In this document: positions 1 through 64,000 of the stretch, piece after piece | How the letters are laid out: each line of letters starts with the position of its first letter | How positions within the stretch are numbered: position 1 is the stretch's first letter | Assembly (NCBI RefSeq): GCF_029490015.1 | Contig: NZ_CP120468.1 | Coordinates: 2,666,001-2,730,000, forward strand | Direction of reading: 5' to 3' | Length of the DNA stretch: 64,000 nucleotides | Source: Halobaculum limi | Lineage (GTDB): Archaea; Halobacteriota; Halobacteria; Halobacteriales; Haloferacaceae | Program-made: the position numbers and the translations under genes | The notes under the pieces: model-generated | Database searches by the model: none | Told to the model about the DNA's origin: nothing | What the model saw: the letters and a program-made list of their open reading frames with translations, nothing else

Positions 1-43
1 CCGTGAATCCGCCGATCTTGCGGGATCAGTTGCCTGCCACAGG

Positions 44-358
44 TCACTCAACGACGACGTGTTCTTCTTGGACGACACGTTCGGCAGCGTCCATATCGGC
101 GAATTCGGCGGCATCGGCCGTCACCTCGCGCCCCAACTCCGACTCGAACGCCTCGGACATCGTCTCGCCGTCGGGAAAGTGCAGTTCCGCGATGGCGTCG
201 TACGACGCCGACGCCGGGTCTGCGGGGAACGATACGGTGTACCGCTCAAGTCCCGGCAGGTCGGCCGCGAGCGGCGCGTGTTCGGACAGGTAGTACGTCT
301 TGAACTCCTCGAACGAGGTGCCTTCCGCACGCCGAAGCGTGATCGCGAGTTTCGTCAT
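44..358 (-). CDS. EthD-like small protein
   Basis: This 104-residue protein resembles the EthD family, small dimeric alpha/beta-barrel proteins often found beside oxidases or in degradation pathways. The family-like stretch is near residues 20-45, where an EHAPLA segment is followed by LPGLERY, and a hydrophilic C-terminal half follows. No signal peptide or membrane segment is seen, so it is probably cytoplasmic. The ATG at 358 is the only good start. The neighbouring genes run the other way and give no clue to a substrate. The family call is fairly good; the biochemical role is unknown. Confidence 0.75.
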   Translation of the reverse strand: MTKLAITLRRAEGTSFEEFKTYYLSEHAPLAADLPGLERYTVSFPADPASASYDAIAELHFPDGETMSEAFESELGREVTADAAEFADMDAAERVVQEEHVVVE

Positions 359-549
359 CGGAGTCGGATGCTTCCCCGACTGGCGTGATAAGCGTTCGTG
401 CGATCCATCCCGAATCCGTCGATCTCGCTCCTGTTTGGACGGTGCAGTAGTACGTTCGTACTGTCCCGAGACGCCTCGAACGCGGTGACTACTCCAGTGG
501 CCCGGGCGTCGCGTCGTGGCTCGACAGTCACTGAACGTCGGTATGCACT

Positions 550-560
550 GTATACTAATC
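550..560 (+). promoter_or_regulatory. TATA-like element before deacetylase-like gene
   Basis: The A/T-rich run tatactaatc begins at 551 in GC-rich surroundings. It would place transcription start near 578-582, just ahead of the TTG at 587, and so argues against the upstream ATG at 398 as the true start. This is inference from spacing only. Confidence 0.4.
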
Positions 561-586
561 AGACACTTTGCTGTACGACTGGTAAC

Positions 587-1594
587 TTGAACCTCAGTTC
601 GCTACGCGGCTCCCCCGAGTCACAGGCACACAACGGCGAGACGGCACCACAGGACGAGGCGGGCACGCTGACCATCAGTATGGAAGTCGAGTTGGGGTGG
701 GGCGTCCACGACCAGGGGACGTACGCGCACCTGTCGCGCGACGGCGTCGCCGAGCGACAGTATCTCGACACACTCCTCGCGAAAGCCGACCAGTGCGGCG
801 TGCCCATCACGTTCGACATCGTCGGCCATCTCCTCCTCGAGGAGTGTGACGGCTTCCACCCGGGGCCGTACGCCGATGGCTGGTTCGACGCCGACCCCGG
901 GACCGACTTCTCACGTCACCCCTTGTTCTACGCGCCCGACGCCGCGGAGGCTATTCTCGACACCGAGGTGGGCCACGAACTGTGCACGCACACGTTCTCA
1001 CACGTCCTGTGCGGGCAGGTTCCCCGACCGGTCGTCGACGAGGAACTCGCCACGTCGCTCGCGCTTCACGAGGAGTTGGGCGTCACCGTCCGCTCGATCG
1101 TCCCGCCGCGCCACTCGCGCCCACCGAACGACCTCCTCGCGGACCACGGCATCAACGTCGCACGCTACGCGATTCCGACGAGCGGACACGGTCGACTCCG
1201 CCGCTTCCGTGAACTCACCGTCGGGCCACATCCGCTGTGGCATCCCCGCGTCGTCGACGACGTCGTCGAGACGTACTGTACGACGTATCCGTCGCTGACG
1301 GCGTCGTCGCTCCCGTCGGGACAGTCGGCGACGCCACGGCTGTTCCGTCCGCTTCCCCTCGAAATCAGGAAGAAGATTCACCTCAACTACCTCCAGCGAA
1401 GCACCGAGCGTGCGATTCGCACCGGCGTTCCGCTCCACCTCTGGTGTCACCTCTACGACCTCAGTAACGAACACCAGTGGGACGTGCTCTCGGAGTACTT
1501 CGAGTACCTCGCGACGGTTCCCGAGGAAGACCTCCAGATTCGGACGATGGAGTCGCTCGCGACCGAACCACTCCAGGCCCTCACGAACGGATGA
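587..1594 (+). CDS. polysaccharide deacetylase-like (NodB fold) protein
   Basis: The protein resembles the carbohydrate esterase 4/NodB fold, enzymes that remove N- or O-acyl groups from sugars. Visible marks are a first strand TISMEVELGWG and a probable metal site HELCTHTFSH (H-x3-H type). The usual Asp pair of the first motif appears as Glu, as in some O-antigen-type relatives. The reading frame is open from 398, but the first strand begins before the ATG at 680 and a TATA-like element lies at 551, so the TTG at 587 (335 residues) is preferred. Its stop overlaps the ATG of the formyltransferase-like gene, so the two are probably one operon. A role in surface-glycan amino-sugar modification is inference. 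Confidence 0.7.
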   Translation: MNLSSLRGSPESQAHNGETAPQDEAGTLTISMEVELGWGVHDQGTYAHLSRDGVAERQYLDTLLAKADQCGVPITFDIVGHLLLEECDGFHPGPYADGWFDADPGTDFSRHPLFYAPDAAEAILDTEVGHELCTHTFSHVLCGQVPRPVVDEELATSLALHEELGVTVRSIVPPRHSRPPNDLLADHGINVARYAIPTSGHGRLRRFRELTVGPHPLWHPRVVDDVVETYCTTYPSLTASSLPSGQSATPRLFRPLPLEIRKKIHLNYLQRSTERAIRTGVPLHLWCHLYDLSNEHQWDVLSEYFEYLATVPEEDLQIRTMESLATEPLQALTNG

Positions 1595-2379
1595 AGGTGT
1601 GTCTCCTCGTCGACGGGGACACGATCAGTGAGTGGCAGGCGAACGCCCTCAGACACCTCCTCGACAACACCAATTCGGAGGTGACAGCGCTCGTGTACGA
1701 CGAACACGAGCGTTCGCGGACGTACGCCGAGACGCTGAAGCGGGCACTCAAACTCCGAGAGTGGGCGCCCATCGCCGTCCTCAACAGGACCGTCGCCGGA
1801 CCGATTCCGCACCACGACCCGGTGCCGCTGTCGAATCTCATCGAGATGGACGCGGTCGAACACCATCACGTCGACCCGAAGATCATCGACGGGTGGAAAC
1901 AAGAGATACCGGAGGACGTGGCTGCTGCTGTCGGTGCGAGCGCGGACATCGGGATCCGGTTCGGCTTCGGCTTCATCGTCGGACCGATACTCTCGGCGTT
2001 CGAGCACGGCGTCCTCAGCTATCATCACGGCGACCTCCGCGAGTATCGCGGCCAGCCGATGGGGTTCTGGGAGTTCGTCAACGGTGAGGACACCGCGGGC
2101 GTCACCGTCCAACAGATCACCGAACATCTCGACGCCGGACGCATCGCAGCGCTCAAGCAGGTCGACATCTCCGGCGAACACACCTGGGAAGGCGTCAAGC
2201 GACGGCTGCTCGACGAGTCTGCGGATATGCTGACGACGGCCGTCCGGGCCGCGGCGGCCGGGACGATCCGTGAACCGGAGTCGCTCGGGCCGCTGTACAG
2301 CCATCCCACTGGCCGCCCCGTCGCGACGTTCGCCGCCCGCAACGCGGTCGGGCACGTCAAGGAAGCGATCAAGACGTGA
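1591..2379 (+). CDS. formyltransferase-family protein
   Basis: The 262-residue protein carries the formyltransferase-like core that uses formyl-tetrahydrofolate. The best segment runs from SYHHGDLREYRG through the tail GVTVQQITEHLDAGRI, matching the family's His loop and the conserved Asp before a Gly. The Asn of the usual Asn-His-Asp triad appears to be Ser here, so activity is not certain. It is too short and lacks the C-terminal OB domain of methionyl-tRNA formyltransferase, which fits archaea not formylating initiator tRNA. ATG 1591 overlaps the preceding stop by four bases, indicating translational coupling. A sugar-nucleotide formyltransferase is the likeliest role, by inference. Confidence 0.72.
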   Translation: MKVCLLVDGDTISEWQANALRHLLDNTNSEVTALVYDEHERSRTYAETLKRALKLREWAPIAVLNRTVAGPIPHHDPVPLSNLIEMDAVEHHHVDPKIIDGWKQEIPEDVAAAVGASADIGIRFGFGFIVGPILSAFEHGVLSYHHGDLREYRGQPMGFWEFVNGEDTAGVTVQQITEHLDAGRIAALKQVDISGEHTWEGVKRRLLDESADMLTTAVRAAAAGTIREPESLGPLYSHPTGRPVATFAARNAVGHVKEAIKT

Positions 2380-2430
2380 CGTGAGCGAGCCGAGCGCGTC
2401 GCTCCACTCGTCGGTTTGAAATCACAGAAG

Positions 2431-2560
2431 TGCCGCCTCCCGGATTTGAACTTCCGAAAGACTCGCTGGCGCTCGTCTTTCGACTTCCCACTCGCTTCGC
2501 TCGCGGGAACGGGGACAGCTCGATCTTCAGTCGAGTACGAGCGCTCTCCGAATGGGAACC
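2431..2560 (-). pseudogene. interrupted tRNA-Phe relic
   Basis: Bases 2431-2451 are identical to the 3' end of the intact tRNA-Phe (discriminator base through T loop). Bases 2510-2537 match its anticodon arm, and a D-arm remnant follows. Between the two parts, 2452-2509 is a 58-base insert made of two hairpins. The element lies immediately 3' of the functional gene in the same orientation. It cannot fold as a tRNA and is a relic of duplication or integration. Confidence 0.75.
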
Positions 2561-2574
2561 GTGTAGAAGTGGGA

Positions 2575-2648
2575 TGCCGCCTCCCGGATTTGAACCGGGG
2601 ACAGCTCGATCTTCAGTCGAGTGCTCTCCCAGTCTGAGCTAAGGCGGC
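2575..2648 (-). tRNA. tRNA-Phe (GAA)
   Basis: On the minus strand the cloverleaf is complete. The acceptor stem GCCGCCT pairs with AGGCGGC, the anticodon stem CTCGA/TCGAG carries loop CTGAAGA (anticodon GAA), and the T stem CCGGG pairs perfectly around TTCAAAT. The discriminator base is A and no CCA is encoded. An A/T element at 2669-2680 lies about 27 bases upstream and is a plausible promoter. Confidence 0.96.
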
Positions 2649-2708
2649 GCACTTCGATGAACCCCGGCTGTATGAAAAAGCGTTTCGAATCGCCGCGCCC
2701 GCTGGCGG

Positions 2709-3320
2709 TCAGCGAACGTCGCGCTGCTCTCTGTACGTGATCGTCACGTTGTCGGATTCGACGGTGGTGACGATGGTGATCCAGCCGTCGTTCTGTTGGA
2801 CCTGGTACGCCTCGGCGTACGAGAGGTCGACGCGACTCGTCTCCGTCACCGACCCGCCGGCCTCGACGGTGCCCACGTCGCGTTTGCCCTCCCATATCTG
2901 GGCGCTGGAGTCGGTGGAGTTGCCCGCGTAGATGCGGGTGAAGACGGTGACGCCCGTCGCCGTCTCGTTACGGTTGTTGTCGAGGCTGACAGTCACGTCG
3001 CGGCAGGTCTGCCCACACTGCTCGATAGACTGGATGGCGAACGTGTACGGCGGGATCGACTGCGTGTCGCCGCTGTCACTATCGCCGGAATCGCCGCTCG
3101 ATCCGCCACCATCACCACCGCTCGACTCGGCTGACCCGCCGGACTCGTCGACACCGTACACGGTCCCTGTCGACCGAGGCGTCTCAGTCACCGGGTTGGA
3201 GTCGCCGCCACCGATGTCGCCGAAGGGACCGATCCCCTGGACGAACGCCGCCGCGCCGCCGACCGCGACGACGACGATCAACGCCAGTACCGCGGCAATC
3301 CGTTTCGCACTCATCGACAT
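2709..3320 (-). CDS. membrane-anchored secreted protein, unknown
   Basis: This 203-residue protein has an N-terminal hydrophobic helix (about residues 8-27) and then a Gly/Ser/Asp-rich linker to about residue 95. A compact C-terminal domain with two close Cys (CGQTC) and beta-strand-like alternation follows. It looks like an anchored extracellular domain of the haloarchaeal FxLYD/unknown type, with the linker spanning the S-layer. Two in-frame ATGs (3320 and 3314) are possible; the upstream one is used. No enzymatic motif is recognised and no partner gene is adjacent. Confidence 0.6.
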   Translation of the reverse strand: MSMSAKRIAAVLALIVVVAVGGAAAFVQGIGPFGDIGGGDSNPVTETPRSTGTVYGVDESGGSAESSGGDGGGSSGDSGDSDSGDTQSIPPYTFAIQSIEQCGQTCRDVTVSLDNNRNETATGVTVFTRIYAGNSTDSSAQIWEGKRDVGTVEAGGSVTETSRVDLSYAEAYQVQQNDGWITIVTTVESDNVTITYREQRDVR

Positions 3321-3440
3321 CCCCCTCGCTGAACAGACTCGTGCATCGGACGGACGGACAGTGTAGTGGGACGCGTAAAAGGTGATGTGGCCGTTTACCG
3401 CCGTAAACCCCAGTTAACTCGGATTCGTTGGTCGCATCGG

Positions 3441-3755
3441 CTATGATGACGAATCGTCGAACGACGGTACGAGTGCGATGTTGCTGAACGCGGCCGCCTC
3501 GTGACGCACTCCGACGACTTCGCCGTACTCCTCGTCTTCGAAGAAGTCGGTCGCGTCGGTGGCTGACGGAAACTCGATAACGACCGTCCAGTTGCCGTCC
3601 CACTCGCCCTCCAAAACTTCCGCCTCGTCGGCCCCGACGAGGAGACTCCCCCCGTGCGCTTCGATACGGTCGATTGTCGTCGGGAGATACTCCTCCTGAT
3701 ACGCCTCCCGGTCGTCGACCTGTACCTGCGCGATGACGTACACTGTCTCGTCCAT
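3441..3755 (-). CDS. DUF1330 family protein
   Basis: The 104-residue protein matches DUF1330, a small ferredoxin-like fold of unknown function. The conserved features are a YVIAQVQV first strand, a GGSLLV turn, and the FPSATDATDFFEDEEY segment followed by VVGVRHEAA. The upstream ATG at 3809 would add a non-conserved tail, so the ATG at 3755 is chosen. It has an acidic C-terminus and no signal peptide, so it is probably cytoplasmic. It may bind small molecules or act in stress metabolism, but nothing nearby indicates which. Confidence 0.8.
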   Translation of the reverse strand: MDETVYVIAQVQVDDREAYQEEYLPTTIDRIEAHGGSLLVGADEAEVLEGEWDGNWTVVIEFPSATDATDFFEDEEYGEVVGVRHEAAAFSNIALVPSFDDSSS

Positions 3756-3849
3756 ATCGGGTCGTGTTTTGTGGGCGACAACATAACTGTGCGTACGGGC
3801 CGACGGCAACCGCTCGTCGTTCCACTCCTCGCGATGGCAACGTCAGAAG

Positions 3850-3870
3850 TGGGCTCGGGCGGATTTGAAC
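3850..3870 (-). pseudogene. 3'-end relic of tRNA-Val
   Basis: Twenty-one bases are identical to the 3' end of the intact tRNA-Val at 3955-3975 (discriminator to T loop), in the same orientation and 105 bases downstream of it. No remainder of a tRNA follows. The extent and position match the relic next to tRNA-Phe. Confidence 0.7.
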
Positions 3871-3954
3871 TACGGTCGTTCCGCTCGCGTCACACCCTGC
3901 TTCAGAATCCGCCTCACAGAACACCTCGCGCCTCGCATCGCTCGGTCACTCGGA

Positions 3955-4027
3955 TGGGCTCGGGCGGATTTGAACCACCGGTCTCTTCCTTGTAAGGGAA
4001 GCGTCATAACCACTAGACTACGAGCCC
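3955..4027 (-). tRNA. tRNA-Val (TAC)
   Basis: On the minus strand the acceptor stem GGGCTCG pairs with CGAGCCC. The anticodon stem CTTCC/GGAAG holds loop CTTACAA (anticodon TAC), and the T stem GGTGG/CCGCC includes one G-U pair. The discriminator is A and no CCA is encoded. A TATA-like cgttattcg (minus strand, about 4049-4057) lies 26 bases upstream. Confidence 0.95.
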
Positions 4028-4139
4028 GCACCGTCTCGTTCCGGTCGCGGTCGAATAACGCTTCCCTTTCGATTCGTTCGGCCCGCCCACCGATGGCCTG
4101 CCCGACACGTTTTCCCACACAGACCGCGAATTGCGGACG

Positions 4140-4640
4140 ATGGCTCCTGCTCGCTCACGTCTGCTCCTCGTCGTCGCCGTCGTCGGGATGCTCGTGCTCA
4201 CTGGCTGTCTCGGGACGCTCACGAGCGCCGCCAACGACGGCGAGTACGAGCGAACCACCGTCACCGTCGTCGACGAGGGAGGGACCGAACTGGGCACGGC
4301 AGACGTGCGCGTGGCCGACACGTACGCGAAACGGTATACGGGCCTCTCTGACACCGAGTCGCTCGGGCCGAACGAGGGAATGCTGTTCGTCCACGACAGC
4401 GAAGGCGAGTACGCGTACGTGATGCGGGACATGGACTTCCCCATCGATATAGTGTTCATCGCCGCCAACGGCACCGTCACTCGCATCCACAACGCCGAAC
4501 TGCCGCCGGAGGGAACGAGCGAGTCGGACTTACAGCGGTACCGTGGAACCGGGAGATACGTCCTCGAAGTGCCGTACCAGTGGACCAATCGGACTGGCGT
4601 CAGCGTCGGCGACACCGTGGAGATAGCCGGCGACTACTGA
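4140..4640 (+). CDS. DUF192 lipoprotein
   Basis: This 166-residue protein begins with a hydrophobic signal and a lipobox LTGC (Cys about residue 23), so it should be anchored outside the membrane. The mature part is a DUF192 beta domain: the TYAKRYTGLSDTESL segment, GMLFV, an YVMRDMDFPIDIVFI strand, and C-terminal G-V-x-V-G-D. DUF192 proteins are small beta-barrel proteins of unknown role. The start is ATG 4140 rather than the in-frame TTG at 4131, because it begins just before the basic n-region. It precedes an ABC exporter on the same strand, but the spacing of about 100 bases does not prove an operon. Confidence 0.85.
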   Translation: MAPARSRLLLVVAVVGMLVLTGCLGTLTSAANDGEYERTTVTVVDEGGTELGTADVRVADTYAKRYTGLSDTESLGPNEGMLFVHDSEGEYAYVMRDMDFPIDIVFIAANGTVTRIHNAELPPEGTSESDLQRYRGTGRYVLEVPYQWTNRTGVSVGDTVEIAGDY

Positions 4641-4742
4641 CGTCTGCGACGGCCGGGCGGGAGGCGACCCGGAGACGGACGAATCCGGGGTGTTTCGATT
4701 CGAAGCGAACCGTTTAGGGGCTTGGTATCACTCTACTGGGTA

Positions 4743-6680
4743 ATGAGTCATCCATCGGACGAGGACGACCCCTTCGAGGATATCCGTGAAAAAACGGAGA
4801 ATCCGATGAAGCGGCTGTTCTCGGAGTACGGGTTTCCGAACGCCCGGTTCTTCGGTCTCGGGTTCTTCGGGAGCGTCGCGGCGCGGATTCTCGATCTGTT
4901 GCCGCCACTCCTCCTCGGTCTCGCTATCGACGCCATCTTCCGCAACGACCGACCGTTCGATCTGCCGTTAGTCCCGCAAGGGCTACTCCCGGCGGAGCCA
5001 CGCGGCCAGTTCGTGTTCAGTATCGGCGTCATCGCGTTCGCCTTCTTCGGCGGGTCGGTGTTCCACTGGATCCGGAACTTCGGCTGGAACTCCTTCGCGC
5101 AGAACATCCAACACGACATCCGGACAGACACCTACGACAAGATGCAGCGGCTGAACATGGACTTCTTCGCCGAGAAACAGACCGGCGAGATGATGTCCGT
5201 GCTCTCGAACGACGTGAACCGACTGGAGCGGTTCCTCAACGACGGGATGAACTCCGCGTTCCGTCTGTCGGTGATGGTGCTCGGCATCGCGAGCATTATG
5301 TTCTGGCTGAACCCGCGATTGGCACTCATCTCGCTGCTTCCCGTACCCGTCATCGCGGTGACGACGTGGAAGTTCATCGACGTCATCCAGCCGAAGTACG
5401 CCGACGTGCGCAAGACGGTCGGCCACCTCAACTCGCGGCTGGAGAACAACCTCGGCGGCATCAAGGTCATCAAGACGTTCAACACCGAGGGCTTCGAGTC
5501 CGAGCGCGTCGACGACGTCTCTACCGACTACTACGACGCCAACTGGGACGCCATCACCACCCGGATCAAGTTCTTCCCTGCGCTTCGCGTCATCGCGGGC
5601 GTCGGCTTCGTCATCACGTTCGGCGTCGGCGGGTTCTGGGTGCTCGGGGACGCCCCGCTGTGGCTGACGGGCGGGAACGCGCTCACCGTCGGGACGTTCA
5701 CGACGTTCATCCTCTACACCCAGCGGTTCATCTGGCCGATGGCGCAGTTTGGCTCCATCATCAATATGTACCAGCGCGCACGCGCCTCCAGCGCCCGCCT
5801 GTTCGGCCTGATGGACACCCCCTCGCGCATCGTCGAGGACCCCGCCGCCGAGGACCTCGTCGTCGACGACGGCGAGGTCGTCTACGACGACGTGACGTTC
5901 AGTTACGACGACGAGGAGGTCATCGTCGACGACATCACCTTCGACGTCGACGGCGGCGAGACGCTCGCGCTCGTCGGCCCCACCGGCGCAGGGAAGTCGA
6001 CCGTCCTCAAACTCCTCTTGCGGATGTACGACGTCGACGACGGGAGCATCGAGATCGACGGCCAGGACATCCGCGACGTGACGATTCCGAGCCTCCGACA
6101 GTCGCTCGGCTACGTGAGTCAGGACACGTTCATGTTCTACGGGACGGTCCGCGACAACATCGCCTACGGCACCTTCGACGCGGACGACGACGAAATCGTC
6201 GAGGCGGCGAAGGCGGCGGAGGCGCACAAGTTCATTCAGAACCTGCCCGAAGGGTACGACACCGAGATCGGTGAGCGCGGCGTGAAACTCTCGGGCGGAC
6301 AGCGCCAACGGCTCTCCATCGCCCGTGCGATCCTCAAGGATCCGGAGATCCTCGTCCTCGACGAGGCGACCTCCGACGTGGACACGGAGACGGAGATGCT
6401 CATCCAGCGCTCCATCGACCGCCTGACCGAAGACCGCACGACGTTCGCCATCGCCCACCGTCTGTCGACGATCAAGGACGCAGACCAGATCGTCGTGCTC
6501 GAAGACGGACGGATCGCCGAACGCGGCTCCCACGAGGACCTCCTGGGCGAGGACGGCCTCTACGCGCACCTGTGGGGCGTCCAAGCTGGTGAGATCGACG
6601 AACTCCCGCAGGAGTTCATCGACCGCGCAGCGCGGCGTGCTTCGCGCACCGAGGCGGAAGCGGAAGCAAGCGACGACTAA
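4743..6680 (+). CDS. ABC exporter, fused permease and ATPase
   Basis: This 645-residue half-transporter has a type I exporter membrane domain of about six helices (residues 40-340) fused to an ATP-binding domain. The ATPase motifs are Walker A GPTGAGKST near residue 414, signature LSGGQRQRLS near 516, Walker B ILVLDEATSD near 535 and the switch His in AIAHRLST near 569. It probably works as a homodimer exporting lipid, drug or peptide substrates across the cytoplasmic membrane. The ATG at 4743 is used, since the alternative GTG upstream adds seven residues with no support. The substrate cannot be told from the context. Confidence 0.9.
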   Translation: MSHPSDEDDPFEDIREKTENPMKRLFSEYGFPNARFFGLGFFGSVAARILDLLPPLLLGLAIDAIFRNDRPFDLPLVPQGLLPAEPRGQFVFSIGVIAFAFFGGSVFHWIRNFGWNSFAQNIQHDIRTDTYDKMQRLNMDFFAEKQTGEMMSVLSNDVNRLERFLNDGMNSAFRLSVMVLGIASIMFWLNPRLALISLLPVPVIAVTTWKFIDVIQPKYADVRKTVGHLNSRLENNLGGIKVIKTFNTEGFESERVDDVSTDYYDANWDAITTRIKFFPALRVIAGVGFVITFGVGGFWVLGDAPLWLTGGNALTVGTFTTFILYTQRFIWPMAQFGSIINMYQRARASSARLFGLMDTPSRIVEDPAAEDLVVDDGEVVYDDVTFSYDDEEVIVDDITFDVDGGETLALVGPTGAGKSTVLKLLLRMYDVDDGSIEIDGQDIRDVTIPSLRQSLGYVSQDTFMFYGTVRDNIAYGTFDADDDEIVEAAKAAEAHKFIQNLPEGYDTEIGERGVKLSGGQRQRLSIARAILKDPEILVLDEATSDVDTETEMLIQRSIDRLTEDRTTFAIAHRLSTIKDADQIVVLEDGRIAERGSHEDLLGEDGLYAHLWGVQAGEIDELPQEFIDRAARRASRTEAEAEASDD

Positions 6681-7065
6681 CGCGAGGGCGAGCGCAGCGA
6701 GCCCTCAGATGACCGGCGGCGAGATCCCCGTGCCGAGCCGCCAACAAACCAGGCGAAGCCGACTTCGTCGGCTCTGCAAGCGGCGGAGCGGTCTTCGGGC
6801 CGCTCCACCCACGAACAACGCGAGGACGAGGAAGAAACGAGTCCGCGACCCACTGCGAACCTTCTTCAACGAGACCGAACCAGCGAGCCTGATGCACTGA
6901 CAGCCACGGCGCGTCGGGCAGCGGGTGTGCGGCCCGACGACGCGCCGCCGAGGGTCGACTCCGCGACGCTCACGCCCCGAGCACGGCCGCCTGTTCGCCC
7001 GGGCCGAGCGGTGGCGCTGTGGCATCCGCGCCTTCTAAGTTCGTCACCGCCGACGCCACGGATGT
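6681..7065 (+). other. 385-base non-coding gap with hairpin cluster
   Basis: No convincing gene is seen here. Three inverted repeats lie in the first part: 6684-6706 (6-base stem with loop gagcgcagcga), 6757-6773 (7-base stem, 3-base loop) and 6786-6805 (6-base stem). The end of the gap holds the pgk promoter. Short open frames cover it on both strands but have no family likeness. Confidence 0.55.
7033..7040 (+). promoter_or_regulatory. pgk promoter element
   Basis: The TATA-like ttctaagt is centred 29 bases before the pgk ATG, the spacing expected for a leaderless haloarchaeal transcript. Confidence 0.5.
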
Positions 7066-8295
7066 ATGCCTTCCTTCCGCACCATCGACGACCTCCCCGC
7101 CGAGCAGCGCGTACTCGTCCGTCTCGACCTCAACTCGCCGGTCGAAGACGGCGTCGTGCAGGACAACCGCCGGTTCTCTCGTCACGCAGAGACGGTCGCA
7201 GACCTCGCGAATGCGGGTCACCGCGTCGTGCTGATGGCCCACCAGGGTCGCCCCGGCCGAGACACGTTCGTCTCGCTGGAGCAACACGCCGACATCCTCG
7301 CCGACCACGCGGGCGTGGACGTGGACTTCGTCCTGGACACGTTCGGTGAGGACGCGATCTCGGCCATCCGCGCGCTGGACGCGGGTGACGTCCTCCTCCT
7401 GGAGAACACCCGGATGACCGACGACGAGTTACCCGAGAAGGACCCGGAGGAACACGCCGCCAGCGACTTCGTCGAGACGCTCGCACCGGAGTTCGACGCC
7501 TACGTGAACGACGCGTACTCGGCGGCTCACCGGAAGCACGCCTCGTTAGTCGGCTTCCCGCTTCGCCTCCCGGGGTACGCGGGGCGCGTGATGGCGACGG
7601 AGTACGAGGCGAACACTGCCATCGCCGACCGCGAGTTCGACGGAAACGTGACGATGGTCGTCGGCGGGACGAAAGCCACCGACGTCATCGGCGTGATGGA
7701 GGCGCTCGACGAGAAGGTGGACCAGTTCTTGCTGGGCGGCGTCGCCGGCGAACTGTTCCTCCGCGCGGCCGGATACCCGGTCGGCGAGGATGTCGAGACC
7801 GACCTGTTCGACGAGCAGTGGGCGGCCAACGAGGAGACGATTCGCTCGGTGCTCGAACAGCGTCGTGATCAGGTGACGCTCGCTACGGACCTCGCGTACG
7901 AGGACCCCGACGGCGACCGCGGTGAGGTCGCAGTCGACGATGTCACCGAGAAGACGCAGTCGTTCCTCGACGTCGGCACCGAGACGGTCGAGACGTACGC
8001 GCCGATTATCCGCGACTCTGAGGCGGTGTTCGTGAAAGGCGCGCTCGGCGTGTTCGAGGACGAACGGTTCAGCGTCGGCACCGTCGGCGTGTTGGAGGCC
8101 ATCGCCGAGACAGACTGCTTCTCCGTCGTCGGCGGCGGCGACACCTCTCGCGCGATCACGATGTACGGGATGGACGAGGCCGACTTCTCCCACGTCTCTA
8201 TCGCCGGCGGCGCGTACATCCGCGCGCTCACCGGCGAACCGCTCCCGGCCGTCGAACTGTTAGTACGGAGTGCGGAAGACGGGGCTGCTCGCTAG
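7066..8295 (+). CDS. pgk: phosphoglycerate kinase
   Basis: Phosphoglycerate kinase interconverts 1,3-bisphosphoglycerate and 3-phosphoglycerate with ATP formation in the cytoplasm. The 409-residue length is typical. Visible marks are the substrate-binding strand VRLDLNSP near residue 20, the AHQGRPG loop, LLENTR, NDAYSAAHR, and the C-terminal nucleotide loop GGGDTSR near residue 355. It stands about 900 bases from gap, which is on the opposite strand, so the two enzymes of consecutive steps are neighbours but not co-transcribed. Its last 36 bases overlap the tail of the convergent membrane-protein gene. Confidence 0.97.
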   Translation: MPSFRTIDDLPAEQRVLVRLDLNSPVEDGVVQDNRRFSRHAETVADLANAGHRVVLMAHQGRPGRDTFVSLEQHADILADHAGVDVDFVLDTFGEDAISAIRALDAGDVLLLENTRMTDDELPEKDPEEHAASDFVETLAPEFDAYVNDAYSAAHRKHASLVGFPLRLPGYAGRVMATEYEANTAIADREFDGNVTMVVGGTKATDVIGVMEALDEKVDQFLLGGVAGELFLRAAGYPVGEDVETDLFDEQWAANEETIRSVLEQRRDQVTLATDLAYEDPDGDRGEVAVDDVTEKTQSFLDVGTETVETYAPIIRDSEAVFVKGALGVFEDERFSVGTVGVLEAIAETDCFSVVGGGDTSRAITMYGMDEADFSHVSIAGGAYIRALTGEPLPAVELLVRSAEDGAAR

Positions 8296-8553
8296 CGCGT
8301 CCGACTCTTCCGTCTCGTCATCGTCACCGTTGGCACTGTCGTCGTCATCACTGCTCACACTCCGAGGCGACCGGTCCGTGTCGTCGACCGCGAGCGCGAT
8401 GCCGTTCAAGAGGCCGTACCCGACGAGCCACGCGCCCGGAAACGTCGTCACCGCCGCGGCGAGGAACTCGCCCGAGACGAGCGCGTACGCGATACCGTAC
8501 ACTGCGACCGTCGCGCCAACTGCGACGTAGAGGGGATGCCTGAGGAGGACCAT
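8260..8553 (-). CDS. small two-helix membrane protein
   Basis: This 97-residue protein has two hydrophobic helices (about residues 7-27 and 31-55) followed by a strongly acidic Asp/Ser tail to the end. No family is recognised. The gene ends inside the 3' end of pgk, so the two transcripts overlap antisense by 36 bases. The helical half is clearly better than chance, supporting a real gene. Confidence 0.6.
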   Translation of the reverse strand: MVLLRHPLYVAVGATVAVYGIAYALVSGEFLAAAVTTFPGAWLVGYGLLNGIALAVDDTDRSPRSVSSDDDDSANGDDDETEESDALASSPVFRTPY

Positions 8554-8660
8554 ACGGCCGAGGCCGTCGCCCGGCCGCTTGAAACACCCGGTCGGTCACG
8601 TCACCACAGGGTTGCGCGGGTGGGCCGGGGCTTCAAGCCGCGAGCAACCGAACGGCGGGT

Positions 8661-9152
8661 ATGCTCGTCGGCGTCGTCTCCGACACCCACGACAACGCAC
8701 AGTACGTCGAGAACGCGGTCGGCGTGTTCACCGACCGCGCCGTCGACGCGGTTATCCACTGCGGCGACATCGTCGCGCCCTTCTCCGCGACGCCGTTCGA
8801 CGGGGACTGGGAGTTCCACGCTGTCCGCGGCAACAACGACGGCGAGTGGGCACTCGCTGACACCGTCGAGTCGTTCGGCACCTACCACGGCGAGTTCGCG
8901 GACCTGACGCTCGACGGAGCCGAGTTCGCCGTCTATCACGGCACGAGTGAACCCATCGTCGACGCACTCCTCGCGAGCGGCGCGTACGACTACGTCTGTC
9001 GCGGGCACACCCACGAACGAGTCAACGAGGAACGCGAGGAGACGGTCCACCTCAACCCCGGCGGGGTACCGATTCCCGGCCGTGAGGAGGAGCCTGCGGC
9101 GTTCGTCGTCGACACGGCGAGCGAGGAAGTCACCGTCCACGACTTGGGCTGA
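8661..9152 (+). CDS. YfcE/MJ0936-type metallophosphoesterase
   Basis: This 163-residue phosphodiesterase has a complete di-metal site: SDTHDN near residue 8, HCGDIV near 34, the GNND loop near 58, YHGTS, and GHTHE near 115, followed by LNPGG. Relatives hydrolyse phosphodiesters with Mn or Ni, and their physiological substrate is usually unknown. It is cytoplasmic with no signal. It lies between pgk and gap, but orientation and spacing give no clear operon. Confidence 0.9.
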   Translation: MLVGVVSDTHDNAQYVENAVGVFTDRAVDAVIHCGDIVAPFSATPFDGDWEFHAVRGNNDGEWALADTVESFGTYHGEFADLTLDGAEFAVYHGTSEPIVDALLASGAYDYVCRGHTHERVNEEREETVHLNPGGVPIPGREEEPAAFVVDTASEEVTVHDLG

Positions 9153-9190
9153 GAAGGTGAGCGCTGCGGGCGCGGAGGGAGTTCTTCGCG

Positions 9191-10261
9191 TCAGTCGTCG
9201 GTGCGGGGGACCACCCGCTGACGCTGTCCGTCGAACAGCGACTCAAGGCCGACGCCGAGCGTCTCGTCGGTCGTCGCCATACTCGTCTCGCGGTCCTCCC
9301 AGTCGAGGAGTGCGCGAATCGCGTCGATGTTCTCCGGGATGACGTCGGACTCCTGGTGGATGGACTGGAACAGATAGAGGTCGCGGCCCTCCATCGAGAC
9401 GGAGTCCTCCCAGATGCAGTTCTCCCAGAGGTCGCCCCGTGGCCGGCCGGTGTCCATCGCGAACTCCTTGAGTTTCCCCGTCCCGTCGATGCCTGTCTCT
9501 TCGGGCACGAGGAACAGGCGAGACTCGTTCGCGAGCAACTGGCGCACCTCGGCGGCGGTCGGGTCCGCCTCCAGCGTGATGTTGACCGAGTGGAGGTGCA
9601 TCAGCGTCGCGGGCACCTTCACACCCAGCGTGTCGATGTCGACGTCGGGGAAGATGGTGTTCACGTCGGGGCCGTGGTGGGAGGGCACCGAGACGGGGTC
9701 GGGGAGGATGTCGTTGATGGGACCGCGTGAGGTCTGGCCGGGGTCGCCGCCGCGTCGGACGAGCGTGACGCGAGCCTTCTCGACGCCGTACTCCTCCGTC
9801 AGCGGAGCGAGGAGCCGTGAGAGTCCGGTCGTGTTACACGAGACGACGCGGGCGGTTCGAACGTCCGTCGGGCGCGCGAGGTCGTAGTTCGAGCGGGCGT
9901 TGAAACTCACGTCGGCGACGTCTGCGTCTTCTCCTCCCTGGAAGATGGCGGGCGTGTCGTAGCGTTCGTACAGTTCGCGGTTGGCCGCACCGATGCCGGA
10001 GGGCGTCGTGTCGACGATGACGTCCGCGGTCATCACCATATCCTCGACTTCGCCGGCGAGGTCGATGCCCGACTCGTGGAAGCGGTCGGCGCGTTCGGGG
10101 ATGGCCGCGTACAGCGGGTACCCCTTCCGGACGGCCGCCTCCGCCTCGTAGTTCGGCTGAGTCTTCGCCACGCCGATCAGTTTCATATCGGGCTGTGCGG
10201 CCACCGCGTCGGCGACGCGCTTCCCAATCGTGCCGTAGCCGTTGACGCCCACCTGAATCAT
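9191..10261 (-). CDS. gap: glyceraldehyde-3-phosphate dehydrogenase, archaeal type II
   Basis: This 356-residue enzyme is the archaeal form of phosphorylating GAPDH. It carries the N-terminal dinucleotide fold [13 protein letters not shown], the catalytic Cys in VVSCNTTG near residue 141, and the FQGGEDADV and [10 protein letters not shown] segments of the family. It interconverts glyceraldehyde 3-phosphate and 1,3-bisphosphoglycerate using NAD(P). With pgk nearby it supplies consecutive steps of lower glycolysis or gluconeogenesis. In haloarchaea this form is linked mainly to gluconeogenesis; which direction applies here cannot be read from the sequence. Confidence 0.97.
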
Positions 10262-10285
10262 TGCCGATTCATCCTTCGTGGTGGG

Positions 10286-10296
10286 GGTTAATCGTT
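10286..10296 (-). promoter_or_regulatory. gap: gap promoter element
   Basis: The minus-strand sequence cgattaacc is centred about 28 bases before the gap ATG at 10261, consistent with a leaderless transcript. Confidence 0.4.
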
Positions 10297-10451
10297 ACGA
10301 CATCACTAATCCGAAAACAACTACAGAGCGAGTAAGAACGCCGATTTCGGCAGATTCTCGCGATCAGGGATTCCTCGCCGCGGCAGGGGCCGATGAACGC
10401 CCGAGCGACCGCTCCGACAGGCCCAAACCGAGGGCCCGCACAGACGTGTGT

Positions 10452-11399
10452 ATGGACGACGACCTTCGAGCGGCCGCGGAGACGGCGATCCACCAGTGTC
10501 TCGACCTCGCGAGCGACGAGTCGCTGGCGGTCGTCACCGACGACAAGCGCGTCGACATCGGCGAGGCCCTCTACGAGGTGGCTAGCGAGGTGACGAGCGA
10601 CGCGAGCATCGTCCGCTACCCGCCGGCGGCCCAACACGGCGAAGAACCGCCCGCGCCGGTCGCAGCGGCGATGCGCGAGGCCGACGCCTTCCTCGCGCCG
10701 ACGACGAAGAGCCTGAGCCACACTCGCGCCCGCGGCGACGCCACCGATGCCGGGGCACGCGGTGCGACCCTGCCGGGCATCACCCGCGACGTGTTCCTCA
10801 CGGGTCTCGATGCCGACTACGAGGCTATCGCTCAGCACTGCGCCGACGTGCGCGCACAGGTCGACGACGCCGACGAGATTCGCGTGACCACCGACGCGGG
10901 CACGGACATCACGTTCGAACCTGGCTCGCGTGAGTTCCTCTCGGATACCGGCGACGTGAGCGACGCAGGGTCGTTCTCGAACCTCCCCGCTGGCGAGGTG
11001 TTCGTCAGCCCCGAGAACGCGAACGGCACCTACGTCGTCGACGGGACGATGATGCCGTACGGCCGCCTCGACGGCCAGGAACTCCGCTTCGAGGTCGAAG
11101 ACGGCTTCGTCACCGACATCTCCGACGACGAGGTGCGCGAACAGGTCGAGACCGCCGCCGAGGAGGTCGGTGAGGACGCGTACAACCTCGCGGAACTGGG
11201 CATCGGGACGAACGTCGGCGTCACCGAACTGGTCGGGTCGGTCCTCCTCGACGAGAAGGCCGCCGGCACCGTCCACATCGCCATCGGCGACGACGCGGGC
11301 ATCGGCGGCGACACCGACGCACCCCTCCACCTCGACGGCATCGTCACCGACCCGACGGTGTACGCAGACGGCGAGGAAGTGACGCTGCCACAGCCCTGA
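10452..11399 (+). CDS. M29-type aminopeptidase-like protein
   Basis: The 315-residue protein resembles the C-terminal metal-binding region of M29 (thermophilic) aminopeptidases. A long conserved tail carries ELGIGTN, LLDEKAAGTVHIAIG and LHLDGI, which supply the family's Glu, Glu-Lys, His and His-x-Asp residues. The usual length is about 370-410, so this is a short member, also common in archaea as a leucyl aminopeptidase-like protein. The frame is open upstream to 10278, but the ATG at 10452 begins the conserved part. It is cytoplasmic, and its substrate is not known. Confidence 0.8.
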   Translation: MDDDLRAAAETAIHQCLDLASDESLAVVTDDKRVDIGEALYEVASEVTSDASIVRYPPAAQHGEEPPAPVAAAMREADAFLAPTTKSLSHTRARGDATDAGARGATLPGITRDVFLTGLDADYEAIAQHCADVRAQVDDADEIRVTTDAGTDITFEPGSREFLSDTGDVSDAGSFSNLPAGEVFVSPENANGTYVVDGTMMPYGRLDGQELRFEVEDGFVTDISDDEVREQVETAAEEVGEDAYNLAELGIGTNVGVTELVGSVLLDEKAAGTVHIAIGDDAGIGGDTDAPLHLDGIVTDPTVYADGEEVTLPQP

Positions 11400-11435
11400 A
11401 TCGGGCGCACGGAGGACGAGAACGGGACCGGCTGG

Positions 11436-11882
11436 TTACTCGCTCGCTGCGGCCGCGGCCGCACGCCGTTCGAGCCCCCACACGAACGCGACTTTCAACG
11501 TCATCGACACCGCACCCGCCAGGGCCGCCCGAACCGGCCGGCGGCGGTACGCCGCATACAGCGCGTACGCCGTGACGGGACCGGCGAGCGTGTTCAGCCG
11601 GTGCCACGACCCCGCCGTCACCTCGCCGCGAAGCCACGCGCGTTCGGCGTCGACGACGCGCGTCATCCACGCGGGGCCTGTGTCGCTCTCGCGGTCGACG
11701 CGGGGGAACGCGACGGGGTTGACGAGAATCCACCCGAGCGTCACTGCGAGCAGTCGACGGTCCCGCGTGTACGTCGCCACGAGGAGAAGCGGGACCGACA
11801 GGAACCGCGACCACCCGCTCTTGGGGTTGGCGTGTCGCTCCCAAAAGATGTCGAGGTCCGCGAACCGCCGTGTGAGTGTCAT
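11436..11882 (-). CDS. DUF6653-like membrane protein
   Basis: The 148-residue protein has a conserved-looking head FWERHANPKSGWSRF, then about three hydrophobic helices (residues 27-55, 97-112, 120-140). This arrangement recalls the haloarchaeal DUF6653 family of unknown function. An Ala-rich tail ends the protein. It is alone between convergent and divergent neighbours, with no operon partner. Confidence 0.7.
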   Translation of the reverse strand: MTLTRRFADLDIFWERHANPKSGWSRFLSVPLLLVATYTRDRRLLAVTLGWILVNPVAFPRVDRESDTGPAWMTRVVDAERAWLRGEVTAGSWHRLNTLAGPVTAYALYAAYRRRPVRAALAGAVSMTLKVAFVWGLERRAAAAAASE

Positions 11883-11942
11883 ACGGGCGAGAACTCTGAG
11901 GGAGCTAATAAATCGTCGGGCGGGGGGCAGGCGGCCCTCCGC

Positions 11943-12566
11943 TCAGCCGACGTGTTTCACGGCGTCGAACAGGCCCTGCACGGTGGAGACGGTCTGGTCG
12001 TCGTGGGCCTTCGGGTCGATGTAGAACTGCGCTCGTGCACCGGCGCGGTGGACGCCCGCGACGAGGATGTGGAGGAAGCGGTACGCCTCCTCTAGGTCGA
12101 CGTACTGCAACAGGGCGGTGACGGAGTCGAACGTCACGAAGAGGTTCCCGTGGTTGCGTGCCTCCTGTAGCGCGTCCTGCCACTTCATACACAGGCCGGT
12201 GAGGTCCTTCGGGTGTGCCGACTCTGCCGCGAACGACCCGCCGTCGGCGGCGACCCGCGGACCGGGCGCCTCGCCCGTGCCGGAGGCGTCGACGACCATA
12301 TGACACGGCGGTGCGCCGACGTCCGACCGCCAGCGTTCGTGCATCGTCACCGGGTCCGTCTGGTACGTGAACTCGACCACCGTCGGGTGGGCGACAAAAC
12401 TGCTCACGGCCTGTCGCTTGAGCGCCGTCCGTCGCTGTGCCCCCGGCGGTGTCAACACGAGTTCCGCCTTCGACGAGAGACTTCGCTCGGCGTCGTCGGC
12501 AGTCGACAGCTCGCTCAGCGACTCCGTGTGGGTCCCCACCCCGTTTTCTGTCCCGCTCCCGCTCAT
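11943..12566 (-). CDS. DUF7504-like RecA-fold protein
   Basis: The 207-residue protein resembles a haloarchaeal family (DUF7504) related to RecA-like or MEDS-type sensory proteins but lacking a clear Walker A. Typical segments are HPTVVEFTYQTDPVTMHERW, the LFVTFDSVTALLQYVDLEEAYRFLH stretch (probably a degenerate Walker B strand and helix), and YIDPKAHDD. The ATG at 12566 is chosen over the longer open frame, which runs antisense through mutL. Relatives often sit near signalling genes; none is adjacent here. The function is unknown. Confidence 0.75.
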   Translation of the reverse strand: MSGSGTENGVGTHTESLSELSTADDAERSLSSKAELVLTPPGAQRRTALKRQAVSSFVAHPTVVEFTYQTDPVTMHERWRSDVGAPPCHMVVDASGTGEAPGPRVAADGGSFAAESAHPKDLTGLCMKWQDALQEARNHGNLFVTFDSVTALLQYVDLEEAYRFLHILVAGVHRAGARAQFYIDPKAHDDQTVSTVQGLFDAVKHVG

Positions 12567-12655
12567 TGTCGTCCGATACGACGACGAAGCTGTATTAATA
12601 CCTCGCGGCCGAATTCTCAGCCTTCGTAACGGGTGGCGTGGTCTCGTCGGCCGAC

Positions 12656-12793
12656 CTACACGGTGAGGATACCGATCAGCACCATCAGCGCCAAGAACCC
12701 GACTGACCCCAAGAGCACCACGAGGATCAGTCGACGGAGGAACGGCGGGAACACCGACAGGTCGGGGACCACCGGGCGACTGTTGGAGTCCAT
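12656..12793 (-). CDS. 45-residue single-helix membrane protein
   Basis: This short gene begins at the ATG at 12793 and encodes a polar head rich in Pro followed by one strong transmembrane helix (about residues 21-44). It lies upstream of mutL on the opposite strand. Small membrane proteins of this kind are common in haloarchaea and usually unnamed. The helix and good start support it, but its length limits confidence. Confidence 0.5.
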   Translation of the reverse strand: MDSNSRPVVPDLSVFPPFLRRLILVVLLGSVGFLALMVLIGILTV

Positions 12794-12900
12794 ACGCGGA
12801 GGTTTCGCTCCCGCGGCAAGTGTCTTGTCGCGATCCACTGACCGCCCCGCGCCCGCAACGAACACGGGTTTGATACGGCCGCGCCGCCAGCGTTCGGTCG

Positions 12901-15174
12901 ATGACCGGCGAGATACGTTCGCTCGACGACCGAACCGTCCGCGAGATCGCGGCGGGCGAGGTGGTCGAGCGCCCCGCCTCCGTGGTGAAAGAACTCGTCG
13001 AGAACGCGCTCGACGCCGGTGCGAGCAGAGTCGCCGTCGCCGTCGAGAACGGCGGCATCGACAGCATCCGCGTCCGCGACGACGGTGCGGGCATCCCGCC
13101 CGAGGAGTTGCCGATGGCGGTCGCGAAACACGCGACGAGCAAACTCGAAGATATGGCCGACCTCGACGCCGGCGTCGCCACGCTCGGCTTCCGCGGCGAG
13201 GCGCTCCACTCGGTCGGCGCAGTCGCAGAACTGACGGTTCGTTCGCGCACGCCCGACGCCGACACCGGCGCGGAACTGGTCGTCGACCACGGCGACGAGA
13301 GCGAAGTGACCCCTGCGGGCTGTCCGGTCGGCACGACCGTCGAGGTCCGCGACCTGTTCGGGCGCACGCCCGCCCGCCGGAAGTTCCTCAAGACGCCCGC
13401 GACGGAGTTCGACCGCGTGAACGGCGTCGTCTCGGCGTACGCCCTCGCCAACCCCGACGTGGCGGTGTCGCTGGAACACGACGGCCGTGAGGTGTTCGCC
13501 TCGCCCGGCGACGGGAACCGCCGTTCGGCGGTGCTGGCCGTCTACGGCCGCGAAGTCGCCGAGTCGATGGTCGACGTGGAGTACGAATCGGAGGACGGTG
13601 CGGTGTCCGTGTCCGGTCTCGTCTCGCACCCCGAGACGACCCGCGCAGGTAGGGAGTACCTCACGACGTACGTGAACGACCGCTGGGTGCGCGACGGTGA
13701 CCTCCGTGGGGCCGTGGTCGACGCCTATGGCGGTCAACTGGCGACCGACCGCTACCCGTTCGCCGTCCTGTTCGTCGACGTGGCTCGGACCGCCGTCGAC
13801 GTAAACGTCCACCCGCGAAAGACGGAGGTGCGCTTCGACGACGACGCCGACGTAATGGAGACGGTTCGGACGGCCGTTCGCTCGGCCCTCCTCGACCACG
13901 GCCTCGTGCGGTCGTCGGCCCCGCGTGGGCGCTCCGCCCCCGACGAGGTCGACGTCGACCCCGAAGTCGTCGGCGGGGCTGGGACGGATCACGAACGCGC
14001 CGCGAACGCACGACGCACGACTGAGGCGGGCGACGACAGTGACGAGCAGTCACAGAGCGCCGGCGCGGAGACGACCGCTTCTGTCCTCGACGCGTGGGGT
14101 GGCTCCGACGCCGCCACACCGGACGACCCCGACGACGCGCCGGACGACGGCGTGGTGCCACCGGAGGCGGAGACGACGAACACCAGAGACGACGCCGACC
14201 AGCGAGTAGACGCCGACTCGACGGCGGATGCGACAGCGGACACCACGACGACGGCAGATGCGGCGGCGAACGACGCCGGCGGCGCGTGGAGCGTCGACGT
14301 CGGCGGTGCGTCGAGTCGACCGACCGACCACCCCGAACGCGGGCGGACCGACGCGACCGCCGGGGGAAGCAGCCCCTCGCCTCGGTCGTGGCAGACCGAC
14401 ACGGCGGAGACGGACGACGACGCTGGCCGAGCAGACACATCGGGCGACGGCCCGGCGAACACCGACGCAACAGCGAGTGACCGAACGTGGGGCGCACCGT
14501 CGCAGTCGACGCTCGCGGGCGGCACCACAGACGAGCGAACCGCCCACGACCGCCTCCCCGCGATGCGCGTCCTCGGCCAGTATGACGACACCTACGTCGT
14601 CTGCGAGACGGACGCCGGACTGGTGCTGGTCGACCAACACGCCGCCGACGAGCGTGTGAACTACGAACGCCTCCAGCGAGCGGTCGGCGACGGCGCGCCG
14701 ACACAGACACTCGCGACGCCGGTCGAGATTGCCCTGACTGCGCGCGAGTCGGAACTGTTCGAGACGTTTCGAGACGCCCTCGAAGAGGTCGGCTTCCGGG
14801 CGGAGCGGCCGGACGAGGACGGTGCAGGTCGGGTCGCGGTGACAGCGGTTCCGGCGGTGTTCGACGCGACGCTGGAACCCGACCTCCTGCGGGACGTTCT
14901 CGCGGCGTTCGCCGACGAGGTGACCACCGGCGACCGCCCCGTCGCGGAGGTGGCGGATGCACTCCTCGCAGACTTGGCGTGTTACCCGTCGGTGACCGGG
15001 AACACCTCACTCACGGAGGGGAGCGTCACGGAGTTGCTCGACACCCTCGACGACTGCGAGAACCCGTACGCCTGCCCGCACGGCCGACCCGTGCTGGTCG
15101 AGTTCGGTCGCGAGGAGATCGAAGACCGCTTCGAGCGTGATTACCCCGGCCACGGCGGGCGGCGAGCGGAGTAG
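12901..15174 (+). CDS. mutL: DNA mismatch repair protein MutL
   Basis: This 757-residue MutL has the GHKL ATPase head with [20 protein letters not shown] and GFRGEAL motifs (residues 35-105). The C-terminal dimerisation/endonuclease domain holds the metal motif [12 protein letters not shown], an exact D-Q-H-A-x2-E-x4-E, and CPHGRP near the end. It should therefore nick DNA itself, as in organisms without MutH. The two domains are joined by a 200-residue acidic, low-complexity linker (about residues 345-545). No mutS is next to it. A TATA-like element lies about 29 bases before the ATG. Confidence 0.97.
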
Positions 15175-15257
15175 CGCCGTCGCGAACCGCGCCGCCGGTT
15201 CCCCCGCCCGCCCCGCGTTCCAGACCCTTCTTGTGGACCGCCCGTGTGCGTGTGGGT

Positions 15258-16211
15258 ATGACCGACCTCGTCACGTTCGGGGAGACGATGCTTCGTCTCT
15301 CCCCGCCCGAGGGGACCCGACTGCAGACCACCGATTCGTTCGACGTTCGCGTCGGCGGCGCAGAGAGCAACGTCGCTGTCGCGGGGTCGTCGCTGGGTCT
15401 CGACAGCGTCTGGCTGTCGAAACTCCCCGACTCACCACTCGGTCGGCGCGTCGTCAGCGGTCTGCGCGCCCACGGCGTCCACACCGGCATCGCCTGGGAC
15501 GACGACGCCCGCCTCGGCACCTACTACTTGGAGGACGGCGGCGAGCCACGCGGGACGAACGTCATCTACGACCGCGCCGACTCCGCGGTGACGACGGTTC
15601 GCCCGGACGAACTCCCGGGTCGTATCCTCGACGGGGTGACCGCGTTCCACACGACCGGTATCACGCCCGCGCTGTCGAGTGACGCCGCCGAGACGACCGC
15701 GGCGCTGTTGAAGCGAGCCTCGGAGGCGGGCGCGACGACGAGTTTCGACGTGAACTACCGAAGCAAACTGTGGAGCCACGAGGAGGCCGCCGAGACGCTC
15801 CGAAGCCTGTTCGAACACGTCGACACGCTGTTCGTCGCCCGGCGGGACGCGGAATCGGTCCTCGGCCGCGAGGGCGAACCCGTCGAGGTCGCACACGGCC
15901 TCGCGACCGACCACGACCTGGAGACGGTCGTCGTCACGCGCGGCGACCACGGAGCGCTCGCACTCCACGACGGCGAGGTGTTCGAACAGCCAGTGTACGA
16001 GGCCGACACCCTCGACGCCATCGGCACGGGCGACGCCTTCGTGGGCGGGTTCCTCTCGAAGCGGTGTCTCGGCGGCACCATCGACGAGGCGCTGGAGTGG
16101 GGTGCGGCGACCGCGTCGCTCAAGCGGACCATCTCGGGCGATCTGGCGGTCGTCACTCGTGAGGAGGTACAGCGAGTCATCGACGAGGGCGAAGGCGGCA
16201 TCTCGCGGTAG
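15258..16211 (+). CDS. kdgK: 2-keto-3-deoxygluconate kinase
   Basis: This 317-residue PfkB-family sugar kinase matches KDG kinase, which makes 2-keto-3-deoxy-6-phosphogluconate in the haloarchaeal semi-phosphorylative Entner-Doudoroff route. The N-terminal strand [12 protein letters not shown], the [11 protein letters not shown] sugar-binding loop and the catalytic signature [13 protein letters not shown] near residue 253 are all present. The ATG at 15258 is chosen; the nine preceding residues are not conserved. Other PfkB sugar kinases cannot be wholly ruled out, but the presence of gap and pgk in the window fits this role. It follows mutL by about 80 bases. Confidence 0.9.
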
Positions 16212-16244
16212 CGCGCCGGTTCGGCAGTTGCCCCCACTCCCCGA

Positions 16245-16868
16245 TCAGGCCTTTCCGGTCTCTTGGACGTGGTCGCGGGCGGTCGCGTACGCCTCCCGAA
16301 CTTCTGTGAACGCTTCCCGACTACCACCCTGGTCCGGGTGGACCTCTTTCACTTTCTCGCGGTAGGCGCGTTCGACCCGTTCTTCGCCAGCGTTGGCCGG
16401 CAGACCGAGCGTGTCGAACGCCGCAGTGACGGGCGATCCGACAGCGGGGTCGGGGCCGAGGTGCACGTCCGGCACGTCGAACGGGAGGCGACGGCCGAGT
16501 TGTGCGCCGGGCATCTCGTGTTCACAGAGGATGACGTGGATACCGTTGGCCTCGTCGTCGCGGATGGCGAAGAACGCGTGGACGTCGAAGGTGATGGCGA
16601 CGCGTCGCTCGGGGAGGTAGAAGGCGACGGTCGTGCCGTCGAGGTCGGCGTCTTCGACGAACCGCTCGTCGATCCGCCGGAGGTAGTCGCGCATCTCGGC
16701 TTTTCGGCGGAGCGACCCCTGGTCGGGGCCGCCCGAGTGTGCGGGCGGGTCGGGGAACAGACGGTTGGCCGCGAGGAACACGCCCGCGACGACGACGGTG
16801 GCGAGCACACCCAGGAGGACTCCCCAGACCAACCACCCGGGTAGCGCGGCGATCCACTCACCGAACAC
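16245..16868 (-). CDS. membrane J-domain protein
   Basis: This 207-residue protein has one N-terminal transmembrane helix (about residues 12-34), a middle beta-rich region of unknown type and a C-terminal J domain (about 155-205). The J domain includes the HPDQGG loop that stimulates Hsp70 (DnaK) ATPase. It lacks the Gly/Phe region and zinc domain of DnaJ, so it is a specialised co-chaperone, probably acting at the cytoplasmic face of the membrane. Similar proteins are conserved in haloarchaea without a known client. Confidence 0.85.
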   Translation of the reverse strand: MFGEWIAALPGWLVWGVLLGVLATVVVAGVFLAANRLFPDPPAHSGGPDQGSLRRKAEMRDYLRRIDERFVEDADLDGTTVAFYLPERRVAITFDVHAFFAIRDDEANGIHVILCEHEMPGAQLGRRLPFDVPDVHLGPDPAVGSPVTAAFDTLGLPANAGEERVERAYREKVKEVHPDQGGSREAFTEVREAYATARDHVQETGKA

Positions 16869-16942
16869 ACCCCCGATTGGCGACGGCGGTTATTGAACCC
16901 CTCGCCAGCGGAGTTACCTCTCCCGGTGGCGTTCACTCGGCC

Positions 16943-17191
16943 GTGCCGATCATTCGATTCGAGGAAGCCGACACGGCCAACCTCACCGCGGTCGGTGAAG
17001 GGATCACACGCCCCGCACGGGCGGCGGGACGGCTCAGAACGGGCACACCCGTCGGGAAGTACGCCGTCTACCACGGCGACGGCTGTGCAGTCTGTCAGAC
17101 GGAGATCAGTGCTGGCGACAGTTTCTATATAGACTCGGAGACGGGCGATCTGTTGTGTGAGGCGCACGGGAGACAGCGACGTAGTGACTGA
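16943..17191 (+). CDS. small Cys-containing protein, unknown
   Basis: The 82-residue protein begins at the GTG at 16943. It has a CAVCQ pair and a later Cys-x2-His (CEAH) near the C-terminus, suggesting a zinc-binding treble-clef or ribbon. The N-terminal strand VPIIRFEEADTANL and a basic end (RQRRSD) are otherwise unrevealing. It diverges from the J-domain gene. The function is unknown; DNA, RNA or protein binding are equally possible. Confidence 0.6.
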   Translation: MPIIRFEEADTANLTAVGEGITRPARAAGRLRTGTPVGKYAVYHGDGCAVCQTEISAGDSFYIDSETGDLLCEAHGRQRRSD

Positions 17192-17298
17192 TCCGTGCGC
17201 CGGGCGGTCGCCGCGCTACACGTCGATAGCGCCGCCGCTGTGTCGGACGAAGAAGGTGGAGAAACCGCGAGTGGCTTCGGTGGCGTCGACGCCCCGAC

Positions 17299-17562
17299 TC
17301 AGAGCATCCCGTTGTCTTTCAGGCCCTGCATCACGTCGTCGACGAGGGAGTCGACGTCGTCGTACGGGAAGTCCTGACTGGAGCCGAGTTTGGCGGCGAG
17401 TTCCATCGCGGTGAAGGAGATGTCGCCCGCCTCGAACTTCGTCCCTGGCCCCTGCGGGAGTGCGGGGACGAGGTCCATCTGACTGGACACGGGGAAGTCG
17501 GCGCCCGAGAAGGCGTCCTCGAACTGTGCACGGAGTTCGGCTTCGACGTCGTCGTCTGTCAC
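17299..17562 (-). CDS. MTH865-like protein
   Basis: The 87-residue protein matches the MTH865 family, a small helical EF-hand-like archaeal fold of unknown function. The conserved stretches are a DVEAELRAQFEDAFSGADFP head, then GPGTKFEAGDISFTAMELA and a DVDSLVDDV tail. The GTG at 17562 is preferred because it falls where family members begin; the ATG at 17589 would add nine residues. It is acidic, soluble and probably monomeric. Confidence 0.75.
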   Translation of the reverse strand: MTDDDVEAELRAQFEDAFSGADFPVSSQMDLVPALPQGPGTKFEAGDISFTAMELAAKLGSSQDFPYDDVDSLVDDVMQGLKDNGML

Positions 17563-17678
17563 AGGCCAACTCGGGGCCGAGGGGCGCAAAAACGTTCCGG
17601 AACCACTAGAAACTCCGGGATAGTTCTCCGTCCACCGGAAACCCCGCGATTAAGCCACCCCTGCCCATAGCCGCAGGT

Positions 17679-18731
17679 ATGCCGTTCGATTTCGACTTCG
17701 AGTTGCTGCGTGAACTGACAGAGACGAGTGGTGTTCCCGGCTACGAGGACCGCGTGCGCGACCGCGTCCGCACCGTCTTCGACGAGGCCGTCGACGAGGT
17801 CCGCACGGACTCGATGGGCAACGTCATCGGGACCATCGAGGGCAGCGGCGACTACGAGGTGGCGGTGGCGGCGCATATGGACGAGATCGGCTTCATGGTC
17901 AAACACGTCACCGACGACGGCTTCCTGAAGGTGGACGCCCTCGGCGGGTGGGACGCTCGCGTGCTTCGCGCACAGCGCGTGCGCGTACACACCCAACAGG
18001 GCGACCTGACGGGCGTCATCGGGTCGGTGCCCCCGCACACGCTCTCGAAGGAGGACCGCGAGAAGGAGGACGCCGTCGAGGACGTCGTCATCGACCTGGG
18101 GATGGACGGCGAAGACGTCGAGGAGGTCGTCTCCGTCGGCGACCTGGTCACGATGGAGCAAACGACCGTCGAGATGGGCGAGACGGTCACCGGGAAGGCG
18201 CTCGACGACCGCGTCTGCCTGTTCGCGATGCTGGAGTCCGCCCGCGAACTGACGGACCCCGAGGCGACGGTCCACTTCTGCGCGACGGTGCAGGAGGAGG
18301 TCGGCCTCCGCGGGGCGCAGGCACTGGGCGTCGACATCGACCCCGACCTGGCGGTCGCACTCGACGTGACCATCGCCTCCGACGTCGAGGGCGTCGCCGA
18401 GGACAAGCAGGTGACGCGCCTGGGTGAGGGTGCGGCCGTGAAACTGAAAGACAGCTCCGTCATCACGAACCCGAAGGTGACGCGTCGCCTGCGCGACGTG
18501 GCCGAGGCCGAGGAGATTCCCCACCAACTCGAAGTCCTGCCCGCGGGCGGCACGGACACGGCCGGCTTCCAGAACACCAACGGCGCGAAGCCAGTTGGTG
18601 CCATCTCGATTCCGACGCGGTACCTCCACACGGTCACCGAGACCGCACACGGCGAGGACATCCGCTCGACGATCGACCTGCTGACGGCGTTCCTCGACAG
18701 CGAGGACGGCACCCACGACTACACGCTGTAA
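17679..18731 (+). CDS. M42 family aminopeptidase
   Basis: This 350-residue enzyme belongs to the M42 family of tetrahedral, di-metal aminopeptidases that trim peptides from the proteasome. Metal and catalytic residues are visible: AAHMDEIGFM near residue 67, the KALDDRVC Asp near 181, the QEEVGLRGA Glu pair near 209, DVTIASD near 230 and YLHTVTE near 312. Length and residue order are normal for the family. It is cytoplasmic and appears monocistronic, starting after a 90-base gap. Confidence 0.93.
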   Translation: MPFDFDFELLRELTETSGVPGYEDRVRDRVRTVFDEAVDEVRTDSMGNVIGTIEGSGDYEVAVAAHMDEIGFMVKHVTDDGFLKVDALGGWDARVLRAQRVRVHTQQGDLTGVIGSVPPHTLSKEDREKEDAVEDVVIDLGMDGEDVEEVVSVGDLVTMEQTTVEMGETVTGKALDDRVCLFAMLESARELTDPEATVHFCATVQEEVGLRGAQALGVDIDPDLAVALDVTIASDVEGVAEDKQVTRLGEGAAVKLKDSSVITNPKVTRRLRDVAEAEEIPHQLEVLPAGGTDTAGFQNTNGAKPVGAISIPTRYLHTVTETAHGEDIRSTIDLLTAFLDSEDGTHDYTL

Positions 18732-19002
18732 GCCGAACATCGGGCCGAAACGTCAGCGGGTCCCCGACCGCCCCGAGTGGGACGGAGACGGTCGCGGCGG
18801 GGCGGCCCCGTCGTGTGCCTCTGACAACTGCTCCCCTGGGCTCCCCGCGTGACCGTTCCCGGAGTTGCTTGTCAATCTATTGGATCTGGAATAAAGTTAC
18901 CAGTTCTCTTCGAGATACGTATCAACTGTCGTCAGCGTGGCTCGCTGCGTGTGGTTCTCGGTCGTCGTGACGGTCGCCGCGTCGCTGGTGGACGGCCCCG
19001 GT

Positions 19003-19971
19003 TCACTCGCTCCGTGCGGCTTCGAGCGCCCGCAGGACGCGCCCCCACGGCACCGGTGGTGACACCGAATCGAGGTCGTCGTCGAAGGCGTCGAGTCTGT
19101 CGTCAAATCGGTCGCGCCACTCGGGAGTGGCGACGGCATCGAGACGCTGCTCCGCGTCCGCCAACTCTGAATCGAGGTCGGCCAGGTCGTCCACGGCGCC
19201 GTCCAATCGGCCGGTGTGGTCGGACGGGACGTCGTCTGCTCGCTGTACGAGCGTTCGGAGGTCCGACACCTCCGCTTCGAGGTCACGCACTTGGAGGGAG
19301 AGTACGCGTCTCCGAAGCAGACAGTCGAACCACAGGTTGGCGTCGCCGTCTCCATCGACCACCGCGTCGACGTCGTCGCCGAGGCGGTCGACCGCTGACG
19401 AAAGGTCCGACACGTCGGCGGCGAGTTCCTCGTGGCGGGCGCTGGGCGACGACAGCCATCGTTCGAACTCTTCTACCTCCATCGCGAGTTCGTCTGCCGC
19501 ACCCTGTTGCTCGTTCGCCCGGGCTTCGAGTTGCCCCAGGTCCCGCGCGAACGCGAACACGTCGTCGGGGACCGCGCCTTCAGAACGCTCGCCAGCGCGG
19601 GCAGCGAGCGTCTGTAGGTCCTCGTCCAACGCAGCGACTCGCGACTCGATCTCACCTAACCGCTCCTCGAACGCCGCGAGTCGAGCGTCGACCGTGTCGA
19701 CGTCGGCCACGTCGCTGGCGGCCTCCCTCGCGTCCCCGATGTCGAGACCCGCGAACTCCGCGCGGGTCGCGGGCGTCGAGACGACCTTCGCCGCGTACGC
19801 CAGTGCGTCGTGAATCGAGTCGACGGTGAGTTCGTCGTCCTCGGCAACCGACGAGAGCGTAGCACGTGCGGTCTCCTCGTCCACGCCCTCGCGTCGGTCG
19901 GCGACGAGCGTTGCCGCCTCCGCGAGTGTCGTTCCGACGAGTGCTGCATCGGTGTCGGCGGCGTCGTCCAT
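19003..19971 (-). CDS. haloarchaeal coiled-coil transducer-like protein
   Basis: This 322-residue acidic protein resembles the proteins annotated in haloarchaea as halo transducer proteins. It has no transmembrane segment and no methyl-accepting signalling hairpin. The N-terminal 85 residues are helical (TLAEAATLVADRREGVDEE), followed by long heptad-rich coiled coil from about 90 to 290. It is divergent from the pst operon across a 222-base promoter region. A role in sensing phosphate is only suggested by that position; a structural role is equally possible. Confidence 0.65.
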   Translation of the reverse strand: MDDAADTDAALVGTTLAEAATLVADRREGVDEETARATLSSVAEDDELTVDSIHDALAYAAKVVSTPATRAEFAGLDIGDAREAASDVADVDTVDARLAAFEERLGEIESRVAALDEDLQTLAARAGERSEGAVPDDVFAFARDLGQLEARANEQQGAADELAMEVEEFERWLSSPSARHEELAADVSDLSSAVDRLGDDVDAVVDGDGDANLWFDCLLRRRVLSLQVRDLEAEVSDLRTLVQRADDVPSDHTGRLDGAVDDLADLDSELADAEQRLDAVATPEWRDRFDDRLDAFDDDLDSVSPPVPWGRVLRALEAARSE

Positions 19972-20046
19972 ACCGTGCTGGTGAGATTTGACGCACCAAT
20001 ATAGCTTCGATCGGGCGAGAGCACCTTTCAGTCTGCCGATCTTGGC

Positions 20047-20080
20047 GTATCTATTTTATACCTATATAGTCAAATATAGC
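20047..20080. promoter_or_regulatory. A/T-rich control region upstream of pst operon
   Basis: A run of A/T-rich sequence (tattttatacctatatag and caaatatag) stands out in GC-rich surroundings between two divergent genes. It is about 115-145 bases upstream of the pstS start, so it is not the core promoter. An upstream activating site for phosphate starvation is possible but unproven. Confidence 0.35.
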
Positions 20081-20163
20081 ACTCGTGGCTGCTAGGGTCG
20101 CTACGTAACACAGTACTTCACAGGGTTAGCTACCCGACCGCGCAGTACCTATCATATAAATCG

Positions 20164-20170
20164 CTTTTAA
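20164..20170 (+). promoter_or_regulatory. pstS: pstS promoter TATA element
   Basis: The sequence cttttaa is centred about 27 bases before the ATG at 20194, predicting a leaderless mRNA. Confidence 0.5.
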
Positions 20171-20193
20171 CTCCAGAGGCATCCACTCAGGTG

Positions 20194-21387
20194 ATGACGC
20201 AGGATACTGCGGCCAGCACCGATCGGGTCTCGCGGAGAAAGTTCCTTGCGGCCTCCGGCGCCGTCGGCGCTGCGGGGATCGCCGGTTGTTCCGCTTCTTC
20301 GAACGACGGCGGCTCGGGCGGTTCGGACGGTGGCTCGGGCGGCAGCGACTCCGGGAGCGACTCGGGGAGCTCCGGAGACTCCGGGATGGACACCTCGATG
20401 CTGACGGCCGAGGGGTCCTCGACCGTGTATCCCATCGCCAACAAGGGCTCTTCCTACTGGAACTCCAACCCGGCTCCCTCCGACGGCGAGTACTGGGGTA
20501 GCAACGAGGAAGAAGGCAACACCGTTCCCGGCTGGAGCGAACTGGGCGAACCGGATATGCGCCTCGCCGACTACTTCGCCAGCCTCTACGGCTTCGAGCC
20601 GTCGGGCGAGCAGGCGACGCCACCGCTCGCGACATCCATCGGTCTGAGTCACTCGGGGACCGGGTGTGAGTCTGTCGTCGACGGCCTCGTCGACATCGGC
20701 AACTCCTCGGGCCCCATCACGGCCGAACTCGGCTGGAGCCAGGAGAAGGCCGACGAGGAAGTCGTCGACCACGTCCTCGGCCGTGACGGTCAGCCCGTCG
20801 TCGTCAGCGGCGACATCTACGACGCCGGCGTCACGCAGCTCACCGGCGAGCAGGTCCGCAAGATCTACCAAGACGAGATCACCAACTGGTCCGAAGTCGG
20901 CGGTCCGGACCAGGACATCTACGTCATCGGTCGTGCGGAAGGCTCGGGGACGGACACCGCGTTCCGCTTGAATATGCTGGGCTCGGCCGACGCGTCGATG
21001 TCGGGCGTCGACACCCGCTTCGGGCAGAACCAGCAGGTCGCGCAGGCCGTCCAGCAGAACGAGGGCGCAATCGCGTACATGGCGCTGGCGTTCACCGACG
21101 AAACGGTCCGCGCCATCGGGATCGAGTTCGACGGCACGCTGTACGAACCCGACCGCGACGCGGAGAACACCATCTTCGACTCCGCGTACCCGCTCAACCG
21201 TGACCTCCACCAGTACACGAAGATTACGGAGGACACGCCCTCGGGGACGGACATGCGCGAGGCCGCGTTCTTGAACATGTTCTTGACGGACTTCGGTCAG
21301 CAGGTGTTCGTCGAGGACAACAACTACATCCCGCTCCCGACGGCCGACATCGAAAGCGAGTTCGCGAAACTGCCGGACCAGGTCTAA
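20194..21387 (+). CDS. pstS: phosphate-binding protein PstS
   Basis: This 397-residue extracytoplasmic phosphate receptor feeds the Pst ABC transporter. It starts with a Tat signal (SRRKFLAASG) ending in a lipobox AGC, so it should be exported folded and lipid-anchored. A Gly/Ser-rich linker leads to the PstS fold with SGTGCESVVDG, IGNSSG and GRAEGSGT phosphate-binding loops. ATG 20194 is preferred to the GTG at 20191 because of the TATA spacing. It is the first gene of the pstS-C-A-B operon. Confidence 0.95.
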   Translation: MTQDTAASTDRVSRRKFLAASGAVGAAGIAGCSASSNDGGSGGSDGGSGGSDSGSDSGSSGDSGMDTSMLTAEGSSTVYPIANKGSSYWNSNPAPSDGEYWGSNEEEGNTVPGWSELGEPDMRLADYFASLYGFEPSGEQATPPLATSIGLSHSGTGCESVVDGLVDIGNSSGPITAELGWSQEKADEEVVDHVLGRDGQPVVVSGDIYDAGVTQLTGEQVRKIYQDEITNWSEVGGPDQDIYVIGRAEGSGTDTAFRLNMLGSADASMSGVDTRFGQNQQVAQAVQQNEGAIAYMALAFTDETVRAIGIEFDGTLYEPDRDAENTIFDSAYPLNRDLHQYTKITEDTPSGTDMREAAFLNMFLTDFGQQVFVEDNNYIPLPTADIESEFAKLPDQV

Positions 21388-21469
21388 GACCTGTCACGCG
21401 ACCGTTTCGTCTCGTCTCATCACCACGCCGTTTATTTCCATACGTCCGAATCACCGCAATACACGCACG

Positions 21470-22600
21470 ATGGCACAAGTAACCAACAGAGTAGAGTCGA
21501 GCGTCGAGAGGGGCATCAGAACCCTCCGTCGCGTCAGGGACTCCCTCGAGGACGAGGAACCCGAGGCCGTCGCCGTCGCCGGCGTGGTCGTCGCCTCGCT
21601 GTTGTTCTCGCTCGTCGGATTCCTGCTCGTCTCGTCGCTGACGATACTCCCGTTCGCGGCCTTCGTCGTCTCCGCTGGCTACGGGTGGGTTCGACACCAG
21701 GAACTCACCGCAAAAGTGCTCGCGCTGGCGACGACCGTGTCGACGATCCTGATACTGTTGTTGATCACCGTCTTCATCTTCGTCGAGGCGGTCCCCGTCG
21801 TCCGCTACGAGAGCGTGACGGTGTTCGGGGTGTCGGTCCCGGGAATCCGGATGTTCATCCAGCCGAACTGGGACGCCGTCTCCCCGCCGATCCGCTTCTC
21901 GATGGTGCCGATGATCCACGGCACGGTGCTGGTCACGATTATCGCGACGGTCGTCGCCGCACCGTTGGGCATCGCGGCTGCGCTGTTCCTCTCGGAGATC
22001 GCACCCGCGCCCGTCCGTGAGGCGGTCAAGCCGGGCGTCGAGATTCTCGCCGGCATCCCGTCGATCGTCTACGGGTTCATCGGGTTCACCATCCTCAGCC
22101 CGTGGGCCTCCGACCAGTTCGACATCCTCGGGCAGGGGACGTACCTGTTCGTCGGCATCGTCGTCGGTCTGATGGCGCTGCCGACGGTCGTCTCCGTCGC
22201 CGAGGACGCACTCTCCTCGGTCCCGGAGTCGATGAAGAGTGGGTCGCTCGCGATGGGCACCACCGACTGGCAGACGATGACTTCAATCACCCTTCCGGCA
22301 GCGTTCTCCGGCGTCTCGGCGGCGGTCCTGTTGGGCGTCGGTCGTGCCATCGGCGAGACGATGGCCGCGACGGTGATGCTCCGTGGCGTGCCGAAACTGA
22401 CCGAACCGCTGTACAACGCCTTCTACGGACAGGAGACGCTCACGTCGCTCATCGCCCGCAACTACGGCGAGGCCGACGGCCTCCAGTTGAGTGCCCTGTT
22501 CGCCGCGGGCGTCATCCTCTTCATCACCGTCATGTTCCTCTCCATCGGATCGCAGTACGTCGAAGCACGCATGCGAAGCAAACTCGGGGGTGAGCAGTGA
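21470..22600 (+). CDS. pstC: phosphate ABC permease PstC
   Basis: This 376-residue membrane protein is the PstC permease of the high-affinity phosphate importer. After two N-terminal helices, the permease core (about residues 130-370) holds the coupling-loop region ALGTTDWQT-like MGTTDWQTMTSITLPAAFSG and RAIGETMA. It pairs with PstA to form the channel. Its stop overlaps the start of pstA (TGATG), implying translational coupling. A 82-base gap separates it from pstS. Confidence 0.95.
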   Translation: MAQVTNRVESSVERGIRTLRRVRDSLEDEEPEAVAVAGVVVASLLFSLVGFLLVSSLTILPFAAFVVSAGYGWVRHQELTAKVLALATTVSTILILLLITVFIFVEAVPVVRYESVTVFGVSVPGIRMFIQPNWDAVSPPIRFSMVPMIHGTVLVTIIATVVAAPLGIAAALFLSEIAPAPVREAVKPGVEILAGIPSIVYGFIGFTILSPWASDQFDILGQGTYLFVGIVVGLMALPTVVSVAEDALSSVPESMKSGSLAMGTTDWQTMTSITLPAAFSGVSAAVLLGVGRAIGETMAATVMLRGVPKLTEPLYNAFYGQETLTSLIARNYGEADGLQLSALFAAGVILFITVMFLSIGSQYVEARMRSKLGGEQ

Positions 22601-24237
22601 TGTCGACGGAGACTGACACCCGGAACCCACTCGTCCGCGACGGCGCGGAGGGAACCGGCATCGTCGCCGCCGGTGCAGTCGCCCTCGCGGCGGTCCTGTT
22701 CACCGTCTCGCTCGCGTCGCTGTTCGAACAGATCAGCCTGACCGACACCGTCGCCGGCGTCCCGTTCTCGACGATGCTCGGCGCGGCGCTGGTCGTCCTC
22801 GGCGGGGCAGTCATCGTCTTCGGCGTCGGCTCTCGATTCGACTACGTCGAGACCGAACCGCAGGCGAGCGCCGGGATGGTCGCCGGCGTCGCGTTCGGAG
22901 CCGTCTGGTTCATCGCCGGCGGCCTCATCGCCTCTCAGACCATCGGACTCGGGACGGTCGGGTGGCTGGCGGCCGCAGTCGTCCTCGGCGGCGGCGTGTT
23001 CGCGCTGACGGTCGCCACGCGCGAAGACATCGGATCGACGCTGCCTGCGGGCGCGTTGACCGCGTTCGTCGGCCTGGTGTTCGTCACCGGGGTCATCGGC
23101 CCGTCGTGGGTGTGGGACCTCGGCTGGGAGCAGAAGGCGTCGTTCACTGCCGGCTTCACCATCCCGGTGTTGACGCTGTTCGCCGCACTGCTGTCCGGGT
23201 GGGCCGCCGCGAAGGCGTACGGCGGCTTCGGCGCACGCGGCCGCCACACGGGCGCGTACACCCTCGTGTATCTGAACGCCATCTCTATCGTCGCTGTCCT
23301 CTTCATCCTCCTCGCGTTCACCGTCTACAAGGGCACGGGCGGCGTGCTCAACGGCTTCGCCGTCGGGCCGGGTGTCGGCCCGACGTCGACGGTCGTCCTG
23401 TTCGGCATCGCCTTTTCGTTCGACTGGCCCATCTACCTCCCGTTCGTGATGAACGGCGTCGGCCTGACGAACGACTTCAACGGCGTCCTCCCCGCCATCG
23501 TCGGGACCATCTGGCTCGTCGTCGGCGCGATGCTGTTCGCGGTGCCGCTTGGCATCGGTGCAGCCGTCTTCCTCACCGAGTACGCCGAGCGCGGCCGCTT
23601 CACGCAGGCGGTCGAGGTGGCGACGAACGGCTTGTGGTCGACGCCGAGTATCGTCTTCGGCCTGTTCGGCTTCGCGTTCCTCATCCCCCGCTTCGGCAAC
23701 GGGAAGTCGCTGCTTGCGGGGATGCTCACACTCAGCTTCATGCTGCTTCCGCTGGTGGTCATCACCAGCCGCGAGGCGATGCTGTCGGTCCCCGACGAGT
23801 ATCGGGACGCCAGCGCCGCCCTCGGCGTCACGAAGTGGCAGACCATCCGCAGCGTCGTCCTCCCGGCGGCGCTGCCGGGTGTCGTCACCGGGGTCATCCT
23901 CGGCGTCGGCCGCATCGCCGGCGAGACGGCACCGATCCTGCTGACGATGGCCGGTGGCGTGTTCGTCCCCGGCAGTCAGACGCCCGACGTCATCGGCGGC
24001 TTCGCGTTCACGTCGTCGCCGCCGTTCGTCGAGAACCCGGTACTGCTCGACGCCGCATCGGCGCTGCCGTACCAACTGTACGCCCTCATCACCGCGGGCG
24101 TGGGCGCGTCCGGTAACGTCGCCGACCCTGACGGGTTCAAGTGGGCGACCGCGCTCGTACTGCTCATCGTCGTGCTGTCGTTCTACGCGATCGGCATCGC
24201 GGCGAGGTACTACTTCCGGAGGGAACTTAACCAATGA
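22600..24237 (+). CDS. pstA: phosphate ABC permease PstA
   Basis: This 545-residue protein is the second channel subunit of the phosphate importer. It is much longer than bacterial PstA (about 280-300) because about six extra membrane helices precede the permease core, as in other haloarchaeal PstA proteins. The core (about residues 310-545) includes FLTEYAERG, the coupling loop [20 protein letters not shown] and [12 protein letters not shown] 22600 overlaps the pstC stop, and the gene's stop overlaps the pstB ATG by four bases. Confidence 0.95.
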
Positions 24238-25160
24238 GCGAGACCACTCAGCGAACGACCGACATGGAATCCGAGAACCGCACGCAGACAGGGACCGAAC
24301 CAGAGACGACAGCCGGCGAGACCGAAGAGCAGGTCCAAGACGAGTGGCGCGAGTACGAGTTCTCGGGCCAGCCGAAGTTAGCCGTCGACGACCTCGACGT
24401 CTACTACGGCGACGACCACGCGCTCAAGGGCGTCTCGATGGACATCCCCGAGAAGAGCGTCACCGCGCTCATCGGTCCCTCGGGCTGTGGGAAGTCAACG
24501 TTCCTCCGGTGTCTCAACCGGATGAACGACCGCGTCAGCAGCGCCCGCATCGACGGCTCGGTGCAACTCGACGGCGAAGAGATCTACCAGGACGGCGTCA
24601 ACCTCGTCGAACTCCGCAAGCGCGTCGGGATGGTGTTCCAGTCGCCGAACCCGTTCCCGAAGTCGATCCGCGAGAATATCTCTTACGGCCCGCGCAAGCA
24701 CGGTGACATCGAGACGGGCCTGCTCGCACGACTGCTCGGGCGCTCGAACGAGGACGAACGCGACGAACTCGTCGAACGGTGTCTGCGCGACGCGGCGCTG
24801 TGGGACGAGGTGTCCGACCGCCTCGACGACAACGCGCTGGGCCTCTCCGGCGGGCAACAGCAGCGCCTGTGTATCGCGCGCTGTCTGTCGGTCGACCCCG
24901 AGGTCATCCTGATGGACGAACCGGCGTCGGCGCTGGACCCCATCGCGACCGCGAAGATCGAAGACCTGATCGACGACCTCTCGGAGCACTACACGGTCGT
25001 CATCGTCACGCACAACATGCAGCAGGCGGCCCGCATCTCCGACCAGACCGCGGTGTTCCTCACCGGCGGTGAACTCGTCGAGTACGACGACACCGACAAG
25101 ATCTTCGAGAACCCGCAGTCACAGCGGGTCGAAGAGTACATCAGCGGGAAGTTCGGATAA
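24234..25160 (+). CDS. pstB: phosphate ABC ATPase PstB
   Basis: This 308-residue ATPase powers phosphate import. After a polar, acidic N-terminal extension of about 50 residues come Walker [10 protein letters not shown], the Q loop [11 protein letters not shown], the signature [15 protein letters not shown], Walker [14 protein letters not shown] and the H-loop IVTHNMQQA. The Q-loop and helix sequences are those of PstB rather than other ABC ATPases. It ends the operon. No phoU follows; a convergent Lrp/TrkA-C gene stands there instead. Confidence 0.97.
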
Positions 25161-25249
25161 CGCCGCCCACCGCGGCGACCCTTCGGAACTCCGATCCGTG
25201 TCGCGGACCCCCGACCCTGTCGGGCGCTGATTCCGTCGCTACTGCGGAC

Positions 25250-26008
25250 TCACTCGGTCGAAGGCGTCTGCGCGTCGAACGACGCGACGAGTTCTTCTGG
25301 AAACGACTCCGGCGAGAAGATAGAGACCACGTCACCGACTTCGATCCGCGTCGCTCCGCTGGGCGTGATCAGGTCGTCGCCGCGTTCGACGCTGACGACG
25401 AGGACGTCGTCGGGGATCAGTCCGTCGCGGTTGGCCGCTTCGAGCGTCGTCCCCGCGATCCCGGCGTTCTCGGAGACGGTGAACTCGACCACCTCCGCGC
25501 CGCCGACGATACTCTGAAAGTCCCGAACCGCCGAGGGCGGACTGTCCGGGTTCGGGCCGAACGGGTCGTACGGGTGGAACGACTCGGTCCTGACGATGTC
25601 CTCGCGTTTGATCGTCGCGCCCAACTCCGACAGGTCGTGAGCGACGCGGTCGATGTCGTCGGTGTCCTCGCCGACGGCGGTGACGAGGAGGTTGTCCTGC
25701 CCGGCCAACAGTTCTCGGACGTTCACGACGCCGTGGGTGGCGCGGGCGTCGGCCGCGATGGCGCTCCGTTCGCTCACCGGGACGGTACACGTGAACTGCG
25801 TCGTCACCTTCCCGCTGGTCGCCTCGTAGTCGATGTGCGCGTGGTAGCCGCGGATGATGCCGTTCTCCTCGAGTTGTCTGATCCGATTACGGATCGTGGC
25901 GGGGGTGACGTCGACCTCCTCTGCCATCATCGGCGCAGACGTGTTGCGGGCGTCCGCTGCGAGGTGATAGAGGATCGTCCGGTCGATTTCGTCGATCCGG
26001 TAGGTCAT
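25250..26008 (-). CDS. Lrp/AsnC regulator fused to TrkA-C domain
   Basis: This 252-residue protein has an N-terminal AsnC-type winged helix (residues 1-60, with DEIDRTILYHLAADARN and TPATIRNRIRQLEENGII) and a Lrp ligand-binding ferredoxin-like domain (about 65-145). A C-terminal RCK_C/TrkA-C domain (about 170-245) includes AGTTLEAANRDGLIP and IEVGDVVSIFSPESF. TrkA-C domains bind small ligands such as nucleotides and usually regulate cation channels. The fusion suggests a DNA-binding regulator with two ligand inputs. It is convergent with the pst operon, and control of pst or of ion transport is inference. Confidence 0.88.
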   Translation of the reverse strand: MTYRIDEIDRTILYHLAADARNTSAPMMAEEVDVTPATIRNRIRQLEENGIIRGYHAHIDYEATSGKVTTQFTCTVPVSERSAIAADARATHGVVNVRELLAGQDNLLVTAVGEDTDDIDRVAHDLSELGATIKREDIVRTESFHPYDPFGPNPDSPPSAVRDFQSIVGGAEVVEFTVSENAGIAGTTLEAANRDGLIPDDVLVVSVERGDDLITPSGATRIEVGDVVSIFSPESFPEELVASFDAQTPSTE

Positions 26009-26290
26009 AGCAATCAGTACCGGTGGCGCGGCCAAATGGGTTCTGTTGGCGCAACTATCAACTGGTGGCTATTCGTGTGGAGACACTCAAGATCGCACGC
26101 TCGAACCGATTCGAGCCGATGAGCGCCTTCGGTGTCGACTCGACTGCAGAGACCGACACCGTAGCCAGATAGTCGCTACTCGGTGGGGCCCACACGCTCT
26201 GGCCTGAACACTGAACAGATTAACGCGACCGACTGCGCTAGGAAACTCGGGCCTCAGCGACTGTAAGACAGCGAGACTGGGAGGTCCCGA

Positions 26291-26857
26291 TTACTCCTCG
26301 GGCGGTTCGTAGTCGCCGCCGTACTTCGTGAAGAAGAACGCCAGCCCGAGCGTCGTCACCATCGCGATGAACGAGGCGACGCCGAGACTCTTCGCGGAGT
26401 CGGGCACTTCGGGCGGGCCCGAGGGCTGTGGCGTCGGCGTCGGCAGCGTCTCGACGACTTCGATGCTGGCGACCATCCCGACCGACTCGTGGGGCGCACA
26501 GTAGTACTCGTAGACGCCGGTGGTCTCGAAGGTGAACTCGTGGCTGAACCCCTCGTCTTCGATGGGTTCGTGGCCGCCCCAGCCGCCGCCGTCGGGTTGG
26601 CTGTCGACGACGATATTGTGCCCGCCGGAGACCCAGTCGAACGTGACGGTCGTGCCGGGCGTCACGTACAGCGGTTCGTCCGTACCGGGCGTGTACTTGA
26701 GTCCCTGGTCACCGGCACCGACCTCGACGGTTCCAGACCCGTCGGCGGTCGCCTGTGCAGCGGCGTTACCTGCGCCCGCGGCGACTGCGCCCGCGGCGGT
26801 GGCCGCGCCCGCCGCCCCCCGGAGGAAGTTCCGGCGGCTGAGCGTGTCGTCTTCCAT
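26291..26857 (-). CDS. halocyanin, blue-copper protein with C-terminal anchor
   Basis: This 188-residue halocyanin is an electron carrier at the outer membrane face. It has a Tat signal (SRRNFLRGA) and a blue-copper domain with type 1 ligands: His in SGGHN and the Cys-His-Met group YCAPHESVGM. A Pro/Thr linker leads to a C-terminal transmembrane helix (about residues 159-177), so the domain stays tethered. A TATA-like cctatatcc lies about 29 bases upstream of the ATG. No oxidase genes are adjacent. Confidence 0.93.
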   Translation of the reverse strand: MEDDTLSRRNFLRGAAGAATAAGAVAAGAGNAAAQATADGSGTVEVGAGDQGLKYTPGTDEPLYVTPGTTVTFDWVSGGHNIVVDSQPDGGGWGGHEPIEDEGFSHEFTFETTGVYEYYCAPHESVGMVASIEVVETLPTPTPQPSGPPEVPDSAKSLGVASFIAMVTTLGLAFFFTKYGGDYEPPEE

Positions 26858-26920
26858 ACTCGCGGCTTGGCGTGTCCCGAACCTATATCCGTCGATTCGG
26901 ACGACCGCCCCTGCCGTCGA

Positions 26921-27982
26921 TCACAGCCATCCGGAGTCGTCGACGACCGCCTCGTAACACGCCATCCACTCCTCGAGGACGGGGCCGTGGTCGAAGTCGG
27001 CGTACGACTCGTCGACATCCCACTCCGGGAGGTCAGCGCAAGCGACGATCTCGTCGGCCAACTCCTGTGGACTCGTCACCAGTCGGCCCCGCTCGTACCC
27101 CTCGACCAGTTCGTGGGCCGCCGACCCCGCCTGATACTCGACGATGCCGACACAGCCACACGCCAGCGCCCACAGCAGGTGGGTCGCGAACGGTTCGTAC
27201 GTCGCCGTCTGCGCGAACGCGTGTGCGCCCTTCAATACGCCAGCCAACTCCGACTCGGGGAGGTCGCCGAGGAACGTCACGCGGTCGTCGATGCGCAGGT
27301 CGGCAGCCATCCGCTCGGCGTCGTCGCGGGCGGGGCCGTCGCCGACGACGGCGGCGTGCCAGTCGCGGTCGCGCAGTTCCGCGAGGGCGAGGAGGAACTC
27401 CCCGACGTTCGCGTCGCCGTCCAACGCACGCGCCCACACCACGTCGAAGCGGTCGTCAGGGTCCGCAGATCGAACCGTATCCATATCGATGCTCTCGGGG
27501 ATGACGGCGGTGTTGGAGCCACTGGCCCCGTGTTCGCGAACCGCCGTCCGCACCGTCTCAGAGGGTGCGAGCACGCGGTCGGCGCGGGTCGCGGCCTTCC
27601 GGTACTGTCGACTCGACCCGCGCTCTGGGTCGCGCTCCCACCAGTCGACGACGACCGGGACGCGAAGCAGTTTCGCGGTCGTCATCGCCGTCGTGGCGTG
27701 GCCCGGCGGCACGGAGACGGCGTGGACGACGTCTGGTGCGACCCGGCGGAGGACGAACGGGAGTTTCGAGCGGAACGGGCCAGGCGCGGGCCCTTCCGTG
27801 ACGGCGTGGTACTCGATGCCCTCGTGTTCGAACTGATCGATAGCGCCCTCCCACCACTTCGCACACAGCCAGTGGACGTCGTGGCCGGCGTCGGCGAGGC
27901 CGGCGGCAACGCGGCGCGTCCGGCGAGTCGCGGACGTGTCTCGGAGGCGGACGGTATCCATCGAGACGACCGCGATACGCAT
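26921..27982 (-). CDS. GT4-type glycosyltransferase
   Basis: This 353-residue protein has the two-Rossmann (GT-B) layout of family 4 glycosyltransferases. The N-half begins MRIAVVSMDTVRLRDTSATR with VHAVSVPPGHATT following. The C-half carries VVGDGPARDDAERMAADLRI, VTFLGDLPESELAGVLKG and the donor-binding Glu region TYEPFATHLLWALACG. It transfers a sugar from a nucleotide sugar to an unknown acceptor in the cytoplasm. ATG 27982 is chosen over the upstream frame. It is isolated from other glycan genes. Confidence 0.88.
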   Translation of the reverse strand: MRIAVVSMDTVRLRDTSATRRTRRVAAGLADAGHDVHWLCAKWWEGAIDQFEHEGIEYHAVTEGPAPGPFRSKLPFVLRRVAPDVVHAVSVPPGHATTAMTTAKLLRVPVVVDWWERDPERGSSRQYRKAATRADRVLAPSETVRTAVREHGASGSNTAVIPESIDMDTVRSADPDDRFDVVWARALDGDANVGEFLLALAELRDRDWHAAVVGDGPARDDAERMAADLRIDDRVTFLGDLPESELAGVLKGAHAFAQTATYEPFATHLLWALACGCVGIVEYQAGSAAHELVEGYERGRLVTSPQELADEIVACADLPEWDVDESYADFDHGPVLEEWMACYEAVVDDSGWL

Positions 27983-28120
27983 TTGCGAGGTGCTACCCCG
28001 CCGGGAACAAAAAGGGAGGCGATAGTCGGTCGCGGACCCCCACGCTGTCGTGGGCACACCGCCCTCGCGAACGCGTCACCGACCCGAACGTTTTCGACGG
28101 CCGGCGGCGACTACAGCGAT

Positions 28121-29941
28121 ATGAGCGATCCCAGCTACGACATCGAGCGGTACCTGAACGTCCGCTCGGCACACTCCGCGGCGTTCGCGGAGGACGGAAC
28201 CCTCGCGTTCCTGATGGACACGACCGGCACGCCGCAGGTGTGGAGCCTCGACGACCCCGGCGCGTGGCCCGAACAACACACCTTCTTCGAGGAGCGCATC
28301 ACGTTCGTCGACTGGTCGCCCGAACGCCGCGAACTCGCCTTCGGGATGGACGAGGGCGGCGACGAACGGATGCAGTTGTTCCGACTCAACCCCGACACGG
28401 GCGAGATCACCGAGTGGACCTCGATGCCCGACGCGAAACACCGCTGGGGCGGGTGGTCTAACGACGGCGAGCGGTTCGCGTTCGCCTCCAACCGCCGCGA
28501 CGAGTCCGTGTTCGACGTGTACGTGCAGGGTCGTGAGGAGACCGAAGACGACGCGGAGTTGGTGTACGAGGGCGACGGCTGGCTCTCGGTCGCCGGGTGG
28601 TCACCCGACGACACGCGTCTGCTCGTCCACGAGGCGCACGCCAGTTTCGAACACGACCTACACGTCCTCGACATCGAGACGGGTGAGTTGACGCACCTGA
28701 CGCCACACACCAGCGAGGCTCGCTTCCAGAGTCCCGAGTGGGCACCAGACGGCGAGAGCGTGTACGTCTGCACGGACCACGCCTCCGACACGCTCCGACT
28801 CGAACGGATCGCACTCGGCGGCGACGGCGAAGCCGTCGGCGACCTCACCGTCGTCGAAGACGGCGACGGCTGGAACGTCGACGGCGTCGCCATCGACGAG
28901 GACACCAACCGCGTCGTCTACTCGCGCAACGTCGAGGGATACACCGAACTGACCGTCGGCGAGTTCACCGCTCCCGAGCGTATCGACGTGTTCGCGACGC
29001 CGGACCTCCCGAAGTCCGTCGCTGGCGGGGTCTCTTTTGGCCCCGACGCGGACCGCATCGCCGTCACGGTGACGGGGTCGACGGTGAACACGAACACGTA
29101 CGTCGTCGACGTGAAGACCGGCGAGGCCGAGCGGTGGACGTACGCCGCCACCGCGGGCATCCCGTCGGAGACGTTCGTCGAACCCGAACTCGTCCACTAC
29201 CCCACCTTCGACGGCCGAGAGATACCCGCCTTCTTCTCGACGCCCGACGACGCCCCCGAGGGTGACACGCCCGTCATCGTCGACATCCACGGCGGCCCCG
29301 AGAGTCAGCGCCGCCCCTCGTTCAACGCGGTGAAGCAGTACTTCCTCAACAACGGCTACGCCGTCTTCGAACCGAACGTCCGCGGGTCGTCGGGGTACGG
29401 CAAGGCGTACTCCCACCTCGACGACGTGGAACAGCGGATGGACTCGGTGGCCGACATCGAGGCGGCGGTGGAGTGGCTTCACGACCACCCCGTCGTCGAC
29501 CCCGAGCGAATCGTCGCGATGGGCGGCAGTTACGGCGGCTTCATGGTGTTGTCGGCGCTGACCGAGTACCCGGACCTGTGGGCCGCCGGTATCGACATCG
29601 TCGGCATCGCGAGTTTCGTCACGTTCCTCGAGAACACCGGCGACTGGCGGCGCGAACTCCGCGAGGCCGAGTACGGCAGCCTCGAAGAAGACCGCGAGTT
29701 CTTAGAGTCCGTCTCACCGATCAACTCGATCGGCGAGATACAGGCACCGCTGTTCGTCCTCCACGGCGCGAACGACCCACGTGTTCCGGTGGGCGAGGCC
29801 GAACAGATCGTCGAGGAGGCGAGCGAACACGTTCCGACGCGGAAACTGATCTTCGAGGACGAGGGGCACGGCTTCTCGAAGTTGAGCAATCGTATCGAGG
29901 CGTACCGTGCGATCGTCGAATTCCTGAACGAACACGTCTGA
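28121..29941 (+). CDS. S9 family serine peptidase
   Basis: This 606-residue prolyl-oligopeptidase-family enzyme has an N-terminal beta-propeller (about residues 1-345, WSPD/EWAPDG repeats) and a C-terminal alpha/beta hydrolase domain. The nucleophile lies in GGSYGG (Ser470), with the acid in HGANDPR and the His in EDEGHGF. It resembles acylaminoacyl-peptidases and acts on short peptides. The ATG at 28121 starts the propeller. The frame is open for another 1.6 kb upstream, but that part is antisense to the glycosyltransferase and halocyanin genes. Confidence 0.92.
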   Translation: MSDPSYDIERYLNVRSAHSAAFAEDGTLAFLMDTTGTPQVWSLDDPGAWPEQHTFFEERITFVDWSPERRELAFGMDEGGDERMQLFRLNPDTGEITEWTSMPDAKHRWGGWSNDGERFAFASNRRDESVFDVYVQGREETEDDAELVYEGDGWLSVAGWSPDDTRLLVHEAHASFEHDLHVLDIETGELTHLTPHTSEARFQSPEWAPDGESVYVCTDHASDTLRLERIALGGDGEAVGDLTVVEDGDGWNVDGVAIDEDTNRVVYSRNVEGYTELTVGEFTAPERIDVFATPDLPKSVAGGVSFGPDADRIAVTVTGSTVNTNTYVVDVKTGEAERWTYAATAGIPSETFVEPELVHYPTFDGREIPAFFSTPDDAPEGDTPVIVDIHGGPESQRRPSFNAVKQYFLNNGYAVFEPNVRGSSGYGKAYSHLDDVEQRMDSVADIEAAVEWLHDHPVVDPERIVAMGGSYGGFMVLSALTEYPDLWAAGIDIVGIASFVTFLENTGDWRRELREAEYGSLEEDREFLESVSPINSIGEIQAPLFVLHGANDPRVPVGEAEQIVEEASEHVPTRKLIFEDEGHGFSKLSNRIEAYRAIVEFLNEHV

Positions 29942-30071
29942 TTCCCCCGCCAATCGGACGCGTACGGCAGATTTTCACCGTCGAATGAATCGGTCGATTT
30001 TCGTCGTGTTGCGGGTTGTGGGTAGCGAATGTCTTATACCGAGTGCTTCCAATATACACGCAACTGAGATT

Positions 30072-31256
30072 ATGTCCGCACCCGACGACGCCCGTGTGCT
30101 AGTCGCGGTCTCAGCGCGGGCGCCAGCGGACCTCGGGAGCGAGGTCGCGGCAGACCTCACGGCTCACCTCGGCGTCACCGTGATGCACAAGCGAGGCGGC
30201 GTCGCCACGGAGTTTCTGCGTGAACTCGGGCCGACCATCGACTGTGTCGTGTGCGTCTCCGACAACGCCGACTGCGTCTCGAATCTCCAAGCGGTCGCCG
30301 ACAGCGTTCCCCTCGTCGTGTACGGTGACGAGGTTCCGCCAGTTCCCGTCGACGAAATCGTCGCGACTGACGGCGGAACGGGGATGCTCGCACGCCGCGT
30401 CGCAGACCGGATCGGCAAGATGCGCAAGCGTGACGAACTCGCCGAGGCGAACGCCAAACTCTCTGCCCTCAACGAGTACACGCGAGAACTCACCGCCTGC
30501 GAGACCGTCGACGAGGTGAGCGACACGGTCGTCTCGGCCGTCCACGACGCCCTCGGGCACGGTCGGGTCGTACTCGCGCTTCGCGACGGCGACGCGTTCT
30601 ACCCGTACGGCCACACGCTGCCGAGCGAACCAGAAGTGAAACTCGACGTCGACGAAGGGATCGTCGGACGGACCTACCAGACCGGCGAGACACAGATCGT
30701 CGACGACTACGGCGACGACCCAGATCACACCCGCGAGGTCGAGGGGGTTCACTCCGTCGTGAGCGTCCCCATCGGCGACCGTGGCGTTCTCCAAGTGACG
30801 ACCGACGCCGAGGCCGCCTTCGACCAACGCGACGCCGAGTTCATCGAGATCGTCGCCGCACACACCGCTGAGGCACTCTCTCGCATCCAACGAGAGATCG
30901 ATCTCCGGGTCGAACGCGACCGCCTCCACGCCTTTTTCCACGGGATGCGTGCGGCGGCGGTGTACGTCGAGTCGACGGACGACAGAGAACCAATCGTCCG
31001 CGAGATCAACCCCGCCTACGAGGACCTGTTCGGGGGCGAATCGGTCGGCAAATCGGTGTCGGAGGCGTTCCCCACGGACGCCGAGCGAACGCTGTTCACC
31101 GACTGCATCACCGGTGACGAGGTTGAGGAGCGACAGGTCACCCGCGAGACCCTCGACGGCGACCGGAAGTTGACCGTCTCGGTCGTCCCCATCTCCACAC
31201 CTGGCCCCGACCGCGCCGCATTCGGCCTGTACGCCGCCGAAGTCGAGTTCTACTGA
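30072..31256 (+). CDS. GAF/PAS sensory protein
   Basis: This 394-residue protein has an N-terminal receiver-like domain without a clear phospho-acceptor (residues 1-115), a short coiled helix, a GAF domain (about 150-285, with GRTYQTGETQIVDD and VVSVPIGDRGVLQV) and a C-terminal PAS-like domain (about 300-394, REINPAYEDLFGG). There is no histidine kinase or other output domain. It probably senses a ligand or redox state and acts by protein contacts. It stands between an S9 peptidase and the mutase subunit, with no visible partner. Confidence 0.78.
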   Translation: MSAPDDARVLVAVSARAPADLGSEVAADLTAHLGVTVMHKRGGVATEFLRELGPTIDCVVCVSDNADCVSNLQAVADSVPLVVYGDEVPPVPVDEIVATDGGTGMLARRVADRIGKMRKRDELAEANAKLSALNEYTRELTACETVDEVSDTVVSAVHDALGHGRVVLALRDGDAFYPYGHTLPSEPEVKLDVDEGIVGRTYQTGETQIVDDYGDDPDHTREVEGVHSVVSVPIGDRGVLQVTTDAEAAFDQRDAEFIEIVAAHTAEALSRIQREIDLRVERDRLHAFFHGMRAAAVYVESTDDREPIVREINPAYEDLFGGESVGKSVSEAFPTDAERTLFTDCITGDEVEERQVTRETLDGDRKLTVSVVPISTPGPDRAAFGLYAAEVEFY

Positions 31257-31339
31257 CCTCCTCGGAGTCGTTCCGCGTCGCCGCGACCCCTTCATGGACG
31301 TCCGTTAAAGTCAACACCGGCGGCCACTAACTCGCAGCT

Positions 31340-31765
31340 ATGAGTACACAGGAACGCGGGGAGGGCCGCCAGATCCGCTGTCTCATCGCGAAAGTGGGAC
31401 TCGACGGTCACGACCGCGGCGCACACGTCATCTCGCGGGCGTTCCGCGACGCCGGCTTCGAAGTCATCTACTCGGGACTCCACCGCGCACCCGACGAGAT
31501 CGTGCAGGCGGCCGTCCAAGAGGACGTCGACGTCCTCGGCATCTCTATCCTCTCGGGGGCGCACAACACGCTCGTCCCGAAGATCGTCGCCGGACTCGAG
31601 GAGTACGACGCCTTCGAGGACACCCTGATCCTCGTCGGCGGCATCATCCCTGACGACGACCGCGAGGAACTCCTCGATATGGGCGTCGCCGCCGTCTTCG
31701 GGCCGGGAACGCCGATGGAGGAGACAATCGAGTTCGTCCGCGAGAACGTCCACGATCGGGAGTGA
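31340..31765 (+). CDS. methylmalonyl-CoA mutase B12-binding subunit
   Basis: This 141-residue protein is the separate C-terminal cobalamin-binding subunit of methylmalonyl-CoA mutase. It carries the D-x-H-x2-G motif (GLDGHDRGA) that supplies the axial His, followed by SILSGAHN and VGGIIPDDD. The mutase isomerises methylmalonyl-CoA and succinyl-CoA in propionate and branched-chain catabolism. The catalytic large subunit is not in the window. Its stop overlaps the meaB start (TGATG), so the two are co-translated. Confidence 0.93.
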   Translation: MSTQERGEGRQIRCLIAKVGLDGHDRGAHVISRAFRDAGFEVIYSGLHRAPDEIVQAAVQEDVDVLGISILSGAHNTLVPKIVAGLEEYDAFEDTLILVGGIIPDDDREELLDMGVAAVFGPGTPMEETIEFVRENVHDRE

Positions 31766-32832
31766 TGTCGGACACGAACGCGGCGTCCGCCACGCGCGAT
31801 CTCGTCTCAGATCTGTTGGACGGGAAACATCGCGCGCTCGCCAGAGTCATCACGAAGATCGAGAACCGCTCGCCCGGCTATCGCGACATCGTCTCCGAGT
31901 TGCACGGCCACACCGGTCACGCCGACGTGATCGGGATCACCGGCAGTCCTGGCGCGGGGAAGTCGACGCTCGTGGACAAACTCGCGAAGACGTACCGCGA
32001 CCGCGGCGACACGGTGGGCGTCATCGCGGTCGACCCCTCCTCGCCGTACACTGGTGGTGCGGTGCTGGGTGACCGCATCCGGATGGCGTCGAACGTCGGC
32101 GACATGGACGTGTTCTTCCGGTCGATGTCCGCCCGCGGGACACTCGGCGGTCTCTCGACGGCGACGGCTGACGCGGTGAAGGCGCTTGACGCCTTCGGGA
32201 AGGACAAGGTGATCATCGAGACGGTCGGGGCCGGACAAAACGAGGTTGATATCGTCAAGACCGCCGACACCGTCTGCGTCCTCGTCCAACCGGGGTCCGG
32301 CGACGACGTGCAGATGTTGAAGGCGGGCATCCTCGAGATCGGCGACGTGTTCGTCGTCAACAAAGCGGATATGGACGGGGCCGACCGCACGGTCGCGGAA
32401 CTGGAGGAGATGATCCACATGCGGGAGAACCCCGCCGCCGGTCTGAACACCGCCCACCACGGCCCCGTCGACGACGAGGAGATGCGCCAGGTTGCCATCG
32501 ACGACCCCGACGAGGAGGCGTGGGACCCCGAAGTGGTCGAGACGGTCGCCACCGACGGGCAAGGGGTCGAGGAACTGATCGAGACGCTCGCGGCCCACGC
32601 CGAGTGGCTAGTCGACACCGGCCGGATCGAAGAGAAGGCGCGGAGTCGCTACGCCGAGGAGATCCGCCAGTTGGTGCGGGCGGACACCGCGCGACTGCTG
32701 GAGGGCGTCATCGAGGACGCGGGCGGCATCGACGCCCTTGCGGACCGCGTCCTCGCGAAGGAGACGGACCCGTACTCAGTGACCGACGAGTTGGTCGCGC
32801 CGGTGCGGGAGTGTCTCGAGGACGGCGACTGA
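31765..32832 (+). CDS. meaB: MeaB-type GTPase for B12 mutase
   Basis: This 355-residue G3E GTPase (MeaB/ArgK family) protects and reloads methylmalonyl-CoA mutase with adenosylcobalamin. It has the P-loop GITGSPGAGKST, the switch region AVDPSSPYTGGAVLGDRIRM, the ETVGAGQNEVDI motif and the base-recognition NKAD. It is coupled to the B12-binding subunit, which supports the assignment to the mutase. The GTG at 31762 would add one residue; the ATG at 31765 is preferred. Confidence 0.95.
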   Translation: MSDTNAASATRDLVSDLLDGKHRALARVITKIENRSPGYRDIVSELHGHTGHADVIGITGSPGAGKSTLVDKLAKTYRDRGDTVGVIAVDPSSPYTGGAVLGDRIRMASNVGDMDVFFRSMSARGTLGGLSTATADAVKALDAFGKDKVIIETVGAGQNEVDIVKTADTVCVLVQPGSGDDVQMLKAGILEIGDVFVVNKADMDGADRTVAELEEMIHMRENPAAGLNTAHHGPVDDEEMRQVAIDDPDEEAWDPEVVETVATDGQGVEELIETLAAHAEWLVDTGRIEEKARSRYAEEIRQLVRADTARLLEGVIEDAGGIDALADRVLAKETDPYSVTDELVAPVRECLEDGD

Positions 32833-33069
32833 CTCGGCGGCGGCGCGCGCGGTCCCGCGAGAGCGCACCACTGCCCTGCGAACGCGCGGGGCCGACACTC
32901 GCGCCGACAACCGAGTAATGCGGAATTACTCTGGCTCGTCTCAAGGTCTGCGTCCACGACGACGCCAACGACACGAGTCACGCAGGACTCCCGTTCTCGC
33001 GAACACGTGCGGCTTACGCGATCGTACGCGGTTTGTATCTAACTCGGGGTGTGGCGAACCGAGGGGCGC

Positions 33070-34047
33070 ATGGCGAACCAGACAGGCGGCAGCGATGGCG
33101 ACGGCGACAGCGACGACGAACAGTTCCGGTTCCTCTACCCATCCCGGCGGACACTCCTGAAGGTCGGTGGTGCCACCGCGGGTGCGGCGGCGATCGGTGG
33201 TGCGGGACTGGTCGCGGGACAGGAAGACGACGACGACGAAGGAGACGACGATGGCGACGCGGGCGACGACGGCGGATCGACGGGAAGCGACGCCCTCCTC
33301 GACGACCTCGTCGATCCGACGTGGGGGTACCCGCTGGCGGTCGACGAGGCAGAAGGGGTCAGCGTCGAACACACCGTCGACGTGACGGTGATCCCCGGCG
33401 AGGGTGAACACGAGGGGTTCCCCGCGGAACCGGACGAGTCGGCCCCGGGGTCGTTCATAGAGATCGGCGCGGAGTTCGTGTTCGACCCGGTCGGCCTCGC
33501 GGTCGAGCCCGGCGATCTCGTGGAGTTCCAGTGCTTGGAGGGGCTCCACACCGTCTCGGCGTTCACCGAACTGGCCGAACCCGGGTTAGAGTTGCCGCGG
33601 CGGGTGCCCGAGGGCGTCCCGCCGTTCACGTCGCCGCCGCTCACGCCGGGGCAGTCGTGGGTGTACCAGTTCACGGAACCGGGCGTGTACGACTACTTCT
33701 GTTTCCCGCACCTGGGACTCGGGATGGTCGCTCGCATCGTCGTGTACGATCCCGAGGAGGACGACCTCTCGTCGGACGAGTTCGCCGTCGCGCCGCCGGA
33801 GGGCCTGTTCCCCAACGACGTCGACGTCCTCACCAGCGAGGAGTTGGAGCCACAGGCCATCGTCGATGCGGGCGAAGTCGCGTGGGCGGACCTGTCGCTC
33901 GAGTCGCCGTCGGCGGGGGAGCCCACGGACGACGACGGGACGGAGACGTCGGATGGTGAGGAAACCGAGACACCAGAGGGCGAAGAGACCGAGACACCAG
34001 AGGGAGAAGAGACTGAAGAACCGGTCGAGACAGAGAGCGGCCCCTGA
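33070..34047 (+). CDS. halocyanin-like cupredoxin with acidic tail
   Basis: This 325-residue secreted protein has a Tat-type signal (PSRRTLLKVGG) and a very acidic linker. A cupredoxin domain (about residues 135-235) has probable copper ligands His in GLHTVSAF and the group CFPHLGLGM. It is larger than ordinary halocyanins, with an insertion before the Cys loop. A Thr/Glu tail with repeated ETETPEGE units (about residues 285-325) follows. It may carry electrons or bind copper outside the cell; it has no C-terminal anchor. Confidence 0.85.
   Translation: MANQTGGSDGDGDSDDEQFRFLYPSRRTLLKVGGATAGAAAIGGAGLVAGQEDDDDEGDDDGDAGDDGGSTGSDALLDDLVDPTWGYPLAVDEAEGVSVEHTVDVTVIPGEGEHEGFPAEPDESAPGSFIEIGAEFVFDPVGLAVEPGDLVEFQCLEGLHTVSAFTELAEPGLELPRRVPEGVPPFTSPPLTPGQSWVYQFTEPGVYDYFCFPHLGLGMVARIVVYDPEEDDLSSDEFAVAPPEGLFPNDVDVLTSEELEPQAIVDAGEVAWADLSLESPSAGEPTDDDGTETSDGEETETPEGEETETPEGEETEEPVETESGP
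33958..34023 (+). repeat. 24-base coding repeat, Glu/Thr tail
   Basis: About 2.5 near-identical 24-base units encode EETETPEG in the tail of the cupredoxin gene. The units are in frame and could vary in copy number. Confidence 0.75.
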
Positions 34048-34062
34048 GTCTGCGCGGGCCGT

Positions 34063-34995
34063 TCAGACGTAGGTGAACCACTCCTCGTGGTCGTCGGTGC
34101 GACGCTCCACGAGGTCGAAGAACGCGGTCTGGAGTTCCTCGGTGACCGGGCCGCGCGAGCCGTTTCCGATCTCGACGTTGTCGACCTGCCGGATCGGCGT
34201 GACTTCCGCCGCAGAACCGGTGAAGAACAGTTCGTCGGCGGTGTTCAACTCGCCGCGCGAGATGCTCACGTTGTCGTGGACGGTGTAGCCGCGTTCACGC
34301 GCCAGTTCGATCACCGTGTTGCGGGTGATGCCGTCGAGGATGGACTCCGAGAGGCCGGGCGTGAACAGTTCGCCGTCGCGCACGAGGAAGATGTTCTCGC
34401 CGGGACCCTCCGCGACGTTGCCCTCCTTGTTGAGGACGATAGCCTCCTTGTAGCCGTTGCGGCGAGCCTCCTCGCCCGCGAGCAGGGAGTTGACGTACAG
34501 GCCCGTCGTCTTGGCGTTGGTCGGAATCTGCGAGGAGGAGTGCTTGCGCCACGAGGACACCATCGCCTTGATGCCGTTCTCTAAGGCGTCCTCGCCGAGG
34601 TACGCACCCCACGGCCACGCCGCGATGGCGACGTCGGTGGGACAGTCGCCCGGCGAGACGCCGAGGCTGTGGTAGCCGTAGTACGCGATGGGACGAACGT
34701 ACGCCGATTCGAGGTCGTTGCGCCGGACGACCTCCATCGTCGCCTCCGTGAGTTCCTCGCGCGAGTACGGAATCTCCATATCGTACGGCTTCGTCGACTC
34801 GTAGAAGCGGTCGAGGTGCTCCTCCCAGCGGAACAGCGCCGTTCCGTTCTCCGTGTCGTACGCGCGGACGCCCTCGAAGACGCCCGTGCCGTAGTGCAGT
34901 CCGTGCGTGAGGACGTGCGTCGTCGCGTCCTCCCAGTCGACGTACTCGCCGTTGTGCCAGATGGTGTCGACGTCCATCTCTGCGAAGCCAGCCAT
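34063..34995 (-). CDS. ilvE: branched-chain amino acid aminotransferase
   Basis: This 310-residue class IV PLP aminotransferase transfers amino groups between Leu, Ile or Val and 2-oxoglutarate. It has HGLHYGTGVFEGVRAY, the PLP Lys in the NAKTTGLYVN segment (near residue 160) and the signature EGPGENIFLV. The length is usual. ATG 34995 is chosen, with a TATA-like ctttattgt about 29 bases upstream. D-amino acid or other class IV transaminases are less likely given the FEGVRAY and GYHSLG features. It is convergent with the cupredoxin gene. Confidence 0.93.
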   Translation of the reverse strand: MAGFAEMDVDTIWHNGEYVDWEDATTHVLTHGLHYGTGVFEGVRAYDTENGTALFRWEEHLDRFYESTKPYDMEIPYSREELTEATMEVVRRNDLESAYVRPIAYYGYHSLGVSPGDCPTDVAIAAWPWGAYLGEDALENGIKAMVSSWRKHSSSQIPTNAKTTGLYVNSLLAGEEARRNGYKEAIVLNKEGNVAEGPGENIFLVRDGELFTPGLSESILDGITRNTVIELARERGYTVHDNVSISRGELNTADELFFTGSAAEVTPIRQVDNVEIGNGSRGPVTEELQTAFFDLVERRTDDHEEWFTYV

Positions 34996-35154
34996 ACGCG
35001 GTCGCAGGATTTGCCGGACAATAAAGACACCAGAAACACCGGGGGCCGGCAACGACTGGACCCAGTACCCCTCAACCGTCGTTGTGGGCCGTCCACCGCC
35101 GATCTGACAGGCTCGCGATCAACATTGACGACCGTGAATAATAAAGTCGTGCTG

Positions 35155-35162
35155 CTTAATTA
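35155..35162 (+). promoter_or_regulatory. nhaC: nhaC promoter element
   Basis: The A/T run cttaattac is centred about 27 bases before the ATG of the antiporter gene, inside a 190-base divergent spacer. Confidence 0.45.
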
Positions 35163-35185
35163 CCTCAGGAAATTACGACCGTCGA

Positions 35186-36625
35186 ATGCCGACCGAAGCG
35201 CCACGCACGTACGACGACTTCGACGCGGAGACGCGACCGAGCCTCTGGGAAGCGCTCGTCCCGATGGCCGTGGTCGTGTTGTCGCTCGGCGTCGGGTCGG
35301 GGCTGTTGGGGCTGTCCCCGCACGCCCCGCTGTTGTGGAGTATCGCGTTCGTCGGACTGTTCGCCCGGTATCGACTGGGCTACGACTGGGACGCCGTCTA
35401 CGACGCCGCCGAGAGTGGCCTCCGGATCGGGTTGCAGGCCATCCTCATCCTGTTCGTCATCTACGGCCTCATCGCGACGTGGACGGCCGCGGGCACCATC
35501 CCCGGCTTGATGTACTACGGCCTCGGCCTGTTGTCGCCAGCGGTGTTCCTTCCGGTGACGGCCGTGCTCGCGGCGACCGTCGCGTTCGCCATCGGGTCGT
35601 CGTGGACGACCGTCGGGACGCTCGGCGTCGCCTTTATCGGCATCGGCGGCGGCCTCGGCGTGCCTGCGCCGATGACCGCGGGCGCCATCGTCTCCGGTGC
35701 GTACGCGGGCGACAAGCAGAGTCCGCTGTCGGACACGACGAACCTCGCGGCCGCGGTGACGAACACGGACCTGTACGACCACATCCGCGCGATGCGGGTG
35801 GGGACCGCCATCGCACTCGGCCTCGCTATCGCCGGCTACGCGGTGCTCGGCGCGTTCGCGGTCAGCGGCCCCGGCGGCGACACGTCGGCCATCACCGAAC
35901 CGCTCGCGTCGACGTTCGCACTCACGCCGCTGGTGTTTCTCCCGCTGGTCGTGACGTTCGGCCTCTCTATTCGCGGCTACCCCGCGCTCCCGTCGCTGGT
36001 GGCTGGCGTGTTCGCCGGCGCGGGAACGGCCGTCCTCGTCCAGGGGCGGTCGTTCACGGCCGCGTGGGACGCCTTCCTCAACGGGACGGCCCCTGAGACG
36101 GGAAGCGAACTGGTGAACGGCCTGCTCGCGACCGGCGGTGTCGCCGGGTCGGGGTGGACCATCGCCGTCGTCGTCGCCGCCCTCGCACTCGGCGGTCTAC
36201 TCGAAGGCACGGGTATCCTCGCGGCGGTGGCAGACAGACTGGCCGAGGTCGTGTGGTCGCGGAAGTCGCTCGTCGCCGGGACGGGACTGGCGGCGCTGGG
36301 AACCAGCGCGTTCACCGCACAGCAGTACATGAGCATCGTCGTCCCCGGCGTGAGCCTTCGGGGCCTGTACGACGAGTACGACCTCGATTCGAGCGACCTC
36401 TCGCGGGCCGTCGAGGCGGCGGGCACGCCCGCGAGTCCGCTGTTCCCGTGGAACGCGGGCGCCGTGTTCATGGCAGGCGTCCTCGGATTTGGCACCTCCT
36501 GGGACTTCGTCCTCTACTACTTCTTCGGGCCGCTGTCCATCCTCGTGCTGTTCGCGATGACGCTCACAGGGCGGGCAGCGTCACCGAGCGAGACGGCCCC
36601 GAGTCACGCGCCTGCAGACGACTGA
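35186..36625 (+). CDS. nhaC: NhaC-type Na+/H+ antiporter
   Basis: This 479-residue membrane protein has about eleven hydrophobic helices and matches the NhaC family, which exchanges Na+ for H+ to keep cytoplasmic sodium low. Family-typical segments are AIGSSWTTVGTLGVAFIGIG, SGAYAGDKQSPLSDTTNLAA and, near the end, SPLFPWNAGAVFM. It is important in a halophile for pH and sodium balance. The gene is monocistronic with its own A/T promoter. Confidence 0.93.
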   Translation: MPTEAPRTYDDFDAETRPSLWEALVPMAVVVLSLGVGSGLLGLSPHAPLLWSIAFVGLFARYRLGYDWDAVYDAAESGLRIGLQAILILFVIYGLIATWTAAGTIPGLMYYGLGLLSPAVFLPVTAVLAATVAFAIGSSWTTVGTLGVAFIGIGGGLGVPAPMTAGAIVSGAYAGDKQSPLSDTTNLAAAVTNTDLYDHIRAMRVGTAIALGLAIAGYAVLGAFAVSGPGGDTSAITEPLASTFALTPLVFLPLVVTFGLSIRGYPALPSLVAGVFAGAGTAVLVQGRSFTAAWDAFLNGTAPETGSELVNGLLATGGVAGSGWTIAVVVAALALGGLLEGTGILAAVADRLAEVVWSRKSLVAGTGLAALGTSAFTAQQYMSIVVPGVSLRGLYDEYDLDSSDLSRAVEAAGTPASPLFPWNAGAVFMAGVLGFGTSWDFVLYYFFGPLSILVLFAMTLTGRAASPSETAPSHAPADD

Positions 36626-36673
36626 GAGGGCCGAGCGTTCGCTGGCGACTCGACACAACGCCACAGCGACTCC

Positions 36674-37348
36674 TTATCGAAGTGCCTCGACCAGTTCCTC
36701 GCCCTCGACGTACGTGAAGCCGTTGCGCGTGGCGTACTCGCGGGCGGCCTCGGGCGACAACGCTCGTCCGGTCTCGTCGTCGAGCATCTCACACACGACG
36801 ACCGCCGGTGGCTGGCCCGTCTCGGCGGCCATCGCGAGGCCGAGTTCGGTGTGGCCCAGTCGGTCCGAGAGGCCGTCGGGTGCGCCGCGCAGGACATGGA
36901 CGTGGCCCGGCGAACGGAACTCCGCGGCAAACTCCTCTGGACCGTACTCGACGCCCGCCTCGATAGCGGAGGCCATCGACGCCAGTTCCGTGATGGTGCG
37001 CGCACGGTCGTCGTCGGTGATGCCGGTGAACGTGTCGCGGTGGTTCACCGGCAGCGAGAACGACGAGCGGTCGTCGTACGCCAGGTCGTGACTCCCGGCC
37101 GCGGGATGGTCGATCTGATCTTGGAGGAACGGCAACTCGACGGCCTCGGCCACCTCGTCGGAGACGGCGACACAGACGAGGCCGCCGGCGTCGTTGCGCA
37201 TCCGCGCGACGGCCGCGGGGTCGACCGCATCCGCGGGGTACACGAGGTCGGTCTCGCCCTCGCGGTCGTCGAAGTCGTGGACCAACACCGGGTCGCCCGC
37301 GCGGAACGCAGCGAGGGCGGCGTCGAGCCGACCGGCCTGCCGACTCAC
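36674..37348 (-). CDS. ribB: 3,4-dihydroxy-2-butanone 4-phosphate synthase
   Basis: This 224-residue RibB converts ribulose 5-phosphate to the four-carbon precursor of riboflavin. The catalytic acidic loop is [17 protein letters not shown], followed by [17 protein letters not shown] and the [11 protein letters not shown] and [10 protein letters not shown] segments that hold the catalytic His residues. It is a stand-alone RibB without GTP cyclohydrolase II, normal for archaea. Its ATG overlaps the ribK stop by four bases, so the two are one operon. Confidence 0.95.
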
Positions 37349-38097
37349 GCCGACCCCTCCGGTTCGACGACTGCCGCCTCACTCGGACCGTCCGTACGGT
37401 CGGCGTCGGTGACGTAGACGGCCACCTCGTCGCCGTCGGCCAGCGAGAGTGCCTCCCGAAGTTGCTCCGGTGCGATCAGTTCGAGTTGGTCCTCGTCGTG
37501 GTGGGTTCGCTCGGGGACGATGACGTGGGCCGGACCGAACGACTCGTCGCCCGACCGTACCTCTGCGGCGTAACACGTCGCCGGGCCGAACGTTCGTTCC
37601 TCGTCTTCCCAGCCGTCGATGGGGACGCCCTCCACGGCGTCGAGGCCCGCACGGGCACGGACTGCGGCCTTCGTCAGCGAGACGTTGAGCGTTCCCGGGA
37701 ACGGTTCGTAGCCGAGGCGGTCGACGAACTGCTCGTGGTAGCCCGACAGTTGGATGTAGTGTTTCCCCTCGCCCATCCCCGACGTGACCGACCCACGGAG
37801 CGTGAGACCCTCCTCGCCCTCGAACAGGCGGCGGTAGTCGGCGTACTCCGCGCGGAGACGGCGCTCACCGGCGTCGGTCACGGTCACCCACTGCCCGTCA
37901 CCGACCACGTCGCGGTCGAGCAGTCCCGCGGATTCGAGTCGCTGGAGCCGTCTGGAGGCCGTCTGACTGGAGGCGTCCAGTCGCTCGCCGAGCGTCGAAC
38001 AGGAGACTTTCACGGGTTCGCCCAGCCCCCCGCGCAGTGCGACCGTCTTCAGCGCCGCCACCTCGTCGTGGCCGACGGTCGTCGTGGTAGAACTCAT
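37345..38097 (-). CDS. ribK: CTP-dependent riboflavin kinase with HTH (RbkR type)
   Basis: This 250-residue protein has an N-terminal winged helix (about residues 10-85, [18 protein letters not shown]) and a C-terminal archaeal riboflavin kinase domain (about 95-225). The kinase part shows [15 protein letters not shown], the FPGTLNV loop and a C-terminal DGDEVAVYV strand. It makes FMN from riboflavin using CTP. Proteins of this architecture (RbkR) are known to also regulate riboflavin genes as DNA-binding repressors. The 4-base overlap with ribB fits an autoregulated riboflavin operon; a perfect dyad lies upstream. Confidence 0.93.
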
Positions 38098-38121
38098 TGT
38101 CACCTGTCGGTCCTCCGGACC

Positions 38122-38128
38122 CAAAAGC
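38122..38128 (-). promoter_or_regulatory. ribK-ribB promoter TATA element
   Basis: On the minus strand gcttttggg is centred about 28 bases before the ribK ATG at 38097, giving a leaderless transcript. Confidence 0.45.
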
Positions 38129-38159
38129 ATACCGGATGTGGGATACGTAACGAAAGTGA

Positions 38160-38178
38160 GACAGCGTGTCACGCTGTC
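38160..38178. promoter_or_regulatory. perfect 19-base dyad upstream of ribK
   Basis: The sequence GACAGCGTG, a single T, then CACGCTGTC is a perfect nine-base inverted repeat. It lies 63-81 bases upstream of the ribK start and about 140 bases upstream of argS. It fits a homodimer binding site, possibly for RbkR itself; this is inference. Confidence 0.5.
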
Positions 38179-38285
38179 GGAATCCGTATCGGTACTGTGA
38201 GGGCGACGCACCAAAAGGCGTCGGTGTCGGCGAGTTCGGTGTGGCGACAGCGTTCACCGCGTGGTCGCCGACCCGTTCGGAAACC

Positions 38286-38293
38286 CATTTATC
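38286..38293 (+). promoter_or_regulatory. argS: argS promoter element
   Basis: The run catttatc is centred about 27 bases before the argS ATG at 38316. Confidence 0.5.
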
Positions 38294-38315
38294 GGCGGCG
38301 GGGGAAGCGACGCGC

Positions 38316-40079
38316 ATGTTCAGACAGTTCCGGTCGGCCGTGGCGGGAGCGCTCACCGACGCGCTCGCGGACCTCGGCTACCCGACCGACGACCTCGGTA
38401 TCGAGGATCCGCCGGACGACGTCGACGCCACGCTCGCCTCCAGCGTCGCGTTCCGACTGGCGGGCGAAGCGGGGGCACCACCGCCGCAGGTCGCCGCAGA
38501 AGTCGTCGACGCCGTCGACGTGGACACGACGGAGTACCTCGCGCGCGTCGAGACGAACGGCCCGTACGTGAACTTCTTCGTCGACGACGCCTACCTCGCG
38601 GACACGCTCGACGCCGCCCGCGACGAGGCGTACGGTCACCTCCCCGACCGCGAGGAGTCCGTCGTCGTCGAACACACCTCTGCGAACCCGACAGGGCCGG
38701 TCCACGTCGGCCGCGCCCGCAACCCGATCATCGGCGACGCCGTCGCCAACGCCATCGAGTACGCTGGCTACGACGTCGACCGCCACTACTACGTCAACGA
38801 CGCCGGCCGGCAGATGGCCGTGTTCACGTGGGCCTACGAGACGTTCGATGAGGCCGACCTCCCCGACCCGGAACGCGACAAACCCGACTACGACCTCGTG
38901 CGCTACTACCGCGCGGGCAACGCCTTCCTCGAAGACGGCGACGAAGCCGAGGTGGAGGCCGCCGAAGCCGAGATTCAGTCGATCATGCAGGGACTGGAGG
39001 AGGGCGACGAAGAGACGTACGAGCGAGTCAGCGAGGTGGTCGACACCGTCCTCGCGGGGATGCGCGAGACGCTCGGTCGTCTCCCCGCGGAGTTCGACGA
39101 GTTCGTCAAAGAGACGCAGTTTATGCGCGACGGCTCCGCCGACGACGTGGTCGAGCGCCTGCGCGACCTCGACGAGTCGGTGTACGAGGAAGACGCCTGG
39201 CAACTCGACCTCTCGGCGTTCGGCATCGAGAAACTGCTCGTGTTCCTCCGCTCGGACGGCACGACGCTGTACACCACCCGCGACCTCGCCCACCACGAGT
39301 GGAAGTTCGACAACTACGACCGCGCGGTGACGGTCATCGGCGAGGACCACAAACTCGCCTTCGACCAACTCCGCTACGCCTTGGAACTGCTGGGGCACGA
39401 CACCGACCAACTCGAACAACTGTTCTACTCGTGGGTGAACCTCCCCGGCGGCGAGGGGATGAGCACCCGCGCGGGCACGGGCATCGACCTCGACGACCTG
39501 CTCGACGAGGCCATCGACCGCGCCCGCGAGGAGGTCGAACGCCGGATGGACGACCGCATCCGCGACGACGACCTCACCGAAGCAGACGTCGAGCGCATCG
39601 CTCGACAGGTGGGTATCGGCGCCGTCCGCTACGACATCGTGAGCAAACAGCCGACGAAGTCCATCACCTTCGAGTGGGACCGCGCGCTCGACTTCGAGGC
39701 CCAGTCGGCGCCGTACGTCCAGTACGTCCACGCGCGGTGTTGCGGCATCGTCGAGGAAGCAGGTGACGAGGGGCTCGCACCCGACGCCGAAGTCGACCCC
39801 GCGGCGCTGTCGACACCCGAGGAACGCGACCTCCTCCACATCATCGCGCAGTTCCCCGCCGTCGTCGAGGAGGCCGCCGAGGACTTGGAACCGCACCGCG
39901 TCGCCACCTACACCCGCGAGTTCGCGGAGACGTTCAATGCCTTCTACCGCGAGTGCCCCGTCCTGACGGCCGACGACGAGGCGACCCGCGAGGCGCGACT
40001 CGCACTCGTCGTCGCCGCCCGCCACACCGTCGCGAACGCGCTCGACGTCCTCGGGGTCGAAGCCCCCGAGTCGATGTAA
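38316..40079 (+). CDS. argS: arginyl-tRNA synthetase
   Basis: This 587-residue class I synthetase charges tRNA-Arg. It shows the HIGH-type motif within [25 protein letters not shown], the [18 protein letters not shown] region and the KMSKS-equivalent [14 protein letters not shown]-terminal DALR anticodon domain follows (about residues 460-587). The ATG at 38316 begins the N-terminal Add1 domain and has a TATA element at the right spacing. A small membrane-protein gene follows on the same strand. Confidence 0.97.
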
Positions 40080-40123
40080 GGGTCGGGCACCACACTTACG
40101 GCCCATCTGCTCGTTCTCTCGCC

Positions 40124-40327
40124 GTGTCTCGCTCGGACGCCGCTGCCTCCCCTGTCGCGTCGGCGCTCGCCGAACCGCTCGCAGTCGTGACGCTGTGGCT
40201 GGTCGTGTTCGTCGTCGCCGACGTCCTCGCGCCGCCGCTGCTGTCAGACGTCGTGGTCGCGGGCGTCGCTGGTGGTGTCGCGTTCGCAACCTCGCATCGA
40301 TACCTCCGCGCGCGACAGAAACAGTAG
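40124..40327 (+). CDS. 67-residue two-helix membrane protein
   Basis: The gene begins at the GTG at 40124, 45 bases after argS. It encodes a Ser/Ala head, two hydrophobic helices (about residues 17-37 and 41-58) and a basic RYLRARQKQ tail, consistent with positive-inside topology. No family is recognised. It is probably co-transcribed with argS, which says little about function. Confidence 0.55.
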   Translation: MSRSDAAASPVASALAEPLAVVTLWLVVFVVADVLAPPLLSDVVVAGVAGGVAFATSHRYLRARQKQ

Positions 40328-40345
40328 GACCCGACTGCGCCGCGT

Positions 40346-40492
40346 CTACGCCAACGTCGGCAGCAGCGTCCCGGCGGGCGTGATCAGACTGCCACCCACC
40401 GAGAGGACCGCGACTGCGCCCAGACCGAGCGCGAGGACGATGAAGACGAGGATCCACCAGACCGGCACAGATTCGTTCCCTGCTTGGCTCAT
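40346..40492 (-). CDS. 48-residue single-helix membrane protein
   Basis: A short minus-strand gene from the ATG at 40492 encodes a polar head MSQAGNESVPVWW, one long transmembrane helix (about residues 10-36) and a small tail. It is convergent with the preceding two-helix gene and lies just downstream of the minD gene on the same strand. Similar tiny membrane proteins are common in haloarchaea; its function is unknown. Confidence 0.5.
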   Translation of the reverse strand: MSQAGNESVPVWWILVFIVLALGLGAVAVLSVGGSLITPAGTLLPTLA

Positions 40493-40543
40493 ACTCGGGA
40501 GAGGCGGCGGAGGAGAAAAGAAACTCCCGATTCGTACGGACGG

Positions 40544-41929
40544 CTAGCGGAACAGTCGACCGAGGAAGCCACCGTCGTTTTTCTTCGACTGCTCATCGTC
40601 GTCGTCCGGCTCTTCGGTCTGTTTGGCCTCCTCGGTTCGCTCTTTGCCCTGTTGGGCGAACGGGATCACGTCGTCGGCTATCTCGGACGACTCCTCGGAT
40701 TCGGACTCGGCCTCTGCGATGGTGACGGCGTCGTCGTCGGTGCCGTCCCCGTTGGGTTCGGTGTCCTTTCCGGCGTCGTCGGCAGCGTCGCCATCCTCGG
40801 TGTCCTCGCTGGCGTCGTCGCCGACCGCGTCGCCATCCTCGGTGTCCTCGCTGGCGTCGTCGCCGACCGCGTCGCCCGCGCCCTCGTCGCTGCCGTCGCG
40901 GAACTCGGCGTACTCCTCCTCGTCGAGGACGGTGCCGCGGGCAGCGGCCGCCGCCGCGTCCTCTTCGGAGTCTGCATCCTCGTCGTCTTCGAGGATCACC
41001 GCGTCGTCCTCCTCGGGTGGGAGGTCCTCGTCGCCAGTCTCGTCCTCGTCGCCAGTCGTAATGTCGCCCTCCTCTGCTGTGTCGTGCTGGTCTGTGTCGT
41101 CGCCGCTCAACTCGGCCAGCGAATCTTCGTCGGCCGATTCCGGCACCGGAGTGTCGTCGGCAGCGTCGGCGGCATCGGCGTCCGCCTCGTACTCGGGGTC
41201 ATCAGGCGTCGACTCCGACTGTTCGGGCGTCGGTGCCGCGCGGATCGGCTTCCCGGTCAGCGACGAGGCGAGCGAACGATACGCGGCCGCGGCGTCGCTG
41301 TCGGGCGCGTGCATCGACACCGGAACCCCCGCTGCCTGCGCCGCCTCGATCACCGGGTCGTCTGGGATCGCACCCAGCACGGGCACGTCCACATCGCCGG
41401 TGTCCTCGTCACCCTCGGCCTGATTGAGTGCGATCCCGACGACCTCGCCGCCGAGTTTCGCCGTCAGGTCCTGCGTCTTTCGGGTGTTCACGAGGCCGTC
41501 GCGCGTCGGCGTCGACACGAGGAGGACGCCGTCGGCGACCGACAGCGGGAGAGCGGTCTGGTGGGTCAGGCCCGCGCCAGTGTCGACGATGACGAAGTCC
41601 GCGCCGGTGATGCTCTCCAACACGCCGACGATTTCGGACGGATCGGCCTTTCGGAAGTCGTCGAGCGTCTGTCCGCCGGGGAGGACCGCGAGTCCGTGTG
41701 GCCCCTCGTACGACGCCTCCGGCGGGTCGGCCTCGCCGGCGAGCACATCGTGTAGTGTCACCTCACCCGGTTCGACACCGAGCGTCGCCCCGAGGGTGGC
41801 AGACCCCAGGTCGGCGTCGACGGCTACCGTCTGGTAGCCCGCGGCCGCGAGTGTCGCCGCGAGGTTGGCGGCGGTGGTGGTCTTTCCAACCCCGCCTTTG
41901 ACGCTCGCGACGGCGAATATCTTCGGCAT
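40544..41929 (-). CDS. minD: MinD/ParA-type ATPase with long acidic tail
   Basis: This 461-residue protein has a deviant Walker A SVKGGVGKTTTAANL at the N-terminus, DADLGSATLG, and Walker B-like FVIVDTGAGL, then the LVNTRKTQDL region of MinD-type ATPases (residues 1-235). The remaining 220 residues are an Asp/Glu-rich, disordered-looking tail with a 14-residue duplication. The last residues GGFLGRLFR could form a short amphipathic membrane anchor. The layout matches haloarchaeal MinD4, which positions motility and chemotaxis structures; orthology is inferred from architecture and the neighbouring argS/prf1/atp genes. A TATA-like ttataaac sits 29 bases upstream. Confidence 0.88.
   Translation of the reverse strand: MPKIFAVASVKGGVGKTTTAANLAATLAAAGYQTVAVDADLGSATLGATLGVEPGEVTLHDVLAGEADPPEASYEGPHGLAVLPGGQTLDDFRKADPSEIVGVLESITGADFVIVDTGAGLTHQTALPLSVADGVLLVSTPTRDGLVNTRKTQDLTAKLGGEVVGIALNQAEGDEDTGDVDVPVLGAIPDDPVIEAAQAAGVPVSMHAPDSDAAAAYRSLASSLTGKPIRAAPTPEQSESTPDDPEYEADADAADAADDTPVPESADEDSLAELSGDDTDQHDTAEEGDITTGDEDETGDEDLPPEEDDAVILEDDEDADSEEDAAAAAARGTVLDEEEYAEFRDGSDEGAGDAVGDDASEDTEDGDAVGDDASEDTEDGDAADDAGKDTEPNGDGTDDDAVTIAEAESESEESSEIADDVIPFAQQGKERTEEAKQTEEPDDDDEQSKKNDGGFLGRLFR
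40785..40876 (-). repeat. 42-base tandem coding repeat in minD tail
   Basis: Two perfect 42-base units (40785-40826 and 40827-40868) and eight bases of a third encode a duplicated DAVGDDASEDTEDG segment. The perfect identity implies a recent or actively homogenised duplication. Confidence 0.9.
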
Positions 41930-41954
41930 TTACCGTGGCTACGGCGGGCACTCG

Positions 41955-41962
41955 TTATAAAC
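41955..41962 (-). promoter_or_regulatory. minD: minD promoter element
   Basis: The TATA-like sequence gtttataa (minus strand) is centred about 29 bases upstream of the minD ATG at 41929. It is one of the clearest TATA boxes in the window. Confidence 0.55.
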
Positions 41963-42137
41963 TTGGTTCCCATCTCACTGCGACCCATTACTCCACAGAC
42001 ACGAGCGTCGAGTATACCTCACCGGTGGAGACAGCGGAAGACGAGACGGCTAGCCTGCGGGACGATCGCACTGCGATGTGACCGCCGAGGTCGGTAGTCA
42101 ACAGGTACTTACCCCGCGGCCAGCGAATTACACCGTA

Positions 42138-43394
42138 ATGGCCAGCGACGCGCAGGGAGAGCAACCGAGCGAGGATCGCCGGAAGTACGAGTTCCGGAAG
42201 GTGCTCGACGAACTCGACGACTTCGAGGGTTCGGGCACCCAGCTCGTGACGATCTACATCCCCGACGACAAGCAGATCTCCGACGTGGTCGCCCACGTCA
42301 CCCAGGAGCACAGCGAGGCGGCCAATATCAAGTCCAAGCAGACGCGGACGGCCGTCCAGGACGCCCTCACCAGCATCAAAGACCGCCTCCGCTACTACGA
42401 CGTCTACCCGCCGGACAACGGCATCGTCATCTTCTCGGGCGCGGTCGACTCCGGCGGCGGGCGCACGGACATGGTGACGAAGGTACTCGAGTCGCCGCCG
42501 GAGCCCATCCAGTCGTTCCGCTACCACTGCGACTCCAACTTCCTCACCGGCCCGCTCGAGGATATGATGACGGACAAGGGCCTGTTCGGGCTCATCGTCC
42601 TCGACCGCCGCGAGGCGAACGTCGGCTGGCTCAAGGGCAAGCGTGTCGAGCCCGTGAAGTCGGCGTCGTCGCTCGTTCCCGGTAAGCAGCGGAAAGGTGG
42701 CCAGTCCGCACAGCGGTTCGCCCGCCTGCGCCTGGAGGCCATCGACAACTTCTATCAGGAGGTCGCCGGGATGGCGGACGACCTGATGGTCGACAAACGC
42801 CACGACATCGAGGGCATCCTCGTCGGCGGCCCATCGCCGACGAAAGACGAGTTCCTCGACGGCGACTACCTCCACCACGAACTCCAGGACTTAGTCGTCG
42901 GTAAGTTCGACGTCGCGTACACCGACGAGTCCGGCCTGTACGACCTCGTCGACGCCGCACAGGACGTGCTAGCCGACCAAGAGGTCGTCAAGGACAAACG
43001 ACAGATGGAGGAGTTCTTCGAGAAACTCCACACCGGCGAGCAAGCCACCTACGGCTTCGAGCAGACCCGGCGCAACCTCATTATGGGGTCGGTCGACCGC
43101 CTCCTGCTCTCGGAGGACCTCCACCACGACGTCGTCACCTACACCTGCCCGAACGGGCACGAGGAGCGCGAAGTCGTCGAGCGCCGGCACTCCACGCCCA
43201 ACCACGAGTGTGAGGAGTGCGGCGAAGAGGCCGAGGCGGGCGAGCGCGAGGACGTCGTCGAACACCTGATGAACATCGCCGACCAGCGCGGGACGGAGAC
43301 GAAGTTCATCTCCACCGACTTCGAGAAAGGCGACCAACTGATGGACGCCTTCGGCGGCATCGCCGGGATTCTTCGCTACTCGACGGGCGTGTAA
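42138..43394 (+). CDS. prf1: archaeal peptide chain release factor aRF1
   Basis: This 418-residue class I release factor reads all three stop codons and triggers peptide release. It has the stop-codon-recognition motifs NIKS (AANIKSKQTR) and Y-x-C-x3-F (YHCDSNF) in domain 1, and the catalytic GGQ (RKGGQSAQRF) in domain 2. Domain 3 has a zinc-ribbon-like set of Cys (CPNGHE ... CEECGEEAE). ATG 42138 is chosen, with a tactta TATA element about 30 bases upstream. Length and motif order are standard. Confidence 0.97.
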   Translation: MASDAQGEQPSEDRRKYEFRKVLDELDDFEGSGTQLVTIYIPDDKQISDVVAHVTQEHSEAANIKSKQTRTAVQDALTSIKDRLRYYDVYPPDNGIVIFSGAVDSGGGRTDMVTKVLESPPEPIQSFRYHCDSNFLTGPLEDMMTDKGLFGLIVLDRREANVGWLKGKRVEPVKSASSLVPGKQRKGGQSAQRFARLRLEAIDNFYQEVAGMADDLMVDKRHDIEGILVGGPSPTKDEFLDGDYLHHELQDLVVGKFDVAYTDESGLYDLVDAAQDVLADQEVVKDKRQMEEFFEKLHTGEQATYGFEQTRRNLIMGSVDRLLLSEDLHHDVVTYTCPNGHEEREVVERRHSTPNHECEECGEEAEAGEREDVVEHLMNIADQRGTETKFISTDFEKGDQLMDAFGGIAGILRYSTGV

Positions 43395-43481
43395 GCACGT
43401 CCCGCGCGCGGTCGTCTGCTGGCTTCGGTCACGTCCCCGCCTTTCGGGGGACTCGTTGCGTCGACGAGCGTCGACTGTGGT

Positions 43482-44369
43482 TCACGCGCCACTCGTCTGC
43501 ACCAGCGTCACTCCGACGACGACGAGGACGCCGCCGACGAGCATCGTCGCCGTCACTGGCTCTCCGAGGAAGACGACGCCCAACACGACCGCGACCGTCG
43601 GCTCTAACGTGGAGAGGACGCCCGCTCGCCCCGCGCCGACCCGAGTGAGGCCGGCGAAGAACGCGAAGATGGCGAACGCCGTCGCGACGACGCCGAGTGC
43701 GACGACCGACCCCCAGCCGACGGCCGTCGTCGGAATCGTCACCGTCTCGGTGACTGCGGCGATGCCCGCGAGCGAGATGGCTGCCGCTGGGGTCACGTAC
43801 GCCGTCAGCACTCGCACGTCGACCGTCTGCAGCGTCGCTCGCGAGACGACGATGTATACGCCGTACAGCGCTGCCGCCCCCAGCGTCGCGACCGCGCCCA
43901 CCAGATCGAACGCCGCCGCTCCGGTTAGCGAGATGAGCGCAACGCCCGCCAGCGACACCGCGGCCGCAGCGACCGTCCGAACGCCGACCGTCTCGTCGAG
44001 GAACGCAGACGCCAGCGCCACGACGAACAGCGGATACGTGTAGAAGATGACTGCCGCCAGTCCCGCCGACATTCGCTGGACGCCCACGAAGAACCCGACG
44101 CTGAGGCCCGCGTACCCGACCGCACCGAGTGCGATCGCGACGAGCGCCTCACGCGCGGGCAACCGCAGCGACGGGAGCGTCGCGGGCCGCAACGTGCGCG
44201 CCGCGAGTAAGCCCGTCCACACGACGGCCGTCCCGACGACGAACCGCAGCGTGAGCACCGACGGCACAGACAGGCCAGCGCGAAACGCCACTTCGCCGAG
44301 GACGCCGAGCGTTCCGAACGCGGCCGCCGCCGACAACACCAAAAGCGACCCGGTCGTGTCGCGGTCCAT
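43482..44369 (-). CDS. EamA/DMT superfamily transporter
   Basis: This 295-residue membrane protein shows ten hydrophobic helices in two EamA repeats (about residues 8-140 and 150-290), with family marks SLEPTVAVVLGVVFLGEPVTA-like in the second repeat and SAGLAAVIFYTYPLFV in the first. Drug/metabolite transporters move amino acids, nucleotides or drugs; the substrate cannot be told. It stands alone between prf1 and a zinc-ribbon gene, all separated by short gaps. Confidence 0.9.
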   Translation of the reverse strand: MDRDTTGSLLVLSAAAAFGTLGVLGEVAFRAGLSVPSVLTLRFVVGTAVVWTGLLAARTLRPATLPSLRLPAREALVAIALGAVGYAGLSVGFFVGVQRMSAGLAAVIFYTYPLFVVALASAFLDETVGVRTVAAAAVSLAGVALISLTGAAAFDLVGAVATLGAAALYGVYIVVSRATLQTVDVRVLTAYVTPAAAISLAGIAAVTETVTIPTTAVGWGSVVALGVVATAFAIFAFFAGLTRVGAGRAGVLSTLEPTVAVVLGVVFLGEPVTATMLVGGVLVVVGVTLVQTSGA

Positions 44370-44445
44370 CCGTTCGGTCGGGTTCGAGGCGGACCGGAGT
44401 CATACGTCTTCCTGTCCACGTCGCCGTCCTGTCACCCAGTTCGGC

Positions 44446-44859
44446 TCAGGTGCCGCCGGCGAGCAACGAATCTAACTGGTAGGCGCGCCGCTCCAAGTCG
44501 AACTCGGGGACGATCTCGCCGTCGTGGACGGCGTCGACGAGGCGGTCGAGCGTCAACTCCACGTCCACGCCGTTGGCCTCCGCGTACTCCCGGCACGCGC
44601 GGGCCGCCTCCTTTCGTAACGCGATAGACGGCAGCGTGTTCACGAGGAGGGCCAGCGCTGCGCCGCCTTCGCCGGCGGGGAACGACTCGTCGATGCGGTC
44701 GAACGCGGGGTCGTCAGCGGGTGTCTCGTCGGTTGCCGCAGTGACGGCCAAGCAGTGCGGGCAGACGGCGGCGGTCGCGTGTCCGTCTGGTGCGTGCGTC
44801 TCCAACTCGTCCGGGACCGCGAACACCACCACGTCGATGTCACAGTGGGAACAGTTCAT
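44446..44859 (-). CDS. DUF6276-like zinc-ribbon protein
   Basis: The 137-residue protein begins with a four-Cys ribbon (MNCSHCDIDV and VCPHCLAV) likely to bind zinc. A helical domain follows with LLVNTLPSIALRKEAARAC and ELTLDRLVDAVHDGEI. It resembles the haloarchaeal DUF6276 family of unknown function. It precedes atpD on the same strand, but a 215-base gap separates the two. A role in nucleic acid or protein binding is only a guess. Confidence 0.7.
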   Translation of the reverse strand: MNCSHCDIDVVVFAVPDELETHAPDGHATAAVCPHCLAVTAATDETPADDPAFDRIDESFPAGEGGAALALLVNTLPSIALRKEAARACREYAEANGVDVELTLDRLVDAVHDGEIVPEFDLERRAYQLDSLLAGGT

Positions 44860-45074
44860 ACGACTCCGGTACTACTCATCCACCGTAAACGCACGGGTTA
44901 CGGTGGTTTGTGACTCGCGAAGTGACAGCGGGTGTACCGAGACGGTATGCTGGCTGGCACTGAGTGCCGCGGCGTTCGCGGCGCACGTAGTCGCGAGCGT
45001 CGAACGCGTACGACGAGTGCACAAGCGGGAAACGCGAGACCGAAAACGAGAACGGACGAGAGAACGGCGGCGGT

Positions 45075-45782
45075 TCAGTCGTCGCTTTCGACGACGCCGG
45101 CCTCAACGACCTCGGCGGCCGCTTCCTTCGCGGCGGTTTCCTCCTCGGCCTTCTCCTCTTCTTCCTTTTTGGCTTTGATCTTCTTGAGGCGGAAGATCTC
45201 TTCGCGCTCCTGTTCTTCGAGTTTCTGCTCGATGTAGTCCTTGTTCTTGTTGAGTTCGGGCAGGAGTTTGAACTCCAGTGCGTTGACGCGGCGCTTCGTC
45301 GTCTCGATCTCTTTGAGCATCTTCTTCATCGCCGTCTCCACCTCGGCGGCGAGGATGATCGACTCTAGCAGTTCCTCGTAGGCATCCGCCGCCTCGTCGA
45401 TCCGTGCCGAGGAGCCAAGGAGGCCGTAGCCACGCTCGTCGAGGTTCTTCCGCACCTTCGACGATTCGATCTGCGGGACGACCACGCCCATAATGTTCTT
45501 CGACTGGGTCGTGATCTCGGGGTGTTCTTTCAGCGCCGCCGCCGCGCCGCGGACGGCCACGTCACCCTCCATCGCACGGGCCTTGTTGATCTTCTCTTGG
45601 GCGGTGTCGTAGTTGGTCTCGAGTTCGTCGCGGACGTCCTGTGCCTGGTCGAGGATGTCCATGAACTCCATAATGAGGCCGTCTCGCTTCTGTTCGAGCG
45701 TGTCGTGGCCTCGCTCAGACAGATCGATACGATCCTCGATCTCCATCAGGTTCTTCCGGGTCGGCTTGACGTCCTCCGCCAT
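45075..45782 (-). CDS. atpD: A-type ATP synthase subunit D
   Basis: This 235-residue coiled-coil subunit forms the central rotor stalk of the A1A0 ATP synthase together with F. It starts [19 protein letters not shown] and shows the expected long helices with [13 protein letters not shown] in the C-terminal helix. A charged Lys/Glu tail follows. It is separated from atpB by a divergent 5'-nucleotidase-like gene, so it is not contiguous with the H-B cluster. A possible promoter (gttaat near 45810) lies about 30 bases upstream, so it may be transcribed on its own. Confidence 0.95.
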
Positions 45783-45874
45783 AGTCTTGCGCGGAGATTG
45801 CGCGGCGAGGGTGTTAATGCTTGTTAGTCGACCCTGCGAGGAACGGTTTTGTGTCGGGCAGCCGCAGGTATCCT

Positions 45875-47128
45875 GTGTCCCACTCACCCGCGGTCCTCGC
45901 GGTCCACGACGTCGAGACCGCCTTCGACCACCCCGACCGGATCGGCCGCCTCGCCGCGACCGTCGGTGGCCGCGATGACCGGACCCTCCTCCTCGACGCG
46001 GGAGACACGACCGCGATGGGTGCGCTCGCGGTCGTCTCCGACCGCGGTCGGACCGAGGCGGTCGCCTTCCACGACGCGGTCGCCCCCGACGCCCACGTCC
46101 CCGGTAACCACGACTTCGACGAGGGACTCGGAACCCTCGCCGAGTTCGTCGCCGCGACACCCGGTGACTGGCTGGCGGCGAACGTGCCCGCAGTCGATTT
46201 GCCTGGCAGCACCGTTCTCGATGCCGCCGACGAGACGGTCGGTGTCGTTGGCGTCTGTCACCCGAAGACCCCCGACATCTGTCGGGCGGTTCGAGACGTC
46301 GAGTTCACCGACCCCGTCGAGGCCGCCCGACGGGAACTGACGGCGCTCCGGGACCGAGGTGTCGACCGTGCGGTCGTCCTCTCACACTGCGGCGCACGCG
46401 ACCGCGACATCGCCCGCGGAACCGACGCAGACGCTGTGGTGGGTGGCCACCTCCACGAGTGTCGAGTCGCTCGGGTCGAAGGGACGCTCCTCGCCCGCGG
46501 CGACGGCGGCGGTCGCGACGTGGTCCACGTGGCGCTTGGCGACCGGCCGGACGCCCGGATCGTCGAGACGGCCGGCGTCGACGCCGCTGGCGACGTCGCC
46601 GACGCCTATCGGAGGCGACACGCCGAAACCAGCCTCGACGACCGAGTCGCTCAACTATCCGAGGGTGTCGAACAGTCCGATGTCGTCCGGTTCGTCGCCG
46701 ATGCCTACCGAGTGCGAGCGGACGCTGACGCCGGCTTGGCCGTCTCGGCGGCGGTCCGCGAACCGCTCCCCGCCGACGTGGAGGAACGACACCTCGTCGG
46801 GACGGTCCCGTTCGAGTCGCACCTCGTCGCCGTCGACGTGGCCGGCGCGGACCTCCGTGCGGCGCTACGGACCTGCCGCGACCCGCTCGACGACACACAC
46901 GGCCACGTCGTCTGGGCCCGCGCAGACGTCGACAACCTCACTGTCGACGGTGACCCCGTTCGTGAGCGCGACCGCTATCGGATCGCGTGTACGACCTACG
47001 AGACGGAGACGGGGCTGCTGCCGGGTCTGGCGTCGGACTGCGTCGTCGACGACTGCGGCCTCCAGTACGAACACGTCGTCGCGTACGCACGCGACGGCGG
47101 ACTCGGCGTGGCGGACGACCGAGCGTAA
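45875..47128 (+). CDS. 5'-nucleotidase/metallophosphatase-like protein
   Basis: This 417-residue protein resembles the UshA-like two-domain phosphatases. The N-terminal domain has [23 protein letters not shown] and GGHLHE, and the C-terminal domain (about residues 265-410) is 5'-nucleotidase-like. The first metal motif, usually D-x-H, reads as HDVETA here, so metal binding may differ. There is no signal peptide, so it is probably cytoplasmic. The GTG at 45875 is chosen, with a TATA-like ggttttgtg 26 bases upstream. It lies between atpB and atpD on the opposite strand. Confidence 0.8.
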
Positions 47129-47196
47129 CGACGCCGAGCGCCGCGGCTCCCGACCGGAGTGGCTCGAAAGAAGATAGGCGACGTGCGCCGTCGGTA

Positions 47197-48621
47197 TCAG
47201 TCCGCGGAGACTTCCTCGGCCTCGGCGCCGGCCGAGACGTCCTCGCGGTAGTGTTCCTCGATGAGGTCCTCGTCGACGCGGTTGAGTTCCTCCTTCGGCA
47301 GCGTCGACAGGAGGTCCCAGCCGAGTTCGAGCGTCTCGTCGATGGTACGGTTCGTGTCGAAGCCCTGCTGGACGAACTGCTCCTCGAACGCGTCCGCGAA
47401 GTCGAGGTACTTGTTGTCACGCTCCGACAGCGCCTCGCGACCGACAATGTTCACGAGGTCGCGCAGGTCTTCACCCTCCGCGTACGCCGCGTACATCTGG
47501 TCGGAGACGTCGGCGTGGTCCGCGCGGGTGAGTCCCTCGCCGATACCGTCGTCCATCAGGCGCGACAGGCTGGGCAGCACGTTCACTGGCGGCTTGATGC
47601 CCTGGCTGTGCAGGGGACGGTCCATCATAATCTGCCCCTCCGTGATGTACCCCGTCAGGTCGGGGATCGGGTGCGTGTCGTCGTCACCCGGCATCGTGAG
47701 GATGGGAATCTGCGTGACGGAGCCGTCACGGTCCTTGAGGCGACCGGCGCGCTCGTACAGTTGCGCCAAGTCGGTGTACATGTACCCGGGGTAGCCACGG
47801 CGTCCGGGCACCTCCTCGCGGGCGGCACCGATCTCACGAAGCGCCTCACAGTAGTTCGTCATGTCTGTCAGGACGACGAGCACGTGGTACCCCTTGTCGA
47901 ACGCGAGGTACTCGGCGGTGGTGAGCGCCAGGCGCGGTGTGACCGTCCGCTCGACTGCGGGGTCGTCCGCGAGGTTCATGAAGACGACCGAACGCTCCAG
48001 TGCGCCGGTGCGCTCGAAGTCGTCCATGAACTCGTTGGCCTCCTCCTGCGTGATGCCCATCGCACCGAAGATGACTGCGAACTCCGTCTCCTCGCCGTCC
48101 TCGGAGTTCTCCTCCGGCACGGTCGCCTGCCGCGCAATCTGCAGCGCCAGGTCGTTGTGCGGGAGCCCGGAGCCCGAGAAGATCGGGAGCTTCTGACCGC
48201 GGACGAGCGTGTTCATCCCGTCGATGGCCGAGACGCCCGTCTGGATGAACTCCTCGGGGTACTCGCGGCTGTACGGGTTGATCGCCGCGCCGACGATGTT
48301 CCGGCGCTCGTCGGGGACGATCTCCGGGCCGCCGTCGATGGGGTTACCGGAGCCGTCGAGCACGCGGCCGAGCAGGTCCTCGGTCACGGGCATCTTCAGC
48401 GTCTCGCCCAGGAATCGGACCGAGGCGTTGCGGTCGATGCCGGTGGTTCCCTCGAACACCTGGATGGCGACGATGCCGTCCTCGGATTCGAGGACCTGAC
48501 CGCGCTTCGTCTCGCCGCTCGGCGTCTCGATCTCGACGATCTCGTCGTAGCCGATGGGTTCGTCGACCTCGGCGTACACCAGCGGGCCGCTGACTTCCGT
48601 GATGGTTTGGTACTCTTTCAT
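47197..48621 (-). CDS. atpB: A-type ATP synthase subunit B
   Basis: This 474-residue subunit is the non-catalytic regulatory partner of A in the hexameric head. It lacks the Walker A Lys: the corresponding loop is SGSGLPHND. Other marks are [19 protein letters not shown] and the [13 protein letters not shown] region. Its start lies three bases after the atpA stop, so it is tightly coupled within the operon, and it is the last gene of the contiguous cluster. Confidence 0.97.
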
Positions 48622-48624
48622 GGT

Positions 48625-50388
48625 TCAGTAGAGCGAGCGGATCTGCTCGGTGATGTCGGCTTCGAGCTCCTCCACGAACGCTTCCCAGTCTTCCTGGGTC
48701 GCAATGCGGTTGAGCTTCGGCGCCGCGTCGATGTTGGTGACGTCCTCGATGGGTACACCAGCGTCGAGCGCGTCGAACGCCTCGTCGTTGAACGTCTGGA
48801 TCGTCGAGAGGATCGCGTACGTCTTCTCGGGCGGACAGTACATGTCCACGTCGATGAACGCGTTCTGCTGGAGGTAGCCCTCACGCAGGTAGCGCGCGAC
48901 CTCGAGGGTGAGCTGCTGGTCCTCGGGCAGGGCGTCCTTCCCGACGAGCTGGACGATCTCTTGGAGTTCGCCCTCCTCGTCGAGCGTGTCGACGGCCCAC
49001 TGCCGCCTCTCGGGCCAGTCCTCGGCGACGTTCTCCTTGAACCACGGGTCCAGCTGATCCTGGTACAGCGAGTACGACTCGTTCCAGTTGATCGCTGGGA
49101 AGTGGCGGCGCTCGGCCAGGTCGGCGTCGAGCGCCCAGAACGTCTTGACGATACGCAGGGTGTTCTGCGTGACCGGCTCGGAGAAGTCGCCGCCGGGCGG
49201 CGAGACCGCGCCGATGACCGAGACGGAGCCTTCGGATCCGTTGATGTTCTCGAAGTAGCCGGCGCGCTCGTAGAACTCTGCGAGGCGCGCGGCGAGGTAC
49301 GCGGGGTACCCCTCCTCACCGGGCATCTCCTCCAGACGGGAGGAGATCTCGCGCATCGCCTCCGCCCACCGCGAGGTGGAGTCGGCCATAAGCGCCACGT
49401 CGTACCCCATGTCGCGGTAGTACTCCGCGATGGTGATGCCGGTGTACACGCACGACTCGCGTGCGGCAACGGGCATGTTCGACGTGTTCGCGATGAGCGA
49501 GGTGCGGGCCATCAGCGAGTTGCCCGTCTTCGGGTCCTCCAGTTCGGGGAAGTCCTCGATGACCTCGGTCATCTCGTTGCCACGCTCGCCACAGCCGACG
49601 TAGACGACGATGTCGGCGTCGGCGAACTTGGCGAGGCTGTGCTGCGTGACCGTCTTCCCGGAGCCGAACGGCCCCGGAATCGCCGCGGTCCCGCCCTTGG
49701 CGATGGGGAAGAGGCCGTCGAGGATGCGCTGGCCCGACACCAGCGGAGTGCGCGGGGTGCGCTTCTCGATAGTCGGTCGCTTTTCGCGGACCGGCCACTC
49801 CTGCCGCATCGTGACCTCCTCGCCGTTCTCAAGCGTGACGACGGGGTCTTCGACGGTGAGTTCGCCATCTTCGACGCTCTCGACGACGCCACCCTCGTAG
49901 TCCGGCGGCACCATCACCTTGTGTTCGATGGTGACCGTCTCGGGGACGACGCCCACGATGTCGCCGGGTTCGACTTCGTCGCCGACCTCGACCTCGGGAG
50001 TGAACTCCCACTCCTTCTCAAGGTCGATGCCGGGCGCGTCGACACCGCGGTCGAGGAACGCGCTGTTCATCTTCTCTTCGAGCACGTCGAGCGGGCGCTG
50101 CACGCCGTCGTAGATGGCGTCCAGCATCCCTGGCCCCAGGTCGACGGTGAGTGGTTCGCCCGTGTTCTCGACGGGTTCGCCGGGGGCAACCCCGGAGGTC
50201 TCCTCGTACACCTGGATTGTCGTGACGTCGCCTTCGATCTCGATGACCTCGCCCATCAGCCCTTCGTCGCCGACGTAGACGACGTCGTTCATGCGGGCGT
50301 CGAGGTCGACGGCCTTCACGACCGGGCCGCTCACGCTGTTGATGCGTCCGGTTCCTTCGGTCGGTTCGGTTTCGCTTGCCTGACTCAT
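48625..50388 (-). CDS. atpA: A-type ATP synthase subunit A, catalytic
   Basis: This 587-residue catalytic subunit binds and hydrolyses or makes ATP in the head of the synthase. It has the N-terminal barrel ([13 protein letters not shown]), the archaeal insertion, the P-loop GPFGSGKT near residue 236, [11 protein letters not shown] and the [11 protein letters not shown] segment. No intein is present (length is normal). It is spaced four bases from atpF upstream and three from atpB downstream in the operon. Confidence 0.98.
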
Positions 50389-50392
50389 GTGT

Positions 50393-50716
50393 TCACTCGT
50401 CCTCGTCCATCAGGTCGATCCCGATGGCTCTCTTGATCTGTTCGCGTAGGCCGCTCCCGGCGCCGCCGCCGAGCGTGACCAACACCGGTTCGACGCTTCC
50501 CTCAACGTCTCTACGGACAGTCCGCGAGAGGTGGTCGAGGTCCTCGTCGAGCATCACCACGATGCCGACGTTGTCGTCGGCGAGCGTCGACTCCACCGCG
50601 TCGTCGAGGCGCTCGTCTTTCTCCTCGTCGGGAATGTTCTCGCACTTGCGGACGCCGGCGAGTCGGAACCCGGTGGTGAACTCCGGACTACCGATGACCG
50701 CGATTTCCTGACTCAT
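50393..50716 (-). CDS. atpF: A-type ATP synthase subunit F
   Basis: This 107-residue subunit belongs to the central stalk with D. It begins with the [20 protein letters not shown] strand-helix, typical of the Rossmann-like F subunit, and has the [12 protein letters not shown] middle segment. It overlaps the end of atpC by four bases and precedes atpA by four bases. Confidence 0.95.
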
Positions 50717-51762
50717 ATGATCACCAGTTCGTCTTCGATCTCCTCGGGGGAGAGGTCGGCCTCCTTGCCACGCGCGATAGCGCGGATGTTGTCGACCTCG
50801 CGTTCCTTCGCGAGCACGTACGACACCACCGGCGTCACCGACAGCGGGTGAACGAGCCCCAGCGAGTCCGCGTACTCCAGCAGGGCCGCTTCGAGCGCGT
50901 GCTCGAAGGCGATGAGGCTGTCAGCCTCCTCGAGTTCCGACAGCGCCGACGACAGTTCGTCGCCGTACCGCGACTCGCGGATGCGCTGGACCAACTCGTC
51001 GGTGTTGGACGCGAGTTGCGTCAACTCCGCCGCCGAGAACAGCACGCCGCCCTCGATGAAGTACTCCGAGGGGTCAATGTCCGCGCCAGAACGCGAGAGC
51101 CGTAGCGTGTTGATCGCGTTACGGAAGTCGATCTCTGCTTCGAGGAACTCGCGGTACTCGCCGAGCGCCTCACCAGTGAGGTCGTCGGTTCGCAGCAGAC
51201 TGTAGTACGCGCGGTCGACCGCGTTCTCCAGCGGCACGAGCACGCCCGTCGACTCGTAGTCGTCGAGCGCCTCGGCCAGCGAGCGCCCGAACACGGTGCC
51301 CGCCAGTAGCTCGACAACCTCCTCGATGGTGCCGGCGTCGAGCAACTGGTCGATCAGTCGGTCTGAGAACTCGCCCGCTCGAATGAGGTCGTCGTTGACC
51401 GCATCTCGCTCGGTGTCGGCGTAGATGCCGCGCAGCACGGTCTTGATGTTCCACGCGTCGAACTTGCGGAGGTACCGGGCGACGTGGCCGTACAGCGCAC
51501 CGTCGCACCACTTCAAGATGGCCTCGAAGTCCTCCGCGAGACTCGCGTTGAGCGCGTACTCGATGAGGTCGACGCCCGAGAACCGCGACCCGAGGGCGTT
51601 GATCTCTTCTTCGTACGCCGGCGATTCCTCCATGAACCGGGCGATCTCAGCCGGGCTCATCCTGACGAGTTTCCGGTAGTCGTCCACCTCGTATAGCGCG
51701 GCTCGGCGCGATCGCACGCGAGCGTTGACGTATTCGGGGTTCGACGTGCCGGTGTTACTCAT
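50713..51762 (-). CDS. atpC: A-type ATP synthase subunit C
   Basis: This 349-residue helical subunit (the d/C type) sits at the base of the rotor between the central stalk and the K ring. It is almost entirely helical, with repeated ARVRSRRAALYEVDDYRKLV-type motifs at the start and two related halves. It overlaps atpE upstream by eight bases and atpF downstream by four bases. Confidence 0.95.
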   Translation of the reverse strand: MSNTGTSNPEYVNARVRSRRAALYEVDDYRKLVRMSPAEIARFMEESPAYEEEINALGSRFSGVDLIEYALNASLAEDFEAILKWCDGALYGHVARYLRKFDAWNIKTVLRGIYADTERDAVNDDLIRAGEFSDRLIDQLLDAGTIEEVVELLAGTVFGRSLAEALDDYESTGVLVPLENAVDRAYYSLLRTDDLTGEALGEYREFLEAEIDFRNAINTLRLSRSGADIDPSEYFIEGGVLFSAAELTQLASNTDELVQRIRESRYGDELSSALSELEEADSLIAFEHALEAALLEYADSLGLVHPLSVTPVVSYVLAKEREVDNIRAIARGKEADLSPEEIEDELVII

Positions 51763-52339
51763 CTTCGAAGAGTCGGTCGCTCAGCTGCTTGAGGTTGTCT
51801 TCCCAGACGGCCTCAAGCACCGAGTCGAACGTGTTGTTCACCCGGACGCGCGACTCCTCGCTCTCGACGACGACGCCGCCGAGACACTCGCGGTCGCCAG
51901 CGAACGACCAGCCCTCGTAGTCGGCGAGGATCTCCGTGAGGAGTTCCTCGTCGTCGGCGCGACCGTGGACAGCGACGGACTCGTTGTCGTCGAACTCCGG
52001 TGCAGCCGCGTCGAGCAGCGAGCGGGTCAGTTCCTCACGCTCGTCACCCTCGAGGTCGGCGATGGCCGCCTCGGTCTGCTCGCGGACGTCCGCCAGCACG
52101 TCGCGGCGAGCCTCGAGGCGCTGCTGTTTCGCCTCCAGTTTCGCTGCCGAGAGCGTCTGTTCGCGCTCCTGTTCGATCTGTCGTTCGACGTCCTGTTCCC
52201 GGCTCTCGATGATCTCGTCGGCCTCCTCCTCGGCCTCGGCGACGATCTCCGCTGCGCGCTCCTCCGCGTCTTCTTGGATTTCCTCTGCACGCGCGCGGGC
52301 CTCGTCTTCGATGTCTTGGACGACTGTCTCCAGACTCAT
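51755..52339 (-). CDS. atpE: A-type ATP synthase subunit E
   Basis: This 194-residue peripheral-stalk subunit pairs with H. An N-terminal half of Glu/Ala-rich coiled coil (about residues 1-95, with AEERAAEIVAEAEEEADE) leads to a globular C-terminal domain that binds the head, with RVNNTFDSVLEAVWEDNL. Its start lies 21 bases after the atpK stop. Confidence 0.95.
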   Translation of the reverse strand: MSLETVVQDIEDEARARAEEIQEDAEERAAEIVAEAEEEADEIIESREQDVERQIEQEREQTLSAAKLEAKQQRLEARRDVLADVREQTEAAIADLEGDEREELTRSLLDAAAPEFDDNESVAVHGRADDEELLTEILADYEGWSFAGDRECLGGVVVESEESRVRVNNTFDSVLEAVWEDNLKQLSDRLFEDE

Positions 52340-52360
52340 AATGGAAAGGGAGGGGGCGGT

Positions 52361-52618
52361 TTAGACCAGGAAGATGGTGACCAGTGCGAGGATGACGAGA
52401 GTCTCCGGGAGGACGGTGAAAATCAGCCCGGACACGAAGAGGTCGTCGTCCTCAGCAACAGCGCCAATCGCGGCCGAACCGATGCCGCGCTCGGCGTACC
52501 CCGCGCCGAACGCCGCGAGACCAACCGCGAGCGCCGCCGCCGCGTTGGCGGTCAGTGCGGGGGAGCTGCTACCTTCCTGCAGTACAACGTTGCCGATTTC
52601 GGATGTGAGTTCGAGCAT
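52361..52618 (-). CDS. atpK: A-type ATP synthase K (rotor-ring) subunit
   Basis: This 85-residue proteolipid forms the membrane rotor ring that carries protons. It has two transmembrane helices, the first GNAALAVGLAAFGAGYAERG-like and the second containing the ion-binding Glu in VLPETLVILALV, the family's proton site. The ATG at 52618 is chosen; the longer frame to 52690 runs through the leader. It is the most abundant subunit and has an unusual leader (see findings). Confidence 0.96.
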   Translation of the reverse strand: MLELTSEIGNVVLQEGSSSPALTANAAAALAVGLAAFGAGYAERGIGSAAIGAVAEDDDLFVSGLIFTVLPETLVILALVTIFLV

Positions 52619-52675
52619 GGTATTCGGTAGGCGGGTGCCTAACTCCGGACAGGTCGTGTTTGGACCCAGAGAGTG

Positions 52676-52683
52676 CATAAAGG
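52676..52683 (-). promoter_or_regulatory. atpK: possible internal promoter before atpK
   Basis: On the minus strand cctttatg lies about 61 bases before the atpK ATG. It could drive extra transcription of the ring subunit, with a leader of about 30 bases. Confidence 0.35.
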
Positions 52684-52706
52684 TTCCCAAAGCGAACGAC
52701 GAGACG

Positions 52707-52754
52707 GTGAAAAACAGCCGATAGGAGCCGCAGCTGTGTGTGACTCTGTCACAC
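52707..52754 (-). terminator. hairpin and T-run between atpI and atpK
   Basis: A perfect seven-base stem GTGTGAC/GTCACAC with a three-base loop (52738-52754) is followed on the minus strand by a run of five T (about 52709-52715). It could terminate part of the transcription or act as a processing site. Confidence 0.4.
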
Positions 52755-52786
52755 CGAACGCAGGTGAAGCCGCGGCCGTGAGCGGA

Positions 52787-55024
52787 CTACTCCTCGGCGG
52801 TGTAGCGTCGCTCGTGGCCGAACGGCAGGTACTCCGTACCGCCGCCGTCGAAGAACTTCGAGAAGAACTCGTAGTACTCCAGACGGACGGCCTGCAGGCC
52901 GGCAGAGGTGACCCCGAGCGCGAGCACGAGGATGTGCCCGAGCACGAGGATCAACAGGCCACCGACCACGGCGGCCGCACCGCCGTGGACGAGGCCGCCG
53001 AACATAATCGCCTCACGTCCGTACTCTGCGGCGTAGTAGTCGGGGCCGTTACTGAGCATAAAGTGGAACTCGCCGTCGTGCTCGTACGCCCCGAAGAACA
53101 GGAGGTTGACGACGAACGCCATCCCCGCCTTCGCGAGCAGCACTGCGGCGATCCGGGTGTAACTCAGCACGTTCACCAGCACGTCGAAGATCTCGAGGAT
53201 CTCGGCGGGCGCACCGATCAACAGCAGGAGCGCACCGACGAGGAACATCGCGAACCCGAGGTAACCGACGACGGCCGGGAAGCCGCTGAAGCCGAGCGCG
53301 AACGCTGCCTTCTCGCTTCCCGTCCCGTCGAAGACGGTGTAGATGAACTCCGGCGCGGTGCCGGCGGCGGCCTCACTGAACACGAGCAGCCAGAGGCCGT
53401 TCATCCCCAGCAGCCACGAGCCTTTCTCGGTGATCGCGGCTTTCGCGCCGTGGAACTCCAGTTCCTCAAGGAACCCGAGGACGTAGCCGATGTTCAGGTG
53501 AAGCAGCGCGACGAGCGTCGAGACGACGAGCCACGCCTGTGCCCAGTAGAGGTCCGTCGGCTGGAGGCCCTTGTGGATCGGGGCGCTCGACAGACCGACC
53601 GTGCCCTCCCAGAAGTACGTCGAGATGCTGTGAAGGCCGAATATCTCCCCGTAGAAGATACCGAACAGGATGGTGAACAGCCCTGCGGCGATGGTGACGC
53701 CGCCCATCGACTTGAACGCCGGCGAGTCGAACTTCGAGTACAGGAAGTAGCCGATAGCGGTGTACAGCAATCCGTACCCGAAGTCACCGATCATGAACCC
53801 GAAGAACGCCGGGAAGGTCAAGAACAGGATCAGCGACGGGTCGAACTCGCGGTAGTTCGGCCGGCCGACCGCCTGCACCAACACTTCGAACGGTGCGACG
53901 AGGGCGCTGTTCTTCTGGATCACCGGCGGGTCGTCGTTGCGCATCACGACCGCGCCACCGGAGCCGTCTGCGACGGCCCGGGTTGGCTCTTCGCTGCTCT
54001 CGGCAGATTCCGGCTCCGTCTCCGGACCAGCGTCCTCGACGGACGGCGGCACGTCCTCGCGGACCTGCACTTCGCCGTCGGCGCCGAACGACGCCTGTTC
54101 GAGTTCTTCGACCTCGACGTGGTTGCCGACCGCGTCCTGCACCGCAGACGCGAACTTGGTGTAGCGTTCGGTCGGGATCCAGCCTTCAGCGACGAACGCG
54201 TTGCGCGTCGTCGCGAACGACAGCGGCGCTTCCGCCTTCTGGACCTCGATTGCGAGCGTCTCCTCGGCCGCCAGCAGGAAGCCCGCGGCCTCCTCGCGCT
54301 TGGCGTCGAGTTCGCTCTCGACGCTCTTGAGTTCGCGTTCCAGCGTCTCTTTCTCGGACTCGAGTTCGCTGATGTAAACGCTGGGCGAGACGTTGTCGCC
54401 CTCGACGTCGGGCACGTCCAGTCCGGCGAACTCCGCACTCACCAACGCGTCGAGCAGTGCGTCCTCGTCGGCGTCCGAGTCGGGACGCGCGAACACGGCG
54501 AGGACGTCGTCGCCGTACACCTCGTACTCGCTGAGGTCGGTGGCGTCGACGACCGCTCGCTCGACTGCGTCGCGGTCTCCCTCACCGACCACGACCTGCA
54601 GCGAGTCGTACCCCTGCAAGAGGTCGAGGTCGATGTCGAGTTGCGCGAACGGTTCGACCGCGTCGATGCGCTCTTCGACGGAGCGCAGTTGCGACCGCAG
54701 TTCGTCGCGCTGGTCATCGAGGGCGTTGACCTCGTCTCGGAGGTCCGCCACGCCCGTCGCCAGTTCGTCCTCGTCGAGGACGCGGGTCGGCCCCGCGTCG
54801 TCGTCGTCGACGTCGAGGATGGACTTGAGCGAGCGAACCGTGACCAGTTTGTCCGCGGCCCCCTCAGCTTCCGCTTGCGGGGACCCCTGATCGAAACCCT
54901 CCCAGCCACCGTCGTACTCGGTGACGTGGAGGAGGTTCATGTCGTGGACCGTCTCGACGACCGAGTCCAAGTACGCCTTGGATCCGGTCACCGAGACCTT
55001 GCTCATCTGCTCAGGCCTGAGCAT
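52787..55024 (-). CDS. atpI: A-type ATP synthase subunit I (a-type stator)
   Basis: This 745-residue subunit is the membrane stator that channels protons to the K ring. The N-terminal half (about residues 1-370) is soluble with coiled coil (a central 210-260 stretch of Glu/Lys). The C-terminal half has about eight transmembrane helices, with MIGDFGYGLLY, and the conserved Arg in LVNVLSYTRIAAVLLAKAG. ATG 55024 overlaps atpH by 14 bases. Codon choice and length are as usual. Confidence 0.95.
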   Translation of the reverse strand: MLRPEQMSKVSVTGSKAYLDSVVETVHDMNLLHVTEYDGGWEGFDQGSPQAEAEGAADKLVTVRSLKSILDVDDDDAGPTRVLDEDELATGVADLRDEVNALDDQRDELRSQLRSVEERIDAVEPFAQLDIDLDLLQGYDSLQVVVGEGDRDAVERAVVDATDLSEYEVYGDDVLAVFARPDSDADEDALLDALVSAEFAGLDVPDVEGDNVSPSVYISELESEKETLERELKSVESELDAKREEAAGFLLAAEETLAIEVQKAEAPLSFATTRNAFVAEGWIPTERYTKFASAVQDAVGNHVEVEELEQASFGADGEVQVREDVPPSVEDAGPETEPESAESSEEPTRAVADGSGGAVVMRNDDPPVIQKNSALVAPFEVLVQAVGRPNYREFDPSLILFLTFPAFFGFMIGDFGYGLLYTAIGYFLYSKFDSPAFKSMGGVTIAAGLFTILFGIFYGEIFGLHSISTYFWEGTVGLSSAPIHKGLQPTDLYWAQAWLVVSTLVALLHLNIGYVLGFLEELEFHGAKAAITEKGSWLLGMNGLWLLVFSEAAAGTAPEFIYTVFDGTGSEKAAFALGFSGFPAVVGYLGFAMFLVGALLLLIGAPAEILEIFDVLVNVLSYTRIAAVLLAKAGMAFVVNLLFFGAYEHDGEFHFMLSNGPDYYAAEYGREAIMFGGLVHGGAAAVVGGLLILVLGHILVLALGVTSAGLQAVRLEYYEFFSKFFDGGGTEYLPFGHERRYTAEE

Positions 55025-55343
55025 GTACCGCCTCCTCGAACCGTTCCACTGCGAACTCGACGACCTCCTCGACACGTTCGGTCGCCTCGTCCGCGAGTGC
55101 TTTCCGCTCGCGGCGGCCCTCCGCGATGATCTCCTCACGTTTCTCCTCGATTTCCTCGCGCGCTTCTTCGAGGCGTTCGGCCTCGATGCGATCGGCCTCC
55201 GCCTCGGCCTCGGCAAGGATCTCGTCAGCCTCCGTCCGGGCCTCCGAGATACGCGCCTCGCGGTCGGCCTCCGCCTGAGAGACAATCTCTTCGGCTTCGG
55301 CTTCGGCCTCCTTCACGCGTTCGAGAACTTCGGGTCTCGGCAT
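55011..55343 (-). CDS. atpH: A-type ATP synthase subunit H
   Basis: This 110-residue subunit is an almost wholly coiled-coil peripheral-stalk protein that pairs with E. It starts MPRPEVLERVKEAEAEAEEI and is made of Ala/Glu/Arg heptads throughout. It is the first gene of the cluster and overlaps atpI by 14 bases. The ATG at 55343 begins the coil; the longer frame upstream is antisense to the sulfotransferase-like gene. Confidence 0.93.
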   Translation of the reverse strand: MPRPEVLERVKEAEAEAEEIVSQAEADREARISEARTEADEILAEAEAEADRIEAERLEEAREEIEEKREEIIAEGRRERKALADEATERVEEVVEFAVERFEEAVHAQA

Positions 55344-55374
55344 AGGTACTCGTCGTCGTGAGTTTGCCCACGTC

Positions 55375-55383
55375 GATATAAGG
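55375..55383 (-). promoter_or_regulatory. atp operon promoter TATA element
   Basis: On the minus strand ccttatatc lies about 36 bases upstream of the atpH ATG, giving a leader of about ten bases. It is probably the main promoter for H-I-K-E-C-F-A-B. Confidence 0.5.
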
Positions 55384-55438
55384 TGTTTGCGGAACGTTCG
55401 TGTGGGGGTTTCCCCCGAAGTTCGCGGCCGTCTCGAGG

Positions 55439-56857
55439 TTATCGCGTTCGTACGTCCTCGACTGCTCGGCGCATCCCAGCCCGAATCTGTGCGCGCTGGG
55501 CGATCACTTCCCCGAACAGCCACCCGAGGAGGACGACCGCGCCGGCAACCACGCCGGCGAACGCCCACGACCCCATCCAGACCGGACGGATCCACGGTGT
55601 CACGCCCGACCACGTATCGGCGAACTCGGTCGCGGGGCCGGAGACCACCGTCCCGGCGAACGTGTTCTGCACCGCCGCCGAGAACGTCAGCGAGTCGCCG
55701 GTTCCCTCGATGAGGCCGGCAGACCCGTACAGTCGGTACGAGCCAGTGACGCCCTGGTCGGTCATCGTCGGCCCGTTCGACCCGTCCCCAGTCGCGACCC
55801 GTTCGGCGTCGTACGGCCCCCACGTCGCGTAGTACTCCCAGACGATTTCACCGCGCGGCGTCACTTCGATGACGCGGTGGTTCAGCGAGTCCACGATGAG
55901 TGTGTTGCCGTTGGGGAGGCGGTCGGCGTCACGCGGCCACGACAGTTGTCCGGTGCCGAGTTCCCACGTCAGTTCCCACTCACCGTCGCGCAGTTCGTAC
56001 TCGACGACGCGGTCGTTCTCGGAGTCGGCGACGAGGATCGTGGGATCGCCGTCCTCGCTCACCAGCCAATCGGGGTTGTGCTGTTCGTCCAACACGTCGT
56101 GGTTCCCGTCGCTCCCGAGTCGGTAGTCGATATCCTTCGTCGAGCGATTGATCACGATGGCCTGATCGAAGTTGCGCGGCGAGACGAGGTACTGCCCCTC
56201 GGCGATGCGGTCGACGTCGTTGACGTGCGTCCAGTCCTCGTTGAAGCCGCCGTCCGTGTCGTTGGGGTAGTGCTTGCGGAACGTCCACTCCCAGACGACC
56301 TCGTCGGTCGTCCGGTTGTACACGAGGACGCGGTCGTCCGAGCGGTCGGCCGACTCGTTCCACTGGCGCATATTCGCGATGAGGAGGTCCCCGTTGGGGA
56401 GCATATCCACGTCGTGCGTGTCGGTGAAGTCGAACCGCTCCGTCCATACCGGTTCACGCGTCTCGGGGTCGAGTTCGGCGATGGTCGTGCCGTCGGGGTT
56501 CGTTCCGACGACGAGGAGGTTACCGTTGGGGAGTGGGTCGACGTCGTAGAACCAGCGGGCGTTCTGGTTCGACCCGTTGTACACCCACTCGGTGTCGCCG
56601 TCCGAGGCGACGCTCACGAGACGGGCGGGCTTCTTCTGTGAGCCCTGCCCCTGGAAGTGGAACCCCTGAATCGCGACGACGGTCGAGCCGTTGGCCTCGC
56701 GGTCGATGGTCCCGGCTTCGAGGCCGACGGTGCCGGGCGTCCCGGCGTCCGCGGGCGTGAACGCCTGCACGGCGGCGGGCGCGAACAGGCCCACGACCAC
56801 GAGGGCCGCGAGCACCCGCGCGGCCGTCCGCCGCGAGACGGGGAGGGTGACTGACAT
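55439..56857 (-). CDS. arylsulfotransferase-like membrane protein
   Basis: This 472-residue protein resembles the arylsulfate sulfotransferase (ASST) family: an N-terminal hydrophobic signal/anchor (about residues 14-32), then a beta-propeller with repeated N-G-N/D-x-L-L (LPNGNLLVVGTNPDG, MLPNGDLLIANM, RLPNGNTLIVDS), and a C-terminal transmembrane helix (about 425-447). The family's catalytic His is plausibly in HDVDMLPNG or DWTHVNDVDRI. The propeller probably lies outside the cell. True sulfotransferase activity is not established; haloarchaeal members may serve other roles. Confidence 0.78.
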   Translation of the reverse strand: MSVTLPVSRRTAARVLAALVVVGLFAPAAVQAFTPADAGTPGTVGLEAGTIDREANGSTVVAIQGFHFQGQGSQKKPARLVSVASDGDTEWVYNGSNQNARWFYDVDPLPNGNLLVVGTNPDGTTIAELDPETREPVWTERFDFTDTHDVDMLPNGDLLIANMRQWNESADRSDDRVLVYNRTTDEVVWEWTFRKHYPNDTDGGFNEDWTHVNDVDRIAEGQYLVSPRNFDQAIVINRSTKDIDYRLGSDGNHDVLDEQHNPDWLVSEDGDPTILVADSENDRVVEYELRDGEWELTWELGTGQLSWPRDADRLPNGNTLIVDSLNHRVIEVTPRGEIVWEYYATWGPYDAERVATGDGSNGPTMTDQGVTGSYRLYGSAGLIEGTGDSLTFSAAVQNTFAGTVVSGPATEFADTWSGVTPWIRPVWMGSWAFAGVVAGAVVLLGWLFGEVIAQRAQIRAGMRRAVEDVRTR

Positions 56858-56914
56858 ACCATAACGCTGGGATGTGGCCTAAAAACTCTTGTACTCCGTG
56901 CCGAGCGTCGCCGC

Positions 56915-58321
56915 TCAGACCGCCGCGGTCAGGACGCCGCTCGTCCGCACGAAGAAGTAGACGACGAACGCCGCCGCCAGCGCCCAGTGACCCGGACGAA
57001 CCTCGTCACCGCGACCGGCGGCGAGTTTCACGAGCGGGTACGAGACGATGCCTGCGGCGATGCCGTACGCGATGGAGTACGTGAACGGCATGATGAGGAT
57101 GGTCATCCCGGCGGGGATGGCGACCGTGAGGTCGTCCCACGCGAGTTCGACCACGTTGCGAAGCATCACGATGCCGATGACGACCAGCGCGATGTGGCTC
57201 GCGTACAGCGGAACTGCCGCGGCCAGCGGAACGAACGCCAGCGAGACGAGGAACAGCAGACCGACGACGAGCGCGGTCATCCCGGAGCGACCGCCTTCCT
57301 CGACACCGGCAGCGGACTCGATGTAGGTGGTGACCGTCGAGGTGCCGAGCATCCCGCCGACAGTGGTGCCGACCGCGTCGGCCATCAGCGGCTTGTCGAT
57401 GTCGGGGAGGTCACCCTCGTCGTCGAGGAAGCCCGCGACCTGCGAGACGCCGACGAGCGTCCCCGCGGTGTCGAAGAAGTCGACGAAGAAGAACGTGAAC
57501 ACGATCAGCGAGAACACGAACGCGTCGACGTCCTGCAGGCCGGTGACGAACGCGCCCGCGAGCGGTGAGATATCGTACGTCGGCTGTGCCGAGAGGTTCC
57601 CGAGCAGTTGCGCGTCGGGCGCGAGACCGGCCGCCTTCACGACACCGCCGAGCAGCGCGGTGAACAGGATACCGATGACGACAGATCCCGTGACGCCACG
57701 GGCGTACAGGCCGAACGTGAAGAACAGGCCGACGATGGAGACGATAGCGATGGGATCGGAGGCGACTGCACCGAGCGTGATGAGCGTCGCCGGGTCATCG
57801 ACGACGATGCGCATCGCGTCGAGGCCGATGATCGCGAGGAACAGTCCGATACCCGTCCCGACGGCGAGTTTCACGGGCGTCGGGAACGCGTTGATGACGT
57901 ACTCACGCGCCCCGACAGCGGTGAGGATGATGAACAGAATGCCCTCGACGACGACCGCCGCGAGCGCCGTCTGCCACGGGACGCCGAGTGCCCCGACGAC
58001 GGTGAACGCGAAGAAGGCGTTCAGGCCGAGGCCGGGTGCCTGCCCGAACGGCCGTTTCGCGTACAGTGCCATGATGAGCGTCGCCACCGCCGCGGCGATG
58101 AGCGTCACCACCGCGACCATCTGGATGGTCTGTGGGTACGGCGTGTTCGGGAGAATGATCCCCGGCTTCTCACCCTCGATGCCGACGAGGATGCTCGGAT
58201 TCACGAACACGATGTAACTCATCGTCAAGAACGTGGACAGACCCGCGACGACCTCGGTCCGCATGTCCGTCCCGAGTTCGTCGAAGTCGAAGTAGTTCGC
58301 CAGTTGCTGTTGCAGCCCCAT
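56915..58321 (-). CDS. NCS2-family purine permease (AzgA type)
   Basis: This 468-residue permease has about thirteen helices and matches the AzgA subgroup of the nucleobase-cation-symporter-2 family, which imports hypoxanthine, guanine or adenine with protons. Marks are TEVVAGLSTFLTMSYIVFVN near the start, the family's FFVDFFDTAGTLVGV and the AGVEEGGRSGMTALVVG segment. The ATG at 58321 is preferred to the longer frame. The next gene on this strand is an HTH-phosphoribosyltransferase, and both promoters share a near-palindrome. Confidence 0.92.
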   Translation of the reverse strand: MGLQQQLANYFDFDELGTDMRTEVVAGLSTFLTMSYIVFVNPSILVGIEGEKPGIILPNTPYPQTIQMVAVVTLIAAAVATLIMALYAKRPFGQAPGLGLNAFFAFTVVGALGVPWQTALAAVVVEGILFIILTAVGAREYVINAFPTPVKLAVGTGIGLFLAIIGLDAMRIVVDDPATLITLGAVASDPIAIVSIVGLFFTFGLYARGVTGSVVIGILFTALLGGVVKAAGLAPDAQLLGNLSAQPTYDISPLAGAFVTGLQDVDAFVFSLIVFTFFFVDFFDTAGTLVGVSQVAGFLDDEGDLPDIDKPLMADAVGTTVGGMLGTSTVTTYIESAAGVEEGGRSGMTALVVGLLFLVSLAFVPLAAAVPLYASHIALVVIGIVMLRNVVELAWDDLTVAIPAGMTILIMPFTYSIAYGIAAGIVSYPLVKLAAGRGDEVRPGHWALAAAFVVYFFVRTSGVLTAAV

Positions 58322-58337
58322 ACCGGCACGCTTGTGC

Positions 58338-58352
58338 ATATTTTACTTAAGG
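58338..58352 (-). promoter_or_regulatory. purine permease promoter element
   Basis: On the minus strand the A/T run ccttaagtaaaata is centred about 25 bases before the permease ATG and is a clear TATA region. Confidence 0.5.
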
Positions 58353-58373
58353 ATTCGGCTTTCGGGCGAGAAG

Positions 58374-58393
58374 ATATGCACGAACGAGGATAT
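58374..58393. promoter_or_regulatory. candidate operator copy 1, purine permease
   Basis: The sequence ATATGCACGAACGAGGATAT lies about 20 bases upstream of the TATA region. Its core TGCACGAACGAGGA differs at one base from copy 2 before the HTH-phosphoribosyltransferase gene. See findings. Confidence 0.5.
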
Positions 58394-58429
58394 TTGTTGC
58401 CGGATACCCGTCAGTAAACAGAGAGGTCG

Positions 58430-59143
58430 TCAGTCGAACCGGGTCAACGCCCCCACCGGAGCGTCGGTGAGTTCGCTGGCGCGTTCGGTTCCCTCGTCCC
58501 CGACGGCGATGAGTGCGAACACGCCGGCCACCTCCGCGTTCGCCTGCAGGGCGATGTCGAGGAGTAGTTCCTGCGTCTCGCCCGACCGGATGAGGTCGTC
58601 GACGACGAGGACAGACTCGCCGGCGTCGATGGCCTCGGCGGGGAGGTAGTACGTGAGTTCGATGCCGGAGGCGAGGCGTTGGCGCGACTCGATGAACTCC
58701 TCGACGGCCGTCTCCTTCGACTTCTTCGCGTATGCGACACGGGCGTCGAAGTGACTCGCCATCGCCGCACCCAGCGTGATGCCGTCCGTCGCGGCCGTCA
58801 ACACCACGTCGGGCGTCTCGAACCCGAACGACTCGGCGGCGACCGGAGCCACGAGGTCGAGGAACGGTTGGTCGAAGACGACGCCGGAGTTATCGACGTA
58901 CCCCTCCTCGTCGAAGCCGATTCTCGCTTCCAGTTCCTCCGCGAGCGTCTCCCGACCGATGCCGCCGACGACTTCCTGCGCGCGGTCGGCACCGGGGAGG
59001 ACGTGGCCGTTGACGTAGCGATTCAGGTCGCCCGCCGGTAGCCCCGTCACCTCGGCGAGTTCGTCGTACGTTCGCGTCTCCTTCAGCGTGCGCAACACGG
59101 CGACCGCCTGCAGTTGGAGGGCGGCCTTCTCGGCGCGGTTCAT
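58430..59143 (-). CDS. HTH-phosphoribosyltransferase regulator-like protein
   Basis: This 237-residue protein has an N-terminal helix-turn-helix of the XRE kind (about residues 8-55, TYDELAEVTGLPAGDLNRYV) and a phosphoribosyltransferase domain with the PRPP loop VLVVDDLIRSGET. Such fusions usually act as purine-linked transcriptional regulators rather than salvage enzymes. It is not the known GfcR sugar regulator, whose N-terminus differs. The ATG at 59143 is chosen. The gene stands between a purine permease and pyrE, with a candidate operator at its own promoter. Confidence 0.8.
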   Translation of the reverse strand: MNRAEKAALQLQAVAVLRTLKETRTYDELAEVTGLPAGDLNRYVNGHVLPGADRAQEVVGGIGRETLAEELEARIGFDEEGYVDNSGVVFDQPFLDLVAPVAAESFGFETPDVVLTAATDGITLGAAMASHFDARVAYAKKSKETAVEEFIESRQRLASGIELTYYLPAEAIDAGESVLVVDDLIRSGETQELLLDIALQANAEVAGVFALIAVGDEGTERASELTDAPVGALTRFD

Positions 59144-59150
59144 ACACATA

Positions 59151-59164
59151 TGCTCGTTCGTGCA
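59151..59164. promoter_or_regulatory. candidate operator copy 2, HTH-PRT gene
   Basis: The core TGCTCGTTCGTGCA (plus strand) is a palindrome in all G/C and end positions (TGCnCGnnCGnGCA). It sits between the TATA-like stretch near 59165-59173 and the ATG at 59143, a position for repression. See findings. Confidence 0.5.
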
Positions 59165-59320
59165 AGTATGAACACTTCGAATCGCTAACGGCTCAGCATC
59201 AACAGATATGCGTAAGCGTGTGACCACACCAGCGCGACTTCATCACGGTCGAACGGCGAATCCGTAGAATCGGAGTCGGAGGAGTCAGCGAGGGATCGCG
59301 TCTGCGAGTCGACCGCGACC

Positions 59321-59854
59321 TCAGCGGTCTTCGAGGAGTCGCGACGCGGTCAGTACAGACTCCAGTTCGATATCGTGTTCTGCGAGCAGTTCCGACGCGC
59401 CCTCCTCGCGGTCGACGACGACGAGGACGCGGTCGACGACCGCGCCAGCCTCGCGGAGTGCTTCGACGGCGTCGAGCGCCGACTGGCCCGTGGTCGCGAT
59501 GTCCTCCAACACGACGACCTCCTCGCCTTCTTCGAGGTCACCCTCGATGCGGTTGCCGGTGCCGTACTCCTTGGCGGCCTTGCGGACGATGACGTACGGC
59601 GAGTCCGTCTCGACGGCGGTGGCGGCGACGAGTGGGACCGCGCCGAGGGCGACGCCAGCGAGTTTGGCGTCGCCGACGCGGTCGGCGAACGCGTCCGCGA
59701 TGAGGCGGAGGCAGGTGGGGTCGGTCTCGAACTGGTACTTGTCGACGTAGTAGTCGCTCGTCCCGCCGTGGGACAGTTCGAACTCGCCGAACAGGACGGC
59801 ATCGGCGTCACGAAGCGCGGCGATGAGGTCGGCGCTCGCGTCGGTGTCGCTCAT
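59321..59854 (-). CDS. pyrE: orotate phosphoribosyltransferase
   Basis: This 177-residue PyrE makes orotidine 5'-phosphate from orotate and PRPP in pyrimidine synthesis. It has [20 protein letters not shown], the [16 protein letters not shown] loop and the PRPP motif [14 protein letters not shown]. The length is typical for archaeal PyrE, corresponding to the haloarchaeal pyrE2 type. It lies 177 bases upstream of the HTH-phosphoribosyltransferase gene on the same strand. Confidence 0.95.
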
Positions 59855-59905
59855 ATCTCCGAGAGGAGGGCGGCCCCGCGAAAGGTTATCGGTCCGCGGT
59901 TGCGG

Positions 59906-60415
59906 TCAGTTCGCCGCCTCACACCGCTGGACGACGCTGGCGGGCACGGGGACGTTCACTTCGTAGGCGTCGACCGTGTGGTCGGCGGCACGCCCCTCGA
60001 AGACGACGCGGTACGTCGACCCCTGCGTCGGGCACGCGAGTGCGCTCCGTCCGGTGATGCGTGCCTCGCCGGTGTCGGTCCGCAGACTCGACCACGGAAC
60101 GCGCGTGCCCGCGTCGTCGACGACGACGACTCGGTCGACGGAGGGCACCTCGCCGTCTGGGTGACTGATGACGATGGCCGTGTCGTCTCCTTCGGCGTCG
60201 ACGCCGAACGAGAAGCCGTCGGGGCGGTCGATGGGTTCGCCGCCGAGGCCGGTGGCGACGACGCCGCCGATGCCCGCGACGCTCGCCGCCGCGAGCAACA
60301 TAAACGCCATCGCGATGTTCGGGAACATCGTCCGGACGTACTCGCGGGGAGAGAGACGCTCCTCGTCCTCTTCGTCGGGGGCGTCGGGCATCTCCGCGGC
60401 GTCCGGATCGCTCAT
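59906..60415 (-). CDS. membrane-anchored protein, unknown
   Basis: This 169-residue protein has an acidic cytoplasmic head (about residues 1-30), one transmembrane helix (about 31-57, MFPNIAMAFMLLAAASVAGI) and an outside beta-rich domain of about 105 residues with two Cys that could form a disulfide. It has some likeness to archaeal pilin-type anchors but no clear prepilin cleavage site. The ATG at 60415 is chosen. Its function is unknown. Confidence 0.6.
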   Translation of the reverse strand: MSDPDAAEMPDAPDEEDEERLSPREYVRTMFPNIAMAFMLLAAASVAGIGGVVATGLGGEPIDRPDGFSFGVDAEGDDTAIVISHPDGEVPSVDRVVVVDDAGTRVPWSSLRTDTGEARITGRSALACPTQGSTYRVVFEGRAADHTVDAYEVNVPVPASVVQRCEAAN

Positions 60416-60507
60416 ACCGTGACGACCGCGGGGCCGAGTGAAAACCACGTCGCCCCGATTCTCAGGAGTGATTCAGTCGGAGTCGTCGCCCGGTCGGTTC
60501 GACACCC

Positions 60508-61065
60508 TCACCACGGTTCGTTCTTCACGCCGATGACGTACGCGCCGACGTTGGTGACGACGTGCAACACCGGCGTCGCGACGAGGACGACTACGAGTCG
60601 TTCGAGCGTGAACGTCGCGAGCGTCCACGCGGGCGCGAGGACGAGTGCGACAGCCAACGCTCCGGCGACGAAGTCGAGTTGATCCAAGCCGGGGAACGCC
60701 GCGCCGCGTTCGCGACCCGAGCGACGCTTGACGAACGACGCGCCGATGTCGCCGAGCATCGCGCCGAACGCGAGTCCGAACGCGGCCAGCGGCGGGAACA
60801 CCGGGAGCGCACCCGCCGCGAGGCCTGCCGTGTCAGCCACGAACGCGTTCACGGCGTTCAACACGAACGCGAGTGCGACACCGGCCGCGGTACCGACAGC
60901 GGTGCCGCGCCACGTCTTCCCGTCGCCGAGGACTCGACGCCCACCCCAGGTCCGTCCGCCGTCGATGGGCGCGCCGCCGCCGGCGAGGACAGCGGCGTTG
61001 TTCGGCACGTACGCCGGCAACATCGCCCAGAGCGCGCCCGCGACGACGACCACGAGTTCAGCCAT
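60508..61065 (-). CDS. carS: CDP-archaeol synthase
   Basis: This 185-residue membrane enzyme (CDP-2,3-bis-(O-geranylgeranyl)-sn-glycerol synthase) activates the archaeal lipid core with CTP. Marks are the [16 protein letters not shown] and [12 protein letters not shown] segments and [20 protein letters not shown] near the C-terminal half, with about five helices. It commits isoprenoid ether lipids to headgroup attachment. It begins a minus-strand run with the anchored unknown and pyrE, spaced about 90 and 50 bases. Confidence 0.95.
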
Positions 61066-61192
61066 CTACTCCGCGTTGCTCCCCGTCGCGAGTTAAGTCC
61101 GAGGATGTTCCGCTGGAGACAGTTCCAGCGCCCTCGGAGTCACGCGATTCCTGAACACTCAAGACCACGGCCCGGCAAGGGTTGACAACCAC

Positions 61193-62032
61193 ATGATCCC
61201 ACCCATCGCCAGCCGGTTCGTCGCAGGGGAGACGCCGGCGACGGCGTTCGACCACGTCCGCCAGTACAACGAGGACGGCGTGAAGGTGATCCTCAACCTC
61301 CTCGGCGAGCACTACGCAGACCGCGAGAACGCCGACGCCGACGCCGACGCGTACGTCTCGCTCGTGCGCGACATCGGGAACACCGACCTGGACGCGTGCG
61401 TGTCGGTGAAGCCGTCGCAACTCGGCATCGACATCGGTGCCGACGTGTTCCGCGAGAACTTCCGTCGGATCGTCGAGGCGGGCGACGAACACGACGTGTT
61501 CGTCTGGTGTGATATGGAAGACCACGAGACGACCGACATCACGCTCGACGCCTTCGAGGAGTTGGCCCGCGAGTTCGACGGCGGCGTCGGCCAGTGCGTG
61601 CAGGCGAACCTCCGGCGCACCCGCGAGGACCTGGAACGCATCGTCGACGTGCCCGGAAAGATCCGGCTGGTGAAAGGCGCGTACGATGAGCCGAACGACA
61701 TCGCGTACACCGACAAGGCGTCGGTGAACGAGGCGTACCGCGAGGACCTGGAGTACCTGTTCAAAGAGCGCGACGACGGCATCGCGGTCGGCAGTCACGA
61801 CCCCAAGATGATCTCGTTCGCGAGCGAACTCCACGCAGAGTACGGCGCAGACTACGAGGTGCAGTTACTGATGGGCGTGCGCGAGGACGAACAGCGCCGT
61901 CTCGCGAGTGAAGGCGTCGAGACGTGGCAGTACGCCCCCTACGGCGACAAGTGGTTCTCGTACTTCTACCGGCGCGTGCGCGAGCGCAAAGAGAACGTGT
62001 TGTTCGCGCTTCGCGCGATCGCCGGCGTCTGA
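61193..62032 (+). CDS. proline dehydrogenase
   Basis: This 279-residue FAD enzyme oxidises proline to pyrroline-5-carboxylate. It keeps the barrel of the PutA proline dehydrogenase domain: VSVKPSQLG, the DMEDH segment, RLVKGAYDEP (substrate-binding Lys-Gly-Ala-Tyr), GSHDPK and the C-terminal YGDKWFSYFYRRVRERKEN with the paired Arg. It is a short mono-functional form. It diverges from carS. Confidence 0.93.
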   Translation: MIPPIASRFVAGETPATAFDHVRQYNEDGVKVILNLLGEHYADRENADADADAYVSLVRDIGNTDLDACVSVKPSQLGIDIGADVFRENFRRIVEAGDEHDVFVWCDMEDHETTDITLDAFEELAREFDGGVGQCVQANLRRTREDLERIVDVPGKIRLVKGAYDEPNDIAYTDKASVNEAYREDLEYLFKERDDGIAVGSHDPKMISFASELHAEYGADYEVQLLMGVREDEQRRLASEGVETWQYAPYGDKWFSYFYRRVRERKENVLFALRAIAGV

Positions 62033-62151
62033 GGAGCGCTGCGTTCGGTCGAACGCGCACGAGCGATCCCAACTGGACCAGACCTGCGAGATTCCCTCTC
62101 CGTGTAGAAGGGCTGATATGGCCGGGTCTCGGATCGCCACTCGAATCTCGA

Positions 62152-62856
62152 ATGTCCACGTGGAAGCGCGACTTCGCGAGCGGGTTGGTCGTCATCACCC
62201 CTTTGCTCGTCATCATCTTCGTCGCCAACTGGCTGTACAACCTCCTGTCCGCGCTCCCGTTCGTTCCGACCATCACCCCGGAGAACCCGGACCCGCAGTT
62301 GCTGCCGCTGTACGAGTTCCTCGAAGTTATCACGGCGCTCGTGGTGTTCGTGCTGTTGGTGTTCTCCGCGGGCTACCTGATGCGGACGACGGCCGGTCGG
62401 TTCGCGGAGGGGATGCTCGACGACGCGATCAATCGTGTGCCCGGTCTCCGAGTGATCTACAACGCCTCGAAACTCGCCGTCGAGACGGCACTCACCGGCA
62501 CGGAAGACCTCCAGACGCCGGTGAAACTCGAACCGTGGAACGGGATGCGGATGACGGCGTTCAAGACGGGGAAGACGACCAGAGACGGCCGCGAGGTGGT
62601 GTTTATGCCGACCGCACCGAACATCACCACCGGCTTCGTGATGGAGGTCGAACCCGAGGACTTCACCGAGACGGACGAGCGGGTTGAGGAGGCGCTCACG
62701 CGCATCCTCTCGGCGGGCTTTGGGGAGGGCCGCGAGTCGCCGGTGAAGCCAGACTCTGCCGTCGCCGCCGACGGTGCCGCCGTCGGCGACGTCGAACCAG
62801 ACGGCGACACTAACACCACTAACACCGACGCGGACCGCGACCGCGGCGACGACTGA
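62152..62856 (+). CDS. DUF502 family membrane protein
   Basis: This 234-residue protein matches DUF502: two N-terminal helices (about residues 9-28 and 55-80) and a soluble domain with GRFAEGMLDDAINRVPGLRV, YNASKLAVETA and the PTAPNITTGFVMEVE loop. It is common in archaea and bacteria and lacks a known function. An acidic Asp/Thr tail is added at the C-terminus. It follows proline dehydrogenase by 119 bases on the same strand. Confidence 0.88.
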   Translation: MSTWKRDFASGLVVITPLLVIIFVANWLYNLLSALPFVPTITPENPDPQLLPLYEFLEVITALVVFVLLVFSAGYLMRTTAGRFAEGMLDDAINRVPGLRVIYNASKLAVETALTGTEDLQTPVKLEPWNGMRMTAFKTGKTTRDGREVVFMPTAPNITTGFVMEVEPEDFTETDERVEEALTRILSAGFGEGRESPVKPDSAVAADGAAVGDVEPDGDTNTTNTDADRDRGDD

Positions 62857-62947
62857 TCGGAACGGCCACAGACGTACTCGACGACGGCCTCGCTCTCCTG
62901 CGACCCGGAACCGAACGGTGAAGTGGGCCGCTGTTCCCTCTCGGTAC

Positions 62948-63421
62948 ATGACTGCCGACCACGACCACGGCGACCACATCGACGCCGACCACGTGGAGTT
63001 GCTGGAGACGTTCATCGAGAGCCACGGCTTCCTCTCGTGGCTCGACCTCACCGTCGAGGAACTCGACCGCGGCCGCATCGTGATGTCCGTCCCGTACGAC
63101 GAGAAACTCGTCAACCCCGGGTCGCCGGTCGGCTCTATCCACGGCGGCATCGCGGCGACCCTCGTCGACACCGCCTCGGGGTTCGCCCTCCGGTCGACGT
63201 TCGACGACCCGACGACCGGGTCGCTGGCGACGACGGACCTGAACGTCACCTACCTCCGCCCGGCGACGAACGACCTCCGCGTCGAAGCCGAGGTACTCCG
63301 AGCGGGTGGGTCGATGGGCTTCACCGACACGCTCGTCTCCAGCGTCGCACCCGACGGCGAGCAGAAGGACGTCGCCGTCGGGCGGACTTCCTATCGGCTG
63401 TTCCGCGGCGGCGACGAGTAG
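62948..63421 (+). CDS. PaaI-type hotdog thioesterase
   Basis: This 157-residue protein has the hotdog fold typical of PaaI-type thioesterases that hydrolyse acyl-CoA. The signature GSIHGGIAATLVDTASGFA holds the central helix, and a further TDLNVTYLRPATN strand follows. The His-rich head MTADHDHGDHIDADH is unusual. The ATG at 62948 is chosen. The acyl-CoA substrate is unknown. Confidence 0.85.
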   Translation: MTADHDHGDHIDADHVELLETFIESHGFLSWLDLTVEELDRGRIVMSVPYDEKLVNPGSPVGSIHGGIAATLVDTASGFALRSTFDDPTTGSLATTDLNVTYLRPATNDLRVEAEVLRAGGSMGFTDTLVSSVAPDGEQKDVAVGRTSYRLFRGGDE

Positions 63422-63509
63422 GGAACGGCCTCGGGGGTCGCCACGCTCTCGGGCCGCACGACTCGGGCAACCCTTTTTCCACCATCCCCGCGAATCGGAC
63501 TATGACCCG

Positions 63510-64000
63510 ATGCACGGAGACGAGCCAGTCGAGTACGAGCCGGTGAGCGTGAAGGCCGTGTTGGCCGAGATGAAAGACACCGCGGAACTGCTCATCGACC
63601 TGTCGTACTCGGCGGTCCTCCACGGAAGCCCGGACCTCGCCGCGGAGGTGCTGACGCTGGAGTCGCGGATGGACGTCCTCCAACTGCAGGCGCGGATGAG
63701 CGTGATGATGGCCGCTCGCTCACCCGAAGACGTCGAAGACCTCGCGCCGGTGTTGGGAATGGTCGGCGCGGCCGAGAAGATCAGCAACGCCGCCGGCGAC
63801 ATCGCGAAGGTCGTGTTGGACGAGGTGGGCCTGCCGGAGGCGATGCGGGCGGCGCTCCCCGAGGCCGTCGAGACGCTCGTTCGCGCACCAGTCACCGACG
63901 ACTCGGCGTACGCCGGGCAGACGCTCGGTGATCTGAACCTGGAGACGGAGACGGGCGTGCGCGTCATCGCCGTCCGCCGCGACCAAGCGACCGGTAAGCA
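63510..64000 (+). CDS. PhoU-domain protein, cut by window end
   Basis: The gene starts at the ATG at 63510 and remains open to the last base. The visible 163 residues show a helical PhoU-like domain (MKDTAELLIDLSYSAVLHG, LESRMDVLQLQARMSVMMAA, AAEKISNAAGDIAKVVL), then the start of what looks like a TrkA-C domain (LGDLNLETETGVRVIAVRRD). PhoU/TrkA-C proteins are associated with potassium channels in archaea. The 3' end is outside the window. Confidence 0.75.
   Translation, partial: MHGDEPVEYEPVSVKAVLAEMKDTAELLIDLSYSAVLHGSPDLAAEVLTLESRMDVLQLQARMSVMMAARSPEDVEDLAPVLGMVGAAEKISNAAGDIAKVVLDEVGLPEAMRAALPEAVETLVRAPVTDDSAYAGQTLGDLNLETETGVRVIAVRRDQATGK

Follow-up and report, generated by a model that had tools for sequence, protein, structure and literature searches.

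PurR of Bacillus subtilis (TIGR01743; PDB 1P4A, 1O57, 7RMW; PMC8789054) joins a phosphoribosyltransferase (PRT)-like effector domain to a DNA-binding head and uses paired palindromic sites at genes for purine synthesis, uptake and related one-carbon functions, and in each of these respects, the set of targets included, the haloarchaeal regulator described below resembles it. Haloarchaea also possess GfcR (PMC11519228), a regulator from a phosphoribosyltransferase family; it is PyrE-like, its gene having formerly been named pyrE1, and it activates genes of sugar degradation. A further likeness is to TrmB of Halobacterium salinarum, which affects the expression levels of haloarchaeal purine genes (PMC3794607); the purine genes of H. 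salinarum were reported to answer to a TrmB-independent regulator, with no PurR homologue identifiable (Todor et al., 2013; PMC3794607). A later study treated VNG0559G, which we infer to belong to the family of the present regulator, purely as an APRT gene (Todor et al., 2015; PMC4540570). In a literature search limited to open-licence papers, no earlier description of the operator or the regulator was found. Haloarchaeal purine control had no known dedicated regulator; a gene can now be proposed for that role, together with an exactly defined operator, a list of targets and the layout of the promoters, and the candidate is probably the purine regulator inferred in the 2013 haloarchaeal study (PMC3794607).

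The window (the whole 64,000-nucleotide stretch of Halobaculum limi DNA that was analysed) carries pyrE, an HTH-PRT gene and a purine-type permease gene in that order on the minus strand (Table 1), an arrangement retained in many loci across the haloarchaeal order. We consider it probable that the HTH-PRT protein recognises the palindrome TATnCACRnnYGTGnATA and through it governs de novo purine synthesis, one-carbon supply and purine uptake as well as its own expression; most likely it is a repressor relieved by PRPP.

Table 1. Features of the pyrE-regulator-permease locus (positions within the window).
Feature	Position	Strand	Remarks
Permease, purine-type (Xan_ur_permease, PF00860)	56915..58321	-	Pfam 118 bits
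Operator P2 ATATGCACAAGCGTGCCGGT	58322..58341	-	between permease TATA and start codon; matrix score 11.6; 3 mismatches
Permease TATA box TTAAGTA	58344..58350	-	from sequence
Operator P1 ATATCCTCGTTCGTGCATAT	58374..58393	-	upstream of permease BRE/TATA; matrix 20.9 bits, position -72
Regulator gene (HTH + phosphoribosyltransferase)	58430..59143	-	237 aa; NF006328/PRK08558 match
Operator R1 ACTTGCACGAACGAGCATAT	59148..59167	-	between TATA and regulator ATG; matrix score 18.7; contains second 14-mer
Regulator TATA-like box TTCATA	59167..59172	-	from sequence; conserved in orthologous promoters
Tentative second regulator-promoter site R2 GGTCACACGCTTACGCATAT	59206..59225	-	matrix score 10.9; weak
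pyrE, upstream neighbour of regulator	59321..59854	-	TIGR00336 145.8 bits; adjacency kept in many loci; not claimed as target

The protein has an N-terminal HTH and a C-terminal phosphoribosyltransferase domain (PF00156, Pfam), and is up to 95% identical to proteins of named Halobaculum species. It belongs to NF006328/PRK08558 (NCBIfam; 348.5 bits against a cut-off of 184, residues 1-236), a family that databases name adenine phosphoribosyltransferase; the name implies a salvage enzyme, whereas the evidence points to a transcription factor, with enzyme activity perhaps retained. Its nearest solved relatives, by sequence and by fold, are B. subtilis PurR structures, with 1p4a the top match to the PRT domain (E 1e-12 by profile; rank 1 by fold, in a comparison that used a predicted regulator structure with a model pLDDT of 79). 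PurR Y102, D203, D204 and T211 align to the invariant Y82, D182, D183 and T190 of the regulator, the PRPP-binding residues of PurR being kept, and PRPP sensing is expected of the domain by homology. In the PRPP loop, VVDDLIRSGET, the position of R186 is taken by A in the solved APRT 4m0k; R186 is aligned to PurR K207, a residue that contacts ppGpp (PMC8789054), and L184 to PurR F205.

The DNA-binding head differs from that of PurR, which is a winged helix: residues 1-74 of the regulator are predicted to form an all-helical HTH without a wing, the N-terminus shows weak HTH_3 similarity (E 0.007), and a comparison of orthologues reveals near-invariant HTH residues. No Pfam match to the purine-repressor N-domain was found in the regulator, and against the whole-protein model TIGR01743 for B. 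subtilis-type PurR it scores 40.8 bits, the cut-off being 258.7. The DNA sites differ as well, PurR using 14-bp PurBoxes with a central CGAA, 16-17 bp apart, and the regulator probably TATnCACRnnYGTGnATA at spacings of 42-63 bp, so that its sites are not PurBoxes; moreover, the haloarchaeal protein would work at archaeal TATA/BRE promoters. Given the family model, the head and the sites, the regulator is best described as a PurR-like variant and not as a member of the PurR family, which suggests that in bacteria and in archaea the PRT sensor domains of purine regulators are combined with different DNA-binding heads. Identity with GfcR was ruled out by family models: NF002620 (orotate phosphoribosyltransferase-like), the family of GfcR, is not among the 12 family-model matches of the regulator, and matches only pyrE here, below its own cut-off. 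The two proteins are set apart by family and by targets (sugar degradation genes for GfcR, purine genes for the regulator).

A sequence-only reading of the locus had singled out two 14-mers differing by one base, proposing them as a defined operator of an autoregulated purine-uptake circuit. Both are present and differ by that single base; the first, TGCACGAACGAGGA, lies at 58377-58390 on the plus strand, one base away from where it had been placed, and the second, TGCACGAACGAGCA, was located correctly at 59151-59164 on the minus strand. Their promoter contexts were also as described, the first lying upstream of the permease TTAAGTA and the second between TTCATA and the regulator ATG. The short pattern TGCnCGnnCGnGCA, in contrast, could not be upheld as the operator: the window holds 7 matches with at most one mismatch, about as many as the 6.8 expected by chance, and the other exact match, at 43146, is inside a predicted gene. 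The exact 11-mer TGCACGAACGA has four copies genome-wide, two of them within the window, and was rejected as a genome-wide purine mark because neither copy outside the window lies at a purine promoter.

The feature becomes clearly non-random once its AT-rich arms are added and relatives are compared. The full operator is an 18-20 bp palindrome, TATnCACRnnYGTGnATA, of which the 14-mers are the cores in P1 and R1; its consensus, nTATgCACgatcGTGcATAn, was derived by comparing the DNA that precedes the regulator and permease genes in 70 orthologous loci, and it is kept there across haloarchaeal families, a result in favour of function where the earlier reading had named lack of conservation as a refutation. 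P1 contains the first 14-mer and has one mismatch to TATNCACRNNYGTGNATA, and R1 is near-invariant within the genus. Two further sites had escaped the earlier reading: P2, which lies 52 bp from P1 at a position also occupied in orthologous permease promoters, and the weak R2, whose counterparts in orthologues usually lie near -76 and whose register is uncertain in this genus.

The permease start was re-assigned to the ATG at 58321 (codon-scored ORF), and a start at 58339 was rejected. The TATA box begins 29 nt before ATG 58321, as would be expected of a leaderless haloarchaeal transcript, so that the other ATG, at 58339, probably belongs to P2 and is not a start codon. This upstream ATG falls 8-10 nt past the TATA box and inside P2 (window 58319-58341); automatic annotation would therefore probably set the permease start 18 nt too early.

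Genome-wide, the operator proves to be a control site common to almost all of the haloarchaeal purine-making pathway. Counts were obtained by pattern searches with a reversed-pattern control, and the pattern for the own-genome search was built from the regulator and permease promoters alone, which as matrix training promoters are not independent evidence. In the own genome, sites precede guaB, purNH/purB, purO, purC, purSQ, purF, purL, purK-purE, the glutaminase subunit gene of GMP synthase, purA and gcvP (glycine decarboxylase), the identities of these targets having been checked by family searches. Pairs of sites occur at purO (43 bp apart), purNH/purB (53 bp) and guaB (53 bp), with weaker pairs at purD and folD, and all four one-mismatch places are purine loci (purO, purC, purSQ and the permease). 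A coding-region explanation is contradicted by the finding that 15 of the 18 own-genome sites (at most two mismatches) are intergenic; equal frequency in coding DNA, which the earlier reading had named as a refutation, is thus not observed.

An unbiased search of ten genomes from seven families placed about 48 of 54 sites (at most one mismatch) before purine or one-carbon genes. The targets comprise purF, purD, purSQ, purL, purK, purC, purB, purNH, purA, guaB, folD, gcvP, serA, hpt and permeases (purD, folD, serA and hpt identified by N-terminal sequences, not by family search). A few sites have no purine neighbour (L224, L233, L235, L256, L282 and, in the own genome, the site near orc1), which counts against the proposal. 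Distances from site to start, most starts being predicted, are near-constant: 58-59 for purS, mostly 56-57 for purNH, 40 for purL, 51-53 for purK, 54-56 for purD and 72-74 for folD. Operators also stand on glycine decarboxylase, serA-like and folD-like genes (L262, L263, L239, L241, L259, L284), and one-carbon supply therefore seems to belong to the purine regulon. The earlier idea of an autoregulated, purine-linked HTH-PRT circuit with an operator is thus sustained by conservation, by these genome-wide targets and by the co-occurrence described below, while its restriction to purine uptake proves too narrow, the circuit reaching to salvage, one-carbon supply and almost the entire de novo route.

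The spacing of the sites is strongly ordered. Of 33 secondary sites, 24 have a start-to-start distance of 42-43, 51-53 or 61-63 bp from the main site; apart from three permease promoters, the promoters examined had no part in training the matrix, and reversed flanks used as a control gave 5 secondary matches against these 33. The phases of the pairs cluster for a period of close to 10.4 bp (R 0.72; p approximately 4e-8). The preferred spacings correspond to whole helical turns, and would most naturally be read as two dimers on one helical face, cooperating or looping across BRE/TATA. The regulator would bind the 18-20 bp palindrome, often in pairs of sites that share a helical face and are separated by 4, 5 or 6 turns; as a repressor it would pair across the core promoter, and accumulating PRPP would cause it to release the operator, as Bacillus PurR does. 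Physical binding by the regulator, PRPP as ligand, and repression are all steps that we infer.

Repression is favoured by the sites that lie on or downstream of TATA in the permease, purO and regulator promoters, and it is the likeliest mode for the permease and the regulator's own gene. The single sites at purL, purS, purK and guaAa stand upstream of BRE/TATA and end approximately 40-58 bp from the start; a site ending just before BRE at such a single-site biosynthetic promoter fits either occlusion or activation. An alternative, which we regard as unlikely, keeps operator, regulator and regulon unchanged and has the protein activate purine synthesis from these single sites, a place that archaeal activators also use, while repressing only itself and uptake. 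In Lactococcus, PurR activates the genes of purine synthesis, which speaks for such a scheme, as does the activator role of GfcR, another haloarchaeal HTH-PRT type protein; the sites on or downstream of TATA at purO, the permease and the regulator, and the pairs bracketing the core promoter, suit repression instead.

The link between the HTH-PRT gene and the operator is borne out by their joint distribution. The regulator is present in 310 of 391 genomes of the class (approximately 80% of those sampled), and these 310 contain 979 sites (at most one mismatch) against 80 reversed-pattern controls, whereas the 81 genomes without it contain 19 sites against 22 controls (Mann-Whitney p 2e-36, not phylogenetically corrected). 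Seventeen regulator-bearing genomes, which count against the proposal, have zero sites at this threshold. Separate absences of the regulator in three families (f1, f4 and f8) are each accompanied by a background level of the motif, and purL, which has a site at -59 in the bearing genomes compared, has none upstream in twelve regulator-lacking genomes. Genomes of several genera retain purL (loci L293-L304) yet are without regulator and operator.

Because the motif tracks the regulator gene through separate losses, an unrelated binding factor is unlikely. A purine-specific operator bound by some other transcription factor, with the HTH-PRT protein only a co-regulated salvage enzyme, would agree with the database name of the protein (adenine phosphoribosyltransferase) and with the frequent common control of regulators and their targets; it is nonetheless improbable, given that the motif has disappeared together with the gene on no fewer than three separate occasions (in families f1, f4 and f8), that the HTH has near-invariant residues, and that the nearest solved relative is a purine repressor. 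That the two 14-mers resemble each other only by chance, the genome being GC-rich, as their chance-level pattern in the window might suggest, has a negligible probability: the operator is conserved, is specific to purine genes across whole genomes and occurs together with the regulator.

Operator, regulon, phasing and the regulator-motif link are established by computation, and the regulator that binds the operator is very probably the product of the adjacent gene, whose present annotation is that of an enzyme. If this is true, the annotation would be corrected for a gene in approximately 80% of the sampled haloarchaeal genomes. A more general picture is possible and is put forward tentatively, in which one autoregulated HTH-PRT protein, named after a salvage enzyme, is the master regulator of purine genes in most haloarchaea, reads PRPP, is maybe still an enzyme, uses paired operators on one helical face across TATA/BRE promoters, represses uptake and itself, and tunes biosynthesis, several lineages having lost both regulator and operators.

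Several further matches to the operator were observed. An operator-like site in the window, CATTGACGACCGTGAATA (35123-35140; two mismatches), precedes a predicted gene (MPTEAPRTYDDFDAETRP...) by 45 bp and may be due to chance. On the second replicon, a two-mismatch intergenic site (G000:C2:100396-100413; L139:1896) stands beside a predicted disulfide reductase gene, with no purine link seen there. A one-mismatch site (L279:1830-1847) occurs 61 bp before a conserved-looking 88-aa protein (MKRLIIHGDPGIRKGAIVEYDGEELVCFGI...) with no assigned function, and a good match of 16.0 bits in the own genome (L126:1915-1934) precedes a replication gene of the orc1 type by approximately 300 bp.
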